Below, one piece after another: positions 1 to 64,000 of a stretch of DNA of 64,000 bases. The stretch is from an uncultured Trueperaceae bacterium (GTDB lineage: Bacteria; Deinococcota; Deinococci; Deinococcales; Trueperaceae), in contig CAJXOA010000001.1 of the NCBI GenBank assembly GCA_913057685.1, positions 1 through 64,000 of the forward strand, written 5' to 3'. A program made the position numbers and the translations under genes. The notes under the pieces were generated by a model. It saw only the letters and a list, made by a program, of their open reading frames with translations, did no database searches and was not told the DNA's origin. Numbering within the stretch: position 1 is the stretch's first letter; each line of letters opens with the position of its first letter.

Positions 1-96
1 TTCGGGCGCGTCGCGGCGTTCCTCTCGAGCCCCGCCGCCTCCTACGTCACCGGCGAACACCTACTCGTCGACGGGGGCCTGATCCGCGGGATGTGA
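1..96 (+). CDS. SDR-family oxidoreductase, 3' end only
   Basis: The window opens inside a gene; only the last 31 codons are present, ending in TGA at 94-96. The visible tail contains a run of the type FLSSPAASYVTGEHLLVDGG, the classic C-terminal signature of short-chain dehydrogenases/reductases (S/T-x-Y-V-T-G-x-x-x-x-V-D-G-G). These are Rossmann-fold NAD(P)-dependent enzymes. The substrate cannot be judged from this fragment. It is convergent with the enolase-superfamily gene that follows. Confidence 0.75.
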   Translation, partial: FGRVAAFLSSPAASYVTGEHLLVDGGLIRGM

Positions 97-110
97 CCCC
101 CGCGACGGGG

Positions 111-153
111 TCCGCTGGGGGGATCCGCTGGGGGGGATCCGCTGGGGGGATCC
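111..153. repeat. short tandem repeat, about 3.5 copies of a 13-14 bp unit
   Basis: Units of the form TCCGCTGGGGGGA (13, 14 and 13 bp) lie head to tail between the stop codons of two convergent genes, ending in a degenerate copy. The second unit has one extra G. It probably arose by slippage. It does not form a strong hairpin. Confidence 0.7.
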
Positions 154-177
154 GCGGGAGACCGGCGGGGGGCCGCC

Positions 178-1281
178 TCAGAGGGTGAGCGTCCGGGTCG
201 TGACCGCATCGACCCGGGCCCGGTCCAGCGTCACCCCGATCCCGGGGCCGTCGGCGGGGACGGTCTGCAGCCCGTCGACCGCCTCGAGCTCCTGCTCGAT
301 CAGGTCGCGCGTCCAGTAGCGGCTCCCGCTGGCGGTGTCGCCCGGGAGGGTGAAGTTCTCCAGCGTCGAGAGGTGCAGGTTCGCCGCCCGCCCGACCCCG
401 GTCTCCAGCATCCCGCCGCACCACACCGGCGCGCCGAACGCGCGTGCGACGTCGTGCACCATGCGGGCGCGACGGAAGCCCCGGACCCGCCCGACCTTGA
501 CGTTGATCACCCGGCCCGCCCCGAGTTCGAGGCCCTTGCGGGCGTCCTCGGGCGAGTGGATCGATTCGTCGAGGCAGATCGGGGTCGTCACCTGCTCCTG
601 CAGGGTCGCGTGATCGACGAGGTCGTCGTGCGCGAGCGGCTGCTCGACGTACTGCAGGTCGAAGGCGTCGAGTTGGTGGAGCACCCGGGCGTCGGTCAGG
701 CGGTAGGCGCTGTTGGCGTCGACGCTCAGGGGCACGTCGGGGAGCGCCTCGCGCACCGCGGCGACCGGCGCGACGTCCCACCCGGGGGCGATCTTGAGCT
801 TCACGCGGCGGTAGCCCTCGTCGACCGCCCGGCGGGCGGCGTCGACGGTCGCCTCGACGCTCTCCTGGATCCCGAGCGACACGCCGACGGGCACCGGCCG
901 TTCGTGCCCCCCGAGGAGCTGCCAGAGGGGGACGCCCAACGCCTTGGCCTGCGCGTCCCAGAAGGCCATCTCCACCGCCGCGACCGCCATGTCGTGCCCG
1001 CGGATCGGGGCGAGCGCCGCCAACAGTTCGTCGGGCGTCGCGAACGACGCCCCGACGATGCGCGGCGCGACGTGGCGTTCGAGGATCGTCCAGGCGGTGT
1101 CGGTCGTCTCCGGCGAGTAGCCGGGGAAGGAGCCCGCGACGCACTCCGCGAGGCCCTCCTCGCCGCCCGCGTGCAGCGTCACGAGCAGGAGTCGGCGGTC
1201 GGTCTCCACCGCGAAGCTCGTGCGGAACGGGGTGCGCATCGGGAGCGACACCTCGCGGAGTTCCAGCGCTTCGATCTTCAC
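178..1281 (-). CDS. menC: o-succinylbenzoate synthase / N-acylamino-acid racemase family (enolase superfamily)
   Basis: A 367-residue enolase-superfamily enzyme of the MLE subgroup. The catalytic set is visible: the K-x-K pair (K161, K163, in RVKLKI), metal ligands D188 (SVDAN), E213 (YVEQP) and D238-E239 (CLDES), and the second base K262 (NVKVG). This layout fits o-succinylbenzoate synthase of menaquinone synthesis. The same family in Deinococcus and Thermus also racemises N-acyl amino acids, so the in vivo reaction is uncertain. I chose the GTG start because a GAGGAGG Shine-Dalgarno sequence lies 5 nt upstream and the protein then begins at the family's usual first strand. A longer open frame upstream is not coding. 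No other men gene is nearby. Confidence 0.85.
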   Translation of the reverse strand: MKIEALELREVSLPMRTPFRTSFAVETDRRLLLVTLHAGGEEGLAECVAGSFPGYSPETTDTAWTILERHVAPRIVGASFATPDELLAALAPIRGHDMAVAAVEMAFWDAQAKALGVPLWQLLGGHERPVPVGVSLGIQESVEATVDAARRAVDEGYRRVKLKIAPGWDVAPVAAVREALPDVPLSVDANSAYRLTDARVLHQLDAFDLQYVEQPLAHDDLVDHATLQEQVTTPICLDESIHSPEDARKGLELGAGRVINVKVGRVRGFRRARMVHDVARAFGAPVWCGGMLETGVGRAANLHLSTLENFTLPGDTASGSRYWTRDLIEQELEAVDGLQTVPADGPGIGVTLDRARVDAVTTRTLTL

Positions 1282-1371
1282 ATCGGCCTCCTCGGCCTCC
1301 GAGGGTACGATGAACCCGAGTTCGGGGGCGCGACCGCTCCCGCCGACCCTGCCCGTAGGAGGCCCGCCCGC

Positions 1372-1698
1372 ATGTGGATTCGAAGCATCGACGACGCGCT
1401 GATCAACCTGTCCGCCGTGGAAGCGATCCGATTGATGGACCTGTACCCCGAGGACGCCGACCCCGACGCCGTGGAAGCGGGGCGGGTGGAGCCCGATGCG
1501 TTCGAGATCGTCGCCTACCTCGCGAGCGGCTACGAGGCGATTCTGTACGTCGGTGAGGACGCCCAGGAGGCGGAGCGCGCGCAGGACTACATCGCCGGGT
1601 TGCTGGCCACCGACGGCGTGTCCGCGACGATCGGCGGGGGGCGCGTCCGCGGGTTGGTGGAGTTGATGCGGCGCGCCTCGAGCGGATCCAGCAACTGA
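1372..1698 (+). CDS. small hypothetical protein, 108 aa
   Basis: A short acidic protein starting at ATG with a strong TAGGAGG ribosome-binding site 9 nt upstream. It opens with a beta strand of the type MWIRSIDDALINLSAVEAI, followed by an acidic stretch and two predicted helices. That opening (Trp, then a L-I-N-L strand) is seen in many small uncharacterised bacterial proteins that describe residue or parameter values. There are no catalytic motifs, no signal peptide and no membrane helix. It is divergent from the enolase gene, and a strong hairpin follows it before sigA, so it is probably monocistronic. A TACGAT at 1306-1311 could be its -10. The function is unknown. Confidence 0.75.
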   Translation: MWIRSIDDALINLSAVEAIRLMDLYPEDADPDAVEAGRVEPDAFEIVAYLASGYEAILYVGEDAQEAERAQDYIAGLLATDGVSATIGGGRVRGLVELMRRASSGSSN

Positions 1699-1752
1699 CC
1701 CGACCGCCGGCCCCGCACCTGAGGTGGGCGGAGGACCGCCCGACCCAGCGCG

Positions 1753-1784
1753 GCCGCACGCGTCCCGGACGGGACGCGTGCGGC
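1753..1784. terminator. 14-bp perfect stem-loop between small ORF and sigA
   Basis: A GCCGCACGCGTCCC arm pairs perfectly with its complement across a GGAC tetraloop. There is no U-tract, so it is either a factor-assisted terminator of the upstream gene or an RNA structure. It sits about 120 nt before the sigA start, upstream of a TACCCT (1806-1811) that could be the sigA -10. Confidence 0.6.
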
Positions 1785-1901
1785 GGTGCGCGGTACCGGT
1801 CGTGGTACCCTCCCTCGCGACGCCCCTGATCTCGATCCCTTGGCTGCCCCTCGGGGTGCGACTTCCGAAGCTCGCCCACACGTGACGTTGCGGAGGAGTA
1901 C

Positions 1902-4045
<2,144 letters not shown>

Positions 4046-4046
<1 letters not shown>

Positions 4047-4981
4047 TGCCGCCGGCGGGGTCGGGATCGCGCTTTCCCCACGCCGCTCGCGGCCGCCGTC
4101 GCCGGATCGTGGGGCTCGCTCTCACGGCGCTCGCCGGTCTCGCCCTCGCCTACGTCCTCGCGACGTTCGCCGCTCGGAGCGCCGCCACGATGCACCCCAC
4201 CTTCGCCGACGCTTGGCCGCCCCCACCCCACGTCATCGCCCACCGTGGCGGCGCCGCCCTCGCCCCCGAATCGACCCTCGCAGCGTTCGACCTCGCCGTG
4301 CGCCTCGGGGCGGACGCCCTCGAGATGGACGTGCACCTCTCCGCCGACGGTGAGCTCGTCGTCCTCCACGACGCCACGGTCGACCGCACCACCGACGGCA
4401 GCGGCGCGGTGGCCGACCTTTCCTGGCGCGAGCTCGCCGCCCTCGACGCGGGGGCGGGCACCACCATCCCTCGGTTCGTGGACGTCGCGCGGGCCCACCC
4501 GACCACGCCCCTCGGCGTGGACGTCAAACCGCCCGGGACGGCCGCCGCGACGGCGCTGTGCGCCGCCCTGCGCCAGGAGGGCCGGACGGGCGACACCGTC
4601 GTCGGCAGCTTCCACGCCGACGCGATGGCCGCGTTCCGGGCGGCCTGTCCGGAGGTCGCCACCGCGGCGACCCCGAACGAGGTGCGGACCTTCGTCCTGC
4701 TGGCCCGCGCCCGCCTCGCCGGGCCCTACCGACCGCCGTTCGACGTCCTGCAAGTCCCGGTCGAGCGGGGCGGGATCCGCGTCGTCACCCCCGCCGTGAT
4801 CCGCGCCGCCCACGCGAAGGGCGTGCCCGTGCACGCCTGGACGATCGATGACCGGGCGCAGATCGACGCCCTGCTGGCGCTCGGTGTCGACGGAATCATC
4901 GGCGACCGCCCCGACCGCGCCCTCCGCGCGGTCGGTCGCCCGGTCGACGCGACGCTCCTCCCACCCCACGTGACGCCGTAA
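4046..4981 (+). CDS. glycerophosphodiester phosphodiesterase, membrane-anchored
   Basis: A 311-residue GDPD-family TIM-barrel enzyme that splits glycerophosphodiesters into glycerol-3-phosphate and an alcohol. The active-site signature is visible: H-R-G at 66-68, E93-x-D95 (LEMDV, metal ligands) and H108 (VLHDATVDRTTDG). A basic N-terminus followed by one hydrophobic helix (residues 21-43) suggests a signal anchor, with the enzyme facing the periplasm. The ATG overlaps the sigA TGA; an in-frame GTG one codon earlier is an alternative start. The gene is thus probably co-transcribed with and coupled to sigA, an unusual pairing. It could play a part in phospholipid turnover. Confidence 0.88.
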
Positions 4982-5039
4982 CGCCTCCGCCCCGACGGCG
5001 CAAGGTTCGCACGTGCCCTGCGGCCCGGGCGGACCCGTA

Positions 5040-5068
5040 TTGCGCCCCGAGCGGCGCTTTGCTACGCT
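5040..5068 (+). promoter_or_regulatory. promoter upstream of first OmpR-type regulator
   Basis: A TTGCGC -35 box (5040-5045), 17-nt spacer and TACGCT -10 box (5063-5068) lie about 70 nt upstream of the start codon. The gene then has its own AAGGAGG ribosome-binding site. Confidence 0.65.
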
Positions 5069-5138
5069 CCGCGACCAATCCGTGACCGACGAACGGAGCG
5101 GCGCCGTTCGTGACGACCGTTGCGAAGGAGGCGCCGTG

Positions 5139-5990
5139 ATGTGGTTCGACGATCCCGTACTCGTTTCGCTCCCCCGCGACCCCGCGTTCGCCCCTCCCGG
5201 CCCCGCGCCCTGCGCCGCCGTGGCCGGACCGGTGGCGTCCCTCGAGGGTGCGCAGGTGCCCTTCGGCCCCCGCGTCCTGCTCGTCGGGACCGACCGGCCC
5301 CTGTTCTTCCTCCTCCAGCGCTCGCTCCGCGCGCACGGGTTCCGCGTCGCGGAAGCCCGCAGCGGCGACGACGCCCTCCGCCGCGCGCACGCCAGCGACG
5401 TCGTGGTGATCGACGTCGATCCGGCCTCCCCGGAAACCGGGTTCGTGGAGATCCTGCGCGAGGAGTTGCCCGAGCTGGGGTTCGTGTTCCTGACCGGCGA
5501 CGTCGATGTCCAGCGCACCTTGCACGCGTACGACCTCGGGGCGGACGGGTGCATTTCGAAACCGTTCGCCTTCGCCGAGCTCGCTGCGCGGCTCCGCGTC
5601 GTGGTGCGCCACCGGCACGTCGGAGGACCGCTGCGCTACGGGGACCTCGTCGTCGACGTCGGACGCGGCTGCGCCACCTGGGGCGGGTCGTGGCTGACGC
5701 TGTCCGGCCTCGATTTCGATCTTCTCGCCCTGTTCGCAGCGCATCCCCGCCGCCTCTGGACGCGGGAAGGGATCCTTCGACGGGTGTGGGGGTCGATGGG
5801 CGAGGAGCTCGAACGGACCGTAGACGACCACGTCAGCAGGCTGCGGTGCGTGCTCGGTGACGACCCGGCGCACCCGACGTACCTGCAGACCGTCCGGGGG
5901 CGCGGCTACCGCTGGATCGCCGTCCCGACCAGGGCCTCCACCCGGCCGAACGGCTCGGCCGAAAACGCCGGTTTCTCCACACGCCCGTAA
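5139..5990 (+). CDS. OmpR-family response regulator with atypical receiver (RR1)
   Basis: A 283-residue two-domain regulator. After about 40 variable residues comes a receiver domain (46-160) that keeps the phospho-acceptor D92 (VVIDVD), the switch Thr T119 (FLTG) and K141 (SKPF). The usual pair of acidic Mg ligands is reduced to G-T-D (50-52). The C-terminal winged helix (about 165-265) is intact, with the LSGLDFDLLALF helix and the GRGYRW wing. I chose ATG 5139 over GTG 5136 because AAGGAGG is then 7 nt away. No histidine kinase is encoded nearby. It stands just upstream of the pilin/chaperone/usher-like operon and is the natural candidate to control it. Confidence 0.85.
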   Translation: MWFDDPVLVSLPRDPAFAPPGPAPCAAVAGPVASLEGAQVPFGPRVLLVGTDRPLFFLLQRSLRAHGFRVAEARSGDDALRRAHASDVVVIDVDPASPETGFVEILREELPELGFVFLTGDVDVQRTLHAYDLGADGCISKPFAFAELAARLRVVVRHRHVGGPLRYGDLVVDVGRGCATWGGSWLTLSGLDFDLLALFAAHPRRLWTREGILRRVWGSMGEELERTVDDHVSRLRCVLGDDPAHPTYLQTVRGRGYRWIAVPTRASTRPNGSAENAGFSTRP

Positions 5991-6120
5991 CGAAGCGAAC
6001 CTACCCTCCTGGAACGTCGATCGCGCCGGGCTCCCCCAAACCGCCCACGAGATGAGCCCGGCCGACCGACGTCGAGGGGTTCACGGATCGGCGGCGCACG
6101 TGGACCTTCGTCGTTCTCGC

Positions 6121-6136
6121 GCCGCCGTGTGGCGGC
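6121..6136 (+). other. stem-loop directly before the ribosome-binding site of the pilin-like gene
   Basis: GCCGCC, a GTGT loop and GGCGGC form a perfect 6-bp hairpin that ends 2 nt before the AAAGGTGG ribosome-binding site. It lies in a leader that may begin after TACCCT at 6002-6007. It could shield or present the ribosome-binding site. Confidence 0.45.
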
Positions 6137-6151
6137 AGAAAGGTGGTCCGC

Positions 6152-6757
6152 ATGCCGTCCTCCCTCCCGCTTCGCCCCCGCCCCCACGTCCTCGCGGTCG
6201 CCCTCCTCGCCGGCCTCGTCGCGACGACCGCCGCCGCGCAGGACGTCACGGCCAGCGAGACGTTGAGCATGGAGCTCGACGACATCAACATGATCACGAT
6301 CACAGGCTCGGTGCCGACCATGACCTGGGACAACGACACGTTCGAGGTCGGCTCGACGTCCGCCGTGAAGACCGATACGAGCACCCAAATGGACTACACG
6401 CTCGGCCCGGGGATGGCCATGACGGTGCATTTTGACGCCACCAATGTTGATCCCACTGCGCGGACAACGGATGGTTCTGGGGCGTACAAGTATGCAGCTA
6501 TCAAGTCGATGAAAGTTCAGATTGGAGACCATCCCGAAGTCACAATCTTCAGTTCGAACGGAGCGACCATGATTCCCGACGTCGCGCTAGACGGATCTGC
6601 GAAGACGGCCATCCAAGACGATTCTGATGGAGGTCAGGGGTCGGGGGACACGCCTTCGACGGTGACATACACGGTCGAGGTTGACTTGACGAAGGGGCGC
6701 GCGTTTGAGCAAACGACCTTCGACCTCGTGTACACCGCGGTGGATCCGACGCCGTGA
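6152..6757 (+). CDS. secreted pilin-like / surface-fibre subunit-like protein
   Basis: A 201-residue protein with a clear signal peptide (about 1-31, cleavage after TTAAAQ). The mature part is rich in Thr, Asp and beta strands and ends in alternating strands (TVTYTVEVDLTKGR, then FDLVYTAVDP), as fibre subunits and DUF4402-like surface proteins do. No cysteine is present. I find no catalytic motif. ATG 6152 is preferred over GTG 6143 because the ribosome-binding site then has normal spacing. It overlaps the next gene as GTGA, and a chaperone-like and an usher-like gene follow in the order known from archaic chaperone-usher operons. From about 6421 onward the coding DNA drops to roughly 56% GC (hand count to 6720), against well over 70% in the first part of the gene. 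The pilin role is inferred. Confidence 0.6.
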   Translation: MPSSLPLRPRPHVLAVALLAGLVATTAAAQDVTASETLSMELDDINMITITGSVPTMTWDNDTFEVGSTSAVKTDTSTQMDYTLGPGMAMTVHFDATNVDPTARTTDGSGAYKYAAIKSMKVQIGDHPEVTIFSSNGATMIPDVALDGSAKTAIQDDSDGGQGSGDTPSTVTYTVEVDLTKGRAFEQTTFDLVYTAVDPTP

Positions 6758-7602
6758 ACCGTGCGCGGGAGCGTCGGTGGCCCGTCACGGCGGGCCACCG
6801 CGCCCCCTTCGTCGTGGGCGTCGTCGCCTGCGCCGTTCTCGCTCCGGCGGCGTGGGCGCAGATCGACGTGCCATCCGGGCTGGCCGACGTCCATCGGGCC
6901 GCCCCCGGGGACGTGATCGAGGGCACGGTGCGCGTATCGAACGACGGCGCGCGCCCGCGAACCGTCGCGTTGTCGCTATGGGACCACCGCGTGCGCCCGG
7001 ACGGCGACGGGTGGGTGGCCGCGGGGTCGCTCCCGCGGTCCGCCGCACCGTGGATCGACGTCCCCAGCGTCGTGCGCGTGGGGCCTGGGGAGACGCGCGA
7101 GGTCGCCTACCGGTTGCGCGTCCCGCCCCACGGCGTCGATGGAACGTACTGGGCGACGCTCATGGTGCGCCCCCGCTACGAGGAAAACGCGGCGACCGGT
7201 GGTTCGGCGCGGACCGAGGTGGGGCTTCGCCCCGTCCGCCGCTTCGCGGTGGAGCTCGTCGCGGACGTCGGTGGGGCCGAGCGTTCGCACCTGGCGATCG
7301 ACGACGTCGGCCTCGAGCGCGACGGTGACGCGCTCGCCCTCCACCTCGCCCTGCACAACGAGGGCGGTCGGTGGGTGCGGCGCCCGTCGCTCGAGGCGCG
7401 GGTCCTCGACCCCGAGACCGGCGAGCGCGTCCACACCGTTCGGACCGGGGTTCGCACCCTCTACCCCGGCGCGGGGACGCGCGCGCGGTTGGAGCTCGGC
7501 GACCTCCCGTCGCGCCGGTTGCGCCTCCTGGTGCTGGCGCGCGACGACGCGGGCGACGTCGCGGCCGTGCGCTTCGACCTCGATCCACCGCCCGACCCCT
7601 GA
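6754..7602 (+). CDS. periplasmic PapD/DUF916-like chaperone-like protein
   Basis: A 282-residue exported protein (signal peptide about residues 14-36, ending in AWAQ). An N-terminal Ig-like domain contains a strand pair of the type GTVRVSNDGARPRTVALSLWDH, then IDVPSVVRVGPGETREVAYRLRVP, which is the F1/G1-like layout of PapD-type chaperones and of DUF916 surface proteins. A second beta-rich domain follows (about 165-280). It begins with GTG overlapping the stop of the pilin-like gene and ends 6 nt before the usher-like gene. The context suggests it handles the fibre subunit in the periplasm. The family call rests on fold-like pattern, not on a strict signature, so it may instead be a structural surface protein. 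Confidence 0.55.
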   Translation: MNRARERRWPVTAGHRAPFVVGVVACAVLAPAAWAQIDVPSGLADVHRAAPGDVIEGTVRVSNDGARPRTVALSLWDHRVRPDGDGWVAAGSLPRSAAPWIDVPSVVRVGPGETREVAYRLRVPPHGVDGTYWATLMVRPRYEENAATGGSARTEVGLRPVRRFAVELVADVGGAERSHLAIDDVGLERDGDALALHLALHNEGGRWVRRPSLEARVLDPETGERVHTVRTGVRTLYPGAGTRARLELGDLPSRRLRLLVLARDDAGDVAAVRFDLDPPPDP

Positions 7603-7608
7603 GGCCCC

Positions 7609-10431
7609 GTGCGTCGCGTGCGACCGGCCGGCGTGCCACGGTTCGCGTGCGCCGTCGCGCTCGTCGCACTCGTGGCGGTGCTGGGCGGACGAACGCACGC
7701 GGGCGACGACGCCGTACGCACCGTGGCTCCGGGCGACGTCGTCACCCTCGCCGTTCCTTTCGGTCCCTTCCCCAAGGATCGCGACGCGATTCCGCTCGAC
7801 GTGCGTCCGCCGGACGGGTGGACGCTCGTCGACGCCCCCCGCCACGCGACGTTCGTGGCCGACGCCCCGCGCGCCCTCCTCGTGACGGTGGTGGTGCCGT
7901 CGACCGCGCCGGCCGGGCGCGCGACCCTGACGGCGACGTTGGCGGAGGGACGCGACGACGTCGCGACGGTCCACGTCCCGCTCGCGGTGCGCGCGGAGCC
8001 GCGTGCGACGTGGACGGCCGTCGGGCCTCCGACGCTCGAGGACGCGGGCGGCGTGACCGCCCCCCTCGAGCTCCGGAACGACGGCAACGTCGACCTGACG
8101 CTGACGCTCGAGGCGGAGCCCACGGGGCGGGTCGTGCCCGAACACGTCGATCTCGCGCCCGGCGCGCGGGCGCGCGTCGAGGTTCGCGTCTCCGTACCAC
8201 GGCGGTCGGGGGGCGACGGCGCGGACCGGGTGCGCGTCACGGCGCGCTCCGAGCGCAAGGTTCTCGCACGCCACGTCGTCTCGATGCCGGCGGGGGCGTC
8301 GCCCCCCAGCCCCGCGCCCGCGCGGCCCCGCTTCGCCGGCACGGTGGAACTCCGCACCGGGGTCGGGTCCGGCGTGAGCGACGCGCTCGCCCTGACGGGG
8401 CGGACGCGCGACCGCGCGCCGGGCCGAGCCACGCTGGCGCTCGACGCGACCCTCCGCCCCGACGCGGCGCCGGACCTGGATCTCCGCCTCACGCACGGAG
8501 CGGTCCGCCTCGACGTCGGGCGCGAGGCCCGTGCGGCGGTCCCCGGCCGACCTCGGATCGAGGGGTTCGGGGTTGCCGTCGAACTCGACCGGTTCGACGT
8601 CGCCGGGGTTGCGGCCACCCTCGAGGGGTTCGTGGCGATCTCGGACCCCGACCCGAACGCGCCACCGAGCCCGGAGGGCGCAGGTGCACCGTCACTGCAG
8701 GGGGGTGCGCGCCTCGCGCTGGATCCCGCGGCGGGATGGGACGTGGACGTCGCGCTCGGGGGCTCGCGGGCGGCGATGGCGGGGTCGGTCGGCGGGGAGG
8801 TGACGCGCCCGCTCGGGGACTCCGGCGGGGTCGCGTCGGTGCGGGCGCGGGTCGGTCTGCACGCCGACGCCGCGTCCCCCCTAGGGGTGTCCGGCTCGTT
8901 CACGGCCCGCTGGCGCGACGCCCACCGGGCGTTCGCGTGGGCGTTCGATGGGGCGACCGGTGGGGCGGCCGGCTCCGCGGCACCGGAGGGCGAGGCGGGG
9001 GGGTTCCGCGCGGTCGCCGCGACCGCCTCGTGGTGGCCGGAGGCGGCGCCGGTGGCGTCGCTCGTGGCGCACGCGACGTCGCGGCGGGGGCACGATCCGG
9101 GCGATGCGTCGGGTGCCGGCGTGGATCGCGACGACCTGACGGTGCGCGTCACGACGGCGCCCGCGCCGTGGAGGGTCGACGTCCGTGCGCACGTCGCACG
9201 CGTCGGCGTCGGTGCGGCCGCCGGCCCGGCGCGCGAGGCGTCCCTCACCGTCGCGGCGGAGGGGGGCGACGGGGCCGGCCCGTGGCGGGCGCGGGCGGAG
9301 GTCGGACTGCACCTTCGTCCCGGCGTGGAGGGGGACCGGCTCGCCGCCGGAGGAGCGATCCCCGCGCCGTCGCTGCGGGTGGTGGGGGAGGCCGACCTGG
9401 GGGTGGGCACCGCGTCGGCGTCGGTCCGTCGCTGGCGACCCGACGGGGGGACGGCGGCGCCCGAACTCCACGCCGAGGTGGCGTGGGACGCCTCCGTGGG
9501 GGACGGGGTCGCGGCACGGGTGGCGGCCTACCGCGAAGGTCCGGTCGGACCGGGGGCGGTCCGAGGCCTGGACGTCGCCCTCGAAGCGACCCGCGCGGGC
9601 CCGGGGGTGGCCAGCGTGACGGCGGAGCGGTGGGCGTCGGACCGGGGGGTCGGTGGATCGCTCGCCGTGCGGTGGGCGGGGTCGGTCGGTGCGGGGGTGG
9701 GCCTTCCCGCCCTCGACGTGGACGCCGCCCTCCACCTCGACGCCGGCGGGGCGGGGCGGCGCGTCCACGCCGAACTCGCGGTGGGGCGGGCGTTCGCGGT
9801 GCCGTTGGCGCCGCCCCCACCGACCGGGGAGGTGATGGGCACGCTCCGCGGGCCCGACGGGCCGTGGGCCGGCGCGGAGGTCCGGGTCGGGGGGCGGATC
9901 GTGACGACCGACGCCGACGGCGTCTTCCGTGCGCGGGGCCTGCCTTTGGGCGAGGTGTACGTCGCGCGGGGGGCGGTCGGCTGGCCGTTCGACGTGCGGT
10001 TCGACCCCCCGCCCCCGCACCGGGTCACCGTCCGCGCCGGGGCGACGACCCGCGTCGCCTACGACGTGGTGCGGACCGGGACGCTGACCGGGTCGGTCGA
10101 GGTCGTCGCGACCGGCGACGCGCAGTTCGTGGACGCCCCGCGGTTCGACGTCGGGTCGGTCGCGGTGGTCCTCACGCGCGCCGGGGAGCGGCGGGTGGTT
10201 CGGCCGGGCCCGGACGGGCGGTGGCGGCGCACCCAGGTGCTCCCGGGCCGGTGGCGGGTCGAGGTGGTGCTGGGCGAGGGCGCAGCGCGCGTGCAGGCGG
10301 TGCGCGCGCCGGAGGTCGTGCACCTCGCGCCCGGCGGTGGGGCGGACCTCCCCGTCCGGCTGGTGCTGCAGCCTCGGACGGTCCGGACGCGCGACGGCGG
10401 CCGCCTGACGGTGCCCGAGGGGGCACCCTGA
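7609..10431 (+). CDS. large exported beta-rich protein, usher-like, with carboxypeptidase-regulatory-like C-terminus
   Basis: A 940-residue protein starting at GTG 6 nt after the chaperone-like gene. The signal peptide spans about residues 8-32. Residues about 35-230 form two Ig/NEW3-like domains (for example APLELRNDGNVDLTLTLEAE). The middle, about 240-735, is a long series of short amphipathic strands with alternating hydrophobic residues and Gly/Asp turns, as in an outer-membrane barrel. The last 200 residues hold two carboxypeptidase-regulatory-like domains (GEVMGTLRGPDGPWAGAEV, then TTDADGVFRARGLP), which also occur at the ends of ushers and in many surface proteins. With its neighbours this looks like an outer-membrane assembly platform. 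A plain cell-surface scaffold is the main alternative. I see no canonical FimD signature. Confidence 0.5.
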   Translation: MRRVRPAGVPRFACAVALVALVAVLGGRTHAGDDAVRTVAPGDVVTLAVPFGPFPKDRDAIPLDVRPPDGWTLVDAPRHATFVADAPRALLVTVVVPSTAPAGRATLTATLAEGRDDVATVHVPLAVRAEPRATWTAVGPPTLEDAGGVTAPLELRNDGNVDLTLTLEAEPTGRVVPEHVDLAPGARARVEVRVSVPRRSGGDGADRVRVTARSERKVLARHVVSMPAGASPPSPAPARPRFAGTVELRTGVGSGVSDALALTGRTRDRAPGRATLALDATLRPDAAPDLDLRLTHGAVRLDVGREARAAVPGRPRIEGFGVAVELDRFDVAGVAATLEGFVAISDPDPNAPPSPEGAGAPSLQGGARLALDPAAGWDVDVALGGSRAAMAGSVGGEVTRPLGDSGGVASVRARVGLHADAASPLGVSGSFTARWRDAHRAFAWAFDGATGGAAGSAAPEGEAGGFRAVAATASWWPEAAPVASLVAHATSRRGHDPGDASGAGVDRDDLTVRVTTAPAPWRVDVRAHVARVGVGAAAGPAREASLTVAAEGGDGAGPWRARAEVGLHLRPGVEGDRLAAGGAIPAPSLRVVGEADLGVGTASASVRRWRPDGGTAAPELHAEVAWDASVGDGVAARVAAYREGPVGPGAVRGLDVALEATRAGPGVASVTAERWASDRGVGGSLAVRWAGSVGAGVGLPALDVDAALHLDAGGAGRRVHAELAVGRAFAVPLAPPPPTGEVMGTLRGPDGPWAGAEVRVGGRIVTTDADGVFRARGLPLGEVYVARGAVGWPFDVRFDPPPPHRVTVRAGATTRVAYDVVRTGTLTGSVEVVATGDAQFVDAPRFDVGSVAVVLTRAGERRVVRPGPDGRWRRTQVLPGRWRVEVVLGEGAARVQAVRAPEVVHLAPGGGADLPVRLVLQPRTVRTRDGGRLTVPEGAP

Positions 10432-10512
10432 GCGGTGGGGCGGACGTCCCTGTCCTTCGTACCGCCGGGTATGCCGTGATGCGGTCCGAAGCGGGGCGAG
10501 AAGGGAGTGCGG

Positions 10513-11277
10513 ATGACCGCTACGATCGAACCGTCCGGCGACGGTCGCCGCGACGGACCTCCGACCGCGCGGCGGCCGCGGGTCGCCTTTACGCCGCTGG
10601 ACGGCGACGCGGTCGCGACCCGGGCCCTGGTGCGCGACCTCGGTGCGGGCGGCGTCGACGTCGACGTCGTCCCGCGCGTGGGTGCGGACCTGGCGGCGCC
10701 GGACGGCATCGACGTCGCCCTGGTCGACGTCGACCCACGCTCGGACGACGGGTGGGCCGGCGTGGAGGCGGTCCGGCGCGAAGCGCCGGACGTGCCCCTG
10801 CTCGTGCGGATGTTGCGCGACGACGTCGCGGCGACCCTGCGGGGGTTCGATCTCGGTGCGGAGGACGTACTGCCGTACCGGACCGTATCGGCGGAGGTGC
10901 GGGCGCGGATCGCGGTGGTCCTGCGTCGCCGGCGACGCGATTCCGTCATCGGCTACGGCGACCTCACCATCGACTTCACCGCCCGCGTGGCGTTCCTCGG
11001 GGCGGAGGCGCTGCCGTTGAGCGGCTTGGAGTTCGACGTCCTGGCGTGGTTGGCGGGGCATCCACATCGGGTGTGGGCGCGCCGAGACCTCGTCGAACGG
11101 GCGTGGCCGGCGTGGCAGGACCCGCCGGAACGCAGCGTCGACGTGCGCATCCGCAACCTTCGCGTCGCGTTGGGCGACGACGTGGGGTGCCCGACGTTCA
11201 TCGAAACGGTCCGCGGTCGGGGCTACCGCTGGGTCCGTCCCCCCGACGACGTCCCCCCTGGCTTTACAGATCGGTAA
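10513..11277 (+). CDS. OmpR-type regulator with degenerate receiver (RR2)
   Basis: A 254-residue protein. Its receiver-like domain (about 22-140) keeps an Asp at the phosphorylation position (D72, ALVDVD) but has lost the acidic pair (VAFTPLDG), the switch Thr (LLVRMLRDD) and the Lys (VLPYRTV). Normal phosphorylation is therefore unlikely. The winged-helix DNA-binding domain (about 150-245) is intact and close to RR1 (LSGLEFDVLAWLAGHP; ETVRGRGYRW), so the two are paralogues. ATG 10513 is chosen because AAGGGAG lies 5 nt upstream. It begins 81 nt after the usher-like gene. Confidence 0.82.
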   Translation: MTATIEPSGDGRRDGPPTARRPRVAFTPLDGDAVATRALVRDLGAGGVDVDVVPRVGADLAAPDGIDVALVDVDPRSDDGWAGVEAVRREAPDVPLLVRMLRDDVAATLRGFDLGAEDVLPYRTVSAEVRARIAVVLRRRRRDSVIGYGDLTIDFTARVAFLGAEALPLSGLEFDVLAWLAGHPHRVWARRDLVERAWPAWQDPPERSVDVRIRNLRVALGDDVGCPTFIETVRGRGYRWVRPPDDVPPGFTDR

Positions 11278-11292
11278 CGACGTGGTTACGAT
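11263..11292 (+). promoter_or_regulatory. promoter with inverted repeat ahead of RR3
   Basis: TTTACA (11263-11268), 18 nt, TACGAT (11287-11292). An inverted repeat GTAAC-N6-GTTAC (11274-11289) fills the spacer and is a likely operator. A second possible promoter follows, TTGATG (11292-11297)-17-CATACT (11315-11320). Confidence 0.6.
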
Positions 11293-11340
11293 TGATGAAA
11301 CGGTGCGAATGCGCCATACTGGACCGAAACGAGGAGTTCG

Positions 11341-12069
11341 ATGACCCTACGCCCGCACACCTTCCGCGCCAGCTCCAACGTGCTCCTGGTCGGCCTCGAT
11401 GCGGCCTTCCACCAGGCGCTCGAGCGGCGCCTCGTCGAGAACGAAGTCCGGATCGTCGTCGAGAACGACGTCGACACTGCACCCGCTCACGGCCCCGACG
11501 TCGACGTCGCCGTCGTGGACGTCCGGACCGAGGGAGGCCTCGACCTCGTGCGCGGCTTGCGCCGCTTCCGTCCGGAGCTGCCGGTCGTCAGCATCGGCGC
11601 GGCGGACGACGTCGAGACGACCGTCGACCTGCTCGACCGCGGCGTCGAGGACCACCTGGACGCCCCCGCCGATCCCGACGTCGCCTCGTGGCGGGTCCTC
11701 ACCGCCGCCGCGGGCGGCGTGGGGCTGCGTGCGCTCGGGACGCAGGACCTGCGGTTCGACGAGGGCACGCGCACGGTGCACTACCAGGGGCGGAGTTCCG
11801 CGCTCACGCCGGGCGAGTACGACCTCGTCTCGACGCTCGCCCGCAAACCGGGGCAGGTGTTCCGCCGGGCCGACGTCGTCGCGCGGCTGTGGGGTGACGA
11901 TTCGGAGAACGGCGAGCGGGCGGTCGACGCCCTCGTGAGCCGTACGCGCCGGCGCCTCGAGCGCGACCTCGGGGTGGAGGGCGGCATGATCCGGACGGTG
12001 CGGGGCGTCGGCTACCAGTTCGAGCGACGCCGCACCTCGCGCGACGACGGCGAGGGGGCGGACGCGTGA
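11341..12069 (+). CDS. OmpR-type regulator with degenerate receiver (RR3)
   Basis: A 242-residue protein. The receiver-like domain keeps D60 (AVVDVR) but lacks the acidic pair (VLLVGLD), has Gly where the switch Thr should be (VVSIGA) and has no Lys (EDHLDAPAD). The winged helix (about 135-230) is intact (LTPGEYDLVSTLARKPGQVF; RTVRGVGYQF). The start ATG has a GAGGAG ribosome-binding site. It is preceded by its own promoter and an inverted repeat inside the spacer. Its stop overlaps the RR4 start (GTGA), so the two are made together. Confidence 0.85.
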   Translation: MTLRPHTFRASSNVLLVGLDAAFHQALERRLVENEVRIVVENDVDTAPAHGPDVDVAVVDVRTEGGLDLVRGLRRFRPELPVVSIGAADDVETTVDLLDRGVEDHLDAPADPDVASWRVLTAAAGGVGLRALGTQDLRFDEGTRTVHYQGRSSALTPGEYDLVSTLARKPGQVFRRADVVARLWGDDSENGERAVDALVSRTRRRLERDLGVEGGMIRTVRGVGYQFERRRTSRDDGEGADA

Positions 12070-12749
12070 GCGGGACCGGGAACGGCGGCGGCAGCCTCCT
12101 CTGGTTGCGGTCGGACGCGGCCCCGCTCGGGGACGTCGGTGACGTCCTCGAACGCGAGGGCTACGTCGTCCATGCGGCCCCGCAGTCGGCGCCGGACGCG
12201 CACGCCGCCTCGTTGGGCGTCGACGCGGTCCTGCTGGACGGCCTCGAGGAGGCCGGCTGGCGCTTCTTGCGGAGCGTGCTGTCGAGCCGACCGGACCTGC
12301 CGATCCTCGTCGTCAGCGAGGCGCTGCCGACCGCGGCGCGCATCGGCCTGTTGGACCTCGGGGTCGCCGCGCACGTGAGCGCGCCGGTCGACCCGGCGGT
12401 GGTGGCCGCCCGCCTCCGCTGGGCGCGCAGCCGACGCGAGCGTCGCGCGGCGCGGTCCGCCCCCGCGATCGAGATCGACGACGCGCAGCGGCGCGTCTGG
12501 ATGGACGGCGAGGCGTTGGACCTCCCGCGCCGCGAGTTCGACGTCCTGACGGTGCTGATGATGAACTCCGGCCGGGTCGTGCCGCGCGAGCGCTTGATGC
12601 AGTCGGTGTGGGGGCCCAGCTACAAGCCGGGCTCGCGCTCGCTCGACGTGCGCGTCAGTCGCCTCCGCAAGATGCTGGGCGAGGGCACGCGCGACGGCGC
12701 CCCCACGATCGAAACCGTGCCGGGCGTCGGTTACCGCCTGCTCGTCTGA
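12066..12749 (+). CDS. OmpR-type regulator with degenerate receiver (RR4)
   Basis: A 227-residue protein translated from a GTG that overlaps the RR3 stop. The receiver-like domain keeps D58 (AVLLDGLE) and a Ser at the switch position (LVVSEA) but has lost the acidic pair (LLWLRSD) and carries Ala in place of Lys (VSAPVDP). The winged helix is complete (LPRREFDVLTVLMMNSGRVV; ETVPGVGYRLLV). With RR3 it may form a heterodimer or two outputs of one signal. No sensor kinase is nearby. Confidence 0.85.
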   Translation: MSGTGNGGGSLLWLRSDAAPLGDVGDVLEREGYVVHAAPQSAPDAHAASLGVDAVLLDGLEEAGWRFLRSVLSSRPDLPILVVSEALPTAARIGLLDLGVAAHVSAPVDPAVVAARLRWARSRRERRAARSAPAIEIDDAQRRVWMDGEALDLPRREFDVLTVLMMNSGRVVPRERLMQSVWGPSYKPGSRSLDVRVSRLRKMLGEGTRDGAPTIETVPGVGYRLLV

Positions 12750-12755
12750 GGCGGC

Positions 12756-14807
12756 TCAGGTCGCGATCATTCCGGCCGCCGCCCGCTTCGACCGGGCGAA
12801 GTTGATGGCGAGCACCGTCGTGATCAGGGCGAACCCGGCCAGCTCGATCGGGAAGGCGGGGAAGAAGATCGCGACCGTCCCCACGCTCGCCAGCAGCCGC
12901 GAGATCCACGTCATGCGGGTGAACAGGAACCCTTCGATCGCCGCGGCGAACGCCCCGAGCGCGGCGATGGCCGTGAGGACCGTCCACGCGACGTACCACC
13001 AGTCCCCCCCGAGGATCATCTCGGGGTTGAAGACCATGAACAGCGGCACGAGGTAGAGGCCCTTCGCGAACTTCCACGCCTCGACGCCGGTCCGCATGGG
13101 GTTCGCCCCCGCGACCCCGGCCCCCGCGAACGCGGCGAGCGCGACGGGCGGCGTGACGTTCGAGTCCTGCGAGTACCAGAACACCAGCAGGTGCGCGATG
13201 ATCAGCGGGATCCCGAACTCCTGCGTCAGCGCCGGCCCGGTCAACACGATCAGCACGATGTAGCTCGCCGTCACCGGCAGCCCCAGCCCCAGGATGAGGC
13301 TGGCGATCAGGACCAGCAGGAGCGCGAGGAGGAGGTTGCCGCCCGAGAACGAGATCATCAGGCTGGAGAACTTGAGCCCCAGGCCGGTCAGGCCGACCAC
13401 CCCCACGACGATGCCGGCGACGGCGGTCGCGACCGACACCGGGAGGGCGTTGCGGGCGCCCACCTCGAGCGCCTCGAAGGTCTTGACCGCGCCCCGCGCG
13501 AGCGCGCGGCCCCACGACTCGCCCGCTTCGGCGGGGGCGGCGAGCACCGACCGGCCGGCCAACGTCGCGGGGGCGGCGGCGTCGACGCCGATCTCCGACG
13601 GCGGTTGGGTCGGGGCGCGCCCGAGCATGACGCGGCGCACGACGTAGCGCAGTGCGCTGACGGCGAGGATCGCGAGGATCGAGACGAACCCGACGCGGTC
13701 GGGGGAGATGTTCTGCAGCAGGAACCCGATCAGGATCCCGAGGGGCACCAGGAAGTGCCAGCCGCGCGCGAAGACGTCGCGCACGTTGGGGAGTTCCTCC
13801 TTCGTCATGCCGCGCATGCCGCGCTTCGCGGCGATGATGTCGACGAACAGGTAGACGGTCGCGAAGTACAGGATCGCCGGCAGGATCGCCAGCCGCACGA
13901 TCTCGACGTAGGGGATGCGGGTGTACTCCGCGATCAGGAACGCGCCGGCCCCCATGATCGGCGGCATGACCTGCCCGCCGGTCGAGGCGGCCGCCTCGAC
14001 GCCGCCCGCCTCCTCGGGCTTGTAGCCGAGCTTCTTCATCAACGGGATCGTGAACGATCCCGTCGTCACGACGTTGGCGATGGCGCTGCCCGAGATCGAG
14101 CCCATGAAGCCCGACGCGATGACCGACGCCTTCGCCGGCCCACCGCGCTGCCGGCCGGCGGCGGCGTAGGCGAGATCGATGAAGAACCGACCGGCGCCGG
14201 TGATCTCCAAAAACGCCCCGAACAGCACGAAGATGAACACGAAGGTCGCCGCCACCCCGAGCGGGATGCCGAAGATCCCCTCCTGGCCCAGGAACAACTG
14301 GTCGACGATCCGGTCGACGCCGTAGCCGCGGTGCTGCAGGATGCCCGGGAGCGTCACGAAGTCGATCAGGCCGCGCGGGCCGGTCATGGCGTAGAGGATG
14401 AAGACGATCCCGATGATGGAGATCGTCGGGCCGATCACGCGGCGGGCGGACTCCAGCACGACGATCGTGCCGATGGTGCCCATCAGGATGTCGGTCGGGG
14501 TGTAGAAGCCCGAGCGGTTGATGATCGCCGTGAGGTTGATCAGCAGGTAGCCGGTCGACGCCAACGACGCGCCGATCCAGGCGAGGTCGATCGGCCACCG
14601 GATCCACGGGTTGCGGCTGGTGGGGAACAACAGGAACGCCAGCACGAGCACGAACGCCAGGTGCCCGCCGCGCTGCACGAACAGGTTCACCGTCGCGAGG
14701 CCGGCGGTGTAGAGCTGGAACAGCGAGAGGCCGATGGCGACGAGCGCCACGACGGCGGCCACGATCTGCGCGCCGCGACCGGGGGTCGGCCGATCCGCGC
14801 GGCTCAC
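12756..14807 (-). CDS. TRAP transporter fused 4TM/12TM permease, TAXI type
   Basis: A 683-residue inner-membrane protein with about 17 hydrophobic segments. The N-terminal quarter corresponds to the small DctQ-like subunit and the rest to the large DctM-like subunit, the fused form used by TAXI-TRAP systems. It moves a carboxylate-type solute using the sodium or proton gradient. Characteristic stretches include GSISGSAIANVVTTGSF and GGQVMPPIMGAGAF, the helical-hairpin motifs of DctM. It starts at GTG overlapping the stop of the DUF1850 gene, so the two are translationally coupled. Its receptor is encoded upstream in the same direction. Confidence 0.93.
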   Translation of the reverse strand: MSRADRPTPGRGAQIVAAVVALVAIGLSLFQLYTAGLATVNLFVQRGGHLAFVLVLAFLLFPTSRNPWIRWPIDLAWIGASLASTGYLLINLTAIINRSGFYTPTDILMGTIGTIVVLESARRVIGPTISIIGIVFILYAMTGPRGLIDFVTLPGILQHRGYGVDRIVDQLFLGQEGIFGIPLGVAATFVFIFVLFGAFLEITGAGRFFIDLAYAAAGRQRGGPAKASVIASGFMGSISGSAIANVVTTGSFTIPLMKKLGYKPEEAGGVEAAASTGGQVMPPIMGAGAFLIAEYTRIPYVEIVRLAILPAILYFATVYLFVDIIAAKRGMRGMTKEELPNVRDVFARGWHFLVPLGILIGFLLQNISPDRVGFVSILAILAVSALRYVVRRVMLGRAPTQPPSEIGVDAAAPATLAGRSVLAAPAEAGESWGRALARGAVKTFEALEVGARNALPVSVATAVAGIVVGVVGLTGLGLKFSSLMISFSGGNLLLALLLVLIASLILGLGLPVTASYIVLIVLTGPALTQEFGIPLIIAHLLVFWYSQDSNVTPPVALAAFAGAGVAGANPMRTGVEAWKFAKGLYLVPLFMVFNPEMILGGDWWYVAWTVLTAIAALGAFAAAIEGFLFTRMTWISRLLASVGTVAIFFPAFPIELAGFALITTVLAINFARSKRAAAGMIAT

Positions 14808-15337
14808 GGCGCGGTCTCCACGGTGACGACCACCCGCTCGCGCGCGGCGAGGGCGGAGAGGTCGACCTGCCGCTCGCCGGCGTGGAGGGTGTGGTCGTTC
14901 ACGCCGGGGTCGCCGACGCGCACGAGGAAGCGCCCGCCGGGGACGGGTTCGTCGATGTCCCGCACCCAGTAGCCCCCCTGGCCGTCGCTTTCCAGCGTGC
15001 CGCGCCCGGGGATGTGGCCGAGGCCTGCGTCGAACGCAGGCATGTGGCTGGCCTCCAGCACCATGCGACCCCTTTCGAAACGAAAATAATCTCGAACCAA
15101 AATACCGGTGACGGAGTGCCGCCAGGAGAGCATCCAGGCGCCGTCCGCGGGGAGGGGGAGGCGGGCGACGGTGCGGCCGTCGTCCCACCGCCGAACCTCG
15201 AGCGTGCGGGCGGTTCCGGGGTCGGCGGCGAGCGCCGCGGTCCCGACCAGGAGCGGCACCAGGGCCGCCGCGATCCACCCGCGTGCCGAGCGCGCGCGTG
15301 CGGTGCGCCGGCGTGCGGTGCGCGGGAGGGTCCCCAC
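14804..15337 (-). CDS. DUF1850 protein of TAXI-TRAP cluster
   Basis: A 177-residue exported protein: basic N-terminus, hydrophobic segment (about 18-35) ending in AALAAD, then the DUF1850 pattern W-x-HSVTGI-x-V-x-D-Y-F and, near the end, a strand-rich domain. DUF1850 genes commonly sit between TAXI receptor and fused permease, and their role is unknown. The GTG start has a GGGAGGG just upstream. Codons for residues around VTGILVRDYFRFER (15071-15105) are abruptly AT-rich (about one third GC), unlike everything around them. Confidence 0.8.
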   Translation of the reverse strand: MGTLPRTARRRTARARSARGWIAAALVPLLVGTAALAADPGTARTLEVRRWDDGRTVARLPLPADGAWMLSWRHSVTGILVRDYFRFERGRMVLEASHMPAFDAGLGHIPGRGTLESDGQGGYWVRDIDEPVPGGRFLVRVGDPGVNDHTLHAGERQVDLSALAARERVVVTVETAP

Positions 15338-15387
15338 GAACCCTCCCGCACGCCGCGAAGGACGTGCGTCGTGCACGCCCGCCCCGA

Positions 15388-16371
15388 TCAGTTCGGGGGC
15401 ATCAGGTCGGCGGGCACCTCGTAGCCGTTGTCCTCGAAGTACCGGACCGCACCGGGGTGGAACGGGATCGGCGAGGCGGCGAGGGACAGCTCCGGCGTGG
15501 TGTTGTTCGCGCTCGGGTGCACCGCGATGACCTCGTCGATGTTCGTGTAGAGCACGTCGAGGAAGTCGTACGCGAGCTGCTCGTCCATCTCCGCGGCGAC
15601 GAGGATCACGTTCGGGGTCCCGATGGTGCTGACGTCCTCGTCGACGCCGGTGTACGTCCCCGCGGGCAGCGTCACGGGCGCGAACACTTCGCTCGCCCCG
15701 AGCCCGTTCTCGAGCTCCTCGCCCTCGATGCTGACGATCTCGATGTCGCGGGTCGTCGCCAGGTCGAGGATCGAGCTGGTGGGCGGACCGACCGACCAGA
15801 AGCCGGCGTCGATGTCGCCGTCGCGCAGCGCGGCGGCGGTCTCGTTGAAGTTCAGGCGCTGCTCGTCGATGTCGTCGTAGGTGATGCCGTTGGCTTCGAG
15901 GATCGACTGCGCCGACACCTCGGTGCCGCTGCCGGGCGCGCCGACCGACACGCGCTTGCCTTCGAGGTCGGCGAGGCTCTCGATGCCGCTGCCCGCGAGG
16001 GTCACCAGGTGCACCGTGTTGGCGTACGCGACCCCGAGCGCCCGGAGGTTCGGCAGCTGCGGGGGCTCCCCTTCGCCACCGAAGTTGCCGGTCCCGGTGT
16101 ACGCCTGCAGGACGGTGTCGGCGAGCGCCAGGGCGATGTCGGACTCGCCGCGCGCGATGAAGCCGGAGTTGGCGACGGACGCGCCGGTGGACTCCGCCGC
16201 GGCGGTGTAGCCGTCGATGTAGTTGTTGATCAGTTCGGCGTAGGCGCCACCGGTCGGGTAGTAGGTGCCGCCGGTACCGCCCGTGGCGATCGACAGGCTG
16301 TTCTGGGCGGACGCCAGACCGAAGGTGAGGGCCACGGCGGCCAGCGCGGACAGGACGAGACGGTTCGACAT
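15388..16371 (-). CDS. TAXI-family TRAP solute receptor
   Basis: A 327-residue periplasmic binding protein with a signal peptide (about 1-22, ending in LASAQ). It opens with the TAXI hallmark IATGGTGGTYYPTGGAYAE. A later segment, LEGKRVSVGAPGSGTEVSA, is also typical. It delivers the solute to the fused permease encoded downstream. The ATG has GGAGG 6 nt upstream. The substrate is not evident; relatives bind glutamate or other small carboxylates. It is divergent from the CoA-transferase gene. Confidence 0.92.
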   Translation of the reverse strand: MSNRLVLSALAAVALTFGLASAQNSLSIATGGTGGTYYPTGGAYAELINNYIDGYTAAAESTGASVANSGFIARGESDIALALADTVLQAYTGTGNFGGEGEPPQLPNLRALGVAYANTVHLVTLAGSGIESLADLEGKRVSVGAPGSGTEVSAQSILEANGITYDDIDEQRLNFNETAAALRDGDIDAGFWSVGPPTSSILDLATTRDIEIVSIEGEELENGLGASEVFAPVTLPAGTYTGVDEDVSTIGTPNVILVAAEMDEQLAYDFLDVLYTNIDEVIAVHPSANNTTPELSLAASPIPFHPGAVRYFEDNGYEVPADLMPPN

Positions 16372-16468
16372 ACCGATCCTCCAATGCGAGCGAAGGTTGG
16401 GACGAAGGTCCCTGGCGAATTGAGCCCCGACATGCGTGGGACGACTGTCGGAGTGTGAGGATGATGAC

Positions 16469-16481
16469 GGTTCGTCGAACC
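16469..16481. promoter_or_regulatory. 13-bp palindrome between TRAP and CoA-transferase genes
   Basis: GGTTCG-T-CGAACC is a perfect palindrome in the 163-bp divergent intergenic region. It is a candidate operator; no regulator gene is adjacent. Confidence 0.4.
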
Positions 16482-16534
16482 TCGCGTCTGTGCCCCATGC
16501 GACAGAGGTTGCGCGCCCGGTGGTACAACGCCCC

Positions 16535-17779
16535 ATGCTCGACGACGTGCTGGTGCTCGACCTCTCCCGCGTGCTCGCGGGCCCGTACGCGACGCAGGCG
16601 CTCGCCGACCTCGGCGCGCGCGTCGTCAAGGTCGAAGCGCCGCGCGGCGACGACACCCGCGGGTGGGGACCGCCGTTCCTCGGGGACGCCGGCGGGGACG
16701 CGGGCTACTTCGCGTCGGTCAACCGCGGCAAGGAGAGCCTCGCGGTCGACCTCAAGCGGCCCGAGGGGCGCGACCTCGTCCGCCGCCTCGCGGAGCGCGC
16801 CGACGTCCTCGTCGAGAACTTCAAGGTCGGCGACCTCGCCCGCTACGGCCTCGCACCCGACGACCTGGCCGACGCCAACCCGACCCTGATCTACGCCTCG
16901 ATCCGCGGCTTCGGCTCGACCGGCCCGCGGGCGTCCGACCCCGGGTACGACGCGGCGCTGCAGGCCGCGACCGGACTCATGGCGATGACGGGCGAGCCCG
17001 GCGGCGCCCCCGTGAAGCTGGGGGTGGCGTGGATCGACGTCCTGACCGGCGTGCACGCCGCCACGGCGATCCTCGCCGCGCTGCACCACCGCGAGCGCAC
17101 CGGGGAGGGCCGCCACCTCGACCTCTCGCTCTACGAGGTCGGCCTCGCGTCGCTCGTCAACCAGGCGCAGGGGGCGCTCCTGACCGGGGCCGCCCCGGTG
17201 CGGCTCGGGAGCGCCCACCCGAGCATCGTGCCGTACCAGGCGTTCGAAACCGCGACCGCGCCCCTCATGCTGGCGGTCGGCAACGACGCGCAGTTCGCGC
17301 GGGCGTGCGAGGTGTTGGCGCTCCCCGACCTCGCCGACGACCCGCGCTTCGCGCGGAACGCCGGACGGGTCGAGCACCGCGAGGCGCTCGTCCCCCGGGT
17401 CGCGGCGCGCCTCCGGGAGCGCCCGCGCGACGCCTGGCTGGAGGCGTTCCGGGCGGCGGGGGTGTCCGCGACGCCGGTCCTCGACCTGCCCGAGGCGTTG
17501 CGCGACCCGCAGGCGGAGGCGCTCGGGACGGTCGGGCGGTACGCGCACCCCGCCGCCGGCGAGGTGCCCTACGTCCGCTCCCCGCTCCGGCACCACCGGC
17601 CGTTGGGGGCGGCGGGCGACCCCCCGCCCCCGCCGGCGGACGGCGGGGCCCCCGAGCCGGCCGCCGCCCCGCCGCCGCGGCTCGGGGAGCACGGCGCGGC
17701 GATCCTGCGCAAGGACCTCGGGCTCGACGCCGACGCCGTCGCGGCGCTGCGGGAAACGGGGGTTCTGCACGAAGGGTGA
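16535..17779 (+). CDS. CaiB/BaiF (class III) CoA-transferase
   Basis: A 414-residue family III CoA-transferase, which moves CoA between carboxylic acids. The N-terminal half starts with the usual VLDLSRVLAGPYATQALADLGARVVKVE. The catalytic Asp is D139 in GYDAALQAATGLM, followed by a MTGEPGGAPVKLG segment that binds CoA. The start ATG is 5 nt after a TACAAC box, so the mRNA may be leaderless. The C-terminus carries a Pro/Ala-rich linker (about 365-395) before a final helix. Being divergent from a TAXI-TRAP importer, it could activate the imported acid, but this is inference. Confidence 0.9.
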   Translation: MLDDVLVLDLSRVLAGPYATQALADLGARVVKVEAPRGDDTRGWGPPFLGDAGGDAGYFASVNRGKESLAVDLKRPEGRDLVRRLAERADVLVENFKVGDLARYGLAPDDLADANPTLIYASIRGFGSTGPRASDPGYDAALQAATGLMAMTGEPGGAPVKLGVAWIDVLTGVHAATAILAALHHRERTGEGRHLDLSLYEVGLASLVNQAQGALLTGAAPVRLGSAHPSIVPYQAFETATAPLMLAVGNDAQFARACEVLALPDLADDPRFARNAGRVEHREALVPRVAARLRERPRDAWLEAFRAAGVSATPVLDLPEALRDPQAEALGTVGRYAHPAAGEVPYVRSPLRHHRPLGAAGDPPPPPADGGAPEPAAAPPPRLGEHGAAILRKDLGLDADAVAALRETGVLHEG

Positions 17780-17823
17780 CCCCCCGGTCCGCCCGGCCGC
17801 CCACGCCCCACCGGCGCGCCGGG

Positions 17824-17829
17824 TAGGCT
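17824..17829 (+). promoter_or_regulatory. -10 box TAGGCT, 6 nt before start codon (leaderless)
   Basis: TAGGCT followed by 6 nt and the GTG of the PAF-acetylhydrolase-like gene. No ribosome-binding site is present. Confidence 0.6.
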
Positions 17830-17835
17830 CGCGCC

Positions 17836-19329
17836 GTGCGCCCCCTGGAACTCGTCGTCCTCCTCGCCCTCGCCGTCCGCGCCGGGCGGGCGGTCCGCCG
17901 CCCCGCGGAGGGCGAGCAGGGCGGCGTCCCCCTCGACGCCGCGGCGGTCCTGGCGCTGAGCGTCCTTGCGCAGGTCGCCCTCGAGGGGGTCCGCTGGACC
18001 CTCGCGCCCCTCCACGGCCTCGCCCTCGCCTGGGTCGGGCGCGACCTCCTCCGCGCCGCGCGCGGCCGCCCGGCGGCGGTCCCCGGCCGCGGCCCGCGGG
18101 TGGGGGCGGCGGTGGGCCTCACCCTCCTGCTCCTCGCGGCCGCCGCCCCCTCCTGGTCGTTCCCGGTCCCGCAGCTGCCCGCCCCGACCGGTCCGCACGC
18201 GGTCGGCAGCGACGCGGTGACGGTCGACGTCCGCCTCCCCGCCGACGCCCGCCCACCCGCGGCGGTGTCACCGACCGATGCCTCCCCCCTGAGCGCCACC
18301 GATGCCTCGACCGGCTCCCCGACCGTCACCCCCACCGATGCGGTGCGGCGCGTCCGCGCCCGGCTCTGGTACCCCGCCGCCGACGCGACCGACGCCCGGG
18401 CCGGCGGAGCGACGTGCGACCGGCGCTGGCTCGAGCACCCCGGCGCGATGCTGCCCGCCCTCGCCGAGCGCGGGGGGCTCCCCGCCTGGGCGATGTCGCA
18501 CCTCCGCTTCGCCCGTGTGCACGCCTGCTGGGGCGCCCCCCTCGCCGACGTCGGCGCCCTGCCGGTCGTCACCCTCGACCACGGGCGCGGCGGGTTCGCC
18601 GCACAAACGACGTACCTCGCCGAGGAGCTCGCCAGCCACGGCTGGCTCGTCGTCGCCCCGGAGCACCCCGGCGGGGCGGTCGCCACCGTCGTCGACGGCG
18701 CCCTCGTCCCGTTCGACCCGGTCGCGTTCGGGGCCGGGCGGGAGGGCGCGGCGTACCGCGACGCCATCCGGACGCTCGGCCGCCGCTGGGTCGCCGACCT
18801 CCGCGCGGTCCTCGACGCCCTCGAGGCCGGCGCCGGACCGCCGGGCGTCCGCGACCGCCTCGCCCGCGACGTGCTCGTCACCGCCGGGCACTCGACCGGC
18901 GGCGGCGCCGCGTTCGGGGCGTGCGCCGCGGAGCCCGGCTGCCGGGCGGCGGTGGGGTTGGACCCGTGGATGCTGCCCGCCCCCGCGACGCTGCTCGGGC
19001 CGGCGACGTCGGCGGGCGGCCTCGAGGCGGAGGTCCTGGCGGTGTTCAGCGACCCGGCGCGCGGCTTCTTCGAGCCCACCAACCGCGAGGCGTTCGACGG
19101 CCTCGCCGAGGCGACCCGCGCCCGCGGGTACGCCGTGCGCGCCATCGAACTGCGGGGGGCGGGGCACAACGACGTCACCGACGTCCCGCGGCTCTCCCCC
19201 TTCGCCGGCGCGCTCGGGCTGTACGTCGGCCCCGCCCCCGCCGACGTGGTCCACGCGCGCGTCCGCGGCGAGGTCGTCGCGGTGCTCGAACGGGCGCGTG
19301 CCCGGGACGACGTCGCGTCGTCTCGGTAG
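17836..19329 (+). CDS. PAF-acetylhydrolase-like alpha/beta hydrolase with N-terminal membrane segments
   Basis: A 497-residue protein. The first 110 residues contain three hydrophobic helices, then a Pro/Thr-rich linker (about 115-165). The alpha/beta-hydrolase domain follows: an oxyanion segment (VVTLDHGRGGF), the nucleophile motif GHSTGG (Ser near residue 354), a likely acid Asp and a late His in GAGHNDVTD. This order matches the plasma platelet-activating-factor acetylhydrolase family (pfam03403). In bacteria these act on short-chain esters or lipids; the substrate here is unknown. The start is a GTG without ribosome-binding site, 6 nt after a TAGGCT box. Confidence 0.75.
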   Translation: MRPLELVVLLALAVRAGRAVRRPAEGEQGGVPLDAAAVLALSVLAQVALEGVRWTLAPLHGLALAWVGRDLLRAARGRPAAVPGRGPRVGAAVGLTLLLLAAAAPSWSFPVPQLPAPTGPHAVGSDAVTVDVRLPADARPPAAVSPTDASPLSATDASTGSPTVTPTDAVRRVRARLWYPAADATDARAGGATCDRRWLEHPGAMLPALAERGGLPAWAMSHLRFARVHACWGAPLADVGALPVVTLDHGRGGFAAQTTYLAEELASHGWLVVAPEHPGGAVATVVDGALVPFDPVAFGAGREGAAYRDAIRTLGRRWVADLRAVLDALEAGAGPPGVRDRLARDVLVTAGHSTGGGAAFGACAAEPGCRAAVGLDPWMLPAPATLLGPATSAGGLEAEVLAVFSDPARGFFEPTNREAFDGLAEATRARGYAVRAIELRGAGHNDVTDVPRLSPFAGALGLYVGPAPADVVHARVRGEVVAVLERARARDDVASSR

Positions 19330-19350
19330 CATCGGCGCAGGAGGTGCCCC

Positions 19351-21300
19351 ATGACCATCCCCCCGGTGTCCGGAGGCGACGCGTCCGAAGCGGACGCGAT
19401 GGCGGCGGCGTACGCCGCCGCGGACGCGGTCCTCGCCCGCATGACGGTGCGCGAGCGGATCGGCCAGATGACGCAGGCCGAGAAGGGCAGCGTCACCCCC
19501 GACGAGGTGGCGGCGTACGCCCTCGGATCCGTGCTGTCGGGCGGGGGCGGGGCGCCCGACGTCAACGACGCCGCCCACTGGCGCGCCATGATCGACGCCT
19601 TCGACGCCGGTGCGCGGCGCAGCCGCCTCGGGGTCCCGCTGCTGTACGGCGTCGACGCGGTGCACGGCCACAACAACCTGCACGGCGCCGTGATCTTTCC
19701 GCACAACGTCGGGCTGGGCGCGGTCGACGACGAAGACCTCACCGAGCGCGTCGCGCGCGCGACCGCGGTCGAGACCGCGGCGACCGGCGCGCGCTGGTCG
19801 TTCGCGCCCGCCCTGAGCCTGCCGCTGGACGTGCGGTGGGGCCGCACGTACGAGGGGTTCGGGCAGGACCCGGACCTCGTCGGTCGCCACGGCGCGGCGG
19901 TCGTGCGCGGCCTGCAGGCGGCGAGCGAGGACGGGCGCGGCCTGCGCGACGGGAGCGCGGTCCTGGCGTGCGCCAAGCACTACCTCGCGGACGGCGGGAC
20001 GCGCTTCGGCAGCTCCATGCGCGTCGACCGCGACCAGCTCGACGCGGCGGCGGACGACCCGACCCTCGCCAACGCCGGGAGCCACGAGGCGTTCCTCGAG
20101 GAGATGGCGCGCGGCGCCTGGACGCTGGACCAGGGCATGGCGGAGGGCAGCGACGCGCTGCTTCGGCGGGTGTTCCTCGCGCCCTACCGCGCGGCGCTCG
20201 ACGCCGGGGCGCTGACGGTGATGGCGTCGTACGGCGCCTGGAACGGCGTGCGGATGCACGCGAACCGAGCGCTGCTGCAGGACGTCCTGAAGGGGGAGCT
20301 CGGCTTCACCGGCTTCGTCGTCAGCGACTGGGACGGGGTGGCGCAACTCGACCCCGAGGACCCGCGCCGCGCCGTCGCGGCGGCGGTGAACGCCGGCGTC
20401 GACATGGTGATGGTGCCGTTCGCTTGGCGGGCGTTCCAGGACGACCTCGCGGCGCTCGTGGAGACCGGCGAGGTGCCGGAGGGGCGCGTGACCGACGCCG
20501 CCCGCCGGATCCTGGCGGTGAAGGCCCGCATGGGCTTGCTGGACGCGGACGACGAGGGCTCGCTCGGCGCGGCGGTCGCGCCGCCGCCGCTGGACGCCGT
20601 CGGGCAGGAGGACCACCGCACGCTCGCGCGGGAGGCGGCGGGCCGCAGCCAGACCCTGCTCGCGAACGACGGCGACCTCCTCCCCCTCGCGCCGTCGGAC
20701 GGTCCCTTCCTCGTCGCGGGCCGGGCGGCGGACGACGTCGGCCTGCAGTGCGGCGGCTGGACGATCTCCTGGATGGGCGGCGCCGGCCCCATCACCCCCG
20801 GCTCGACGCTGCTGGACGGCCTCCGCGAGCACGCCCAGGACGCCTGGGTCCGGCACGAGCCGGACGGGGACGGCGCGGAGCGCGCTCCGGTCGGCGTCGT
20901 CGTCCTCGCCGAACCCCCCTACGCCGAGGGCATGGGCGACCGCACCTCGTTGGCGCTCCCCGACGCCGACGTCGCCCTCGTGGAGCGCGTCCGGGCGCGC
21001 GTCGACCACCTGGTCGTCATCGTGTTCTCCGGCCGTCCACTCGTCCTCGGGCCGGTCCGCGACCTCGCCGACGCGCTCGTGGCCGGGTGGCTGCCCGGCA
21101 GCGAGGGCGCGGGCGTCGCCGACCCGCTGTTCGGCGTGCGCCCCTACGAGGCGCGGCTGCGCTACGTGTGGCCGGCGTCGGACGAGGCGCTGCCGCTGCA
21201 CCCGTTCGGAGGCGACGGCGAACCGGATCCGCCGGGTGCGGACGACCCGCGGGTCGCCTGGCCGCTCCTGCACGGCCTCACGACCCCCTCGGCGCGCTGA
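19351..21300 (+). CDS. glycoside hydrolase family 3 beta-glucosidase-like
   Basis: A 649-residue GH3 enzyme with the (beta/alpha)8 domain followed by the alpha/beta sandwich domain. The nucleophile is D326 in GFVVSDWDGV; substrate-site motifs such as GVDAVHGHNN and CAKHYLADGGT are present. There is no signal peptide, so it probably acts in the cytoplasm on imported beta-glucosides or related oligosaccharides. It starts at ATG with an AGGAGGTG ribosome-binding site; a TAGCAT box at 19327-19332 would give a very short leader. It is convergent with the M23 gene (10 bp between stops). Confidence 0.92.
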   Translation: MTIPPVSGGDASEADAMAAAYAAADAVLARMTVRERIGQMTQAEKGSVTPDEVAAYALGSVLSGGGGAPDVNDAAHWRAMIDAFDAGARRSRLGVPLLYGVDAVHGHNNLHGAVIFPHNVGLGAVDDEDLTERVARATAVETAATGARWSFAPALSLPLDVRWGRTYEGFGQDPDLVGRHGAAVVRGLQAASEDGRGLRDGSAVLACAKHYLADGGTRFGSSMRVDRDQLDAAADDPTLANAGSHEAFLEEMARGAWTLDQGMAEGSDALLRRVFLAPYRAALDAGALTVMASYGAWNGVRMHANRALLQDVLKGELGFTGFVVSDWDGVAQLDPEDPRRAVAAAVNAGVDMVMVPFAWRAFQDDLAALVETGEVPEGRVTDAARRILAVKARMGLLDADDEGSLGAAVAPPPLDAVGQEDHRTLAREAAGRSQTLLANDGDLLPLAPSDGPFLVAGRAADDVGLQCGGWTISWMGGAGPITPGSTLLDGLREHAQDAWVRHEPDGDGAERAPVGVVVLAEPPYAEGMGDRTSLALPDADVALVERVRARVDHLVVIVFSGRPLVLGPVRDLADALVAGWLPGSEGAGVADPLFGVRPYEARLRYVWPASDEALPLHPFGGDGEPDPPGADDPRVAWPLLHGLTTPSAR

Positions 21301-21310
21301 GCGGCGGGGG

Positions 21311-22042
21311 TCAGTCGGGCCGGTCGACGAGGATCGGGAGGGGGTTCACCGCATCCCAGTCGCAGGGGTCCTCGGGGTCGCCCGAGAGGTACATCCCCAA
21401 GTGCAGGTGCGGCGGCGTCGTGCGGGCGTTGCCGCTGTTGCCGACGTAGCCGAGGACGGTGTCGGGGGTGACGTACTGGCCTTCGCGGACGTCGGCGTAG
21501 CGCTCCAGGTGCGCGTAGTAGTACCGCGCCCCGCCGCCCCCGACGACGGTGACGGTGCGTCCCCCGAGCGTCCGCTCGCCGATCCGCCAGATCCAGCCCT
21601 CCGTCGCGCTGCGGATCGGGGTGCCGCGCTCGGCGAAGATGTCCTGCCCCTCGTGCCGCCGGCCGCCGCTGCGCGGGCCGCCCCACGTGTCGGCGACCTG
21701 CGCGACGCGGACTCCGTCGACCGGCATCACGAGGGCGTCGTCGACCGTCTCGCCCGCCGCCGCGACGTACATGGGGAACACCTCGCGGTAGCGCGCGCGG
21801 ATCTCCCGCTGGCGCGCCTCCGCCTCGGTCTCCGGCGGGGGTGGGGGTTCGTCGGGTCCGGGACACACGAACGGCGGCTGCTCGACGCCGGCCCCCTCGG
21901 GCGGGACCTGCGCGAGGCCTGCGCCCAGGAGGGCGGTGAGCAGCAGCAGCGCCGCGACGCGGGCGGCGCGGCCGACGGTCTCGGAGGGAGGGGCGGACGA
22001 AAGCGATGCGACCGACGGGGTCGGCGGGGGCGTCGACGTCAT
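21311..22042 (-). CDS. M23-family zinc metallopeptidase, exported
   Basis: A 243-residue LytM/M23 endopeptidase-like protein that would cut peptidoglycan cross-links. A hydrophobic segment at about 24-45 is a signal anchor. A Pro/Glu-rich linker follows, and then the catalytic domain with zinc ligands in RRHEGQDIF (H-x3-D) and the H-L-H motif in TTPPHLHLG. The core is complete, so it should be active. It starts 7 nt after a TAACCT box and has no ribosome-binding site, so it is probably leaderless. The TAA of that box is the stop codon of the preceding lacI gene. Confidence 0.9.
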
Positions 22043-22049
22043 GCCCGCC

Positions 22050-22055
22050 AGGTTA
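22050..22055 (-). promoter_or_regulatory. -10 box TAACCT, 7 nt before the M23 start; contains lacI stop codon
   Basis: On the minus strand TAACCT precedes the ATG of the M23 gene by 7 nt. Its first three bases are the TAA stop of the upstream LacI-family gene. Confidence 0.55.
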
Positions 22056-23123
22056 CGTGCGGACGGGCGGGGGCTCGGTGGTCCGGGTTGCGGACCCGAC
22101 GCTCGAGGCGCGCACGACGAGCTCGGTGTCGAGGAAGGTCGGCGCGGTGGCGGGCGGATCGCCCTCGATGCGACGGATGAGGCGTTCCGCGGCGGCCCGC
22201 CCCATCTGGACGGCGGGGAGGCGCACGGTCGTGAGCGGCGGGTTGGCGTGCGCCGCGAGGGGGATGTCGTCGAAGCCGGCGACCGCGACGTCCTCGGGGA
22301 TCCGCAGGCCCGCCTCGCGCAGCGCGGTCATCGCCCCGAAGGCGACGGTGTCGTTGCCGGCGAACACCGCGTCGGGGGTGGTGCGCGCGAGCAGCCGGCG
22401 CATCGCGGCGGCGCCGGAGTCGGCGGAGAAGGCGGCCGGCTCGACCCAGGCGGGGTCGGGCTCGATGCCGGCCGCCCGAAGCGCCTCGCTCCAGCCGCGC
22501 CGGCGGCGGGCGACGCTGTGGTGCGCGAACGGTCCGTAGGTGACGTGCGCGACGCGCGTCCGCCCGAGCGACGTCAGGTGTTCGGTGACGGTCCGCGCCG
22601 CCGCGACGTTGTCGACGTCGACGTCGACGCGGGTCGCCTCCTCCTCGCGGCCGGCGTGGCCGATGACGACGACGGGGTAGCCCTCCTCGATCAACTTCGG
22701 CAGCGCCCGGTCGTCGGCGCGGGGGTCGAGGACGATCAACCCGTCGATCTGCTTGCCGCGCACGAGCTCGCGGTAGGCGGACGGGTCGGTGACGTCCTCG
22801 AGCGCTTCGACGAGGACGCGGAAGCCCCGCTCCCGGGCGGCGTCGTTGAGGCTGTACAGGGCGCGCGGGACGAACGCGTCGGTGCGGAGGTTCTCCGCGT
22901 AGGAGATCACCAGACCGATCGTGCGGGCGCGGCCCGACGCCAACTGCCGTGCGGCGGCGGAGGGGACGTAGCCGAGGTCCTTCGCCGCCTCCAGCACGCG
23001 GAGGCGGGTCTCCTCGGCGATCGTGACGTTCGTCGCGCCGTTCAGCACCACCGAGACGGTGCTGCGCGACACGCCGGCGCGGCGCGCGACCGCTTCGCTC
23101 GTCGGGCCGCGCCGGGTGCTCAC
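22053..23123 (-). CDS. LacI-family transcriptional regulator (beta-galactoside operon)
   Basis: A 356-residue repressor. The N-terminal helix-turn-helix is typical ([21 protein letters not shown], hinge [14 protein letters not shown]), followed by a periplasmic-binding-protein-like sugar domain (IGLVISY..., [32 protein letters not shown]). The GTG start overlaps the stop of the GH42 gene, so the regulator is the last gene of the operon it probably controls. The inducer is likely a galactoside. A candidate operator overlaps the operon promoter at about 28396-28409. Confidence 0.92.
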
Positions 23124-25129
23124 CCCGCGTCCACCTCGACGGCGTCGAGCGCGGGGATCGTGACGCCGTCGACCGTCCGGTCGGTGTCGCCGAAGTTCAG
23201 CCACCAGCGTCCGGCGCGGCGGACGTCGTCGGGCAGTTCGCGGGGGGTGACGCCGGCCGCCTCCAGCCAGGGGCGCAGCAGCGGCCGGAGGGCGGCCGGC
23301 TCGAGCCACGCCCCGAGCAGCGACGCTTCGCCGTCGCCGTGGCGGCGGGCGACCCAGGCGGCGGCCCCGCGGTAGGCGGGGTCGTGGTACGTCGCGCGCA
23401 CCTCGCCCTCCGCGTCCGCCTCGAGCAGGTCGGCCCACGTCCCGTACGTGTAGGTTGCGCCGTCCGCCTCGAGGGTGCGGGTGACGCCGCGCCGCAGGCC
23501 GTCGATGCGGGTGACGCGCCCGCCGATCAGCGGGCGCAGCGGGCCGGGTGCGGGCGCCTGCGCGAGGCCGCTGGGCGTCCGCGCGCCGCTGCGCGGACCG
23601 AACAACAGGCGGCCGCCCGCCCGGACGTACGCCTCGAAGGTCGCGGCGAGGTCGTCGCTCACGAGTTGCATCGCCGGCGCGATCACGGCGGCGTAGGGCG
23701 CGAGGTCGCGGCCGCCGTCGGCGGCGGGGAGGCCCAGCTTCTTCTTGGGGACCAGGTCGACGTCGAGGTCGAGGCCGCGCAGCGCGGCGTAGTAGGTGAG
23801 GACCTGCCCCCAGTAGCCGAAGCCGGCGGTGTGGGGCTGGATCTCCGACGCCCAGACGTCGTCGTAGTCGAACAGGATCGCGACGGAGGCCCGGGGGGTG
23901 GCGGCGTCCGCGAGGCCGGCGGCGACGTCGCGGGCGGCGGCGCTCGCGGCGCCCGCGCGGGGCGCCCCGACGTCGTCGGCGACGCGGCCGGCCTCCTCGA
24001 ACGCCTGGTCGGGCGTCGCGTCGTGCCGCAGCAGGCCGGCGTGGTTCGTCTCCTGCGCGCCGACCGCGGCCCGCCAACGGAACCAGGAGACCATCTCCGC
24101 GCCGTGCCCGAGGCCCTGCAGGGTCCAGAGGCGGACGGCGCCGTCGGCGGGGAGGGGGTTCGACGGCGCCCAGTTCACCTGGCCCGGTTGTTGCTCCATC
24201 ACCCAGTGCGGTGCGTCCTTCAGGCCGCGGTACAGGTCGTGGCTGAGCGCGACGAGGTCGGGGTGGCCGGTCCGAAGGTAGCGCGCCTTCGTCGCGTCGT
24301 CGAAGGGGGACTCCTCGAGTTGGCCGAGGGGGTAGTTGTCGAAGGCGACGACGTCGAGGCCGTCGGCGAGGTCGACGTGGTCGTAGTCGGGGAAGAGCAT
24401 CATCGAGTTGTGCACGATCGGCGCGTCGGAGTGGCGGCGGATCGCGGCGCGCTGCAGCGCGTCGTAGGCGACGACGCCGTCGGAGGCGAAGCGGCGGAAG
24501 TCCAGTTCGTGGCTGGGGTTCGATTCCGTGACCGCCTGGCCGGGGAGCTCCACCTCGTCGAAGCTGCGGTAGGTCTGGCTCCAGAAGGTCGTCCACCACG
24601 CCTCGTTGAGGGCCTCGGGGGTGCCGTAGCGCGCCTCGAGCCAGGTGCGGAAGTCGGCGCGGCAGGTGTCGCACCAGCAGCGGGTGGTGTCGTGGCAGCC
24701 GTACTCGTTGTCGGTCTGCCAGGCGGCGAGCGCCGGGTGGTGGCCGTAGCGTTCGGCGAGGGCGCCGACGATGCGTTCGGTCTCCCGGGCGTACGTGCGG
24801 CTGCGGAAGCAGTAGTGGCGGCGCGAACCGAAGCCGCGGACGCGGCCGTCGGGCCCGACGGGGAGCACGTCGGGGTGGGCGTCGATCAGCCACTTCGGGG
24901 GGGTCGGGGTGGGGGTGCCCAAAACGACGCCGAGCCCCGCCTCGGCGAAGACGTCCATCGCTTCGTCGAGCCACGCGAAGTCGTAGCGGCCGGGGTCGGG
25001 TTCGAGGAGGCTCCAGGCGAACTCGCCGATGCGGACGCGTTCGATGCCGCGTTCGCGCATGGCGGCGGCGTCCTCGCGCCAGCGGTCACGGGGCCAGTGG
25101 TCGGGGTAGTAGCAAACGCCGAGGGTCAC
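23120..25129 (-). CDS. beta-galactosidase, GH42
   Basis: A 669-residue GH42 enzyme: TIM barrel, a trimerisation domain and a C-terminal beta domain. The acid/base is E142 (TDNEYGCH) and the nucleophile E312 (VMEQQPGQVNW), nearly the same numbering as in the Thermus A4 enzyme. Cysteines in CHDTTRCWCDTCRADF fit the structural zinc site of Thermus/Deinococcus GH42 enzymes. There is no signal peptide, so it works on imported galactosides. It starts at GTG with AAAGGA upstream. It lies between the permease genes and lacI in one operon. Confidence 0.95.
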   Translation of the reverse strand: MTLGVCYYPDHWPRDRWREDAAAMRERGIERVRIGEFAWSLLEPDPGRYDFAWLDEAMDVFAEAGLGVVLGTPTPTPPKWLIDAHPDVLPVGPDGRVRGFGSRRHYCFRSRTYARETERIVGALAERYGHHPALAAWQTDNEYGCHDTTRCWCDTCRADFRTWLEARYGTPEALNEAWWTTFWSQTYRSFDEVELPGQAVTESNPSHELDFRRFASDGVVAYDALQRAAIRRHSDAPIVHNSMMLFPDYDHVDLADGLDVVAFDNYPLGQLEESPFDDATKARYLRTGHPDLVALSHDLYRGLKDAPHWVMEQQPGQVNWAPSNPLPADGAVRLWTLQGLGHGAEMVSWFRWRAAVGAQETNHAGLLRHDATPDQAFEEAGRVADDVGAPRAGAASAAARDVAAGLADAATPRASVAILFDYDDVWASEIQPHTAGFGYWGQVLTYYAALRGLDLDVDLVPKKKLGLPAADGGRDLAPYAAVIAPAMQLVSDDLAATFEAYVRAGGRLLFGPRSGARTPSGLAQAPAPGPLRPLIGGRVTRIDGLRRGVTRTLEADGATYTYGTWADLLEADAEGEVRATYHDPAYRGAAAWVARRHGDGEASLLGAWLEPAALRPLLRPWLEAAGVTPRELPDDVRRAGRWWLNFGDTDRTVDGVTIPALDAVEVDAG

Positions 25130-25210
25130 GAGTCGGTCCTTTCGAGGCCGCGCGGGGCGGGTCGAGGTCGGTCCACGTCGCGCGGCGGCTCGGGGCCGCC
25201 GCGCGGGGGG

Positions 25211-26041
25211 TCAGTCCTTCACCGCTCCTGCGGTGATGCCGGCGATGAAGTAGCGCTGGAGCCAGAGGAACAACACAAGGAAGGGGAGCGTCGCGATGGC
25301 GGTGCCGACCATGATGCCGCCCCACGATACGCGGGTGAGGCCGACGAGGGTGCCGAGGGCGACGGGGATGGTGTAGGCGTCCTTCTGCGAGAGGATCAGG
25401 AGCGGCCAGAAGTAGTCGTTCCACTGGAACAGGAACAGCACGATCGCGACCGCGGCGAGGGCGGGCCGCATGATCGGCAGGACGATCTGCGCGAAGATGC
25501 GCAGTTCGCCGGCGCCGTCGATGCGCGCCGCCTCGAGCAGGTCGCTGGGGACCGACAGCATGTTCTGGCGCATGAAGAACACCCCGAGCGGGTAGGCGAT
25601 CCACGGCAGGATGATCGCCCACCAGGTGTTCGCGAGCCCCATGTCGCGCGCGACGAGGAGGTACTGCGGGATCGCGCGGACCTCGAAGGGGATCGTCAAC
25701 GCCGCGATGACGACCGTGAACAACACGCCGCGCCCGACGAAGCGGAACTTCGCGAAGGCGTAGCCGCTCATCGCGGCGATCAACGTCGCGACGCTGGTGA
25801 AGATGACCGAGATCCCGATCGAGTTGGCCATCACCCGCACGAAGTTCAGGTCGTCGTTGAGGTCGCGCCAGTTCTCCGCGAGGTGGGTGCCGGGCAGCAG
25901 GGTCGGGGGGGCGGCGAGGATCTCCGCGTTGGGGAGGGTCGCCGCGATCAGCATCCACGCGATCGGCGCGAGGAACAACAGCGCGAGCGGCAGCATGAGC
26001 GCGTGCAGGGCGATGCTGCGGATCAGGCGGTCGCGCCTCAT
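25211..26041 (-). CDS. CUT1 sugar ABC permease, MalG-like
   Basis: A 276-residue inner-membrane protein with six hydrophobic helices and the EAA loop (LLEAARIDGAGELRIFAQIVLP) that docks the ATPase. The N-terminus starts ATG overlapping the stop of the MalF-like gene (ATGA). It belongs to an importer whose binding protein is encoded two genes upstream. No ATPase gene is present in the operon. Confidence 0.93.
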   Translation of the reverse strand: MRRDRLIRSIALHALMLPLALLFLAPIAWMLIAATLPNAEILAAPPTLLPGTHLAENWRDLNDDLNFVRVMANSIGISVIFTSVATLIAAMSGYAFAKFRFVGRGVLFTVVIAALTIPFEVRAIPQYLLVARDMGLANTWWAIILPWIAYPLGVFFMRQNMLSVPSDLLEAARIDGAGELRIFAQIVLPIMRPALAAVAIVLFLFQWNDYFWPLLILSQKDAYTIPVALGTLVGLTRVSWGGIMVGTAIATLPFLVLFLWLQRYFIAGITAGAVKD

Positions 26042-26934
26042 CGTTCGACCTCCCGTCCGCCGACGAGGCGGATCTGCAGGATCGAGAAGATCGCGGCGAT
26101 GATCGCGACGCTGTAGGCGATCGCGGAGGCGTAGCCGAAGTTGAAGCTGCGGAAGCCCTGCTGGTAGAGGTACGTCACCAGCGTCTCCGTGGCGTTCCCC
26201 GGTCCGGTGGTGGTGATGAGCCACGGCTCGGTGAAGAGCTGCAGCGTGCCGATCGTGGAGAGCACGAACGTGAACAACAGAACGGGGCGCAGCATCGGGA
26301 TGGTGATGAGGAAGAAGCGCTGGACGCCGGTCGCGCCGTCGATCTTGGCGGCCTCGTACAGCGTCGCGGGGATCGACTGCAGGCCCGAGAGCAGGATGAC
26401 GGCGTTGTAGCCGGTCCAGCGCCAGGTCATCGCGATCATGATCGTCACCAGCGCCGGGGTGCTCTCGTACAGCCAGGAGACCGACGGCAGCCCGATCGCG
26501 GTGAGGGCGTAGTTGAGGACGCCGTACTGCTCGTTGAAGATGAGGCGGAACACCGCGGAGTACGGCACCGCGCCGAGCACGAGCGGCGCGAAGAAGGCGA
26601 AGCGGAAGAAGCCCTTGAATTTCAGCAGGTCGCTGGAGAAGGCGACGGCGAGGAGCGTCGCGAACGCCAGCATGATCGGGACCTGCACGACCAGGATGAG
26701 CATGGTGTTGCCCAGGGCGTTCCAGAAGTACTCGTCCTGGATCAGCCGGCCCCAGTTGAAGTCCCAATCGAGGGTCCAGGGGCGCTGGCGGGTGTTCAGG
26801 AAGCTGAGGACGAACGAATAGGCGATCGGGTAGACCCAGAAGATCGCGAAGAGCGCGAAGAAGGGGGTCAGGAAAAGATAGGGGGTCGCGCGGCGGCGCC
26901 AGGGGCGACGGCGGGGGGCGGGGTCTGGCGTCAT
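26038..26934 (-). CDS. CUT1 sugar ABC permease, MalF-like
   Basis: A 298-residue permease with six predicted helices and an EAA loop (LYEAAKIDGATGVQRFFLITIPML). The ATG has AAAGGA upstream. It is separated from the binding-protein gene by a 63-nt gap that holds an 11-bp stem-loop. It is translationally coupled to the MalG-like gene. Confidence 0.93.
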   Translation of the reverse strand: MTPDPAPRRRPWRRRATPYLFLTPFFALFAIFWVYPIAYSFVLSFLNTRQRPWTLDWDFNWGRLIQDEYFWNALGNTMLILVVQVPIMLAFATLLAVAFSSDLLKFKGFFRFAFFAPLVLGAVPYSAVFRLIFNEQYGVLNYALTAIGLPSVSWLYESTPALVTIMIAMTWRWTGYNAVILLSGLQSIPATLYEAAKIDGATGVQRFFLITIPMLRPVLLFTFVLSTIGTLQLFTEPWLITTTGPGNATETLVTYLYQQGFRSFNFGYASAIAYSVAIIAAIFSILQIRLVGGREVER

Positions 26935-26956
26935 GCCGGTCCTTTCGGCCCGAGGG

Positions 26957-26983
26957 GAGGGCGCCCCCAGGAGGGGCGCCCTC
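26957..26983 (-). terminator. 11-bp stem-loop between sugar receptor and permease genes
   Basis: GAGGGCGCCCC pairs with GGGGCGCCCTC around a 5-nt loop. No U-tract follows on the minus strand, so it more likely protects the receptor message or partially terminates transcription. Confidence 0.6.
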
Positions 26984-26997
26984 GGATCGGGGGGGCC

Positions 26998-28260
26998 TCA
27001 GTCCGCGATCGGCAGGCCGGTGCTGGCCGCGATCTGGTCGGCGGCGGCGTCGAGCGCCGCTTCGGCGCTGGCGTACTCACCGTCGAGGTAGTCGTTGACC
27101 GTGACGATCATGACCTCGCGGGCCTCCTGGAAGTACTGGGTGCCGGCGACGGCGGGGACGTCCCCGAGCGTGCCGAGGATGTCCTCCCAGATCGCCTGCC
27201 CACCGAAGAACTCGACGCCCTGCTCGAGGGCGGGGTCGTCCTGGAGCGAGAGGAGCGACGGGGTGAGGCCGTACTCGAACAGGATCTCGCGCTGGTTCTC
27301 CTCGTCGGCGAGGGCGTTGGTGATGAAGTCGTAGGCGAGTTCGGGGTTGTCGCTGCTGGCCGGGATGGCGAGCGCGCTCCCGCCGAGGTTGCTGGCGCGG
27401 ACGCCGCCCTCCTCGAGCGCGGGGGTGAGGTAGACGCCCCACTCGCCGGCCTGTTCCTCGGGCATGTTGGCGATGAGGGTACCGGAGTACCAGCTGCCGA
27501 AGAAGGAGCTGGCCTGCGCGTCGTTCTGCAGGAACTGGATCTGCTCCGACCAGCCGGCGGGGTGCAGGGTGCTGGCGTCCCAGACGTTCTTCATGGTCTC
27601 CATCGCCTGGACGCAGCCGGGCTGGGTGATGGTGATCTCGGTGGCGGCCTGATCGAAGTAGAAGCAGCCGGCCTGGTTGGCGAGCATGCGGAACCACTCG
27701 TCGTCGCTGCCCTTGCCGATGGCGCCCATCTTGACGTTGCCGTCGAACGCCTCGTTCATCTGCGTGCCGGCGTCGATGAAGTCGTTCCACGTCTCGATGT
27801 CGGCGGGGTCGATGCCGGCCTGTTCGTAGAGGTCGCGGCGGTAGAAGATGGCGGTGGGGCCGGAGTCGTAGGGGACGGCGTGGATCGCGTCGCCGACCGT
27901 CAGTTCCGCCCACTTGAAGTCGGGGAACATCGGGCGGAGCTCGTCCGCGCCGAGGGTGGTGAGGTCGACGAAGCAGTCGGGGAACTGGGCCCAGAAGACC
28001 TGCGCTTCGTTGTTCTCGACGAGGTAGACGTCGGGCATGTCGAGACCGCCCGCGGCGCAGCCGGCGAGGCCGCGGTCGTAGACGTTCTGGTTGCCGAGGT
28101 CCTCGACGACGACGTCGACGCCGGGGTGCATCTCCTGGAAGCTCTCGACGGTGCTTTCGAGCGCGGGCTTGTTGATGTCCCACACCCATACCGTGAGCGT
28201 CTGGGCGCTGACGGCCGTCGCGGTCAGCAGGGCGAGAAGGGTCAGGGCGACTCGATGCAT
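26998..28260 (-). CDS. CUT1 sugar ABC substrate-binding protein
   Basis: A 420-residue extracellular solute-binding protein (family 1) with signal peptide (about 1-20, ending in AVSAQ). The mature part starts TLTVWVWDINKPALESTVESFQEMHPGV, as in maltose-type receptors. I chose ATG 28260 over the in-frame GTG 28266 because the AGGAGG would overlap the GTG. It is the first gene of the beta-galactoside operon. The sugar is unknown; neighbouring GH42 suggests galactosides. Confidence 0.92.
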   Translation of the reverse strand: MHRVALTLLALLTATAVSAQTLTVWVWDINKPALESTVESFQEMHPGVDVVVEDLGNQNVYDRGLAGCAAGGLDMPDVYLVENNEAQVFWAQFPDCFVDLTTLGADELRPMFPDFKWAELTVGDAIHAVPYDSGPTAIFYRRDLYEQAGIDPADIETWNDFIDAGTQMNEAFDGNVKMGAIGKGSDDEWFRMLANQAGCFYFDQAATEITITQPGCVQAMETMKNVWDASTLHPAGWSEQIQFLQNDAQASSFFGSWYSGTLIANMPEEQAGEWGVYLTPALEEGGVRASNLGGSALAIPASSDNPELAYDFITNALADEENQREILFEYGLTPSLLSLQDDPALEQGVEFFGGQAIWEDILGTLGDVPAVAGTQYFQEAREVMIVTVNDYLDGEYASAEAALDAAADQIAASTGLPIAD

Positions 28261-28395
28261 GTCCACCTCCTGGAGGACGAGAACGGGGGTCCGAATGCGG
28301 GCGAATCCAGGACACCACGGGCGGGGGGCCGCACGGGGTGCGGATCCGCCACGAGGGGGCCCGACATGGGCCCGATTCGGGCACGCGAAACGGAA

Positions 28396-28409
28396 CTAAC
28401 GCGTGTTAG
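28396..28409. promoter_or_regulatory. LacI-type operator, CTAAC-GCGT-GTTAG
   Basis: A perfect 5-bp dyad with a 4-bp centre overlapping the predicted transcription start of the sugar operon. It is well placed for repression by the LacI protein of the operon. Confidence 0.6.
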
Positions 28410-28412
28410 GTC

Positions 28413-28441
28413 ACGATAGTCGCGCGTCATGACCTTGTCAA
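28413..28441 (-). promoter_or_regulatory. promoter of the GH42/ABC operon
   Basis: On the minus strand TTGACA (28441-28436), 17 nt, TATCGT (28418-28413). The transcript would start near 28406 and have a leader of about 145 nt. Confidence 0.7.
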
Positions 28442-28458
28442 CGGGGCGACCGTGGGCG

Positions 28459-29532
28459 TCAGGGCTTGGTGGGGTCCGCGCCGCACGAGCGGCGCACGAC
28501 CAGGTGGGTCGGCATGCGGACCTCGCGACGCTCCGGCGTCCCGCCCGCGACCAACGTCAGCAGCATCTCCATCGCCCGCTCCCCCGCGGCGACCGGGTCG
28601 GTGCGAACCGTCGTCAACGCCGGCCGCAACTGCGCGGCGAACGGGAGGTCGTCGAAGCCGACGACCGCGACGTCGTCCGGGACGCGGCGTCCCGCGTCGT
28701 GCAGCGCCGCCATCGCGCCCAGCGCGACGGTGTCGTTCCCGCACGTCACCGCGTCCAGGTCGGGGGCGCGCGCGAGCAGGCGGGTCATGGCGTCCGCCCC
28801 GCTCTCCGCGCTGTAGCCGGTCTCCTCGACGAGCGCCTCGTCGTAGGCGAGGCCGGCCGCCTCGAGCGCCGCGCGGTACCCCGCGAGGCGCGCGTCGGTC
28901 CCCGAACGCCCGCGCGGCGAGAAGGTCAGGTGCGCGACCGTGCGGCGGCCCAGACCGAGCAGGTGCTCGGTCGCCCGGCGGAGGCCGGCGGCGTCGTCGG
29001 AGACGACCCGGTAGGGGTCGCTGCCGGGCACCGCCCCGAGGGTCACGACCGGCGTCCCGCGGTCCACGAGGCGCGCGAGGCTCGCGTCGCCGTGCCGCGG
29101 GTCGAGGACGACGAGGCCGTCGAGCCCGCGCGCTTGGATCATTTGCAGGTAGGGGTCCTCGTGCTCCGCGCCGGGGACGCCGTCTCCGTAGGCGACCGCG
29201 TCGATGCCCTCGACCTGCACCGTGTAGCCGCTGCGGCGCGCGACCTGGTTGAGGCCGTACAGCAGCTGGGGAACGAAGGCGTCGACGAGCAGCAGGTCGG
29301 CCTTGAGGATGACCAGCCCCAACGTCTTGGTCTCGCCGGTGACGAGGCTACGGGCGGCGGCGGAGGGCAGGTAGCCGAGCTCGCGGGCGACGGCCAGCAC
29401 CCGGTCGCGGGTCGCGGCACCGATCGCCGCGCCCGGGGTGTCGTTGAGGACGAACGAGGCGGTGGTCGGCGAGACGCCCGCCCGTCGGGCGACCTCCTTC
29501 AACGTCGTGCGTTTGGGCCGGGCGACCGTCAC
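28459..29532 (-). CDS. LacI-family transcriptional regulator (alpha-galactoside regulon)
   Basis: A 357-residue repressor with the [25 protein letters not shown] and hinge YLPSAAARSLV, then a sugar-binding domain (GLVVLDPRHGD, CGNDTVALGAM, VVGFDDLPFA). The GTG start has GAAGGAG upstream. It follows melA by 17 nt in the same transcript. A likely operator lies between the divergent melA and ABC promoters (31033-31044). It is a paralogue of the other LacI protein in this window. Confidence 0.92.
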   Translation of the reverse strand: MTVARPKRTTLKEVARRAGVSPTTASFVLNDTPGAAIGAATRDRVLAVARELGYLPSAAARSLVTGETKTLGLVILKADLLLVDAFVPQLLYGLNQVARRSGYTVQVEGIDAVAYGDGVPGAEHEDPYLQMIQARGLDGLVVLDPRHGDASLARLVDRGTPVVTLGAVPGSDPYRVVSDDAAGLRRATEHLLGLGRRTVAHLTFSPRGRSGTDARLAGYRAALEAAGLAYDEALVEETGYSAESGADAMTRLLARAPDLDAVTCGNDTVALGAMAALHDAGRRVPDDVAVVGFDDLPFAAQLRPALTTVRTDPVAAGERAMEMLLTLVAGGTPERREVRMPTHLVVRRSCGADPTKP

Positions 29533-29549
29533 GTGCGCTCCTTCGCGGG

Positions 29550-30941
29550 TCAGCCGCGCAACGCCTCGGGGATCATCTCGCCGTGCGCGTCGAGGAGCGC
29601 GTCGACGAGGGCGCGGATCTGCTTCAGGTCGAGCTCCGCGGCGGTGTGCGGGTCGAGCATCGCGGCGTGGTGGACGTGCTCGCGGTTGCCGGTGAGGAGC
29701 GCCTCGACGGTGAGCTGCTGGACGTTGACGTTCGTCTGCATCAACGCCGCGAGGTGCGGCGGGATCCGGCCGATGCGGGTCGGTTGGACGCCCTGCGCGT
29801 CGACGAGGGCGGGCACCTCGACGCAGGCGTCGTCGGGGAGGTTCTCGATCAGGCCGCGGTTGGGGACGTTGCCGTAGATCCGCGTCGGCGTGTCGGTCTC
29901 CACGGCGTGCACGATCCGTGCGCCGTACTCGGCGCTGGGTCGCACCTCGTGCAGCGTCTCGAACGCCTCGACGGAGCCGTCGATCATCGTCGGCATGAGC
30001 GGCGTCTCCTCGAGCTTCGCGCGGAGCGCGGCGGGGTCCTGCGAGCCGGGGTTCTCGAGTTCGCGTTCGATGAACGCCCAGCTCTCGAGGCCGGCCTGCG
30101 AGCGGTAGAGGTACTCGTCGAGCGGGATGTTGTAGCGCTCGATCAGGTCCTCGCGGCCCTCCTTGATGAACCAGGGCACGTACTCCGCGAGGTGCTCGCT
30201 GGATTCGGTGACGAAGGCACCGAACTGCTCGAACAGCTCGTAGCGCACGCGGTTGTGGTCGGGCATGCGGCCCTCCTCGAGGACGCGGCGCAGGTCGGGG
30301 TACAGATCCCGGCCGGCGTGCTCGAGCTTCAGGAAGAAGGCGACGTGGTTGATGCCGGCGACGAGGTAGTCGAGCTCGTCGGCGGGGAGGCCGAGGTCGG
30401 CGGCGAGCTCGCCCGCGGTGTGCGGCACGCTGTGGCACAGACCGACGGTGCGGATGGTCGTCGCGCGGTCGAGCGCCATGCAGTTCATCGCCATGGGGTT
30501 GACGTAGTTGAGGTGCAGCACGTCGGGCGCGAGCCGCTCCATGTCGCGGGCCATCTCCAGCAGCACCGGCACCGTGCGCAGCGCCCGCATGATGCCGCCC
30601 ACGCCCAGCGTGTCGCCGATCGTCTGGCGCAGCCCGAAGCGTTTGGGGACCTCGAAGTCGATGACGGTGGACGGCTCGTAGCCGCCGACCTGGATCATGT
30701 TGATCGCGTAGTCCGCGCCGTCGAGGGCGCGTTCGCGGTCGAGGGTCGCCTCGAAGGTCGGGTGCGCGCCCAGCGTCTCCGCGACGCGGCGTCCGACGCG
30801 GTGCGAGAGCTCGAGGCGGTGTTCGTCGATGTCGTGCAGCGCGATGGTGGATTCGGCGAGTTCGGGGTGGGAGAGGAGGTCCCCGAGGAGGTTCTTGGCG
30901 AAGACGGTGCTTCCGGCACCGAGGAAGGTGATCTTGGGCAT
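29550..30941 (-). CDS. melA: alpha-galactosidase, GH4
   Basis: A 463-residue GH4 enzyme, which uses NAD+ and Mn2+ in a redox-elimination mechanism. The N-terminal Rossmann motif is MPKITFLGAGSTVF. Metal-site residues are in LCHSVPHT (Cys and His) and GINHVAFF (His). The segment LHLNYVNPMAMN is also typical. This group is mainly alpha-galactosidases; alpha-glucuronidase or glucosidase activity is possible. No signal peptide. It is divergent from a sugar importer and precedes lacI. Confidence 0.92.
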   Translation of the reverse strand: MPKITFLGAGSTVFAKNLLGDLLSHPELAESTIALHDIDEHRLELSHRVGRRVAETLGAHPTFEATLDRERALDGADYAINMIQVGGYEPSTVIDFEVPKRFGLRQTIGDTLGVGGIMRALRTVPVLLEMARDMERLAPDVLHLNYVNPMAMNCMALDRATTIRTVGLCHSVPHTAGELAADLGLPADELDYLVAGINHVAFFLKLEHAGRDLYPDLRRVLEEGRMPDHNRVRYELFEQFGAFVTESSEHLAEYVPWFIKEGREDLIERYNIPLDEYLYRSQAGLESWAFIERELENPGSQDPAALRAKLEETPLMPTMIDGSVEAFETLHEVRPSAEYGARIVHAVETDTPTRIYGNVPNRGLIENLPDDACVEVPALVDAQGVQPTRIGRIPPHLAALMQTNVNVQQLTVEALLTGNREHVHHAAMLDPHTAAELDLKQIRALVDALLDAHGEMIPEALRG

Positions 30942-31006
30942 GGGGCTCCATTCGCGGCGGTCGCGGGGGGGCGCTCGCGGGCCGCCGGGTGGGTGAGGTC
31001 CGAGGG

Positions 31007-31036
31007 AGTCTATCAGCCCTTCGTTGACAGGTAAAA
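31007..31036 (-). promoter_or_regulatory. promoter of melA-lacI
   Basis: On the minus strand TTTACC (31036-31031), 18 nt, TAGACT (31012-31007). The -35 region overlaps that of the opposite promoter and the operator. Confidence 0.5.
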
Positions 31037-31054
31037 CGGTTTAGTGATACGACG
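31025..31054 (+). promoter_or_regulatory. promoter of the second sugar ABC operon
   Basis: TTGACA (31025-31030), 18 nt, TACGAC (31049-31054). A near-palindrome lies in the spacer. Confidence 0.6.
31033..31044. promoter_or_regulatory. LacI-type operator, TAAAACGGTTTA
   Basis: A dyad centred on CG with 4 of 5 matching positions per arm. It lies inside both divergent promoters, so one repressor could control melA-lacI and the ABC genes together. Confidence 0.5.
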
Positions 31055-31086
31055 GGGGCGTTCGACAATTCGGAGAGGAGAGGCGT

Positions 31087-32337
31087 ATGACCATCGCGAC
31101 CGTTCGCACGTTCGCCGCCGCTGCGCTACTGCTGCTCGTGCAGTCCGCCGTGGCCCAGGAGACCTTCACGATCTACTGGAACAACAACCACGTCTACGAC
31201 GCGTACCAGGAGGTCATCGACGACTTCGCCGCCGACCACGGCGTCGAGGTCGACCTGCAGACCTTCGCCTGGCCGGACATGCGCACGAAGTTGTTGACCG
31301 ACTTCTCCGCGCAGCAGGGCCCCGACCTGCTCGAGGTGCCCGCCACCTGGATCACCGAGTTCGCCGGCCTGGGCGCGCTGCGCGACGTCACCGACGACAT
31401 CGCCGCGTGGGACGAGAGCTCCGACTGGTTCGAGGGCACCTGGACCGAGGTGACGCTCGACGAGCGTCGCTACGGCCTGAAGCTGCACCACACGGCGTTG
31501 GCGCTGTTCTACAACAAGGACCTGTTCGAGCAGGCCGGCCTCGATCCCGAGGACCCGCCGGAGACCATGAGCGAGTTCTACGCCACCGCCGAGGCGCTCG
31601 CCGAGGCGCTCGGACCGGACGTGCTCTCGTTCGGGTTCGACACCGACCCCGGGTACGTCATGCCGTTCTTCGCGTCGGAGGAGACGCCGTTCCTGATCGA
31701 GGACGGCGAGATCGCCATCGACACGCCGACGATCCGCGAGACCCTGCAGACGCTGCAGGACATCTCCGACGCCGGTTGGGCGCTCCGGCCCGAGCCGGGC
31801 GCCGCCTACCAGGCGACCCGCCGTTCGTTCTTCGAGCAGCGCGTCGCGATGATCCTCTCGGGCCCGTGGGACATCGCCAACCTCGAGAGCCTCGAGTCGG
31901 ACTTCGACTACGGCATCTCGCCCGTGCCCCGCGTCGAGGGGGCGGGTGCGCTGTCGACCGTCGCCGGGACCGCCATCGCGATCCCCGACGACGCGGAGCA
32001 CCCCGAGCTCGCCTGGGACCTCATGCAGCGCCTGACCGCGGTCGACGTCGAGGTCGCCGCGACCCTGGAGACCGGCATGATGATGCCGCGCGCCTCCTGG
32101 GCCGCCGATCCTCGCCTCGAGGGCGTGCCCGGCGTCGCGGAGTTCACGCCGATCCTCGGGGCCGCCACGCCGTTCGACATCGCGGCCCGCAACCTGGGGT
32201 TGGGCGACATCACGCCGGGCGGCGACGTCTTCGAGCAGCTCTACCAGACCGTCGTGTACGCTCGCGGCGACGTCGATGCGGCGTTGGACACGTACGTACG
32301 TGAAGCCAACCGCATGATCGAGCGCGCCTCGGACTGA
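31087..32337 (+). CDS. CUT1 sugar ABC substrate-binding protein
   Basis: A 416-residue family 1 solute-binding protein with a signal peptide (about 1-23, ending in AVAQ). The mature chain starts ETFTIYWNNNHVYDAYQEVIDDFAAD. The ATG has GAGAGGAGAGG upstream. It is the first gene of an ABC operon divergent from alpha-galactosidase, so an alpha-galactoside is a fair guess for the ligand. Confidence 0.92.
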   Translation: MTIATVRTFAAAALLLLVQSAVAQETFTIYWNNNHVYDAYQEVIDDFAADHGVEVDLQTFAWPDMRTKLLTDFSAQQGPDLLEVPATWITEFAGLGALRDVTDDIAAWDESSDWFEGTWTEVTLDERRYGLKLHHTALALFYNKDLFEQAGLDPEDPPETMSEFYATAEALAEALGPDVLSFGFDTDPGYVMPFFASEETPFLIEDGEIAIDTPTIRETLQTLQDISDAGWALRPEPGAAYQATRRSFFEQRVAMILSGPWDIANLESLESDFDYGISPVPRVEGAGALSTVAGTAIAIPDDAEHPELAWDLMQRLTAVDVEVAATLETGMMMPRASWAADPRLEGVPGVAEFTPILGAATPFDIAARNLGLGDITPGGDVFEQLYQTVVYARGDVDAALDTYVREANRMIERASD

Positions 32338-32349
32338 GGCCGCACGTCC

Positions 32350-32396
32350 GCAGCGCCGGCGGGGGGAGGGACGTGCTCCTCCCGCCGGTCCGCTGC
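32350..32396 (+). terminator. long stem-loop between sugar receptor and permease genes
   Basis: An inner 13-bp stem (32356-32368 with 32376-32388, one G-U pair) is extended by a 6-bp outer stem, GCAGCG with CGCTGC, after a 2-nt bulge. There is no U-tract. Probable mRNA stabiliser or partial terminator. Confidence 0.65.
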
Positions 32397-32458
32397 GCAG
32401 GGACGGAGCGCGTCGCCCGGAGCGGCGCGGACCGGGAATCGGGAGTGCCGAACCGGGC

Positions 32459-33340
32459 ATGAACCAACGTCGCCGCCGGTATTTGACCGGGTATCTCTTC
32501 CTCGCGCCGGCCCTTCTCTCGCTGGCCGTCTTCACCTTCGCGCCGTTCGCCGTCGGCTTCTGGAACAGCCTGCACGCGGGCTTCGGGACCGACCTCGACT
32601 TCGTCGGGTTCGAGAACTACCGCTACATGCTCGAGAGCCCCCGCTTCTGGAACTCGTTGCGGGTCACCGTGCTGTTCACCGCCAGCTACTCCGTCGTCAG
32701 CATCGCCTTGGGGTTCCTCGCCGCCTACGCCCTCGACGACCGCGGCATCCGCTTCAAGCCGATCTTCTCCAGCATCCTGATCCTGCCCTACGTCGTCACG
32801 CCCGCCATCGCGACGCTCGTCTGGCAGTACATGTTCAACGCCGACTTCGGCATCCTCAACGGTGGGCTCGTTGCGTTGGGCCTCGACCGGGTCGCTTGGC
32901 TGCAGACCCCGGCGGGCGCGATGGCGTCGTTGGTCGTGGTCCAGGTCTGGTTCACCCTCGGCTACAACATGCTGCTGTTCGCGTCGGGCCTGCGTTCGAT
33001 CCCCCGCACCTACTACGAGGCGGCGGAGATCGACGGGGTGGGGACGTGGAACAAGATCCGCCACATCACCCTGCCGTTGCTCGTCCCGACGATCGTCTTC
33101 ATCGGGGTGCTGTCGCTGATGGGCGGCTTCGTGCACTCGTTCGTCCTGGCGCAGATCCTGACCGGCGGCGGACCGTTCCGGGGGACCGAGGTGCTGATGT
33201 TGTTGATCTACGAAACCGCCTTCGAGAGCTTCGACGTGCCGATGGCGAACGCCATGACGATCGTGATGTTCGCGCTGTTGTTCGTGCTGAGCTACCTGAT
33301 GAACGTCTGGCAGGAACGCGCCTACAAGGGGATCGAGTGA
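32459..33340 (+). CDS. CUT1 sugar ABC permease, MalF-like
   Basis: A 293-residue permease with six helices and EAA loop (YYEAAEIDGVGTWNKIRHITLPLL). It overlaps the next permease as GTGA. It lies 121 nt after the receptor gene, with a strong hairpin between. Confidence 0.93.
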   Translation: MNQRRRRYLTGYLFLAPALLSLAVFTFAPFAVGFWNSLHAGFGTDLDFVGFENYRYMLESPRFWNSLRVTVLFTASYSVVSIALGFLAAYALDDRGIRFKPIFSSILILPYVVTPAIATLVWQYMFNADFGILNGGLVALGLDRVAWLQTPAGAMASLVVVQVWFTLGYNMLLFASGLRSIPRTYYEAAEIDGVGTWNKIRHITLPLLVPTIVFIGVLSLMGGFVHSFVLAQILTGGGPFRGTEVLMLLIYETAFESFDVPMANAMTIVMFALLFVLSYLMNVWQERAYKGIE

Positions 33341-34164
33341 GGCGGCTGCGTCGGCACGGGGGGCGCATCGCGGCGCACGTCGGGCTGGGGCTGCTGTCGT
33401 TGGTCGTCGTGTTCCCGCTCGTGTACGTCGTGCTGCTGTCGTTCCAGACGATCCAGGAGGCGTCGTCGATCCCCCCGACGCTGATCCCCGCGGACGTCGA
33501 TTTCGAGAACTACGCGCGGGTGTTCGAACGGCTGGACGTCGTCGGGCTGTTCACGAACTCCGCGATCTACACCGTCTCGACCACCCTGATGGTGTTGGTC
33601 ACGTCGACCCTCGCGGCGTACGCGACGACGAAGATCCGCATGCCGGGGCGGCGCCTGGTGCTGGCGCTGTTCGTCGGCAGCATCCTGGTGCCGCCGGCCG
33701 TCCGCACGATCCCGCTCTACACGATGATCGCGGGGTGGGGCTGGGTGGATACCTGGGCGGGGTTGGCGCTGCCGTTGACGGCGACCGGGTTCGGGCTGTT
33801 CTTCATGAACCAGTTCATGCTCACGATCCCCGACGAGGTCGTCGAGGCGGCCCGCATCGACGGGGCGGGCGAGCTGACGATCGTCGGGCGCGTCGTCGTG
33901 CCGCTGGCGCTGCCCGGCATCGCGGTCTTGGGCCTGTACAACTTCATGTTCCGTTGGAACGACTACCTGTGGCCGCTCGTGGTGACGCGCCAGGAGTGGC
34001 AGACGCTCCCGGTCGGCGTGACGCTGTTCAAGTCGTCGCAGCAGCTGATCACCTGGAACCTCATCGCCGCCGCCGCGGTCGTGACGCTGCTGCCGGTGAT
34101 GGCGTTGTTCTTCGCGCTCCGCGAGCGCATCATGGACGGGATCGCCATCCAGGCCGGCAAGTGA
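33337..34164 (+). CDS. CUT1 sugar ABC permease, MalG-like
   Basis: A 275-residue permease starting at GTG that overlaps the previous stop. Six helices and EAA loop (VVEAARIDGAGELTIVGRVVVPL). No ATPase gene follows; a sulfatase gene does, 58 nt later. Confidence 0.92.
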   Translation: MRRLRRHGGRIAAHVGLGLLSLVVVFPLVYVVLLSFQTIQEASSIPPTLIPADVDFENYARVFERLDVVGLFTNSAIYTVSTTLMVLVTSTLAAYATTKIRMPGRRLVLALFVGSILVPPAVRTIPLYTMIAGWGWVDTWAGLALPLTATGFGLFFMNQFMLTIPDEVVEAARIDGAGELTIVGRVVVPLALPGIAVLGLYNFMFRWNDYLWPLVVTRQEWQTLPVGVTLFKSSQQLITWNLIAAAAVVTLLPVMALFFALRERIMDGIAIQAGK

Positions 34165-34222
34165 CGCGCCGGTGACGGTGGGCCGGACCCCGGCCGCCGC
34201 GCGGCGAACGAAGGAGGGAACC

Positions 34223-35572
34223 ATGCCCGAGGGCGCGAACCGACCGAACGTCGTGGTGTTCTTCACCGACCAGCAACGCTGGGACACGACGGGCGTGCAC
34301 GGCCACCCCGGCGGCCTCACGCCGGAGTTCGACGCGATGGCCCGCGAGGGGACGCACGTCGCCCATTCGTTCACGATCCAACCGGTGTGCGGGCCCGCCC
34401 GCGCCTGCCTGCAGACCGGCCTCCACGGGACCGAGCACGGCGCGTTCACGAACGGCGTGCACCTCGATCCCGACCTGCCGACGCTCGGGGACCGCTTCGC
34501 CGCCGCGGGGTACGACACCGCCTACGTCGGCAAGTGGCACCTCGCCTCGCGCGACCCCGTTCCCGAGGCGGAGCGCGGCGGCTACGCCACCTGGCGGGCG
34601 GCGAACGTCCTCGAGTTCACGTCGGACGCGTACGACACGACGGTGTTCGACGAGGCGGGCCGGCCGCGGCGGTTGCCGGGCTACCGCGTCGACGCCCTGG
34701 CCGACGAGGCGATCCGGTTCCTCGCCGAGCCGCGCGAGGCGCCGTTCTTCCTGTTCACGTCGTTCCTCGAGCCGCACCACCAGAACCATCGCGACGACTA
34801 CCCCGCACCCCGCGGGTACGCCGAGCGCTACGCCGACGCCTGGCGGCCGCCGGACCTCGAGGCGCTCGTCGGGAGCGCCCCGCGGCACCTGGCGGGCTAC
34901 TACGGCATGGTGAAGCGCCTCGACGAGGCGCTCGGGCGGGTGCGGGACGCCCTCACGAGCCTCGACCTGGCGCGCGACACGGTGCTGTTGTTCACGTCGG
35001 ATCACGGCAACCACTTCAAGACCCGCAACGCGGAGTACAAGCGTTCCTGCCACGAGGCGTCGATCCGCGTGCCGACCGCGCTCGTCGGGCCCGGCTTCGA
35101 CGGGGGCGGCCGGATCGAGACGTTGGTCGGCATCCCCGACCTGACCGCCACCCTCCTCGACGTCGCGGGCATCGAGGTTCCCCCGGAGATCCGCGGGCGC
35201 TCGCTGCGCGACCCGGCCATCCGGACACGAGCGGAGCGCGACGACGAGGTGTTCGTCCAGATCAGCGAGGACGTCGTCGGGCGCGCCCTACGGACGCGAC
35301 GCTGGAAGTACGCGGTGGACGCGCCGGACGCCGACCCGACCGGCGACCCCGCGGCCGACGTCTACGAGGAGCGCTTCCTGTACGACCTGGAGGCCGACCC
35401 GTACGAGCTCGAGAACTTGGTCGGCATGGACGCCTACGCCGACGTCGCCGCCGACCTGCGTGCGCGCCTCCTGGCGCACGTCGCGGAGGTGGAGGGGCGG
35501 ACGCCCGGCATTCGGCCGGCACCGCCGCGCGCGTCGGAGCAGCGCAGCCCGGACCTCCCGAACTACCCCTGA
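34223..35572 (+). CDS. type I sulfatase (arylsulfatase family)
   Basis: A 449-residue sulfatase. The formylglycine signature C-x-P-x-R is present in PVCGPARACLQTG, so it needs conversion of that Cys by a maturase not encoded here. Metal and substrate ligands are in FTDQQRWD (Asp), GKWHLA (Lys/His) and TSDHGNH (Asp/His). There is no signal peptide, so it should act in the cytoplasm on an imported sulfated sugar. I chose the ATG with AAGGAGG upstream. Its place at the end of a sugar ABC operon divergent from GH4 suggests sulfated galactosides. Confidence 0.9.
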   Translation: MPEGANRPNVVVFFTDQQRWDTTGVHGHPGGLTPEFDAMAREGTHVAHSFTIQPVCGPARACLQTGLHGTEHGAFTNGVHLDPDLPTLGDRFAAAGYDTAYVGKWHLASRDPVPEAERGGYATWRAANVLEFTSDAYDTTVFDEAGRPRRLPGYRVDALADEAIRFLAEPREAPFFLFTSFLEPHHQNHRDDYPAPRGYAERYADAWRPPDLEALVGSAPRHLAGYYGMVKRLDEALGRVRDALTSLDLARDTVLLFTSDHGNHFKTRNAEYKRSCHEASIRVPTALVGPGFDGGGRIETLVGIPDLTATLLDVAGIEVPPEIRGRSLRDPAIRTRAERDDEVFVQISEDVVGRALRTRRWKYAVDAPDADPTGDPAADVYEERFLYDLEADPYELENLVGMDAYADVAADLRARLLAHVAEVEGRTPGIRPAPPRASEQRSPDLPNYP

Positions 35573-35588
35573 GCCGCCGGCGGCGTCG

Positions 35589-35604
35589 CGCCGCGCAGGC
35601 GGCG
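35589..35604. terminator. small stem-loop between convergent sulfatase and lexA genes
   Basis: CGCCGC-GCAG-GCGGCG, 6 bp. It could serve both directions, but it is weak in this GC-rich background. Confidence 0.35.
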
Positions 35605-35642
35605 TGGGGTCGGGGGACGGGTGAAGTGGGGTCGGTCCGGCG

Positions 35643-36266
35643 TCAGTCGTCGTGCACGGCGAGGGCGTCGACGACCGGGCCGCGCAGCAGGCCGCGGTAG
35701 ACGCCCTCGACCTCGAGTTCGACGGCGTCGTGCTCGAGGGTCGGGTAGGCGTCGTTGTGGGGGCGTAGCGCCCAGCGGTCGGCGCCGAGGTCGTCGAGGT
35801 ACTTCAGGGTGACGTCGTCGTCGCCGACGCGGACGGCGCAGATCTCGCCGGAGCGGCGGGTGGGGCGCTTCTCGAGGAGGACGACGTCGCCGTCCTGGAT
35901 CAGGTCGGCCATGCTGTCGCCGCGCACGCGCAGGGCGAAGCCGCGCTCGTGCATGCCGGGCAGGGGCAGGTAGCCCTCGGCGTCCTGGACCGCTTCGGCG
36001 AGGGGGCCGGCGGGGATCGCCCCCAGGATCGGCACGCCGGTCGCCGCGGCGGGCAGCTGCAGGTGCGGGGAGCGCCCGCGCCCGCGGCTCTCGAAGGTCA
36101 GCCAGCCCTTGTCGTGGAGCGCTTCGAGGTGCTGCTTGAGGCTCACGTAGTGCAGGTCGAGGTCGCGGGCGAACGAGGCGAGGTCGGGCGTGGCGCCCGT
36201 CCGCGCGACGTGGTCGCGCAGGCGTTCGTAGACCCGGGTTTGGGCGGGGGACAGCGGCCTCGACAT
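35643..36266 (-). CDS. lexA: LexA-like repressor with intact self-cleavage site
   Basis: A 207-residue SOS-type repressor. The N-terminal winged helix spans about 1-70. The peptidase S24 domain has the Ala86-Gly87 cleavage site (GAIPAGPL), nucleophile S118 (VRGDSMADL) and Lys K155 (VTLKYL). RecA-stimulated autoproteolysis is therefore expected. The start ATG is 8 nt after a TAGTAT box, so the mRNA is probably leaderless. No SOS-box-like repeat of the known bacterial types was recognised upstream. It is divergent from a Crp/Fnr-type regulator across a 320-nt control region. Confidence 0.92.
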   Translation of the reverse strand: MSRPLSPAQTRVYERLRDHVARTGATPDLASFARDLDLHYVSLKQHLEALHDKGWLTFESRGRGRSPHLQLPAAATGVPILGAIPAGPLAEAVQDAEGYLPLPGMHERGFALRVRGDSMADLIQDGDVVLLEKRPTRRSGEICAVRVGDDDVTLKYLDDLGADRWALRPHNDAYPTLEHDAVELEVEGVYRGLLRGPVVDALAVHDD

Positions 36267-36274
36267 TGCCTCAA

Positions 36275-36303
36275 ATACTAAGGTACGGCGGCGCGCGCGT
36301 CAA
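36275..36303 (-). promoter_or_regulatory. lexA promoter
   Basis: On the minus strand TTGACG (36303-36298), 17 nt, TAGTAT (36280-36275). The start codon is 8 nt after the -10 box. Confidence 0.75.
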
Positions 36304-36347
36304 GCGGTCGAGCGGGTCCGCGGGGCGCCCTCATGAGAGCGCAGGTA

Positions 36348-36363
36348 CGTGAAACCGTTCACG
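36348..36363. promoter_or_regulatory. CRP/FNR-type operator, CGTGA-N6-TCACG
   Basis: A perfect dyad with the spacing of CRP-family sites (TGTGA-N6-TCACA). It lies 45 nt upstream of the lexA -35 box and about 115 nt before the crp-type -35 box. Confidence 0.6.
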
Positions 36364-36477
36364 TGGAGGGCCCCGAAACGCCGTCCTGGACGGCATTCGG
36401 AACGATTCCGAGAAACGTGGCGGGGATCACGAATGTGAAAAACGTGAGAAATGCCCGCCAGCACGGGGAAAACCCCC

Positions 36478-36507
36478 TTTACAGAATCCCGGGTGCGGTG
36501 CTATAGT
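36478..36507 (+). promoter_or_regulatory. promoter of Crp/Fnr-type gene
   Basis: TTTACA (36478-36483), 18 nt, TATAGT (36502-36507). The leader would be about 70 nt. Confidence 0.7.
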
Positions 36508-36586
36508 TTCTGTAGTGCTTCGCGGGGACCGTCCCCGCACCCACGCCGAGACCCCCCGGACGAGCGTCCGGTGAATGAGGTGTTCG

Positions 36587-37270
36587 ATGCTTCACACGTT
36601 CGATTCCTTGGCCGCGCCCCCGAGCTGCGACGTCTCCGACATCGTCCCCGGCACGCTGGCCCTGCCCACCCGCACCCTCGACCCCGACGGCGTCCTCTAC
36701 GAATCGGGCCGCGAGGCGTCCAACCTCTACGTCGTCAACTACGGCGTCCTCAAGGCGGTCGTGCCGACCAGCCTCGGGCGCGACCGCATCGCCGACCTCT
36801 ACGGGCCCGGCGACGTCCTCGGGCTCGCCTCGCTCGACGGCGGCCACCACGCCGAGACCGTCGTCGCGGTGCACGAGTCGTGCCTCACGCCGCTCGACCC
36901 GCAACAGGCGATGAACGACCGCAAGCTCCGCGACTACGTGCTGCAGAGCATGGCCCGCCAGCTGCGCCGCAGCCGCGAGATGATCGACGAGGCGGAGATG
37001 CCGGTCGGCGCCCGCGTCACGCGTGCCTTCCTGCGCCTCGCCGATCAGTTCGGGCAACCCAGCGACGAGAGCGAAGGGGGCGTCAAGCTGCCGCTGGCGC
37101 TCACTCACGAGGACCTCGCCGACCTGACCGGCAGCAGCCGCGTCACGATCACCCGCATCCTCGGCGAACTGCGCAGCGAGGGTGCCCTCTCCGGGACGCG
37201 CGGCGTGTACGTCGCCGACCCCGAGGGCCTGGAGCGGGCCACCGACCACTACGTCATGCAGGTCCTCTGA
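36587..37270 (+). CDS. Crp/Fnr-family transcription regulator
   Basis: A 227-residue regulator. The cyclic-nucleotide-like beta roll spans about 20-105 (LYVVNYGVLKAVV; GPGDVLGLASLDGGHHAETV), then a long dimer helix and a winged helix-turn-helix (LTHEDLADLTGSSRVTITRILGELRSEG, 172-200). The phosphate-binding Arg-Ser of cAMP-binding CRP is replaced by His-His (87-88), so it may not bind cAMP. There are no Fe-S cysteines at the FNR positions. I chose ATG 36587, with GAGGTG upstream, over ATG 36575. A CRP-type dyad in the shared upstream region suggests autoregulation and effects on lexA. Confidence 0.9.
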   Translation: MLHTFDSLAAPPSCDVSDIVPGTLALPTRTLDPDGVLYESGREASNLYVVNYGVLKAVVPTSLGRDRIADLYGPGDVLGLASLDGGHHAETVVAVHESCLTPLDPQQAMNDRKLRDYVLQSMARQLRRSREMIDEAEMPVGARVTRAFLRLADQFGQPSDESEGGVKLPLALTHEDLADLTGSSRVTITRILGELRSEGALSGTRGVYVADPEGLERATDHYVMQVL

Positions 37271-37299
37271 CCCCACCCCTCGTCCCCCCCGTGGGCGCG

Positions 37300-37305
37300 T
37301 AGACT
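37300..37305 (+). promoter_or_regulatory. -10 box TAGACT, 6 nt before start codon (leaderless)
   Basis: TAGACT then 6 nt then ATG of the dienelactone-hydrolase-like gene. No ribosome-binding site. Confidence 0.6.
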
Positions 37306-37311
37306 CGCCCC

Positions 37312-38136
37312 ATGCGCCTCCTCCGACGTCTCCTCCTCGCCGCGGCCGCCCTGGCCGCGGCGATCGTCGTGGTCCTCGCCCTCGCCGTCGTCGTCGACCG
37401 CGCCCGCACCGACGGACGCGTCGACGCCCTCACGAACGTCGTCTTCGACGGAAGCGACGGCGGGCCCCCCGTCCGCGCCCACCGCGCCGACCCACCCGGC
37501 GACGGGCCGCACCCCGCCGTCGTGATGATCCACGAGTTCTGGGGGCTGCGCGCCGACGTGACCGGCAAGGCCGACGCCCTCGCCGAACGCGGCTACGTCG
37601 TCGTCGCCCCCGACACCTTCCGCGGCGTCAGCGTCGACCTGGTGCCCTCCGCCATCTGGAACGTCGTCGCCACCCCCTCGCGCGCCATCGACCGCGACCT
37701 GCGGGTCGTCGTCGACGCGCTCGCCGCCGACCCCGCCGTCGACCCGGAGCGCATCGTCGTCATGGGCTTCTGCTACGGCGGCGGCGCGGCGCTGCACTAC
37801 GCCCTCGGCGACGACCGCCTCGCCGGCACCGGCGTCTTCTACGGCACGCTGATCGACGACCCCGCCCGCCTCGCCCGCCTCTCCGGCCCCGTCCTCGGCA
37901 TCTTCGGCGAGGAGGACGCGCAGATCCCGCCGCGCGCCGTCGACGCCTTCGACGCCGCGCTCGGCGAGGCGGGGGTCCCGCACGAGCTGCACACCTGGTC
38001 CGGCGTCGGGCACGCCTTCGTCGGCGGGGTCGACGCCATCGCCGCCGGCGGGCCGGCCGGCGAGGCGTGGACGACGTTCACCGACTGGCTCGAGGACGTC
38101 GTCGGGCCCCCCGCGCCCGGCGCGGGCGGGGCGTAG
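37312..38136 (+). CDS. dienelactone hydrolase-like protein, membrane-anchored or exported
   Basis: A 274-residue alpha/beta hydrolase. Residues about 8-30 form a hydrophobic helix, probably a signal anchor. The nucleophile is Cys in GFCYGGG, the acid Asp is in GEEDAQIP and the His is in GVGHAF, the Cys-Asp-His triad of dienelactone hydrolases. The HEFWGL segment near residue 75 is also typical. Natural substrates of such envelope members are unknown. Start is leaderless. Confidence 0.85.
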   Translation: MRLLRRLLLAAAALAAAIVVVLALAVVVDRARTDGRVDALTNVVFDGSDGGPPVRAHRADPPGDGPHPAVVMIHEFWGLRADVTGKADALAERGYVVVAPDTFRGVSVDLVPSAIWNVVATPSRAIDRDLRVVVDALAADPAVDPERIVVMGFCYGGGAALHYALGDDRLAGTGVFYGTLIDDPARLARLSGPVLGIFGEEDAQIPPRAVDAFDAALGEAGVPHELHTWSGVGHAFVGGVDAIAAGGPAGEAWTTFTDWLEDVVGPPAPGAGGA

Positions 38137-38168
38137 GCCGCGCGCCCCCACCCCGCCGCGCCAGCCTC

Positions 38169-38174
38169 TATACT
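38169..38174 (+). promoter_or_regulatory. -10 box TATACT, 6 nt before start codon (leaderless)
   Basis: TATACT, six C residues, then the ATG of the NfuA-like gene. Confidence 0.65.
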
Positions 38175-38180
38175 CCCCCC

Positions 38181-38768
38181 ATGCTTCACTTCACCGACAC
38201 CGCGCGCGAGCGCGTGCAGCAGTTCCTGGAAGCGCAGAAGGGGCAGGGCGTCACCGCCCTGCGCATCGCCGGCACCCGCGCCGAACCGAAGCTCTGGCTC
38301 GTCAAGGACGAGGACCGCGACGAGGGCGACGCCGTGTACGACGGCGGCGGCTTCGACGTGCTGATGGACCCGCTCAGCGCCCAACAGCTCGACGGCGCCA
38401 GCGTCGACTTCGTCGACGACGTTATGAAGTCCGGCTTCCGCGTCTACTTCGAGAGCCCCACCTGGGACGACCCCGTCGCGCAGAAGGTGCAGGACGTCCT
38501 CGACACGATGGTGAACCCCGGGGTCGCCGGCCACGGCGGCGAGGTCAAACTCGTCGGCGTCGAGGAGGGCAAGGCGATCATCGAGTTCGGCGGTGGCTGC
38601 CAGGGCTGCGGCGCGGCGGACGTGACGCTCAAGCACGGCGTCGACCGGATGGTGAAGGAGCAGGTCCCCGAGATCGTCGCGGTCGTCGACACGACCGACC
38701 ACGCCGCGGGCGAGAACCCGTACTACCTGCCCCACGAGGTCGACGGCGAGAGCAGCCCGCTGGCGTAG
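38181..38768 (+). CDS. nfuA: NfuA-like iron-sulfur carrier protein
   Basis: A 195-residue protein with an N-terminal degenerate A-type domain (FTDTARERVQQFLEAQ; about 1-95) and a C-terminal NifU-like domain with C-x-x-C in GGGCQGCGAADVTL. It carries a 4Fe-4S cluster to target apoproteins. The layout matches NfuA of E. coli type, and the length is typical. It starts 6 nt after a TATACT box, with no ribosome-binding site. Confidence 0.92.
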   Translation: MLHFTDTARERVQQFLEAQKGQGVTALRIAGTRAEPKLWLVKDEDRDEGDAVYDGGGFDVLMDPLSAQQLDGASVDFVDDVMKSGFRVYFESPTWDDPVAQKVQDVLDTMVNPGVAGHGGEVKLVGVEEGKAIIEFGGGCQGCGAADVTLKHGVDRMVKEQVPEIVAVVDTTDHAAGENPYYLPHEVDGESSPLA

Positions 38769-38812
38769 CGGGCGAGCGGCGGCGCCGCGTCGGTCCGGGG
38801 CCCCCGCGGCCC

Positions 38813-38842
38813 TTGACACATGACGCGGCCCTGACGTACGCT
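38813..38842 (+). promoter_or_regulatory. distal promoter of the BMP-type ABC operon
   Basis: TTGACA (38813-38818), 18 nt, TACGCT (38837-38842). It gives a leader of about 90 nt containing a GGAGA-GGA-TCTCC hairpin (38874-38886). Confidence 0.65.
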
Positions 38843-38901
38843 CGCCAGAATACCTTGAGACGTTGAATCGTCCGGAGAGGATCTCCTCGCCGGAGCCCCC
38901 C

Positions 38902-38930
38902 TTGCGTGCCGGCATCGTGCGGGCTATGGT
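38902..38930 (+). promoter_or_regulatory. proximal, leaderless promoter of the BMP-type ABC operon
   Basis: TTGCGT (38902-38907), 17 nt, TATGGT (38925-38930), then 6 nt to the GTG start. Together with the distal promoter this gives a two-start arrangement. Confidence 0.65.
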
Positions 38931-38936
38931 CGCCCC

Positions 38937-40574
38937 GTGCCGCCCTCCTCGGGTCCCCAGGCCCGCCCCCCGTTGCTGGAGTTGCGCGGCGTCACGAAAC
39001 GCTTCCCCGGCGTCGTGGCGAACGACGCGGTGGACCTACGCGTCCGACGCGGCGAGGTGCACGCCCTGCTCGGGGAGAACGGGGCGGGCAAGACGACGCT
39101 CGTCCACATGCTCTACGGACTCCAGGCGCCCGACGAGGGCGCCCTTCTCATGGACGGCGAACCGCTCGCGCTTCGCTCCCCGCGCGACGCCAAGGCGGCC
39201 GGCATCGGCCTCGTCGCCCAGCACTTCCACCTCGCCCGCCGCCACACGGTCGCGGAGAACCTCGCGCTCGCCCTCCCCGACACCCCCGCCTGGTTCCCCA
39301 CCCGCCACCTCGCCCGCCGCGTCGACGCCCTCGCCGAACGCTACGGCTTCGAGGTCGACCTCCGCGCCCGCGTCGCGACCCTCAGCCCCGGCGAACGCCA
39401 ACGCGTCGAGATCCTCAAAGCCCTCCTCCAGGGCGCCGAAGCCCTGATCCTCGACGAACCCACCAGCGTCCTGACGCCGCAGGAGGCGCACCGCCTCTTC
39501 GACGTCCTCGGGCGCATGAAGCAGGAGGGCCGCGGCGTCATCCTGATCAGCCACAAGCTCGACGAGGTCCTCGCCGTCGCCGACCGCGTCACCGTCCTGC
39601 GCGGCGGGCGGGTCGTCGCGCAGGTCGACGCGACCGACACCGACGCCGCCGACCTCGCCCGCCACATGGTCGGCCGCGAGGTCCGCCGCGGCCGCGAAGC
39701 CGCCCCCCGCCCCGCCGGCGACGTGCGCCTCTCGGTCCGCGACCTGCACGTCGGCGACGCCGCCGGCGAACCCCGCCTGCGCGGCGTGCACCTCGAGGTC
39801 CGCGCCGGCGAGATCGTCGGCGTCGCCGGCGTCGCCGGCAACGGCCAGGCGGAGCTCACGCAGGTCCTGACCGGCCTGCGCACGCCCACGGCGGGCCGCA
39901 TCGAACTCGACGGCGCCGACGTCGCCGGCGAGGGCGTCCGCGACCTGTTCGCGCGCGGCGTCGTGCACATCCCCGAGGACCGCAACGACATGGGCGTCGC
40001 CGGCGGCATGAAGGTCGCGGAGAACCTGGTGCTGCGGCGCCACCGGCAGGCGCCCTTCGCGAAGGGCCGCATGGTCGACTGGCGCGCCGTCGACGCGCAC
40101 GCCGAGGGCGCCATCCGCGACTACGCCATCGCCACCCCCTCGCGCGACGCCGTCACCCGCAACCTCTCGGGCGGCAACGTCCAGAAGGTCATCCTCGCCC
40201 GCGAACTCGGCGGCGAGACCGGCCTCGTCGTCGCCTCGCACCCCAGCTACGGCCTCGACGTCGCGGCGACCGAACTGACGCACGACCTGCTGCGCGAACA
40301 GCGCGACGGCGGCGCGGCGGTCCTGCTCGTCAGCGAGGACCTCGACGAACTGCTGGACCTCGCCGACCGCATCGTCGTGCTGTTCCGCGGCGAGGTGACC
40401 GGCGTCGTCGACGCCGCCACCGCCACCCGCGAGGCGATCGGCCTGCTCATGGCCGGCGACCGCACCCCCCTCGGCGGCGCCCCCGACGCGCCGAGCGCGA
40501 CGGCGAACGACCCCGCGAACGACCCCGCGAACGACCCCGCGAACGACCCTGCGGCGGGGGCGGGCGCCGAGTGA
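38937..40574 (+). CDS. ABC importer ATPase, nucleoside (BMP) type, double ATPase
   Basis: A 545-residue protein with two ATP-binding domains, as in sugar/nucleoside CUT2-like importers. Domain 1 has Walker A GENGAGKTT, signature LSPGERQ and Walker B LILDEPTSVL. Domain 2 has a degenerate P-loop (GVAGNGQAEL) and the LSGGNVQK signature. It starts at GTG without ribosome-binding site. The C-terminal tail has four NDPA units, from a 12-bp DNA repeat. It is coupled to the two permeases that follow, and the operon ends with a BMP receptor, so the likely cargo is nucleosides. Confidence 0.93.
   Translation: MPPSSGPQARPPLLELRGVTKRFPGVVANDAVDLRVRRGEVHALLGENGAGKTTLVHMLYGLQAPDEGALLMDGEPLALRSPRDAKAAGIGLVAQHFHLARRHTVAENLALALPDTPAWFPTRHLARRVDALAERYGFEVDLRARVATLSPGERQRVEILKALLQGAEALILDEPTSVLTPQEAHRLFDVLGRMKQEGRGVILISHKLDEVLAVADRVTVLRGGRVVAQVDATDTDAADLARHMVGREVRRGREAAPRPAGDVRLSVRDLHVGDAAGEPRLRGVHLEVRAGEIVGVAGVAGNGQAELTQVLTGLRTPTAGRIELDGADVAGEGVRDLFARGVVHIPEDRNDMGVAGGMKVAENLVLRRHRQAPFAKGRMVDWRAVDAHAEGAIRDYAIATPSRDAVTRNLSGGNVQKVILARELGGETGLVVASHPSYGLDVAATELTHDLLREQRDGGAAVLLVSEDLDELLDLADRIVVLFRGEVTGVVDAATATREAIGLLMAGDRTPLGGAPDAPSATANDPANDPANDPANDPAAGAGAE
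40503..40552 (+). repeat. 12-bp tandem repeat, four copies, in ATPase gene
   Basis: Units GCGAACGACCCC repeat in frame near the 3' end and encode (A)NDP. The last copy has one base changed. Copy number may vary between strains. Confidence 0.75.
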
Positions 40575-41680
40575 ACGGCCTCCGCATCGAACGCCGCGGC
40601 GCCCCGAGCGCCGCGCTGGTGTGGGGCGTGTCGCTCGGCGCGGTGGCGGTCGCGATGCTCGGCACGGGACTGCTGTTCGCCGCCTTCGGCGTCGCGCCCC
40701 TCGAGGCCGCCCGCGTCATCGTCGAACGCACGATCCTCGACGCGCGCGGCGCCAGCGAGGTCGTCCGCCGCGCCATCCCCCTCATGCTCGCCGGCGTCGG
40801 CCTCACCCTCGCCTTCCGCGCCCGCTTCTGGAACATCGGCGCCGAGGGCCAACTGCTGATCGGCGCGGTCGCCGCCGCCGGCGTCGCGCTGTTCGTCGAC
40901 CTGCCGGGCGTCCTGACGATCCCCGCGATGTTCGTCGTCGGCTTCCTCGCCGCCGCGGCGTGGGGCCTCGGGCCGGCGCTCCTCAAGGTCCGCCTCGGCG
41001 TCAACGAGATCATCACGACGTTGATGCTGAACTACGTCGCGATCTACCTCGTGCGCTGGCTCGTCAACGGCCCCTGGAAGGGCTCCAGCCTCTCCGGCTT
41101 CGCGTACAGCGACCGCTTCGACGCCGCCGCGATCCTCCCGACGATCGGCACCACCCGCCTCCACTGGCCCACCCTCGTCCTCGCCGTCCTCGCCGCCGTC
41201 GCGGTGGCCTGGCTGCTGGCCCGCACCCGCTTCGGCTTCGAGGTCCGCATGATGGGCGAGAGCCCCGAGGCGGCCCGCTACGCCGGCGTCGACTTCTTCC
41301 GCACGACCCTGATCCTCGTCCTCGTCTCCGCCGGCGCCGCCGGCCTCGCCGGCGTCGGCGAGGTCGCCGGCATCCACCACCGCCTCGTCGACCCCGGCAG
41401 CCTCTCGATCGGCTACGGCTACACCGCCATCATCGTCGCCCTCCTCGCCCGCCGGAACGCCCTCGCGGCGCTCGTGACCGCCCTGTTCCTCGGCTGGGTC
41501 GCCGCCAGCGGCGACGTGATGCAGGTCGCCCTGCGCCTCCCCAGCCAGATCACCGGCGTCGTGCAGGGCCTGGTCCTGCTGTGCATCATCGCGGCGGAGC
41601 CGATCCTCGAGTACCGCCTCGTGCGCGCGCCCCGCCGCGCCGCGACGCCGCCCGACGCCGCGGGCCCGGAGGCCACCTGA
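40571..41680 (+). CDS. ABC permease, nucleoside (BMP) type, subunit 1
   Basis: A 369-residue permease of the BPD_transp_2 family, with about nine hydrophobic helices and the conserved FWNIGAEGQLLIGA and GVNEIITTLMLNY segments. It starts at GTG overlapping the ATPase stop and ends overlapping the start of subunit 2. Confidence 0.93.
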   Translation: MNGLRIERRGAPSAALVWGVSLGAVAVAMLGTGLLFAAFGVAPLEAARVIVERTILDARGASEVVRRAIPLMLAGVGLTLAFRARFWNIGAEGQLLIGAVAAAGVALFVDLPGVLTIPAMFVVGFLAAAAWGLGPALLKVRLGVNEIITTLMLNYVAIYLVRWLVNGPWKGSSLSGFAYSDRFDAAAILPTIGTTRLHWPTLVLAVLAAVAVAWLLARTRFGFEVRMMGESPEAARYAGVDFFRTTLILVLVSAGAAGLAGVGEVAGIHHRLVDPGSLSIGYGYTAIIVALLARRNALAALVTALFLGWVAASGDVMQVALRLPSQITGVVQGLVLLCIIAAEPILEYRLVRAPRRAATPPDAAGPEAT

Positions 41681-42612
41681 TGGACGTCGATCTCGCCCTG
41701 GTCCTCACGACCCTCGCCCGCGCCCTCGCCTTCAGCACCCCGCTGTTGTGGGCGGCGCTCGGCGAGATCGTCGTCGAACGCGCCGGCGTCGTGAACCTCG
41801 GGGTCGAGGGGATGATGATCCTCGGGGCTCTCGCCGGCTTCGTCGTCGCGCAAAGCAGCGGCGACCCGTGGCTGGGGCTCGCGGCCGCGACGGCGGCCGG
41901 CGTCGCCGCCGCCGCCGTGCACGGCCTCCTGGCGGTCGTGCTGCGCGCCAACCAGTACGTCTCCGGCCTCGCCCTCACGATCTTCGGGCTGGGCCTCACC
42001 GGCCTGATCGGGCGCGGCTGGGTGGGGCGCCCCCTGCGCAACCCCATGGAGTTCGTCGACCTCCCCCTCCTCGCGTCGGTCCCCCTGCTGGGGCCGGCGT
42101 TCTTCCAGGGGCAGTACGTCCTCAGTTGGCTCGGCCTCCTCGCCGCGGTCGTCCTCTGGTTCGTCCTGCACCACACCCGCCTCGGGCTGGTCGTCCGCAG
42201 CGTCGGCGAGAACCCCGCCGCCGCGGACGCCGCCGGCGTCCGCGTCCTCTGGGTCCGCTTCCTCGCCGTGACGTTCGGCGGTGCGATGGCGGGGGTCGCG
42301 GGCGGCTTCCTCTCGCTCGCCTACCGCCCCTCGTGGGGCCAGGGCATGACGAACGGCCTCGGGTGGATCGCCCTCGCGCTCGCCATCTTCGCGTTGTGGG
42401 ATCCGCTCCGCGCGATCTTCGCCGCGCTGCTCTTCGGGGCGTTGTTCACGCTCAGCTTCAGCCTGCAGGAGTTCTTCGCGCCGCAGCTGCTGACGATGAT
42501 GCCCTACCTCTTCACCATCCTCGCGCTCGCCATCACCGCGGTGCGCAAGGGCGCCGGCGCCTTCGGGGCGCCCGAGGCGCTCGGCGAGCCCTACGCTCGG
42601 GGGCGTCGGTGA
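41680..42612 (+). CDS. ABC permease, nucleoside (BMP) type, subunit 2
   Basis: A 310-residue permease of the same family, starting ATG overlapping the previous stop. Key segments are GVVNLGVEGMMILGA and ANQYVSGLALTIFG. About nine helices. The receptor gene follows 92 nt later. Confidence 0.93.
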   Translation: MDVDLALVLTTLARALAFSTPLLWAALGEIVVERAGVVNLGVEGMMILGALAGFVVAQSSGDPWLGLAAATAAGVAAAAVHGLLAVVLRANQYVSGLALTIFGLGLTGLIGRGWVGRPLRNPMEFVDLPLLASVPLLGPAFFQGQYVLSWLGLLAAVVLWFVLHHTRLGLVVRSVGENPAAADAAGVRVLWVRFLAVTFGGAMAGVAGGFLSLAYRPSWGQGMTNGLGWIALALAIFALWDPLRAIFAALLFGALFTLSFSLQEFFAPQLLTMMPYLFTILALAITAVRKGAGAFGAPEALGEPYARGRR

Positions 42613-42704
42613 CGCCCTCCCCCTCCTCCCGGTCCGACGCCGCCCCCGCGGTTTCGGTCGTTCGCCCGTCGGTTCCACGTCCCCAGTTCCGTACGGAGGT
42701 CCCC

Positions 42705-43856
42705 ATGCGCCGCATCCTCATGTCCCTCGCCGCCCTCGTCGCCCTCGCGTTCGCCACCGCTCAGGACGATCCCCTGAAGGTGGCCTTCATCTACGTCGGC
42801 CCGGTCGGCGACTACGGCTTCAGTTACGCCCACGACCTCGGTCGACAGGCCACCCAGGAGCACTTCGGGGACGCCATCGAAACGGTGTACGTCGAGGACG
42901 TGCCCGAACCGGAGGTCGAGGCGTTCATCGACCAACTCGTCGCCGACGGCGCCGACGTCATCTTCGGCACCAGCTTCGGCTACGGCGACGGCATCCTCGC
43001 CGCGGCGCAGCGCTACCCCGACGTGATCTTCGGGTGGGGCACGGGCATCTCCCGCGCCCCGAACGTGCTGACGTACATGGCGGACTTCTACCAGGTGTAC
43101 TACCTCAACGGCCTGATCGCCGCGGCGCTGTCGGAGTCGGGTGACCTCGGCTACGTCGCCGCCTTCCCCATCGCGGAGGTCAAGCGCCACATCAACGGCT
43201 TCACGCTCGGGGCGCGCGAGGTGAACCCCGACGCGGAGGTCGCCGTCCGCTGGCTGTACAACTGGTTCGATCCGGCCGGCGCGACCGAGGCCAGCGAGGC
43301 GCTCATGGCGAACGGCGCCGACGTCCTCGCCTTCACCGAGGACACCCCGACCGTCATCCAGGTCGCCGCCGACCGCGGCTACCCCGGCTTCTCGCACTAC
43401 GCCAGCATGGTCGAGTTCGCGCCCGATCACGTGGCGTCCGGCCAGCTGGTGCACTGGGACACGATCTACATCGACATCCTCGAGAAGGTCCTCGACGGCA
43501 CCTACACCACGACGAACCTCGAGGACGTCGACTACTTCTGGCTGCTCGAGCAGGGCGCCGTCGAGCTCGGGAGCGAGCCGGGCGTGCCGGTCGCGGAGCC
43601 GTTCGTCGACGACCTTCGCGAGGTCGTGATCGACCACCCCGAGTTCGGGGAGATCGACGTCTACGAGCTCGTGCTCGAGCGCCGCGACCAGATGGCGCAG
43701 GGCCGCGACGTCTTCGAGCCGTTCATGGGGCCGCTCGAGGACCGCAACGGAAACCTCGTGTACGAGGACGGCTACATGCCGACCCTCGAAGACCTGCTCT
43801 CGATGGAGTTCGCGGTGCCCGGCGTGGTGGGCCCCTGGGACAACGAACCGCAGTAA
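42705..43856 (+). CDS. BMP-family (basic membrane protein) substrate-binding protein
   Basis: A 383-residue periplasmic receptor with a signal peptide (about 1-20, FATAQ) and the BMP pattern KVAFIYVGPVGDYGFSYAHDLG. Relatives bind nucleosides or purines. There is no Cys at the cleavage site, so it is not a lipoprotein. The ATG has GGAGGT upstream. Position next to adenine deaminase supports a purine nucleoside or adenine ligand. Confidence 0.92.
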   Translation: MRRILMSLAALVALAFATAQDDPLKVAFIYVGPVGDYGFSYAHDLGRQATQEHFGDAIETVYVEDVPEPEVEAFIDQLVADGADVIFGTSFGYGDGILAAAQRYPDVIFGWGTGISRAPNVLTYMADFYQVYYLNGLIAAALSESGDLGYVAAFPIAEVKRHINGFTLGAREVNPDAEVAVRWLYNWFDPAGATEASEALMANGADVLAFTEDTPTVIQVAADRGYPGFSHYASMVEFAPDHVASGQLVHWDTIYIDILEKVLDGTYTTTNLEDVDYFWLLEQGAVELGSEPGVPVAEPFVDDLREVVIDHPEFGEIDVYELVLERRDQMAQGRDVFEPFMGPLEDRNGNLVYEDGYMPTLEDLLSMEFAVPGVVGPWDNEPQ

Positions 43857-43871
43857 CGCGACCGGTTCGCG

Positions 43872-43897
43872 CCCCCCACCGCACCGGCGGTGGGGGG
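43872..43897 (+). terminator. 10-bp stem-loop after the BMP receptor gene
   Basis: CCCCCCACCG pairs with CGGTGGGGGG around CACCGG. No U-tract. Probable terminator of the importer operon. Confidence 0.65.
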
Positions 43898-43935
43898 TGA
43901 CCCCGCGCGGCGCCCGGGCCCCCCGGGCGCCGCGC

Positions 43936-43941
43936 TACGCT
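43936..43941 (+). promoter_or_regulatory. -10 box TACGCT, 5 nt before start codon (leaderless)
   Basis: TACGCT then 5 nt then the ATG of the adenine deaminase gene. Confidence 0.55.
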
Positions 43942-43946
43942 GGGGC

Positions 43947-45809
43947 ATGGCCCCCCACGATGCCGCGCCCGACCCGACGTCGCTGCCGAACCCCGAGGAA
44001 CGCCGCGCGCTGGTGGACGTCGCCACCGGCCGCGCCCCCGCCGACCTGCACCTGCGCGGTGCGCACGTCCTCGATCCGTTCGTCCGCGAGGCCCGCCCCG
44101 CCGACGTCCTGATCTCCGGGCGCTGGATCGCCGCCGTCGTGCCCCCCGCCGGCGTGGCGCGCGACCGGCCGCCCGCCGCCGCAGCGATCGACCTGCCCGG
44201 CACGCTGTTGACGCCCGGCCTGATCGACGGGCACATGCACCTCGAGTCGTCGCTCGTGACGCCCGCCCGCTACGCCGAGGCGGTCCTCCCCCGCGGCGTG
44301 ACCGGCGTCGTCACCGACCCGCACGAGGTCGCCAACGTCGCCGGCGTCCCCGCGGTGCGGTGGCTGCTGGCGGCCGCCCGCGGCCTCCCCTTCGACGTCT
44401 TCGCGACCGTCCCCTCCTGCGTCCCGTCGACCGACCTGGAGACGCCCGGCGCGCACCTGGACGCCGACGCCATCCAGGCGTTGATGGGCGACGACGGCGT
44501 CGTCGGGCTCGCGGAGCTGATGAGCTTCCCCGACGTCGTCGCGGGCGACCCCGCGACGCTCGCCAAGGCCGCCGTCGCCGAGGCCGCCGCCGCCACCGTC
44601 GAGGGGCACGCGCCCGGCCTGGGGGGCTCCGCGCTGCAGGCCTACCTCGCGGCGGGGGTGCAGAGCGACCACGAGGCCAGCCGCTTCGAGGAGGGCCTGG
44701 AGAAGCTGCGCGCGGGGATGTTCCTGTTCGTCCGCGAGGGGTCGGTCGCCAAGGACGCCGCCGCGCTCGCGCCGCTGTTCGACGCCGCCCGCGCCGAACG
44801 CCTCGGCTTCTGCAGCGACGACCAACTCCCCCACGACCTGTTGCGCCTGGGCGGCGTCGATCACGCCGTCCGCACCGCCATCCAGGCGGGCGCCGACCCG
44901 CTGGCCGCCCTCGCGGCGGCGACGTGGAACGTCGCGCGGCACTACCGCCTCCCCCGCCGCGGGGCGGTCGCGCCGGGCTACCTCGCGGACCTGACCGCGT
45001 GGGGCGCGGACCTCGGGGACCTGCATGCGGTGCGGGTGTTCAAGGGCGGGACCGAGGTCGCGCGCGACGGGGCGCTCCTCGCGCCCGTCGCCGCGGCGGG
45101 GGACGCGGGCGGGGACGGTGCCCGGGCGGGGGCGGCGGCGGCCGGCCTGGCCGACGCCGTCACGCTCCCCGCCGACCCCGACGCGTCGCTCGACGCCGCG
45201 CTGCGCTGGCGCGACGGCGACCCCGCCGCCCCGGTCCCCGTCGTCGGGGTCGTGCCGGGCAGCCTCGCGACGGAGGCGCGCGAGGCGACGCCGCGCGTGG
45301 CGGACGGCCGCCTGGCGGCCGACCCGGCGCGCGACCTGGCGTTGCTGACGTGCACCGAACGCCACGGGGTGCACGGGCGCAGCGCCGCGGCGTACGTCCA
45401 GGGGTTCGGGCTCGAGCGGGGCGCGCTCGCGTGCAGCGTCGGGCACGACCACCACAACCTGATGGCGGTCGGGGCGGACGCCGCGGCGATCCGCACGGCG
45501 CTCGCGCGCACCGCGGAGCTCGGGGGCGGCATGGTGGCGGTCGCCGACGGCGCGGTGCTCGCCGACCTCCCTCTCCCGCTGGGCGGCTTGCTGAGCGACG
45601 CCCCGCTGGACGAGGTGGCGGCCGCCCTGGACGCCCTCGACGCCGCCGCGGAGGCGTTGGGGGTGACGCTGCCGTCGCCGTTGATGGCGCTGTCGTTCCT
45701 CGGGCTCGCGGTCATCCCCGACCTCAAGCTGACCGACCGGGGGCTGGTGGACGTCCCCGCCGGCCGGCTGCTGGAGGTGCCCTACGGCGCCGCGCCCGAT
45801 GGCGCCTGA
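43947..45809 (+). CDS. ade: adenine deaminase
   Basis: A 620-residue amidohydrolase. The metal-binding HxH is in GLIDGHMHLESS, then GVTGVVTDPHEVANV, FVREGSVAKD and FCSDDQLPHDL, all typical of Ade, which converts adenine to hypoxanthine and ammonia with a Mn/Fe centre. The C-terminal half (HDHHNLMAVG; GGLLSDAP) matches the second domain. The start ATG is 5 nt after TACGCT, with no ribosome-binding site. It follows a nucleoside importer and precedes surE, giving a purine-salvage setting. Confidence 0.93.
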   Translation: MAPHDAAPDPTSLPNPEERRALVDVATGRAPADLHLRGAHVLDPFVREARPADVLISGRWIAAVVPPAGVARDRPPAAAAIDLPGTLLTPGLIDGHMHLESSLVTPARYAEAVLPRGVTGVVTDPHEVANVAGVPAVRWLLAAARGLPFDVFATVPSCVPSTDLETPGAHLDADAIQALMGDDGVVGLAELMSFPDVVAGDPATLAKAAVAEAAAATVEGHAPGLGGSALQAYLAAGVQSDHEASRFEEGLEKLRAGMFLFVREGSVAKDAAALAPLFDAARAERLGFCSDDQLPHDLLRLGGVDHAVRTAIQAGADPLAALAAATWNVARHYRLPRRGAVAPGYLADLTAWGADLGDLHAVRVFKGGTEVARDGALLAPVAAAGDAGGDGARAGAAAAGLADAVTLPADPDASLDAALRWRDGDPAAPVPVVGVVPGSLATEAREATPRVADGRLAADPARDLALLTCTERHGVHGRSAAAYVQGFGLERGALACSVGHDHHNLMAVGADAAAIRTALARTAELGGGMVAVADGAVLADLPLPLGGLLSDAPLDEVAAALDALDAAAEALGVTLPSPLMALSFLGLAVIPDLKLTDRGLVDVPAGRLLEVPYGAAPDGA

Positions 45810-45879
45810 CGCGCGGGGGGCCGCCCGCCGACGTCGCGGGAGCCTGCGGAACGTCCGGACGGGGGCGCCCGCCAAGCGG

Positions 45880-45885
45880 TAGCCT
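45880..45885 (+). promoter_or_regulatory. -10 box TAGCCT, 6 nt before start codon (leaderless)
   Basis: TAGCCT then 6 nt then the ATG of surE. Confidence 0.6.
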
Positions 45886-45891
45886 GACGCC

Positions 45892-46635
45892 ATGCGCATC
45901 CTGGTCAGCAACGACGACGGCGTCCACAGTCCCGGCCTCCACACCCTCGCGCGCGTCGCGCAGCGCTTCGGTGACGTGCGCGTCGTCGCGCCCGACGTCG
46001 AGCAGTCGGCGATGAGCCACGCGATCACCGTGCGGCGCCCGCTGCACTACACGCAGACCCGCATCGAGGGCATCGAGGCGTACCGCGTCGACGGCACCCC
46101 CGCCGACTGCGTCGCGCTCGGCGCGCACCACTGGGACAAGGTGGACCTGGTGCTGACCGGCATCAACCTGGGCCTCAACATCGGCCACAACATCTGGCAC
46201 TCCGGCACGGTCGCCGCCGCGAAGCAGGCGTCGTTCCTCGGCATCCCCGCCGTCGCCTTCAGCGCGCCGGTCGACGAGGCCGGCGCGGAACCGGACTTCT
46301 CCGCGTTGGAGCCGTACGTCGCGGAGGTCATCGAGACCTTCCTGGCGACCCCACGGATGCCGCTGTTGAACGCGAACTTCCCGCTGGAGCCGAAGGGCCT
46401 GCGCTGGACGCGGATGTCGGTGCGGCATTACGAGGGGCTCGTCATCCCCGGCGAGGACCCGATGGGGCGCCGCCACTACTGGTTCGCCGAACGCCCCCGC
46501 GAGCGGGTCGAGCCGGACACCGACCGCTGGGCGATCGAGCAGGGCTACGGCTCGCTCACGCCGTTGCGTCTGGACCTCACCGACGGCGACCGGCTGGCGC
46601 AGGTCCTGGACGAGCGACCCGACCCGGAGGCGTGA
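45892..46635 (+). CDS. surE: SurE 5'/3'-nucleotidase
   Basis: A 247-residue metal-dependent nucleoside monophosphate phosphatase. The signature MRILVSNDDG (D8, D9) opens the protein. The active-site Ser lies in EQSAMSHAITVRRPL and the conserved Asn/Ser segment is GINLGLNIGHNIWHSGTV. It dephosphorylates nucleotides and can act on short polyphosphate. The start is leaderless. Its stop overlaps the start of the VTT gene. Confidence 0.95.
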   Translation: MRILVSNDDGVHSPGLHTLARVAQRFGDVRVVAPDVEQSAMSHAITVRRPLHYTQTRIEGIEAYRVDGTPADCVALGAHHWDKVDLVLTGINLGLNIGHNIWHSGTVAAAKQASFLGIPAVAFSAPVDEAGAEPDFSALEPYVAEVIETFLATPRMPLLNANFPLEPKGLRWTRMSVRHYEGLVIPGEDPMGRRHYWFAERPRERVEPDTDRWAIEQGYGSLTPLRLDLTDGDRLAQVLDERPDPEA

Positions 46636-47354
46636 CCGCCCGCCGCCTCCGGCTGCTGGCGGGCTGGGCGGCGCTGTTGGCGCTCGCCTGGGGCGGCGCC
46701 TGGTGGTCGGGCGCCGGCCCCGCCGGCGCCAGCGCCGAGGGCCTCGAGGCCCTCGCGACCGGGCGTTGGGTCGTCCCGGGCCTGCTGGCCGCCTACCTGG
46801 TGCGGGGGGTGCTGTTGTTCCCCTCGACGGTGCTGACGCTGTTCGCCGGCTGGGCGCTCGGCCCGTGGGTGGGTGCGGCGGTCGCGTGGGCGGGGGTGCT
46901 GGGGTCGGCGGGGGTGGCGTACGCCCTGGCGCGCTTCGTGCGCGGCGAGCCGACCCAGCGCACGGGCGACGGGCGCCTCGCGCGGTGGCGCGCGTCGCTG
47001 CAGCGAAATACCTTCCGCGCGACGGTGTTCGCGCGGCTCGCGTCGCTCCCGGGGGACGCGGTGAACGTCCTCGCCGGCGCGGAACGCGCCCCATTTGCGC
47101 CGTTCCTCGCCGCGACCGCGCTCGGGGGGGCGCCGGGCCTGCTGGCGGTCGTGTGGGCCGGCGCGGCGCTCGAGGGGACGTTCGCGTGGCGCGAGGCACA
47201 GGTGGACGTGCGCTGGTTCCTGGCGTCCGGCGCGATGCTGCTGCTGGGGGTGGCGGCGTCCTGGGGCGCGCGGCGGGGGTCAGGCGGCGCGCGGGTCGAG
47301 GGCGTCGCGCAACCAGTCGCCGAGCAGGTTCACGGCGAGCACGAGGAGCAGTAG
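46632..47354 (+). CDS. TVP38/TMEM64 (VTT-domain) membrane protein
   Basis: A 240-residue membrane protein, starting at GTG that overlaps the surE stop. It has about five hydrophobic helices and the VTT core: LLFPSTVLTLFAGWALG, then RFRATVFARLASLPGDAVN. This DedA-related family is linked to lipid scrambling in membranes. The last 25 codons (47280-47354) overlap the 3' end of the convergent peptide permease gene and look non-conserved (Glu/His-rich). Confidence 0.85.
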   Translation: MTARRLRLLAGWAALLALAWGGAWWSGAGPAGASAEGLEALATGRWVVPGLLAAYLVRGVLLFPSTVLTLFAGWALGPWVGAAVAWAGVLGSAGVAYALARFVRGEPTQRTGDGRLARWRASLQRNTFRATVFARLASLPGDAVNVLAGAERAPFAPFLAATALGGAPGLLAVVWAGAALEGTFAWREAQVDVRWFLASGAMLLLGVAASWGARRGSGGARVEGVAQPVAEQVHGEHEEQ

Positions 47355-48134
47355 CGCGAGGCCGGGGAGGGTACTCGTCCACCACGACCCGCTGAACAGG
47401 TACTCGTAGCCGCGCGAGACCGCGAGGCCCAACGACGGCGTGTCGATCGCGACCCCGAGCCCGAGGAAGGACAGCGTCGCCTCGAGGATGATGAAGCGCG
47501 GCATCATGACCGAGACGAGCACCAGCAGGGCGTTGAGGACGTTGGGCAGCGCGTGCCGGAACAGGATGCGGGGGACGCCCGCAGCGAGCGCCTCCGCGGC
47601 GGTGACGTACTCGCGGGAGCGTTCGGCGAGGACGCTGCCGCGCACGAGGCGCGCCACCTCCGCCCACCCGACGAGGCCGATCACGAGGATCACCTTCCAC
47701 AGGCCCGCCCCCCAGACCGCGAGGACGCCGAGCGCGACGAGGATGATCGGCAGCGAGAGCTGCACGTCGACGAGGCGCATCAGGAGGGTGTCGACCCGGC
47801 CACCGCGGTAGCCGGCCCACAGGCCCAGGGGCGTCCCGACGAGGACCGAGATCGCGACGGAGCCGAAGCCGACGAGCAGGCTGACGCGCAGGCCGAAGAG
47901 GATGTTGGCGAGCACGTCGCGTCCGAGTTCGTCGGTGCCGAACGGGTGGGCGACCTCGCCGGCGCCGGTCCAGACCGGCGGGAGGAACGACATCAGGAGG
48001 TCCTGTTGGCGCGGGTCGTGCGGCGTGAGCCACGGTGCGGCGAGCGCGACGAGGATCAACAGCGTCAGGAGGCTGGCGGAGAACCAGGGGATCGTCCGCA
48101 ACCAGCGGCGTTCGCGGGGGCGGCGGTCAGGCAT
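47280..48134 (-). CDS. peptide ABC permease, DppC-like
   Basis: A 284-residue permease. After the first helix comes the DppC-type periplasmic segment with HPFGTDELGRDVL. The C-terminal part carries the EAA loop (AAEALAAGVPRILFRHALPNV). It begins 8 nt inside the end of the DppB-like gene. It is the last gene of its operon; no DppD/DppF ATPase genes follow. Confidence 0.93.
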   Translation of the reverse strand: MPDRRPRERRWLRTIPWFSASLLTLLILVALAAPWLTPHDPRQQDLLMSFLPPVWTGAGEVAHPFGTDELGRDVLANILFGLRVSLLVGFGSVAISVLVGTPLGLWAGYRGGRVDTLLMRLVDVQLSLPIILVALGVLAVWGAGLWKVILVIGLVGWAEVARLVRGSVLAERSREYVTAAEALAAGVPRILFRHALPNVLNALLVLVSVMMPRFIILEATLSFLGLGVAIDTPSLGLAVSRGYEYLFSGSWWTSTLPGLALLLLVLAVNLLGDWLRDALDPRAA

Positions 48135-49044
48135 GGCGCACCCGCGGATCCACGAAGCCGTAGATGACGTCGACGATCAGGTTGATCGTCGCGAACGTCA
48201 CGGCGACGACGACGGCGAAGGCGAGGATGATCGGGTAGTCGAGGCGGTACATCGCCTGCAGCACCAGGCGGTTCATGCCGGGCCAGGCGAAGATCGTTTC
48301 GGTGACGACGGAGCTCGTCAGGAGCTGACCGAACTGCAGGCCGGCGATCGTGACGAACGGGATGAGGGCGTTGCGCAGCGCGTGCTTGACGTTGACCACG
48401 CCGCGCGGGAGGCCCTTGGCGCGGGCGGTCCGCACGAAGTCCTGGTTGAGGACCTCGAGGAAGCTGCTGCGCACGATGCGCAGGAAGAAGGCGAGGCTGA
48501 ACAGGCTGAGGGTGACGGCGGGGAGCACGAGGTTCACCGGGCCGCCGCGGCCCGAGGAGGGCAGCACCCCCCACTCGACGCTGAACACCAGGATGAGCAT
48601 GATGCCGATCCAGAAGGTCGGGGCGCTGATCCCGATGACCGATACGAAGCGCAACGCTCGGTCGAGGCGACTCCCGGCGGAGAGCGCGGCGAGGATGCCG
48701 AGGGGGACGCCGGCGACCAGGGCGATGCCGAGCGCGGAGAGCACCAGCTCGAAGGTGGCCGGGAGGCGTTCGAGGACGAGTTCGAGGGCGGGACGTCCGT
48801 TGTAGTAGCTGATGCCCAGGTCGCCCTGCAGGAGGTTCCCGAGGAACAGTCCGTACTGCACCCAGATCGGTTCGTCGAGCCCGAGCGCTTCGCGCAGCTC
48901 CTGCACCTGGATCTGGTTCATGTCGGGGGGCGCGAGGATCTGCGCCGGGTCGCCGGCGACGTGCAGCAGGCCGAACACCAGGGTCGCGACGACCCAGACG
49001 GTGAAGAGGGCCTGCGCCGTGCGGCGCAGCAGGAACGTCGTCAC
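48127..49044 (-). CDS. peptide ABC permease, DppB-like
   Basis: A 305-residue permease with about six helices, N-terminal MTTFLLRRTAQALFTVWVV and EAA loop (TARAKGLPRGVVNVKHALRNALIP), as in DppB/OppB. It overlaps DppC by 8 nt. A 135-nt gap with two hairpins separates it from the receptor gene. Confidence 0.93.
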   Translation of the reverse strand: MTTFLLRRTAQALFTVWVVATLVFGLLHVAGDPAQILAPPDMNQIQVQELREALGLDEPIWVQYGLFLGNLLQGDLGISYYNGRPALELVLERLPATFELVLSALGIALVAGVPLGILAALSAGSRLDRALRFVSVIGISAPTFWIGIMLILVFSVEWGVLPSSGRGGPVNLVLPAVTLSLFSLAFFLRIVRSSFLEVLNQDFVRTARAKGLPRGVVNVKHALRNALIPFVTIAGLQFGQLLTSSVVTETIFAWPGMNRLVLQAMYRLDYPIILAFAVVVAVTFATINLIVDVIYGFVDPRVRHA

Positions 49045-49059
49045 GCGGGCATCCTATCC

Positions 49060-49081
49060 GGCCCCGGACCGGTCCGGGGCC
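49060..49081 (-). terminator. stem-loop close to the DppB start
   Basis: An 11-bp perfect inverted repeat without spacer, able to form a 9-bp stem with a CCGG loop. It lies 15 nt upstream of the dppB-like start, so it may be regulatory. Confidence 0.45.
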
Positions 49082-49138
49082 GTCGCGGCGGGCGGGTGTG
49101 CGGTGCGGTCGGGGGCGGCCCGAGGGGCCGACCGGCCG

Positions 49139-49165
49139 GGGTGGGGGAGGGGGCCTCCCCCACCC
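49139..49165 (-). terminator. 12-bp stem-loop after the peptide-binding protein gene
   Basis: GGGTGGGGGAGG pairs perfectly with its complement around a 3-nt loop, 14 nt past the receptor stop codon. No U-tract. Confidence 0.65.
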
Positions 49166-49179
49166 GAGCCGCGTGCGGT

Positions 49180-50715
49180 TCAGTCGGCCGGCGTGACGTC
49201 GGTTGCGAAGACGTAGCCGTCGCCGCGCGCCTCGAAGTCGAGGCCTTCGGCGACCGCGACCACCTGGTTCTGGTAGTGCAGCGGGACGTAGGCGACGTCC
49301 TCGGTCTGGCTCTTCTCGATGATCTCGCCGAACGCTGCGGCGCGCTCGTCGGCGTCGAAGATCGTGATCGCCTCGGCAATCATCGCGTCGACCTCTTCGT
49401 TGCAGTACCAGAACGGGTTGAAGCGGCCGAGGCCGGCGTCCTCGTCCCAGCAGTGGAAGATGCCGTTCAGGGTCGCGCCGGTGTTGTTCGACGCCCAGCC
49501 GCTGATCGCCATCGTGGAGTTGCCGTTGTTGAAGTGCTCGGGGAAGAACACGGCGCGGGGCACCGCGTTCACCTCGACGTCGATGCCGACCTCGCCGAGC
49601 TGCCCGCCGACCGCCTGCGCGATCAGGGCGTCGTTCAGGTAGCGGTCGTTCGGGGCGTCGAGGCGGACGGTGAAGCCGTCCTCGTAGCCGGCCTCCGCGA
49701 GCAGTTCACGGGCGCGGTCGGGGTCGTAGGCGGGCCGCTCGAGGTCCTCGACGTAGCCTTCGTTGAAGGGGGCGAGGAACTGCGAGGCGGGGGTCGAGGC
49801 GCCACTCATGATGCGGTCGGCGATCGTGTCCATGTCGATGGCGTGGAACACCGCCTGGCGGACGCGGGTATCGAGGAACGGGTTGGGTTCGCTCATGCCG
49901 GGCGTGTCCTCGCGGACGTCGTCGAGCGCCAGGTAGATCACGCGCAGGCCGGGGACCTGGCTGACGTAGGCGTCGCTCGCCGCTTCGACGCGCGGCACGT
50001 CCTGCGGGAGGACGGTGACGGCCATGTCGACCTCGCCCGACAGCAGCGCCGCGACGCGCGTCGCGCCGTTGGGGATGGCGGTCAGGCGGACGTCGTCGTA
50101 CGCCGGCGCGCCGCCCCAGTAGTCGGGGTTCGCTTCGAGCTGCAGGTAGTCCTCGGCGAGCCAATCCTGGAAGACGTAGGGGCCGGTCCCGACCGGGTTC
50201 TCCGCGAACGCCTCCTCGCCGACCTCCTCGATGAGCGCCTGCGGGATGACGCGGACGTAGTCGAGGTTGGCGGGCATCAACGGGTCGGGCGCGGTCGTGG
50301 TGACCTCGACCGTGTCGGCGTCGAGGGCGGTCGCCGCCTCGAAGGTGCTCAGGCCGCCGCGCATTTCGCTCATCGGGTGGGTCGCGGCGCGGTCGATGCT
50401 GAAGGCGACGTCCTCGGCGGTCATGGGGGTGCCGTCGTGGAAGGTGACGCCCTGGCGGATCTCGAAGTGCCAGGTGGTCGGGTCGACGTTCTCCCAGCTC
50501 GTGGCGATGCCGGGGACGACGTTCCCTTCGCGGTCGAAGGCGGTGACGTTGTCGAAGATGTGGCGCTGCCAGGAGATGGTGGTCGTCTCGTTGCGCATCA
50601 TCGGGTCGAGCGTCGCGGCGCCGCCCTGGAAGGCGATGACGAGCTCGTCCTGGGCCTGGGCCGCACCCACGGCGAGGGCGACGACGGCGAGGAGACCTGC
50701 GAGGCGTCGGATCAT
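49180..50715 (-). CDS. peptide/oligosaccharide ABC substrate-binding protein, family 5
   Basis: A 511-residue SBP_bac_5 receptor with signal peptide (about 1-21, GAAQAQ). The mature chain begins DELVIAFQGGAATLDPMMRNE, followed by WHFEIRQGVTFHDGTPMTAEDV, the standard family-5 segment. It would bind a peptide, opine or similar. The ATG has AAAGGA upstream; a TAGGGT at 50764-50759 may be its -10 box. Confidence 0.93.
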   Translation of the reverse strand: MIRRLAGLLAVVALAVGAAQAQDELVIAFQGGAATLDPMMRNETTTISWQRHIFDNVTAFDREGNVVPGIATSWENVDPTTWHFEIRQGVTFHDGTPMTAEDVAFSIDRAATHPMSEMRGGLSTFEAATALDADTVEVTTTAPDPLMPANLDYVRVIPQALIEEVGEEAFAENPVGTGPYVFQDWLAEDYLQLEANPDYWGGAPAYDDVRLTAIPNGATRVAALLSGEVDMAVTVLPQDVPRVEAASDAYVSQVPGLRVIYLALDDVREDTPGMSEPNPFLDTRVRQAVFHAIDMDTIADRIMSGASTPASQFLAPFNEGYVEDLERPAYDPDRARELLAEAGYEDGFTVRLDAPNDRYLNDALIAQAVGGQLGEVGIDVEVNAVPRAVFFPEHFNNGNSTMAISGWASNNTGATLNGIFHCWDEDAGLGRFNPFWYCNEEVDAMIAEAITIFDADERAAAFGEIIEKSQTEDVAYVPLHYQNQVVAVAEGLDFEARGDGYVFATDVTPAD

Positions 50716-50784
50716 GGGAACCGTCCTTTCGGGTCGTGCGGATTGTGACTGCGGCGCGACCCTAGCACGAACGTGGGGCGTGGT

Positions 50785-51066
50785 TCACACCGACCGGCGG
50801 AACGGGGTGATCTCGACGCGCTCCCAGACCCCCTCCTTGGTGTAGACGTCGTCGTCGACGAGGGCGCGGACGGCGTCCTCGCCTTCCGCTTCGACGACGA
50901 GCATCGAGCCGCGGATCGTTTCGCCGTCCTCGGCGAGCATCACGCCGCCGATCGCGACGCGGCCCGCCTCGACGAGCGGCTGGAGGTTCTCGAGGTGGGT
51001 GGGGCGGACGCGCATGCGGCGGTCGAGGGCGTCGGGGGCGTCGTAGGCCAGGATCAGGTACTGCAT
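50785..51066 (-). CDS. YciI-family protein
   Basis: A 93-residue ferredoxin-like-fold protein: MQYLILAYDAPDALDRRMRVRPTHL at the start, the conserved GGVMLAEDG, and PF-R near the end. The R-x-x-H/D pair typical of YciI is present (RPTHLENL). The biochemical role of this family is not settled. I chose the ATG with GAGGAGG upstream over the longer frame. It is divergent from panE. Confidence 0.85.
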   Translation of the reverse strand: MQYLILAYDAPDALDRRMRVRPTHLENLQPLVEAGRVAIGGVMLAEDGETIRGSMLVVEAEGEDAVRALVDDDVYTKEGVWERVEITPFRRSV

Positions 51067-51116
51067 GGTGCCTCCTCGCGCGGGGGCGTCCCGCCCGGTC
51101 ACGGTACGACGGTGGG

Positions 51117-51122
51117 TAGGCT
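51117..51122 (+). promoter_or_regulatory. -10 box TAGGCT, 6 nt before start codon (leaderless)
   Basis: TAGGCT then 6 nt then the ATG of the ketopantoate reductase gene. Confidence 0.6.
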
Positions 51123-51128
51123 GGCGGC

Positions 51129-52079
51129 ATGCATTGGCTCATCGTGGGGGCCGGGGGGATCGGTTCGACGTACGGCACGCGCCTCGCCGCAATCGGGGAG
51201 ACGGTGACGTTCACCGCGCGCGGGGCGCACCTGGCGGCGATGCAGGAGCGCGGCCTGCGCGTCGAGCACCCGACCTTCACGTTCGAGGGGCCGGTCGACG
51301 CGATCGACGACGCCGCCCTCCTCGGGGAGCGCGACCCGGACGCGTTCGACGCGATCCTGGTGACGCTCAAGACGCACGCGCTGCCGGGGTGGTTGGCGGG
51401 GGCCTCGGCGTGGTTGGCGCGCGGGACGGCGCCGGTCGTGTCGCTGCAGAACGGCGTGGACGCCGAAGCCTGGATCGCGGAGGTCGTGGGCGGCGCGCGG
51501 ACGTTCGGTGGGTTGGCGGTCGAGGTCGGCGCGCACGTCGAGGCGCCGGGTCACGTCGTGGCGCGCGGCGACGCGCGGGTGGTGCTGGGGCCGTGGCCGG
51601 ACGGGCGGCGCGGGGAGGCGGATCCGTACGTCGCGCAGGACCTCGCCGACGTGCTGGAGCGGGCGGGGGTGCCGGCGACGGCGACGCAGCGCATCGAGAC
51701 GGAGCTGTGGCGGAAGTGGATGATCAACGTCGCGCTGAACCCGTTGTCGGCGTTGCTGGACCTGGAGACGCGGGCGTTGGTCGACGACCCGGCGTACGCG
51801 CCGGTGGTGGAGGGGATCATGCGCGAGGTGCACGCGGTGGGCGTCGCCAGCGGCGTGGCGCTCGGCGAGGACGACGTCGCGTCGCGCATGGCGTTGATGC
51901 GGGGGTTCGAGGCGATCCGCACGTCGATGCAGGTCGATCGGGCGCAGGGGCGACCGCTCGAGCTCGAGGCGATGTCGGGCGGGTTGCTGGCGCGGGCGGC
52001 GGCGCAGGGCGTGCCGGCGCCGACGACGGCGTTGGTGGATGCGTTGCTGCGGCGCGCGCCGGACGTCGTCGTCGCCTAG
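51129..52079 (+). CDS. panE: 2-dehydropantoate 2-reductase family protein
   Basis: A 316-residue ApbA/PanE-type enzyme with the NADP-binding G-x-G-x-x-G in IVGAGGIGSTYG, the conserved LKTHAL and LQNGVDAE segments, and the substrate/catalytic Lys in ELWRKWMINVALNPLSALL. It reduces ketopantoate in coenzyme A synthesis; other 2-keto acids are possible since paralogues are common. The start is leaderless. Confidence 0.88.
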   Translation: MHWLIVGAGGIGSTYGTRLAAIGETVTFTARGAHLAAMQERGLRVEHPTFTFEGPVDAIDDAALLGERDPDAFDAILVTLKTHALPGWLAGASAWLARGTAPVVSLQNGVDAEAWIAEVVGGARTFGGLAVEVGAHVEAPGHVVARGDARVVLGPWPDGRRGEADPYVAQDLADVLERAGVPATATQRIETELWRKWMINVALNPLSALLDLETRALVDDPAYAPVVEGIMREVHAVGVASGVALGEDDVASRMALMRGFEAIRTSMQVDRAQGRPLELEAMSGGLLARAAAQGVPAPTTALVDALLRRAPDVVVA

Positions 52080-52080
52080 C

Positions 52081-52115
52081 GGCGGGGGCGCGGCGCGCGC
52101 GGGGCACCCCCCGCC
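52081..52115 (+). terminator. possible terminator hairpin after panE
   Basis: GGCGGGGG and CCCCCGCC can pair over a 19-nt loop. It is weak evidence, but the position between panE and the dnaK promoter fits. Confidence 0.35.
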
Positions 52116-52119
52116 AAGG

Positions 52120-52138
52120 TTGAGTCGAGTACGCTCAC
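52120..52138 (+). promoter_or_regulatory. HAIR-like (HspR) operator ahead of dnaK
   Basis: TTGAG-N9-CTCAC matches the spacing and core of the HspR inverted repeat (CTTGAGT-N7-ACTCAAG). It lies just before the -35 box. Confidence 0.6.
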
Positions 52139-52143
52139 ATCTG

Positions 52144-52173
52144 TTGACAGGGTGCCGACGGCCCTGCTACCCT
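52144..52173 (+). promoter_or_regulatory. dnaK promoter
   Basis: TTGACA (52144-52149), 18 nt, TACCCT (52168-52173). The leader is about 100 nt and has a 6-bp stem CCCTCA-N7-TGAGGG (52200-52218). Confidence 0.8.
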
Positions 52174-52278
52174 TCCTTCCAGACACCTTGCGTCCGCCCC
52201 CCTCAACGAACCTGAGGGTCGGCGGGCGCGCCGTGCGCGCCGCGCACGCGATTCCCGCACCACGAATGGAGGCCCCCC

Positions 52279-54177
52279 ATGGGCAACGCCGTCGGCATCG
52301 ACCTCGGAACCACCAACAGCGTCATCGCACGAATGGAGGGCGGTGAACCGACCGTCCTCGTCAACGGCGAGGGCGCCCGCACCACCCCCTCCGTCGTCGC
52401 CTTCAAGGACGACCAGCGCCTCGTCGGCCAGGTCGCCAAACGCCAAGCCGTCCTCAACGCGCAGGGCACCCTCTTCGAGATCAAGCGCTTCATGGGCCGC
52501 ACCTGGGAGGAGGTCGCCAGCGAGGTCGAACGCGCCCCCTACGAGGTCGTCAAGGCCGACGACGGCGGGGTCCGCTTCAAGGTCGGCGACGACCTCCACA
52601 GCCCCGAGGAGATCAGCGCCATGATCCTCCGCAAGCTCGTCGCCGACGCCAGCGACCAGCTGGGCGAGAAGATCACCGAAGCGGTCATCACCGTCCCCGC
52701 CTACTTCAACAACGCCCAACGCGAAGCGACCCAGAACGCCGGCAAGATCGCCGGCCTCGAGGTCCTGCGCATCGTCAACGAACCCACCGCCGCCGCCCTC
52801 GCCTACGGCCTCGACAAGAAGGGCAGCGAAACCGTCCTCGTCTTCGACTTCGGCGGCGGGACGTTCGACGTCTCCGTCCTCGAGGTCGGCGAAGGGGTGT
52901 TCGAGGTCCGCTCCACCCACGGCGACACGCACCTCGGCGGGAGCGACTTCGACTACGCCATCGTCGACTGGCTCGCCGAGGACTTCCAGAAGGAGTACGG
53001 CGTCGACCTCAAGAAGGACAAGCAGGCGCTGCAGCGCATGATCGAGGCGGCGGAGAAGGCCAAGATCGAACTCTCCGGCCTGCCCGAAACGACGATCAGC
53101 CTGCCCTTCATCGCCATGGACCCCGGCAGCAACGCCCCGCTCTACCTCGAGAAGAAGCTCACCCGCAGCACCTTCGAGGACCTCATCGCGCCGCTGCTCA
53201 AGCGCCTCCGCAAGCCGGTCGAGGACGCCCTGTCCGACGCCGACATCGCCAAGGGCGACGTCGACGAGGTCATCCTCGTCGGCGGCTCCACCCGCGTGCC
53301 CGCCGTCAAGGACGTCGTCCAGGAGATGCTCGGCAAGGCCCCCAACCAGTCGGTCAACCCCGACGAGGTCGTCGCGCTCGGTGCGGCGATCCAGGCCGGC
53401 GTCCTCAAGGGCGACGTCGAGGACATCGTCCTGCTCGACGTCACCCCCCTCAGCCTCGGCGTCGAAACGAAGGGCGGCGTGTTCACCACCCTCATCGAAC
53501 GCAACACCACCGTCCCGGTCCGCAAGACCGAGACGTTCACCACCGCCGACGCCAACCAGACCGGCGTCGAGGTGCACGTCCTGCAGGGCGAACGCAGCAT
53601 GGCGCGCGAGAACAAGTCGCTCGGCAAGTTCAAGCTCGAGGAGATCCCGCCCATGCCCGCCGGCATGCCGCAGATCGAGATCACCTACGACATCGACGCC
53701 AACGGCGTCCTGAACGTCTCCGCCCGCGAGAAGTCGACCGGCAAGGAGGCCAGCATCACCATCCAGAACACCACCACCCTCGCCGAGGACGAGGTGGAAC
53801 GGATGGTCCAGGACGCCGAACGCCACGCCGACGAGGACGCCAAGTTCCGCGAGGTCGCCGAAGCCCGCAACGCCGCCGACTCCATGCGCACCCAAGCGCA
53901 GAAGATCCTCGACGAGACCGAGAGCGCGACGGACGACCAGAAGCAGCCCCTCCAGGAGGCGATCGACGAGACCGCCAAGGCGGTCGACGACCCCAACGTC
54001 GAGAAGGACCGCTACGAGGAGCTGACGCAGGCCCTCGCCGAGGCGTTGCAGACCTTCCAGGCCGCCACCGCCCCCGCCGAGGACGAGGCGGAGACCGCCG
54101 ACGCCGAAGCGACCGAGGCGACCTCCGAGGGCGACGAGGACGACGTCGTCGACGCCGACTTCAAGCCGGCCGGGTGA
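52279..54177 (+). CDS. dnaK: chaperone DnaK (Hsp70)
   Basis: A 632-residue Hsp70 with the ATPase motifs [26 protein letters not shown] and [10 protein letters not shown], the substrate domain, and an acidic Ala/Glu-rich C-terminus. Length and order are typical. ATG is preceded by GGAGG. It is the first gene of a dnaK-grpE-dnaJ unit; grpE begins 4 nt after its stop. Confidence 0.98.
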
Positions 54178-54181
54178 GCGC

Positions 54182-54799
54182 GTGAACGACGAGCCCCGCC
54201 CCGACGACGTCCCGGCCCCCGAGGCCGAGCCCGCCACCCCCCCGGCCGCCGAGCCCGACGCTCCGGCGGCCGGCGCGGCCGCCCCCGACGACGCGCCGTC
54301 CGGCGACGACGAAGCGGCGATCCTCCGCAACGAGATCGCCATCGTGCAGGCGCAACTCGAGGAGGCCCAGGCCGCCCTCGAGACCGAACGCGACCGGGCG
54401 CTCCGCGCCCGCGCCGAGCTCGACACCGTCCGGCGCCGCGCCGCCGGCGAGGAGGCCCGCGCCCGCGACGCCGGCTTCGACGCCGCCGTCCTCCCCGTCA
54501 TGCAGGTCGCCGACGACCTCCGGCGCGCCCTCGAGGCCGCCGACCAGGGCGACCCCGCCGACATCGTGCCCGGGGTCCGTGGCGTGATGGAGGGCCTCGA
54601 GCGGGAACTCGGCAAGCTCGGCATCGACCGCGTCGGCGAGGTCGGCGAGACGTTCGACCCCGACCGGCACGAGGCGCTCTCCAGCGTCCCGGCCGGCGAG
54701 GACGGCACGCCCGGCACCATCGCGCAGGTGTTCGAGGCCGGCTACGTGCGCGGCGAGCGCCTCGTCCGGCCCGCCCGCGTCGTCGTCTACCAGGACTGA
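54182..54799 (+). CDS. grpE: nucleotide exchange factor GrpE
   Basis: A 205-residue protein starting at GTG. An acidic Pro/Ala-rich N-terminus (about 1-45) is followed by a long coiled coil (IVQAQLEEAQAALETERDRALRARAELDT), a helical part and the C-terminal beta wing (GYVRGERLVRPARVVV). It releases ADP from DnaK. Confidence 0.92.
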   Translation: MNDEPRPDDVPAPEAEPATPPAAEPDAPAAGAAAPDDAPSGDDEAAILRNEIAIVQAQLEEAQAALETERDRALRARAELDTVRRRAAGEEARARDAGFDAAVLPVMQVADDLRRALEAADQGDPADIVPGVRGVMEGLERELGKLGIDRVGEVGETFDPDRHEALSSVPAGEDGTPGTIAQVFEAGYVRGERLVRPARVVVYQD

Positions 54800-54860
54800 C
54801 CCCGGCGGCCGCACCGGCCCCGCCGGGCCCGCACCCGCGCTCGAGGAAGGGAGGGACGAG

Positions 54861-55823
54861 GTGGCCGACTTCAAGGACTACTACGACGTGCTCGGCGTCT
54901 CGCGCGACGCCAGCCAGGACGACATCAAACGCGCCTACCGCAAGGCGGCCGCCAAGCACCACCCCGACCGCAACCCCGACGACCCCAGCGCGGAGGACCG
55001 CTTCAAGGAGATCAACGAGGCGTACACCGCCCTCTCCGACCCCGAGAAGCGCAAGGTGTACGACGCCTACGGCCGCACCGGACGGGTGCCGCCCCAGGGC
55101 GGCGGCTTCGCCGGCGCGCCCGGCGGCGGGCAGGTGTGGACGAACGTCGACCCCGACACCTTCGCCGGCTTCAGCGACTTCTTCCAAAGCCTCTTCGGCG
55201 GGAGCGCCGGGATGGGCGGCGGCTTCGCCGGCGCCCCCGGCGGCGCCCGCGTCGGCGGCGACCCGTTCGCCGACCTGCGCGGCGCGCGCGCCGCGGCGCC
55301 CGCCCCCGCCGAGGGCGACCTCGCCCTCGACCTGCACCGCGCCTACCACGGCGGCGAGGTCGCCATCACCGTCGGGGGACGCCGCGTCACCGTCACCGTC
55401 CCCGCCGGCGTGCGCCCCGGCACCACCCTCCGCCTCCGCGGGCAGGCCCCCAGCGGCGGCGACCTGCACCTCAAGATCCGCCTCCGCCCCTCCGGCGGGC
55501 TGCGCCTCGACGGCGACGACGTCCACACCACCATCGCGGTGCCCGACCACCTCGCCGCGCTCGGCGGAAGCGTCGAGGTCCCCACCCTCGCCGGCCCCGT
55601 CGACCTCACCATCCCCCCCGGCAGCTCCGGCGGGCGGGTCCTCCGCCTCCGCGGCCAGGGCTGGCCGACGAAGGGTGGGGGGCGCGGCGACCAACACGTC
55701 CACCTCCGCGTGAGCGTCCCCGCGACCCTCGACGACGCCCAACGCGAGGCCTACCGCACCCTCGCCGCCCACGGGACCGACGGTGCGAAGGTCGACGACG
55801 CCAGCGAGAGCGACGCGGCGTGA
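54861..55823 (+). CDS. dnaJ: DnaJ-family co-chaperone, zinc-finger-less (class B)
   Basis: A 320-residue J protein. The J domain has H34-P35-D36 (KHHPDRNP), followed by a Gly/Phe-rich region (about 75-135) and two beta-sandwich substrate domains. The four C-x-x-C-x-G-x-G repeats of class A DnaJ are absent, so it resembles CbpA. GTG start with GGAAGGGAGGG upstream. Its stop overlaps the start of the SGNH gene. Confidence 0.92.
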   Translation: MADFKDYYDVLGVSRDASQDDIKRAYRKAAAKHHPDRNPDDPSAEDRFKEINEAYTALSDPEKRKVYDAYGRTGRVPPQGGGFAGAPGGGQVWTNVDPDTFAGFSDFFQSLFGGSAGMGGGFAGAPGGARVGGDPFADLRGARAAAPAPAEGDLALDLHRAYHGGEVAITVGGRRVTVTVPAGVRPGTTLRLRGQAPSGGDLHLKIRLRPSGGLRLDGDDVHTTIAVPDHLAALGGSVEVPTLAGPVDLTIPPGSSGGRVLRLRGQGWPTKGGGRGDQHVHLRVSVPATLDDAQREAYRTLAAHGTDGAKVDDASESDAA

Positions 55824-56584
55824 CGCGCGGCGCCGCCTCCCTTCTCCTCCTCCTCCCCCTCCTCCTGGTCGCGATCGGTGCTTGCGCCCCGAACGGCGGC
55901 GGCGGCGGCGACGGGGCCGCCCCCGCCCCGCGCCCGACCTCGGGCGACGTCCTGATCCTCGGCGACAGCGTCATGGCCTGGAACGAGGACGAGGGCGCCT
56001 CCGTCGCCGACGCGCTCCGCGACGTGCGCGGCGGGCGCGTCACCTCCCGCGCGGTCCCGGGCGCCACCCTGCTCGGGCCCGAACGCGAACGCATCGGGGC
56101 CGGCTACGCCCCCGACGACTGGACGTGGGTCGTCGTGCAGGGCGGCGCCAACGACCTCGTCGGCCGCTGCGGTTGCGGGCCGTGCGACCCGACCCTCGAC
56201 CGCCTCCTCGCCCCCGACGCGCGCAGCGGCGTCGTCGCCGACCTCGTCACCCGCATCCGCCAGGACGGCGCCGCCGTCGCGCTCTGGAGCTACCACGACG
56301 TCCTCCCCCGCGCCCCCTTCCCGTTCGGCCGCTGCGGCGACGACGCCGCCGTCATGCGCGAACGCTTCGCCCGCCTCGCAGGCCGCGATCCCGGCGTCGT
56401 CGTGATCGACGGACGGGCGGCGCTCGACCCGAGCCGCCCCGCGAACTACGACCGCGACGGCGTGCATCCCTCCCCCGCCGGCTCCCGCGCCATCGCCAAG
56501 CAGCTCGCGCGGGCGTTCGACGCCGCCGACGCCACGGTCGCGGGCGCCACGCCCGCCGAGGCCGCCCGGGAGTCCACCGACTGA
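55820..56584 (+). CDS. SGNH/GDSL-hydrolase lipoprotein
   Basis: A 254-residue protein translated from a GTG overlapping the dnaJ stop. The signal sequence ends in a lipobox (IGAC, Cys22), so it is likely lipid-anchored. SGNH motifs follow: Ser in ILGDSVM, Gly in the second block, GGANDL and the D-x-x-H in DGVHPSPAG. Such enzymes hydrolyse esters, including O-acetyl groups on sugars. Coupling to dnaJ is unusual and unexplained. Confidence 0.85.
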   Translation: MTRGAASLLLLLPLLLVAIGACAPNGGGGGDGAAPAPRPTSGDVLILGDSVMAWNEDEGASVADALRDVRGGRVTSRAVPGATLLGPERERIGAGYAPDDWTWVVVQGGANDLVGRCGCGPCDPTLDRLLAPDARSGVVADLVTRIRQDGAAVALWSYHDVLPRAPFPFGRCGDDAAVMRERFARLAGRDPGVVVIDGRAALDPSRPANYDRDGVHPSPAGSRAIAKQLARAFDAADATVAGATPAEAARESTD

Positions 56585-56631
56585 ACGCGCGGGCGCCGCA
56601 GCACCTCACACCTCTCATCCCCCGCCCCTGC

Positions 56632-56637
56632 TAGGGT
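56632..56637 (+). promoter_or_regulatory. -10 box TAGGGT, 8 nt before start codon (leaderless)
   Basis: TAGGGT then 8 nt then the ATG of the PpiC-type gene. Confidence 0.5.
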
Positions 56638-56645
56638 CGCCCCCG

Positions 56646-57638
56646 ATGCGACGTTTCCCGATCCTCACGCTCGCCCTCCTCGCGGTCCTCACCGCCCCGT
56701 TCGCCCTCGCCCAGGACGCCGACGACCCCGTCGTCGTCCGCCTCGGCGAGCAGACCGAAACCCTCTCGGAGTTCGAGCAACGCTTCGAGATCGCCCTGCG
56801 CAGCCTCGCCGCGCAACAGGGCACCCCCCTCACCGACCAACTCCGCGCGCAACTCGCCAGCTTCGCGCCGCAGTACCTCGAGCAGCGCGGTCAGGAGTTC
56901 GCCCTCCTCGCCGCCGCCGACGCGCGCGGCATCGAACCGGACCTCGACGCGGTGCAGGCCCGCATCGATCAGGCCAAGGACGGCCTGCCCGACGACGCGG
57001 CGTTCGAGACCCTCCTGCAGGACAGCGGCATCGGCAGCGAAGCGATGCTCCGTACCCTGTTCGAGGAGGACGAACGCATCCGCGGCCTGTTCGAAGCGGT
57101 CGAGGCGGAACAGAGCGTCGAGGACGCCGACGTCCGCGCCGCCTACGAGGCCCGCCAGGACGAGTTCACGACCGGCGCGCAGGTCTGCGCCCGCCACATC
57201 CTGCTCGAGAGCGTCGAGGACGCCGAAAGCGTCCTCGCGGAGCTCGACGGTGGCGCCGACTTCGCGACCCTCGCCGCCGAACGCAGCACCGGCCCCAGCG
57301 GCCCCGACGGCGGCGACCTCGGGTGCTTCGAGCGCGGCATGATGGTCGCCCCCTTCGAGGAGGCCGCCTTCGCCGCCGAGGCCGGCGAGGTCGTCGGCCC
57401 CGTCGAGACGCAGTTCGGCCAGCACGTCATCCTCGTCGAGGAGGTCCGCGAGGCCGGCGTCCAGCCGTTCGAGGAGGTCCAAGCGGCGCTCCGCGGGCAA
57501 CTGCTCAGCGAAGCGACGCAGGCGGACGTCGACGCGCTCATCGAAGCCGCCGACGTCGAGACGTTCCCCGAGCGCCTGCCCTCGCCCACCGACGGCGCCG
57601 CCCCCGCCCCCATGGGCGACGACGACGCCAGCGACTGA
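56646..57638 (+). CDS. secreted PpiC-type peptidyl-prolyl isomerase
   Basis: A 330-residue SurA/PrsA-like protein with a signal peptide (about 1-21, FALAQ). A helical N-terminal chaperone region (about 25-165) is followed by one parvulin domain (about 175-270: ARHILLESVEDAESVLAELDGGADFATLAAERSTG ... GGDLGCFERGMMVAPFEEAAF) and a C-terminal helix. It should assist folding of exported proteins, including envelope proteins. Start leaderless. Confidence 0.92.
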   Translation: MRRFPILTLALLAVLTAPFALAQDADDPVVVRLGEQTETLSEFEQRFEIALRSLAAQQGTPLTDQLRAQLASFAPQYLEQRGQEFALLAAADARGIEPDLDAVQARIDQAKDGLPDDAAFETLLQDSGIGSEAMLRTLFEEDERIRGLFEAVEAEQSVEDADVRAAYEARQDEFTTGAQVCARHILLESVEDAESVLAELDGGADFATLAAERSTGPSGPDGGDLGCFERGMMVAPFEEAAFAAEAGEVVGPVETQFGQHVILVEEVREAGVQPFEEVQAALRGQLLSEATQADVDALIEAADVETFPERLPSPTDGAAPAPMGDDDASD

Positions 57639-57665
57639 CGCCCGCCCCACACCCCACCCGAACGA

Positions 57666-57693
57666 CGCGCGCCCCGCTCCGGCGGGGCGCGCG
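57666..57693. terminator. 12-bp stem-loop between convergent ppiC and pdxH genes
   Basis: CGCGCGCCCCGC pairs perfectly around a 4-nt loop. It can act in both directions. Confidence 0.65.
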
Positions 57694-57724
57694 CTCGCAG
57701 GCGTCGCTGGGGAAGCCGAACCGC

Positions 57725-58417
57725 CTACGGCGCCAACCGCGACGTGCGCCAGCCACCCGCCTCCCAGGCGTAGGCGATCCGGTCGTGCAGGCGGCTGGAG
57801 CGCCCCTGCCAGAACTCCACGTACGTCGGCGTGAGCACGTACCCGCCCCAGAACGGCGGGCGGGGCACCTCGTCGGTCCCCTCGAAGCGGGCCTCCGCCT
57901 CCGCCGCCAAGCGCTCCAGCGCCTCGCGGTCCTCCACCTCCCGGCCCTGCGGCGACGCCCACGCCCCCACCCGACTGCCGCGCGGACGGGAGGCGAAGTA
58001 GGCGTCCGACGCCGCCGCATCCAACCGCGCGACCGACCCCTCGAGCCGCACCTGCCGCTCCAGGCGGTCCCACCAGAACGTCGCAGCCGCCACCCCCGTC
58101 GCATCCAGGTCGGCCGCCTTGCGGCTCTCGTAGTTCGTGAAGAAGCGCACCGCCCCCCGCCCGCCCCCGTCACGGGTCCCGTCGTTCGTCCCGTCGTCGT
58201 CCGCCCCCGCCGGGGTGACGCCCTTGCACAACACGAACCGCACCGACGGCACGCCCTCCGCCGACACCGTCGCCAGCGCCATGGCGTTGGGTTCCTCCGC
58301 GCCGGCCTCCGCCGCCGCCTCGATCCAGGTCGCCAACGCCGCCAGCGGGTCGTCCCCCAAGGCGTCCGCGTCCAACGCCCCACGACGGTAGTCGGTCCGC
58401 ATCGCACTCACGTCCAT
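57725..58417 (-). CDS. pdxH: pyridoxamine 5'-phosphate oxidase
   Basis: A 230-residue FMN-dependent PNPOx-family enzyme making pyridoxal 5'-phosphate. Typical segments are [58 protein letters not shown], and a C-terminal R-L-A-P end. The length agrees with PdxH. The start ATG is 6 nt after a TAGCCT box on the minus strand. Confidence 0.93.
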
Positions 58418-58423
58418 GGCGCG

Positions 58424-58429
58424 AGGCTA
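58424..58429 (-). promoter_or_regulatory. -10 box TAGCCT, 6 nt before the pdxH start (leaderless)
   Basis: On the minus strand TAGCCT then 6 nt then ATG. Confidence 0.6.
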
Positions 58430-58457
58430 CCCGACGCGACGGAGCGCGAACCGTTGC

Positions 58458-58463
58458 TAGCGT
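58458..58463 (+). promoter_or_regulatory. -10 box TAGCGT, 7 nt before the DUF255 start (leaderless)
   Basis: TAGCGT then 7 nt then ATG. It faces the pdxH box across only 28 nt. Confidence 0.55.
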
Positions 58464-58470
58464 TCCGGTC

Positions 58471-60546
58471 ATGAACGCCCTCGCGGACGCCGCCAGCCCC
58501 TACCTCCTCCAGCACGCCGACGACCCCGTCGACTGGCGGCCCTGGGGCGCCGACGCCTTCGCCGAAGCCCGCCGCCGCGACGTCCCCGTCCTCGTCTCCA
58601 TCGGCTACGCCACCTGCCACTGGTGCCACGTCATGCAGCGCGAGTCGTTCCGCGACCCGGAGCTCGCCGCGCACCTCAACGACCGCTTCGTCGCGATCAA
58701 GATCGACCGCGAGGAACACCCCGACGTCGACGCGGTCTACATGGCGGCGTTGCAGGCGATGCGCGGGCACGGCGGCTGGCCGTTGACCGCCGTCGCCGAC
58801 CCCGACGGCCGCCCCTTCTTCGCCGGCACCTACTTCCCCGCCACCGAACGCCCCGGCATCCCCTCCTTCCGCCGCGTCCTCGACGCCATCTTCGAGGCCT
58901 GGACCGACCGCCGCGAGGCGCTCCTGGAGGACGCCGCCACCCTCGAGGCGCACGTCCGCCGCGGCATGGCGGCCCCCACCCCCCGCGTCGACCCCGCCCC
59001 CCGCGAGGCGGCGCTCCCCGACCCCTCCGCCGACGCCCTCGCCGCCCTCGCCGCCCAGGAGGACCCCCGCCACGGCGGGTTCGGGGACGCACCGAAGTTC
59101 CCCCCGCACGCCGCCCTCCGGTGGCTCACCACCCGCCCCGAACCCGAGGCGATCGCGCTCGCCGAGCGCACCCTCACCGCCCTCCACCGCGGCGGCATCA
59201 CCGACCCGCTCGCGGGGGGCGTCGCGCGGTACGCCACCGACGCCGCCTGGGCGGTCCCGCACTTCGAGAAGATGCTCTACGACAACGCCCAACTGCTGCC
59301 CCGCTTCGCCGAGGCGTACCTCGCGACCGGGACGACCGCGCACGCCCGCGCCGCAGGCGCGATCGTCGCCTGGCTCGAAGCGGAGATGCGCCTCGAGGAC
59401 GGCGCCTTCGCCACCGCCCTCGACGCCGACAGCCTCGACGAGGACGGCCGCTCGCGCGAGGGCGCCTTCTACGCCTGGACCGGACGGGCGTTCGACGCCG
59501 CCGTCGCCGAGGCGTACGGCGAGGCGGAGGTCCCCTTCGCGCGCGCCGCGTTCGGGGTCGTCGACGCCGGCCCCTTCGAGGGCGCCAACGTCCTGCGGGA
59601 GGCGGCGGACGCCGCCACCCTCGCCGACCGGTTCGACACCACCGACGTCGACGCCGACCGCCGCCTCGAGGCGCTCCGCATGCTCCTGCACGGCGTCCGT
59701 TCCCGCCGCCCCCGCCCCGCCCGCGACGACAAGGTGCTGCTGAGCCTGCAGGGCCTCGCCATCCAAGGCCTCGCGCGCGCCGCCCGGCTGCTCGAGGAAC
59801 CCCGCTGGCTCGACCTCGCGCGCGGCGCGGCGGACGCCGCCCTCGCCCGCTTCCCGGCCGGCGACGGGACCTGGTGGCGGCGTGCGCACGCCGGCCGCGT
59901 CGGCCTCCCCGCCCTCCTCGAGGACCACGCCTCGTTCGGCCTCGCCCTGCTCGAGCTCCACCACGCCGACGGCGACCCCCGCTGGCTCGCCGCCGCCGAC
60001 GTCCACGCCGACCGCATCTGGGCGGCGTTCCGCGACGAGGACGGCCACCCGACGTCGGTCGCGCAGGACGCCCGCGACGCGGACGGCCCGCTCCGCGTCG
60101 CACCGCGCAGCGTCGTCGACGGTCCGCAACCCTCCGACGCCCTCGCCGCCGCGGAGCTCGTGTGGCGGGTCGCCCGCCGGACCGGCGACGGGGACCGCGA
60201 AGCCTGGGCGCGGGGGGTCGTCGCCCCCCTCGCCGACGGCGCGGCGAAGCACCCGCAGGCGCTCGCCAGCGCCCTCTACCTGTTGGACGTGATGCGCGCC
60301 CCACCGCGCGAGGTGGCGGTCACGGGCCCCGACGATGCCGGCGGCGCGGAGCTCTGGGCCGCGGTCGCCGCGCGCCCCCTCGACGGCTGGATCGTGCAGC
60401 GCGCCCCCACCCCGGACGACGGTCCGCTCACCCAAGGCCGCACGACCGTCGACGGTCGCGCCGCCGCCTGGGTGTGCGAGGGCTTCGCCTGCCGCCTCCC
60501 CCTCACCGACCCCGACGACCTCGGAGGGGCGCTGCTCGTCGGGTGA
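58471..60546 (+). CDS. DUF255 / YyaL-type thioredoxin-domain protein
   Basis: A 691-residue protein of the YyaL/SPATA20 family. The N-terminal thioredoxin-like domain has C-x-x-C in ATCHWCHVM and the stretch [17 protein letters not shown]. The remainder is an (alpha/alpha)6-barrel ([32 protein letters not shown]) related to N-acylglucosamine epimerases. The function is unknown. Start is leaderless. Confidence 0.9.
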
Positions 60547-60607
60547 GCCGCCCGTGGGGCGGCGCGCGGACGCATCTCCGGGTCCGCCGGTCGGCGGCGC
60601 CCCCCGG

Positions 60608-60613
60608 TATCCT
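60608..60613 (+). promoter_or_regulatory. -10 box TATCCT, 6 nt before start codon (leaderless)
   Basis: TATCCT then 6 nt then the GTG of the AddB-like gene. Confidence 0.6.
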
Positions 60614-60619
60614 CCCCCC

Positions 60620-63100
60620 GTGAGCCTGGACCTCCTCGTCGGCCCCCCGGGGGCGGGCAAGACCCACCTCCTGACGGCGGACGCGCGCGCCGCCGCGGAG
60701 GCCGGCGAGCGCGTCTGGTGGGTGGGGCGCGGCGACCAACGCGCGCACGTCCTTCGCACCCTCGTGCGCGACGGCCCGATGCTCGGCGTCGAGGTCCTCA
60801 CCTGGCAACAGCTCGCCTACCGCGTCCTCTCCGACGCCCGCCGCCTCCAACCCCTGCTGACCGGCAGCGGTCGCCTCGCGACCGTCGGCGCGGCGTTGCT
60901 CGAGGACCGCAGCGACCCCCCCACCCCCGGCGAAGCGCGCCTCTTCGCGCGCGCCATCGCGGAAGCCAAGGCGTACGGCGTCGCCGCAGGTCGCCTCCCC
61001 GGCGACGATGCGGAGGTCGCCCGGTTGCGGCGGGTGCACCACCGCTACGAGACCCTCAAGGGCGACGCGTGGGACTACGACGACTTCCGCCGCGAGGCGG
61101 CGGTCGTCCTCGAGGGCGACCTCGCCCCCGCCACCGCGGCGCTCCTCCCCGACCGGGTGCTCCTCGACGGCGTCGACGAGGTCGCCCCCGCCGAACTTCG
61201 CCTCGCCGACGCCCTCGCTCGCCACGTCCCGGTCCGCCTCGCGGTGGCGGTGCCGCCGCCCGGCCGGACGCCCGCCACCGTCCTCCCGGCCCGCGACGAC
61301 GTCGACGTCCGCCGGCACGCCTTCGCCAACCCCGTCGCGGAGGCCCGCTGGGTCCTGCGCGACGTCAAGGCCACCCTCGCCGCCGGCGCCGACCCCCTGG
61401 ACCTGGCGATCGTGGCGCCCCCCGGGCGCGCCCGCGCCGTCGCGACGCTCGCCCGCGAAGCGGGCGTCGGGCTGATGGACGAAACCCCGCGGGGCCTCGC
61501 CGACACGCCCGAGGGCCGGCGGCTCCTGGACCTGCTCGAACTCGGGGACGCCCCGACCCCGGGCCGCCTGCTGGGCGTGCCCGACCTCCGCGCGCTCGGG
61601 GCGGCCGCCCTCGCGGCCGGCGTCGCGGGCCGCGACGCCCTCCTACGCCTCGCCGAGGACCGCGGCGAGGGGGAGCGCTGGCGCGCCTGGAGCGACGCCC
61701 TCGAGCCCGCTCCCGACGCCGACCTGCTCGCCTGGGGCGCCGGCCTGGTCGACGCCGCCTGGGCGGCGGTGCACGCCCCCGCGGACGCGCCTCCGGGCGA
61801 GGGCGGCGGCGAAGCGGGGGGCGAGGCCGGGAACGAGGGGGGCGGCGAAGCGGGGGGCGAGGCCGGGAACGACGTCGGCGGCGACCCGGGGGAGGGCGCG
61901 GCCGGTGCGGGCGACGACCCCGAGGCCCGCACGGCGTTCCGGGAGCACGCCCTGCAGCGCCTCGCCGAAGCCCGCCGGGTCGCCGGCGCCGGGGACGGCG
62001 GCGCGCACGTGCGCGCCTGGTGGGCGGCGCTCCTGCAGGAGGACGCCCCCCGCGAACGCCCCCCTGCCGGCGTCGCGCTGCTGCACGCCGACCAGATCGC
62101 GGGACGCCGCTTCGCGCGGGTCTGGATCCTCGGCGCGACCGACGGCGCGCACCTGCCCCCCGAACGGGAGGACTACTTCGTCGCGGAGGACGCGCGGGTC
62201 GCCTGGCCCGACGCCTTCGCCGGTCCGGCCCTCCCGGTCCGCTTCCGCGCGGGGCGGGACGCGGCGGGGGCGGCGTTACGGGCGCGCGGGGACGTCGTCA
62301 CGATCACCGTCGCCGCCGGCGACGGGGGCGGGCCCACCACCCCCGACGCGGCGTTGCTGGGCGGCGCGCCGACGCCGCCCCCCGAGCGGCCGGCCGCCAG
62401 CGCCCTCGAGCTGGGGGAGGGCCGCCGCTGGCGGCCGCCCGACGCGCCCGTCGACCTCGGGCCGCCCGACGTCCCCCGCCTGGTGACGTACGCCACCTGC
62501 GGCGTGCGGGCGTGGGGCGAACGGCACCTCCCCCGCGACGACGCGCCGCCCGCCTGGGCGGCGCTCCGCCGGGCGCTGCTCGAGCGCGACGCCTGGACGC
62601 CCCCCGACCTGCGTTCGCTCGCGGAGGACCACCCCGCGTTCGCGACCTGGCTCGACGCGTACGCCGAACCGCTCGCCGACCTCACCTTCGCCGTCCGCCT
62701 GCGCGACCCCGAGAGCGGCGTCCCCGCCCGGCTCGACGCCGCCCGGCGGGAGGCGGGCGAAGCGACCCTCGTGCGGTTCCTGGCGCCCGGCCGGGCGGCG
62801 GACGACGACGCGGCGGAGGCCGCGTTCGACGCCCACCCGGAGCTCGGGTGGGCGGGCGCGCAGTTGCTGGCGCGCCGCGACGTCCGCGCGGTGCGCTTCC
62901 GCCTGTGGCCGGTCGGCGACGCCCCCGTCGACTGGCCGGAACGCGGCCCGATCCGCAAGGCCTGGGGCCGGATGGAGCGCACCGTACGCGAGGTGCGCGA
63001 GGCGCTTCCGCCGTGGCACGCCGGCGAGGTGACCGCCTCGCCCGGGTTCGCCTGCCGCGACTGCCCCGTCTTCGACCTGTGTCGCGAGGGCGTCCGGTGA
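60620..63100 (+). CDS. addB: AddB-like subunit of helicase-nuclease
   Basis: An 826-residue protein. A Walker A motif sits at 8-15 (GPPGAGKT), followed by helicase-like domains without other helicase motifs, as in AddB. Four cysteines (C627, C812, C815, C821; C-x-x-C-x5-C at the end) match the AddB Fe-S cluster. The nuclease signature (G-x-x-D-R-x-D and D-Y-K) between them is not recognisable, so the AddB nuclease may be inactive. A Gly/Glu-rich linker (about 394-430) comes from a 36-bp DNA repeat. It overlaps the addA start. With AddA it would process double-strand DNA ends. Confidence 0.85.
61805..61872 (+). repeat. 36-bp tandem repeat, two copies, in addB
   Basis: Two in-frame copies with period 36 bp (starting at 61805 and 61841) encode a [10 protein letters not shown]-type linker. 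Confidence 0.75.
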
Positions 63101-64000
63101 GGGTCCGCGTCGCCTCGGCCGGGACCGGCAAGACGACCCGCCTCGTCGCGCGGTTCCTGGAGGCCATCCAGGGGGGCACCCCGCTGCGCCGCATCGCCGG
63201 CGTCACCTTCACGCGCGCCGCCGCGGCGGAGCTCCGCGAGCGGGTCGGGGAGGGCCTCGACGTGCTGCTGGAGGAGGGCCGCTACCTCGACCTGGTCCGC
63301 CTCGACCCCGCCGCACGGGAGGCGGTCGAGCGCGCCCGGCGCGAGCGCGACGGGGCGACGTTGACGACGATCCACGGCTTCATGGCGTCGGGCTTGCGCC
63401 TCTCCGCACCGCAGTTGGGGCTGGATCCGGCGTTCGGGACGCTGCCGCCGTGGGAGGCGCAGGCGACGTTCGACGAGGAGTTCGCCGCGGTCCTCCTCCT
63501 CGCCGAGGACCCGGAGCACCCCCTCCACGGCCCCGCCACCCGCCTGGCGGGGCGGGCGGCGGCGCTGGCGGGCGTGCTGTTCCGGCAGCGCTCCCTCGCG
63601 CCCACCCTCGCGCCCGCCCCCGACGACGCGGACGCGGCCGACCTGCTGGCGCTCTACCGCGCGGCGTACGGGCGCTACCAGGCGCGGATCGGTGCGGCGC
63701 GGCTCGCGCCGGCGGAGATCGAACGGCGCGCCCTGGCGATGGTCGAGGTGCCCGCCGCCCGCGCCCGCCTCGCCGCCCGCGCGCCGCTCGTGATCGTGGA
63801 CGAGTACCAGGACGTCAACCCGGTGCAGGGCCGCTTCTTCGCGGCGCTCGAGGCGGCCGGCGTCGAGGTCGAGGTGGTCGGCGACCCGAAGCAGTCGATC
63901 TACGGCTTCCGTCAGGCGGACGTCGAGGTGTTCCGCACCGCCCTCGCGCACGGCGAGGCGCTCGAGCCGCTCACCCGCACCCGCCGCCACGCGGCGCTCG
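63097..64000 (+). CDS. addA: AddA-like UvrD/Rep helicase, 5' part (truncated by window end)
   Basis: The open frame starts at GTG overlapping the addB stop and runs to the end of the window (about 301 codons). Walker A (ASAGTGKTT) is at residues 4-12, motif Ia-like VTFTRAAAAELRERV follows, then TIHGF, Walker B IVDEYQDVNPVQ and motif III VVGDPKQSIYGFRQAD. These are the superfamily 1 UvrD/RecB-type helicase motifs of AddA. The nuclease end lies outside the window. Confidence 0.93.
   Translation, partial: MRVRVASAGTGKTTRLVARFLEAIQGGTPLRRIAGVTFTRAAAAELRERVGEGLDVLLEEGRYLDLVRLDPAAREAVERARRERDGATLTTIHGFMASGLRLSAPQLGLDPAFGTLPPWEAQATFDEEFAAVLLLAEDPEHPLHGPATRLAGRAAALAGVLFRQRSLAPTLAPAPDDADAADLLALYRAAYGRYQARIGAARLAPAEIERRALAMVEVPAARARLAARAPLVIVDEYQDVNPVQGRFFAALEAAGVEVEVVGDPKQSIYGFRQADVEVFRTALAHGEALEPLTRTRRHAAL

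Follow-up and report, generated by a model that had tools for sequence, protein, structure and literature searches.

A chaperone-usher-like cassette with a WxLIP-type chaperone in the Deinococcota

Three adjacent genes of an uncultured Trueperaceae bacterium encode a small secreted protein, a predicted periplasmic chaperone and a large predicted outer-membrane protein. The operon holds up on examination, and its components recur side by side in other genomes. It is probable, at roughly 0.6, that the trio is an export and assembly cassette resembling chaperone-usher systems. Our verdict is that it probably works in the manner of such a system, yet as a separate variant equipped with a chaperone of the WxLIP type. 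The genes lie in a window of 64,000 nucleotides, a term used here for the whole stretch of DNA that was analysed.

Organisation and distribution of the operon

The three genes are read from the same strand in the order subunit, chaperone, usher-like protein:

6143..6757, + strand: P0002, secreted beta-rich subunit, 204 aa; likely real start at ATG 6152
6754..7602, + strand: P0003, predicted WxLIP-type periplasmic chaperone, 282 aa; profile match to WxLIP
7609..10431, + strand: P0004, predicted usher-like outer-membrane protein, 940 aa; leave-out profile and homologue model

The stop of P0002 and the start of P0003 overlap in the tetranucleotide GTGA, and 6 nt separate the stop of P0003 from the start of P0004, which bears out the order, tight coupling and coordinates reported by a first-pass annotation. 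Judged by profile searches, the trio is not a chance grouping, because profiles built without the window's proteins and without the sister species still recover P0003 at E=3.7e-53 and P0004 over its full length (residues 16-935) at E=1.3e-48. The composition bias in the P0004 match is large, at 94 bits. A second complete copy of the trio is found in the window's own genome, on contig C7.

Conservation was followed by profile searches of 111 Deinococcota genomes from 31 genera. The chaperone profile matches in 57 genomes (20 genera) and the large-protein profile in 64 (22 genera), with both present in 55 when the two lists are compared by eye; several of the genomes with the large protein only are fragmented or have matches confined to Ig-like domains. 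The large protein lies within 3.2 kb of the chaperone in 57 of 58 chaperone loci, on the same strand in 46, and a recognisable subunit is present in 54. Most loci were picked by their chaperone match, so the linkage figure is conditional on the chaperone, and the 58 include one overlapping pair, L057 and L107, which are a single locus. In the one exception, L096, the contig ends close to the chaperone. The search for homologues standing alone, proposed with the first-pass annotation, therefore returns a trio that stays linked throughout the phylum. Subunit genes are usually few per locus. Thermus species often have two versions of the cassette, and named carriers include Thermus igniterrae, T. 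arciformis, T. caliditerrae and T. composti. It also occurs on four Deinococcus megaplasmids, where the genes are annotated as ‘hypothetical protein’, bar one large protein annotated as ‘carboxypeptidase-like regulatory domain-containing protein’.

A predicted chaperone related to WxLIP and bridged to PapD

P0003 has two domains, residues ~36-165 and ~166-282. The best PDB matches of its family profile are to EfmWxLIP1 (9i25 and 9i1y) and cover both domains, at E=2.6e-6 with an 18-sequence profile and 4.8e-7 with 29 sequences; the same search returns no PapD-type chaperone up to E=10. WxL clusters of Gram-positive bacteria encode WxLIP as their DUF916-DUF3324 protein, and AlphaFold work indicates that a hairpin strand of WxLIP completes the beta-sandwich of WxL (PMC10599100). 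Single-protein Pfam matches to DUF916/DUF3324 are weak, and PapD_N has no match in the window's genome. Direct comparison of the chaperone family with seven E. coli PapD-type chaperones (local hhalign alignments of the mature regions) gives weak probabilities of 60-80%, a likeness that is suggestive only.

A bridge to PapD runs through a single Deinococcota genome, G047, in which one operon has the look of the archaic chaperone-usher type. The chaperone of this operon matches PapD_N (3e-14), CsuC in the PDB (4e-4) and, among profiles, both that of the E. coli PapD types (1.6e-7) and, over domain 1, that of the P0003 family (2.8e-8). At the level of profile similarity, domain 1 of the family is thus bridged to PapD and CsuC by way of an archaic chaperone. 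On these comparisons P0003 appears to be a relative of WxLIP with a bridge to PapD, and not an ordinary PapD; the earlier label ‘PapD/DUF916-like’ was a good guess.

A chaperone whose best solved relative is WxLIP, a proposed anchor and stabiliser of WxL, gives rise to the main rival explanation: a WxL-like surface complex, in which P0004 would be the anchor and the WxLIP-like protein would fix adhesins to P0004 or to peptidoglycan, with neither polymerisation nor secretion. The small number of subunit genes per locus would suit such a complex. Bacilli WxL/WxLIP clusters share with the cassette the homology of the chaperone over both domains (E=4.8e-7) and the clustering of a WxLIP-like protein with small beta subunits that are secreted, and the subunit C-termini, of the form PG-Y-x-x-x-V-T-Y-T, are taken by us to resemble WxL ends (by eye, unscored). 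The cassette differs from these clusters in having a barrel protein and a diderm host, and in two further features that make the surface-complex explanation rather unlikely. P0003 is without the C-terminal transmembrane helix of WxLIP (the highest 19-residue mean hydropathy in its last 70 residues is 0.76), and the WxL domain (PF13731) has no match in any of the 111 genomes, with a positive Lactococcus control.

The large protein and the subunits

P0004 can be divided into three parts:

7705..8292, + strand: two N-terminal Ig/NEW3-like domains (residues ~33-228); NPCBM_assoc at E=0.003, below cutoff
8326..9813, + strand: predicted beta-barrel region (residues 240-735); amphipathic strand count
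9826..10413, + strand: C-terminal beta-sandwich domains (residues ~740-935); CarboxypepD_reg at 742-816

The N-terminal Ig domains have a profile similar to that of the chaperone (hhalign 97%). The regulatory-like domain described earlier at the C-terminus is present as CarboxypepD_reg, with E=1e-5, below the curated cutoff, in P0004 (residues 742-816) and a match in 16 of 18 members of the large-protein family. Between these parts, 27 segments within residues 240-735 resemble amphipathic strands, where shuffled sequences give 15.6 +/- 2.7.

Alignment confidence is low in the barrel part of P0004, and the protein folded in its stead was a Thermus-type homologue with a deeper alignment of 42 sequences (L062:8175-11027), whose own barrel region has 26 such segments against 12.5 +/- 2.5 in shuffles. 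The model (pLDDT 93.1, pTM 0.62) shows, in order, two beta-sandwiches at the N-terminus (20-192), ~28 consecutive hairpin strands joined by short connections only (204-572) and further beta-sandwiches on the C-terminal side (587-949). Ushers have a 24-strand barrel with a plug domain inserted between strands; DSSP assignment of the homologue model finds no plug-sized insert, the inter-strand loops all being short. In a Foldseek search of the PDB the best barrel matches are FimD (E=4.9e-14) and PapC (2.2e-10), with LptD far behind (1e-6). The usher matches span ~730 columns and run the length of the usher, although their TM-scores are low (0.22-0.32), and many other high-ranking matches are to unrelated multi-Ig proteins. 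It is likely that the strands close into a barrel in the homologue. The fold is carried over to P0004 because of the leave-out profile match and the amphipathic strand count, and P0004 would accordingly be expected to form an usher-like barrel in the outer membrane. At the level of the family, then, the structure prediction called for by the first-pass annotation gives a barrel-like domain where the lack of one would have counted against an usher. The description of P0004 as usher-like stands in so far as the homologue is predicted to be barrel-like with ushers as its best barrel matches, and fails as regards a match to the usher family.

That family, PF00577, has no match in the 111 genomes, with a positive E. 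coli control. The missing match proves little, because PF00577 also misses the usher of G047, a probable one read from gene order and sequence style, which matches neither PF00577 nor the E. coli usher profile; PF00577 is kept as a test for an usher, but as one of low power. The barrel sequence of the P0004 family has no similarity to classical ushers (hhalign probability 0.1%).

The model bears on two explanations in which P0004 exports nothing. For the WxL-like surface complex, the lack of an inserted plug is a point in favour, but an anchor needs no barrel of ~28 strands with ushers as its best barrel matches. Alternatively, P0004 may be a large porin or transporter accompanied by accessory secreted Ig proteins that have no role in subunit export. 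A plugless barrel might serve as an open channel, Porin_4 matches one member of the family (E=2e-4), and a TRAP-type transporter gene is adjacent in the window. This is very improbable: the linkage to chaperone and subunit recurs in several families of the phylum while the other neighbours differ, and Ig domains at both ends are unlike a porin.

The subunit P0002 was described earlier as secreted, and its N-terminus is indeed signal-peptide-like, ending AAAQ. It belongs to no Pfam family. An orthologue, 70% identical, occupies the same place in the sister species G004. The assignment of P0002 as the subunit rests on position and general features, because its mature part has no significant similarity to the other subunits. 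The subunit that was folded comes from a related single-domain class (L107:4977-5594, 26 sequences) whose homology to P0002 is not demonstrable. In this model (pLDDT 91) the mature N-terminal residues 22-36 are predicted to be unpaired and hold HTINVKIPN, with a conserved V-x-V/I-x-I-P pattern. Chaperone-usher pilins or pilin domains make up 18 of its best 27 structural matches by hand count, among them CS17, CfaB, FimH, PapA and CsuA/B; the best E is 0.026 and no match falls below 0.001. The prediction fits, without proving, an open Ig fold with a donor strand in subunits of this type, and such pilin-like subunits would speak against the WxL-like surface complex.

The operon might also be an ordinary archaic chaperone-usher operon, its usher and pilins having diverged beyond profile detection. 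Archaic chaperone-usher systems have been reported from the Deinococcota (PMC4654587), so that the phylum was already known to have surface-fibre operons of some kind. The archaic Csu type shares with the cassette the order subunit-chaperone-usher and a two-domain Ig-like periplasmic chaperone, bridged through domain 1 to PapD_N and CsuC; on the homologue models it would also share a barrel followed by Ig-like C-terminal domains and a pilin-like subunit fold. Nor does the absence of a PF00577 match say much, the probable usher of G047 being missed as well. This explanation is nevertheless distinctly unlikely. Among PDB entries, WxLIP is nearer to the chaperone family than any PapD is; unlike ushers, the large protein has two N-terminal Ig domains, ~28 instead of 24 predicted strands and no plug insert in the model; the probable usher of G047 bears no similarity to the P0004 family; and the subunits fall in no family, with no spore-coat-U (SCPU) match for any that were scanned. 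Of the archaic interpretation given in the first-pass annotation, gene order holds, and membership of the archaic family, for which an usher or pilin family match, an inserted plug or a spore-coat-U match would speak, finds no support.

Proposed pathway and neighbouring regulators

If the cassette is a chaperone-usher-like system, the signal peptide would take the subunit into the periplasm, where P0003 would bind it and a strand of domain 1 would complete its open beta-sandwich. The complex of P0003 and subunit would then dock on P0004 in the outer membrane, and the barrel of P0004 would pass subunits to the surface. P0004 would also link them into a fibre, each incoming subunit inserting its N-terminal strand in place of that of the chaperone. 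What appears to be new is the pairing, in a diderm, of a WxLIP-type chaperone with an usher-like barrel that, on the homologue model, has no inserted plug. FimD and PapC are the best barrel-type structural matches of that model, aligned over the length of the usher, but differ from it in the low TM-scores and in the lack of barrel sequence similarity noted above.

The cassette appears to connect WxL clusters and chaperone-usher pili, so far regarded as separate surface systems. A more far-reaching proposal, put forward tentatively, is that it represents a distinct secretion and assembly pathway found throughout the phylum, with a plugless barrel of ~28 strands and a chaperone drawn from a common WxLIP/PapD stock. 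If true, WxL clusters and chaperone-usher pili would be branches of one old strand-donation system, with or without an usher. In any case, the cassette makes an evolutionary link between the Gram-positive clusters and the pili testable. Among the papers listed in a search of an open-licence library, none mentions both, and earlier notice is possible. Pfam and NCBIfam hold no family name for the cassette: Thermus, Deinococcus and their relatives appear to share a widespread surface system that has no name. The version found in thermophiles would be attractive for structural work.

In the window, one OmpR-type regulator precedes the trio and three follow it:

5139..5990, + strand: OmpR-type regulator 1; phospho-acceptor Asp and conserved Lys present
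10507..11277, + strand: OmpR-type regulator 2; degenerate receiver that has lost the conserved Lys
11341..12069, + strand: OmpR-type regulator 3; degenerate receiver that has lost the conserved Lys
12066..12749, + strand: OmpR-type regulator 4; degenerate receiver that has lost the conserved Lys

The open reading frame of regulator 1 (325 aa, 5013-5990) has its probable start near 5139. All four regulators seen in the first pass are present, each with a strong Trans_reg_C match (66-81 bits); Response_reg exceeds its cutoff in regulator 1 only (46 bits) and stays below it in regulators 2-4 (16, 25 and 16 bits). ‘Kinase-less’ is also apt, in that the window contains none of the nine HATPase_c matches in the genome; on its contig the closest one is at 104783, ~41 kb past the end of the window.

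Orthologues of regulators 3 and 4 are found near a trio in one other genome (G003), and orthologues of regulators 1-3 in the sister species. The OmpR cluster is local to the genus and lies outside the conserved machine, because the second trio copy in the window's genome has no OmpR regulators beside it and the neighbours in other lineages differ. The second copy likewise led to the rejection of the surrounding OmpR genes as a hallmark of the system. Thermus- and Oceanithermus-type loci have a divergent regulator-like neighbour of ~540-640 aa; in Pfam, two of three examples of the Thermus-type protein have no match and one has a weak AAA match. A BTAD-type protein is encoded near one Deinococcus copy. 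On its far side, the OmpR cluster of the window is adjoined by the TRAP-type transporter gene.

Cassette copies in the window's genome

The genome that supplied the window carries a second complete copy of the cassette, with two subunit genes, a chaperone (5609-6511) and a large protein (6574-9393), and no OmpR genes adjoin it.
L044 (G000:C7:48000-64000), 4154-9393: second complete cassette copy
In the window, third-position GC is lower in the subunit gene (0.79) than in its neighbours (∼0.9), a drop seemingly concentrated in the gene's second half (6430-6720) and possibly reflecting exchange, or relaxed constraint on a surface protein.

Accompanying genes and regulators

In Thermus-type cassettes, the large protein is followed by two small lipoprotein-like genes (∼390 and ∼140 aa), neither product of which has a Pfam name; the pair may represent additional cassette components.
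L108 10993-12598; L063 10722-12363; L128 330-1943: small lipoprotein-like gene pair
Cassettes of the Thermus, Oceanithermus and Deinococcales types have a divergently transcribed gene on their upstream side; its product has no Pfam match, and the start of this protein looks, by eye, like a winged-helix/BTAD regulator.
L108 3768-5477; L054 3706-5574; L094 3666-5588; similar loci: divergently transcribed protein, ∼540-640 aa
The receivers of the three successive OmpR-type regulators in the window (10507-12749) are pseudo-receivers; the conserved Lys is lost and the phospho-acceptor Asp retained.

Probable archaic-type operon, and a sigma factor

Another Deinococcota genome, G047, probably carries an archaic chaperone-usher operon, comprising spore-coat-U-like subunits, a chaperone of the PapD_N family and, as its usher-like component, a protein of 735 aa that the Pfam usher model PF00577 fails to pick up.
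L158 (G047:C134), 2-409 and 805-4191: putative archaic-type chaperone-usher operon
Elsewhere in the window, the N-terminus of an RpoD-like factor is extended by nearly 300 residues; this extension contains many Lys-Ala-Pro repeats and is similar to histone-H1-like tails.
Window 1902-4046: Sigma-70-type factor (RpoD-like)
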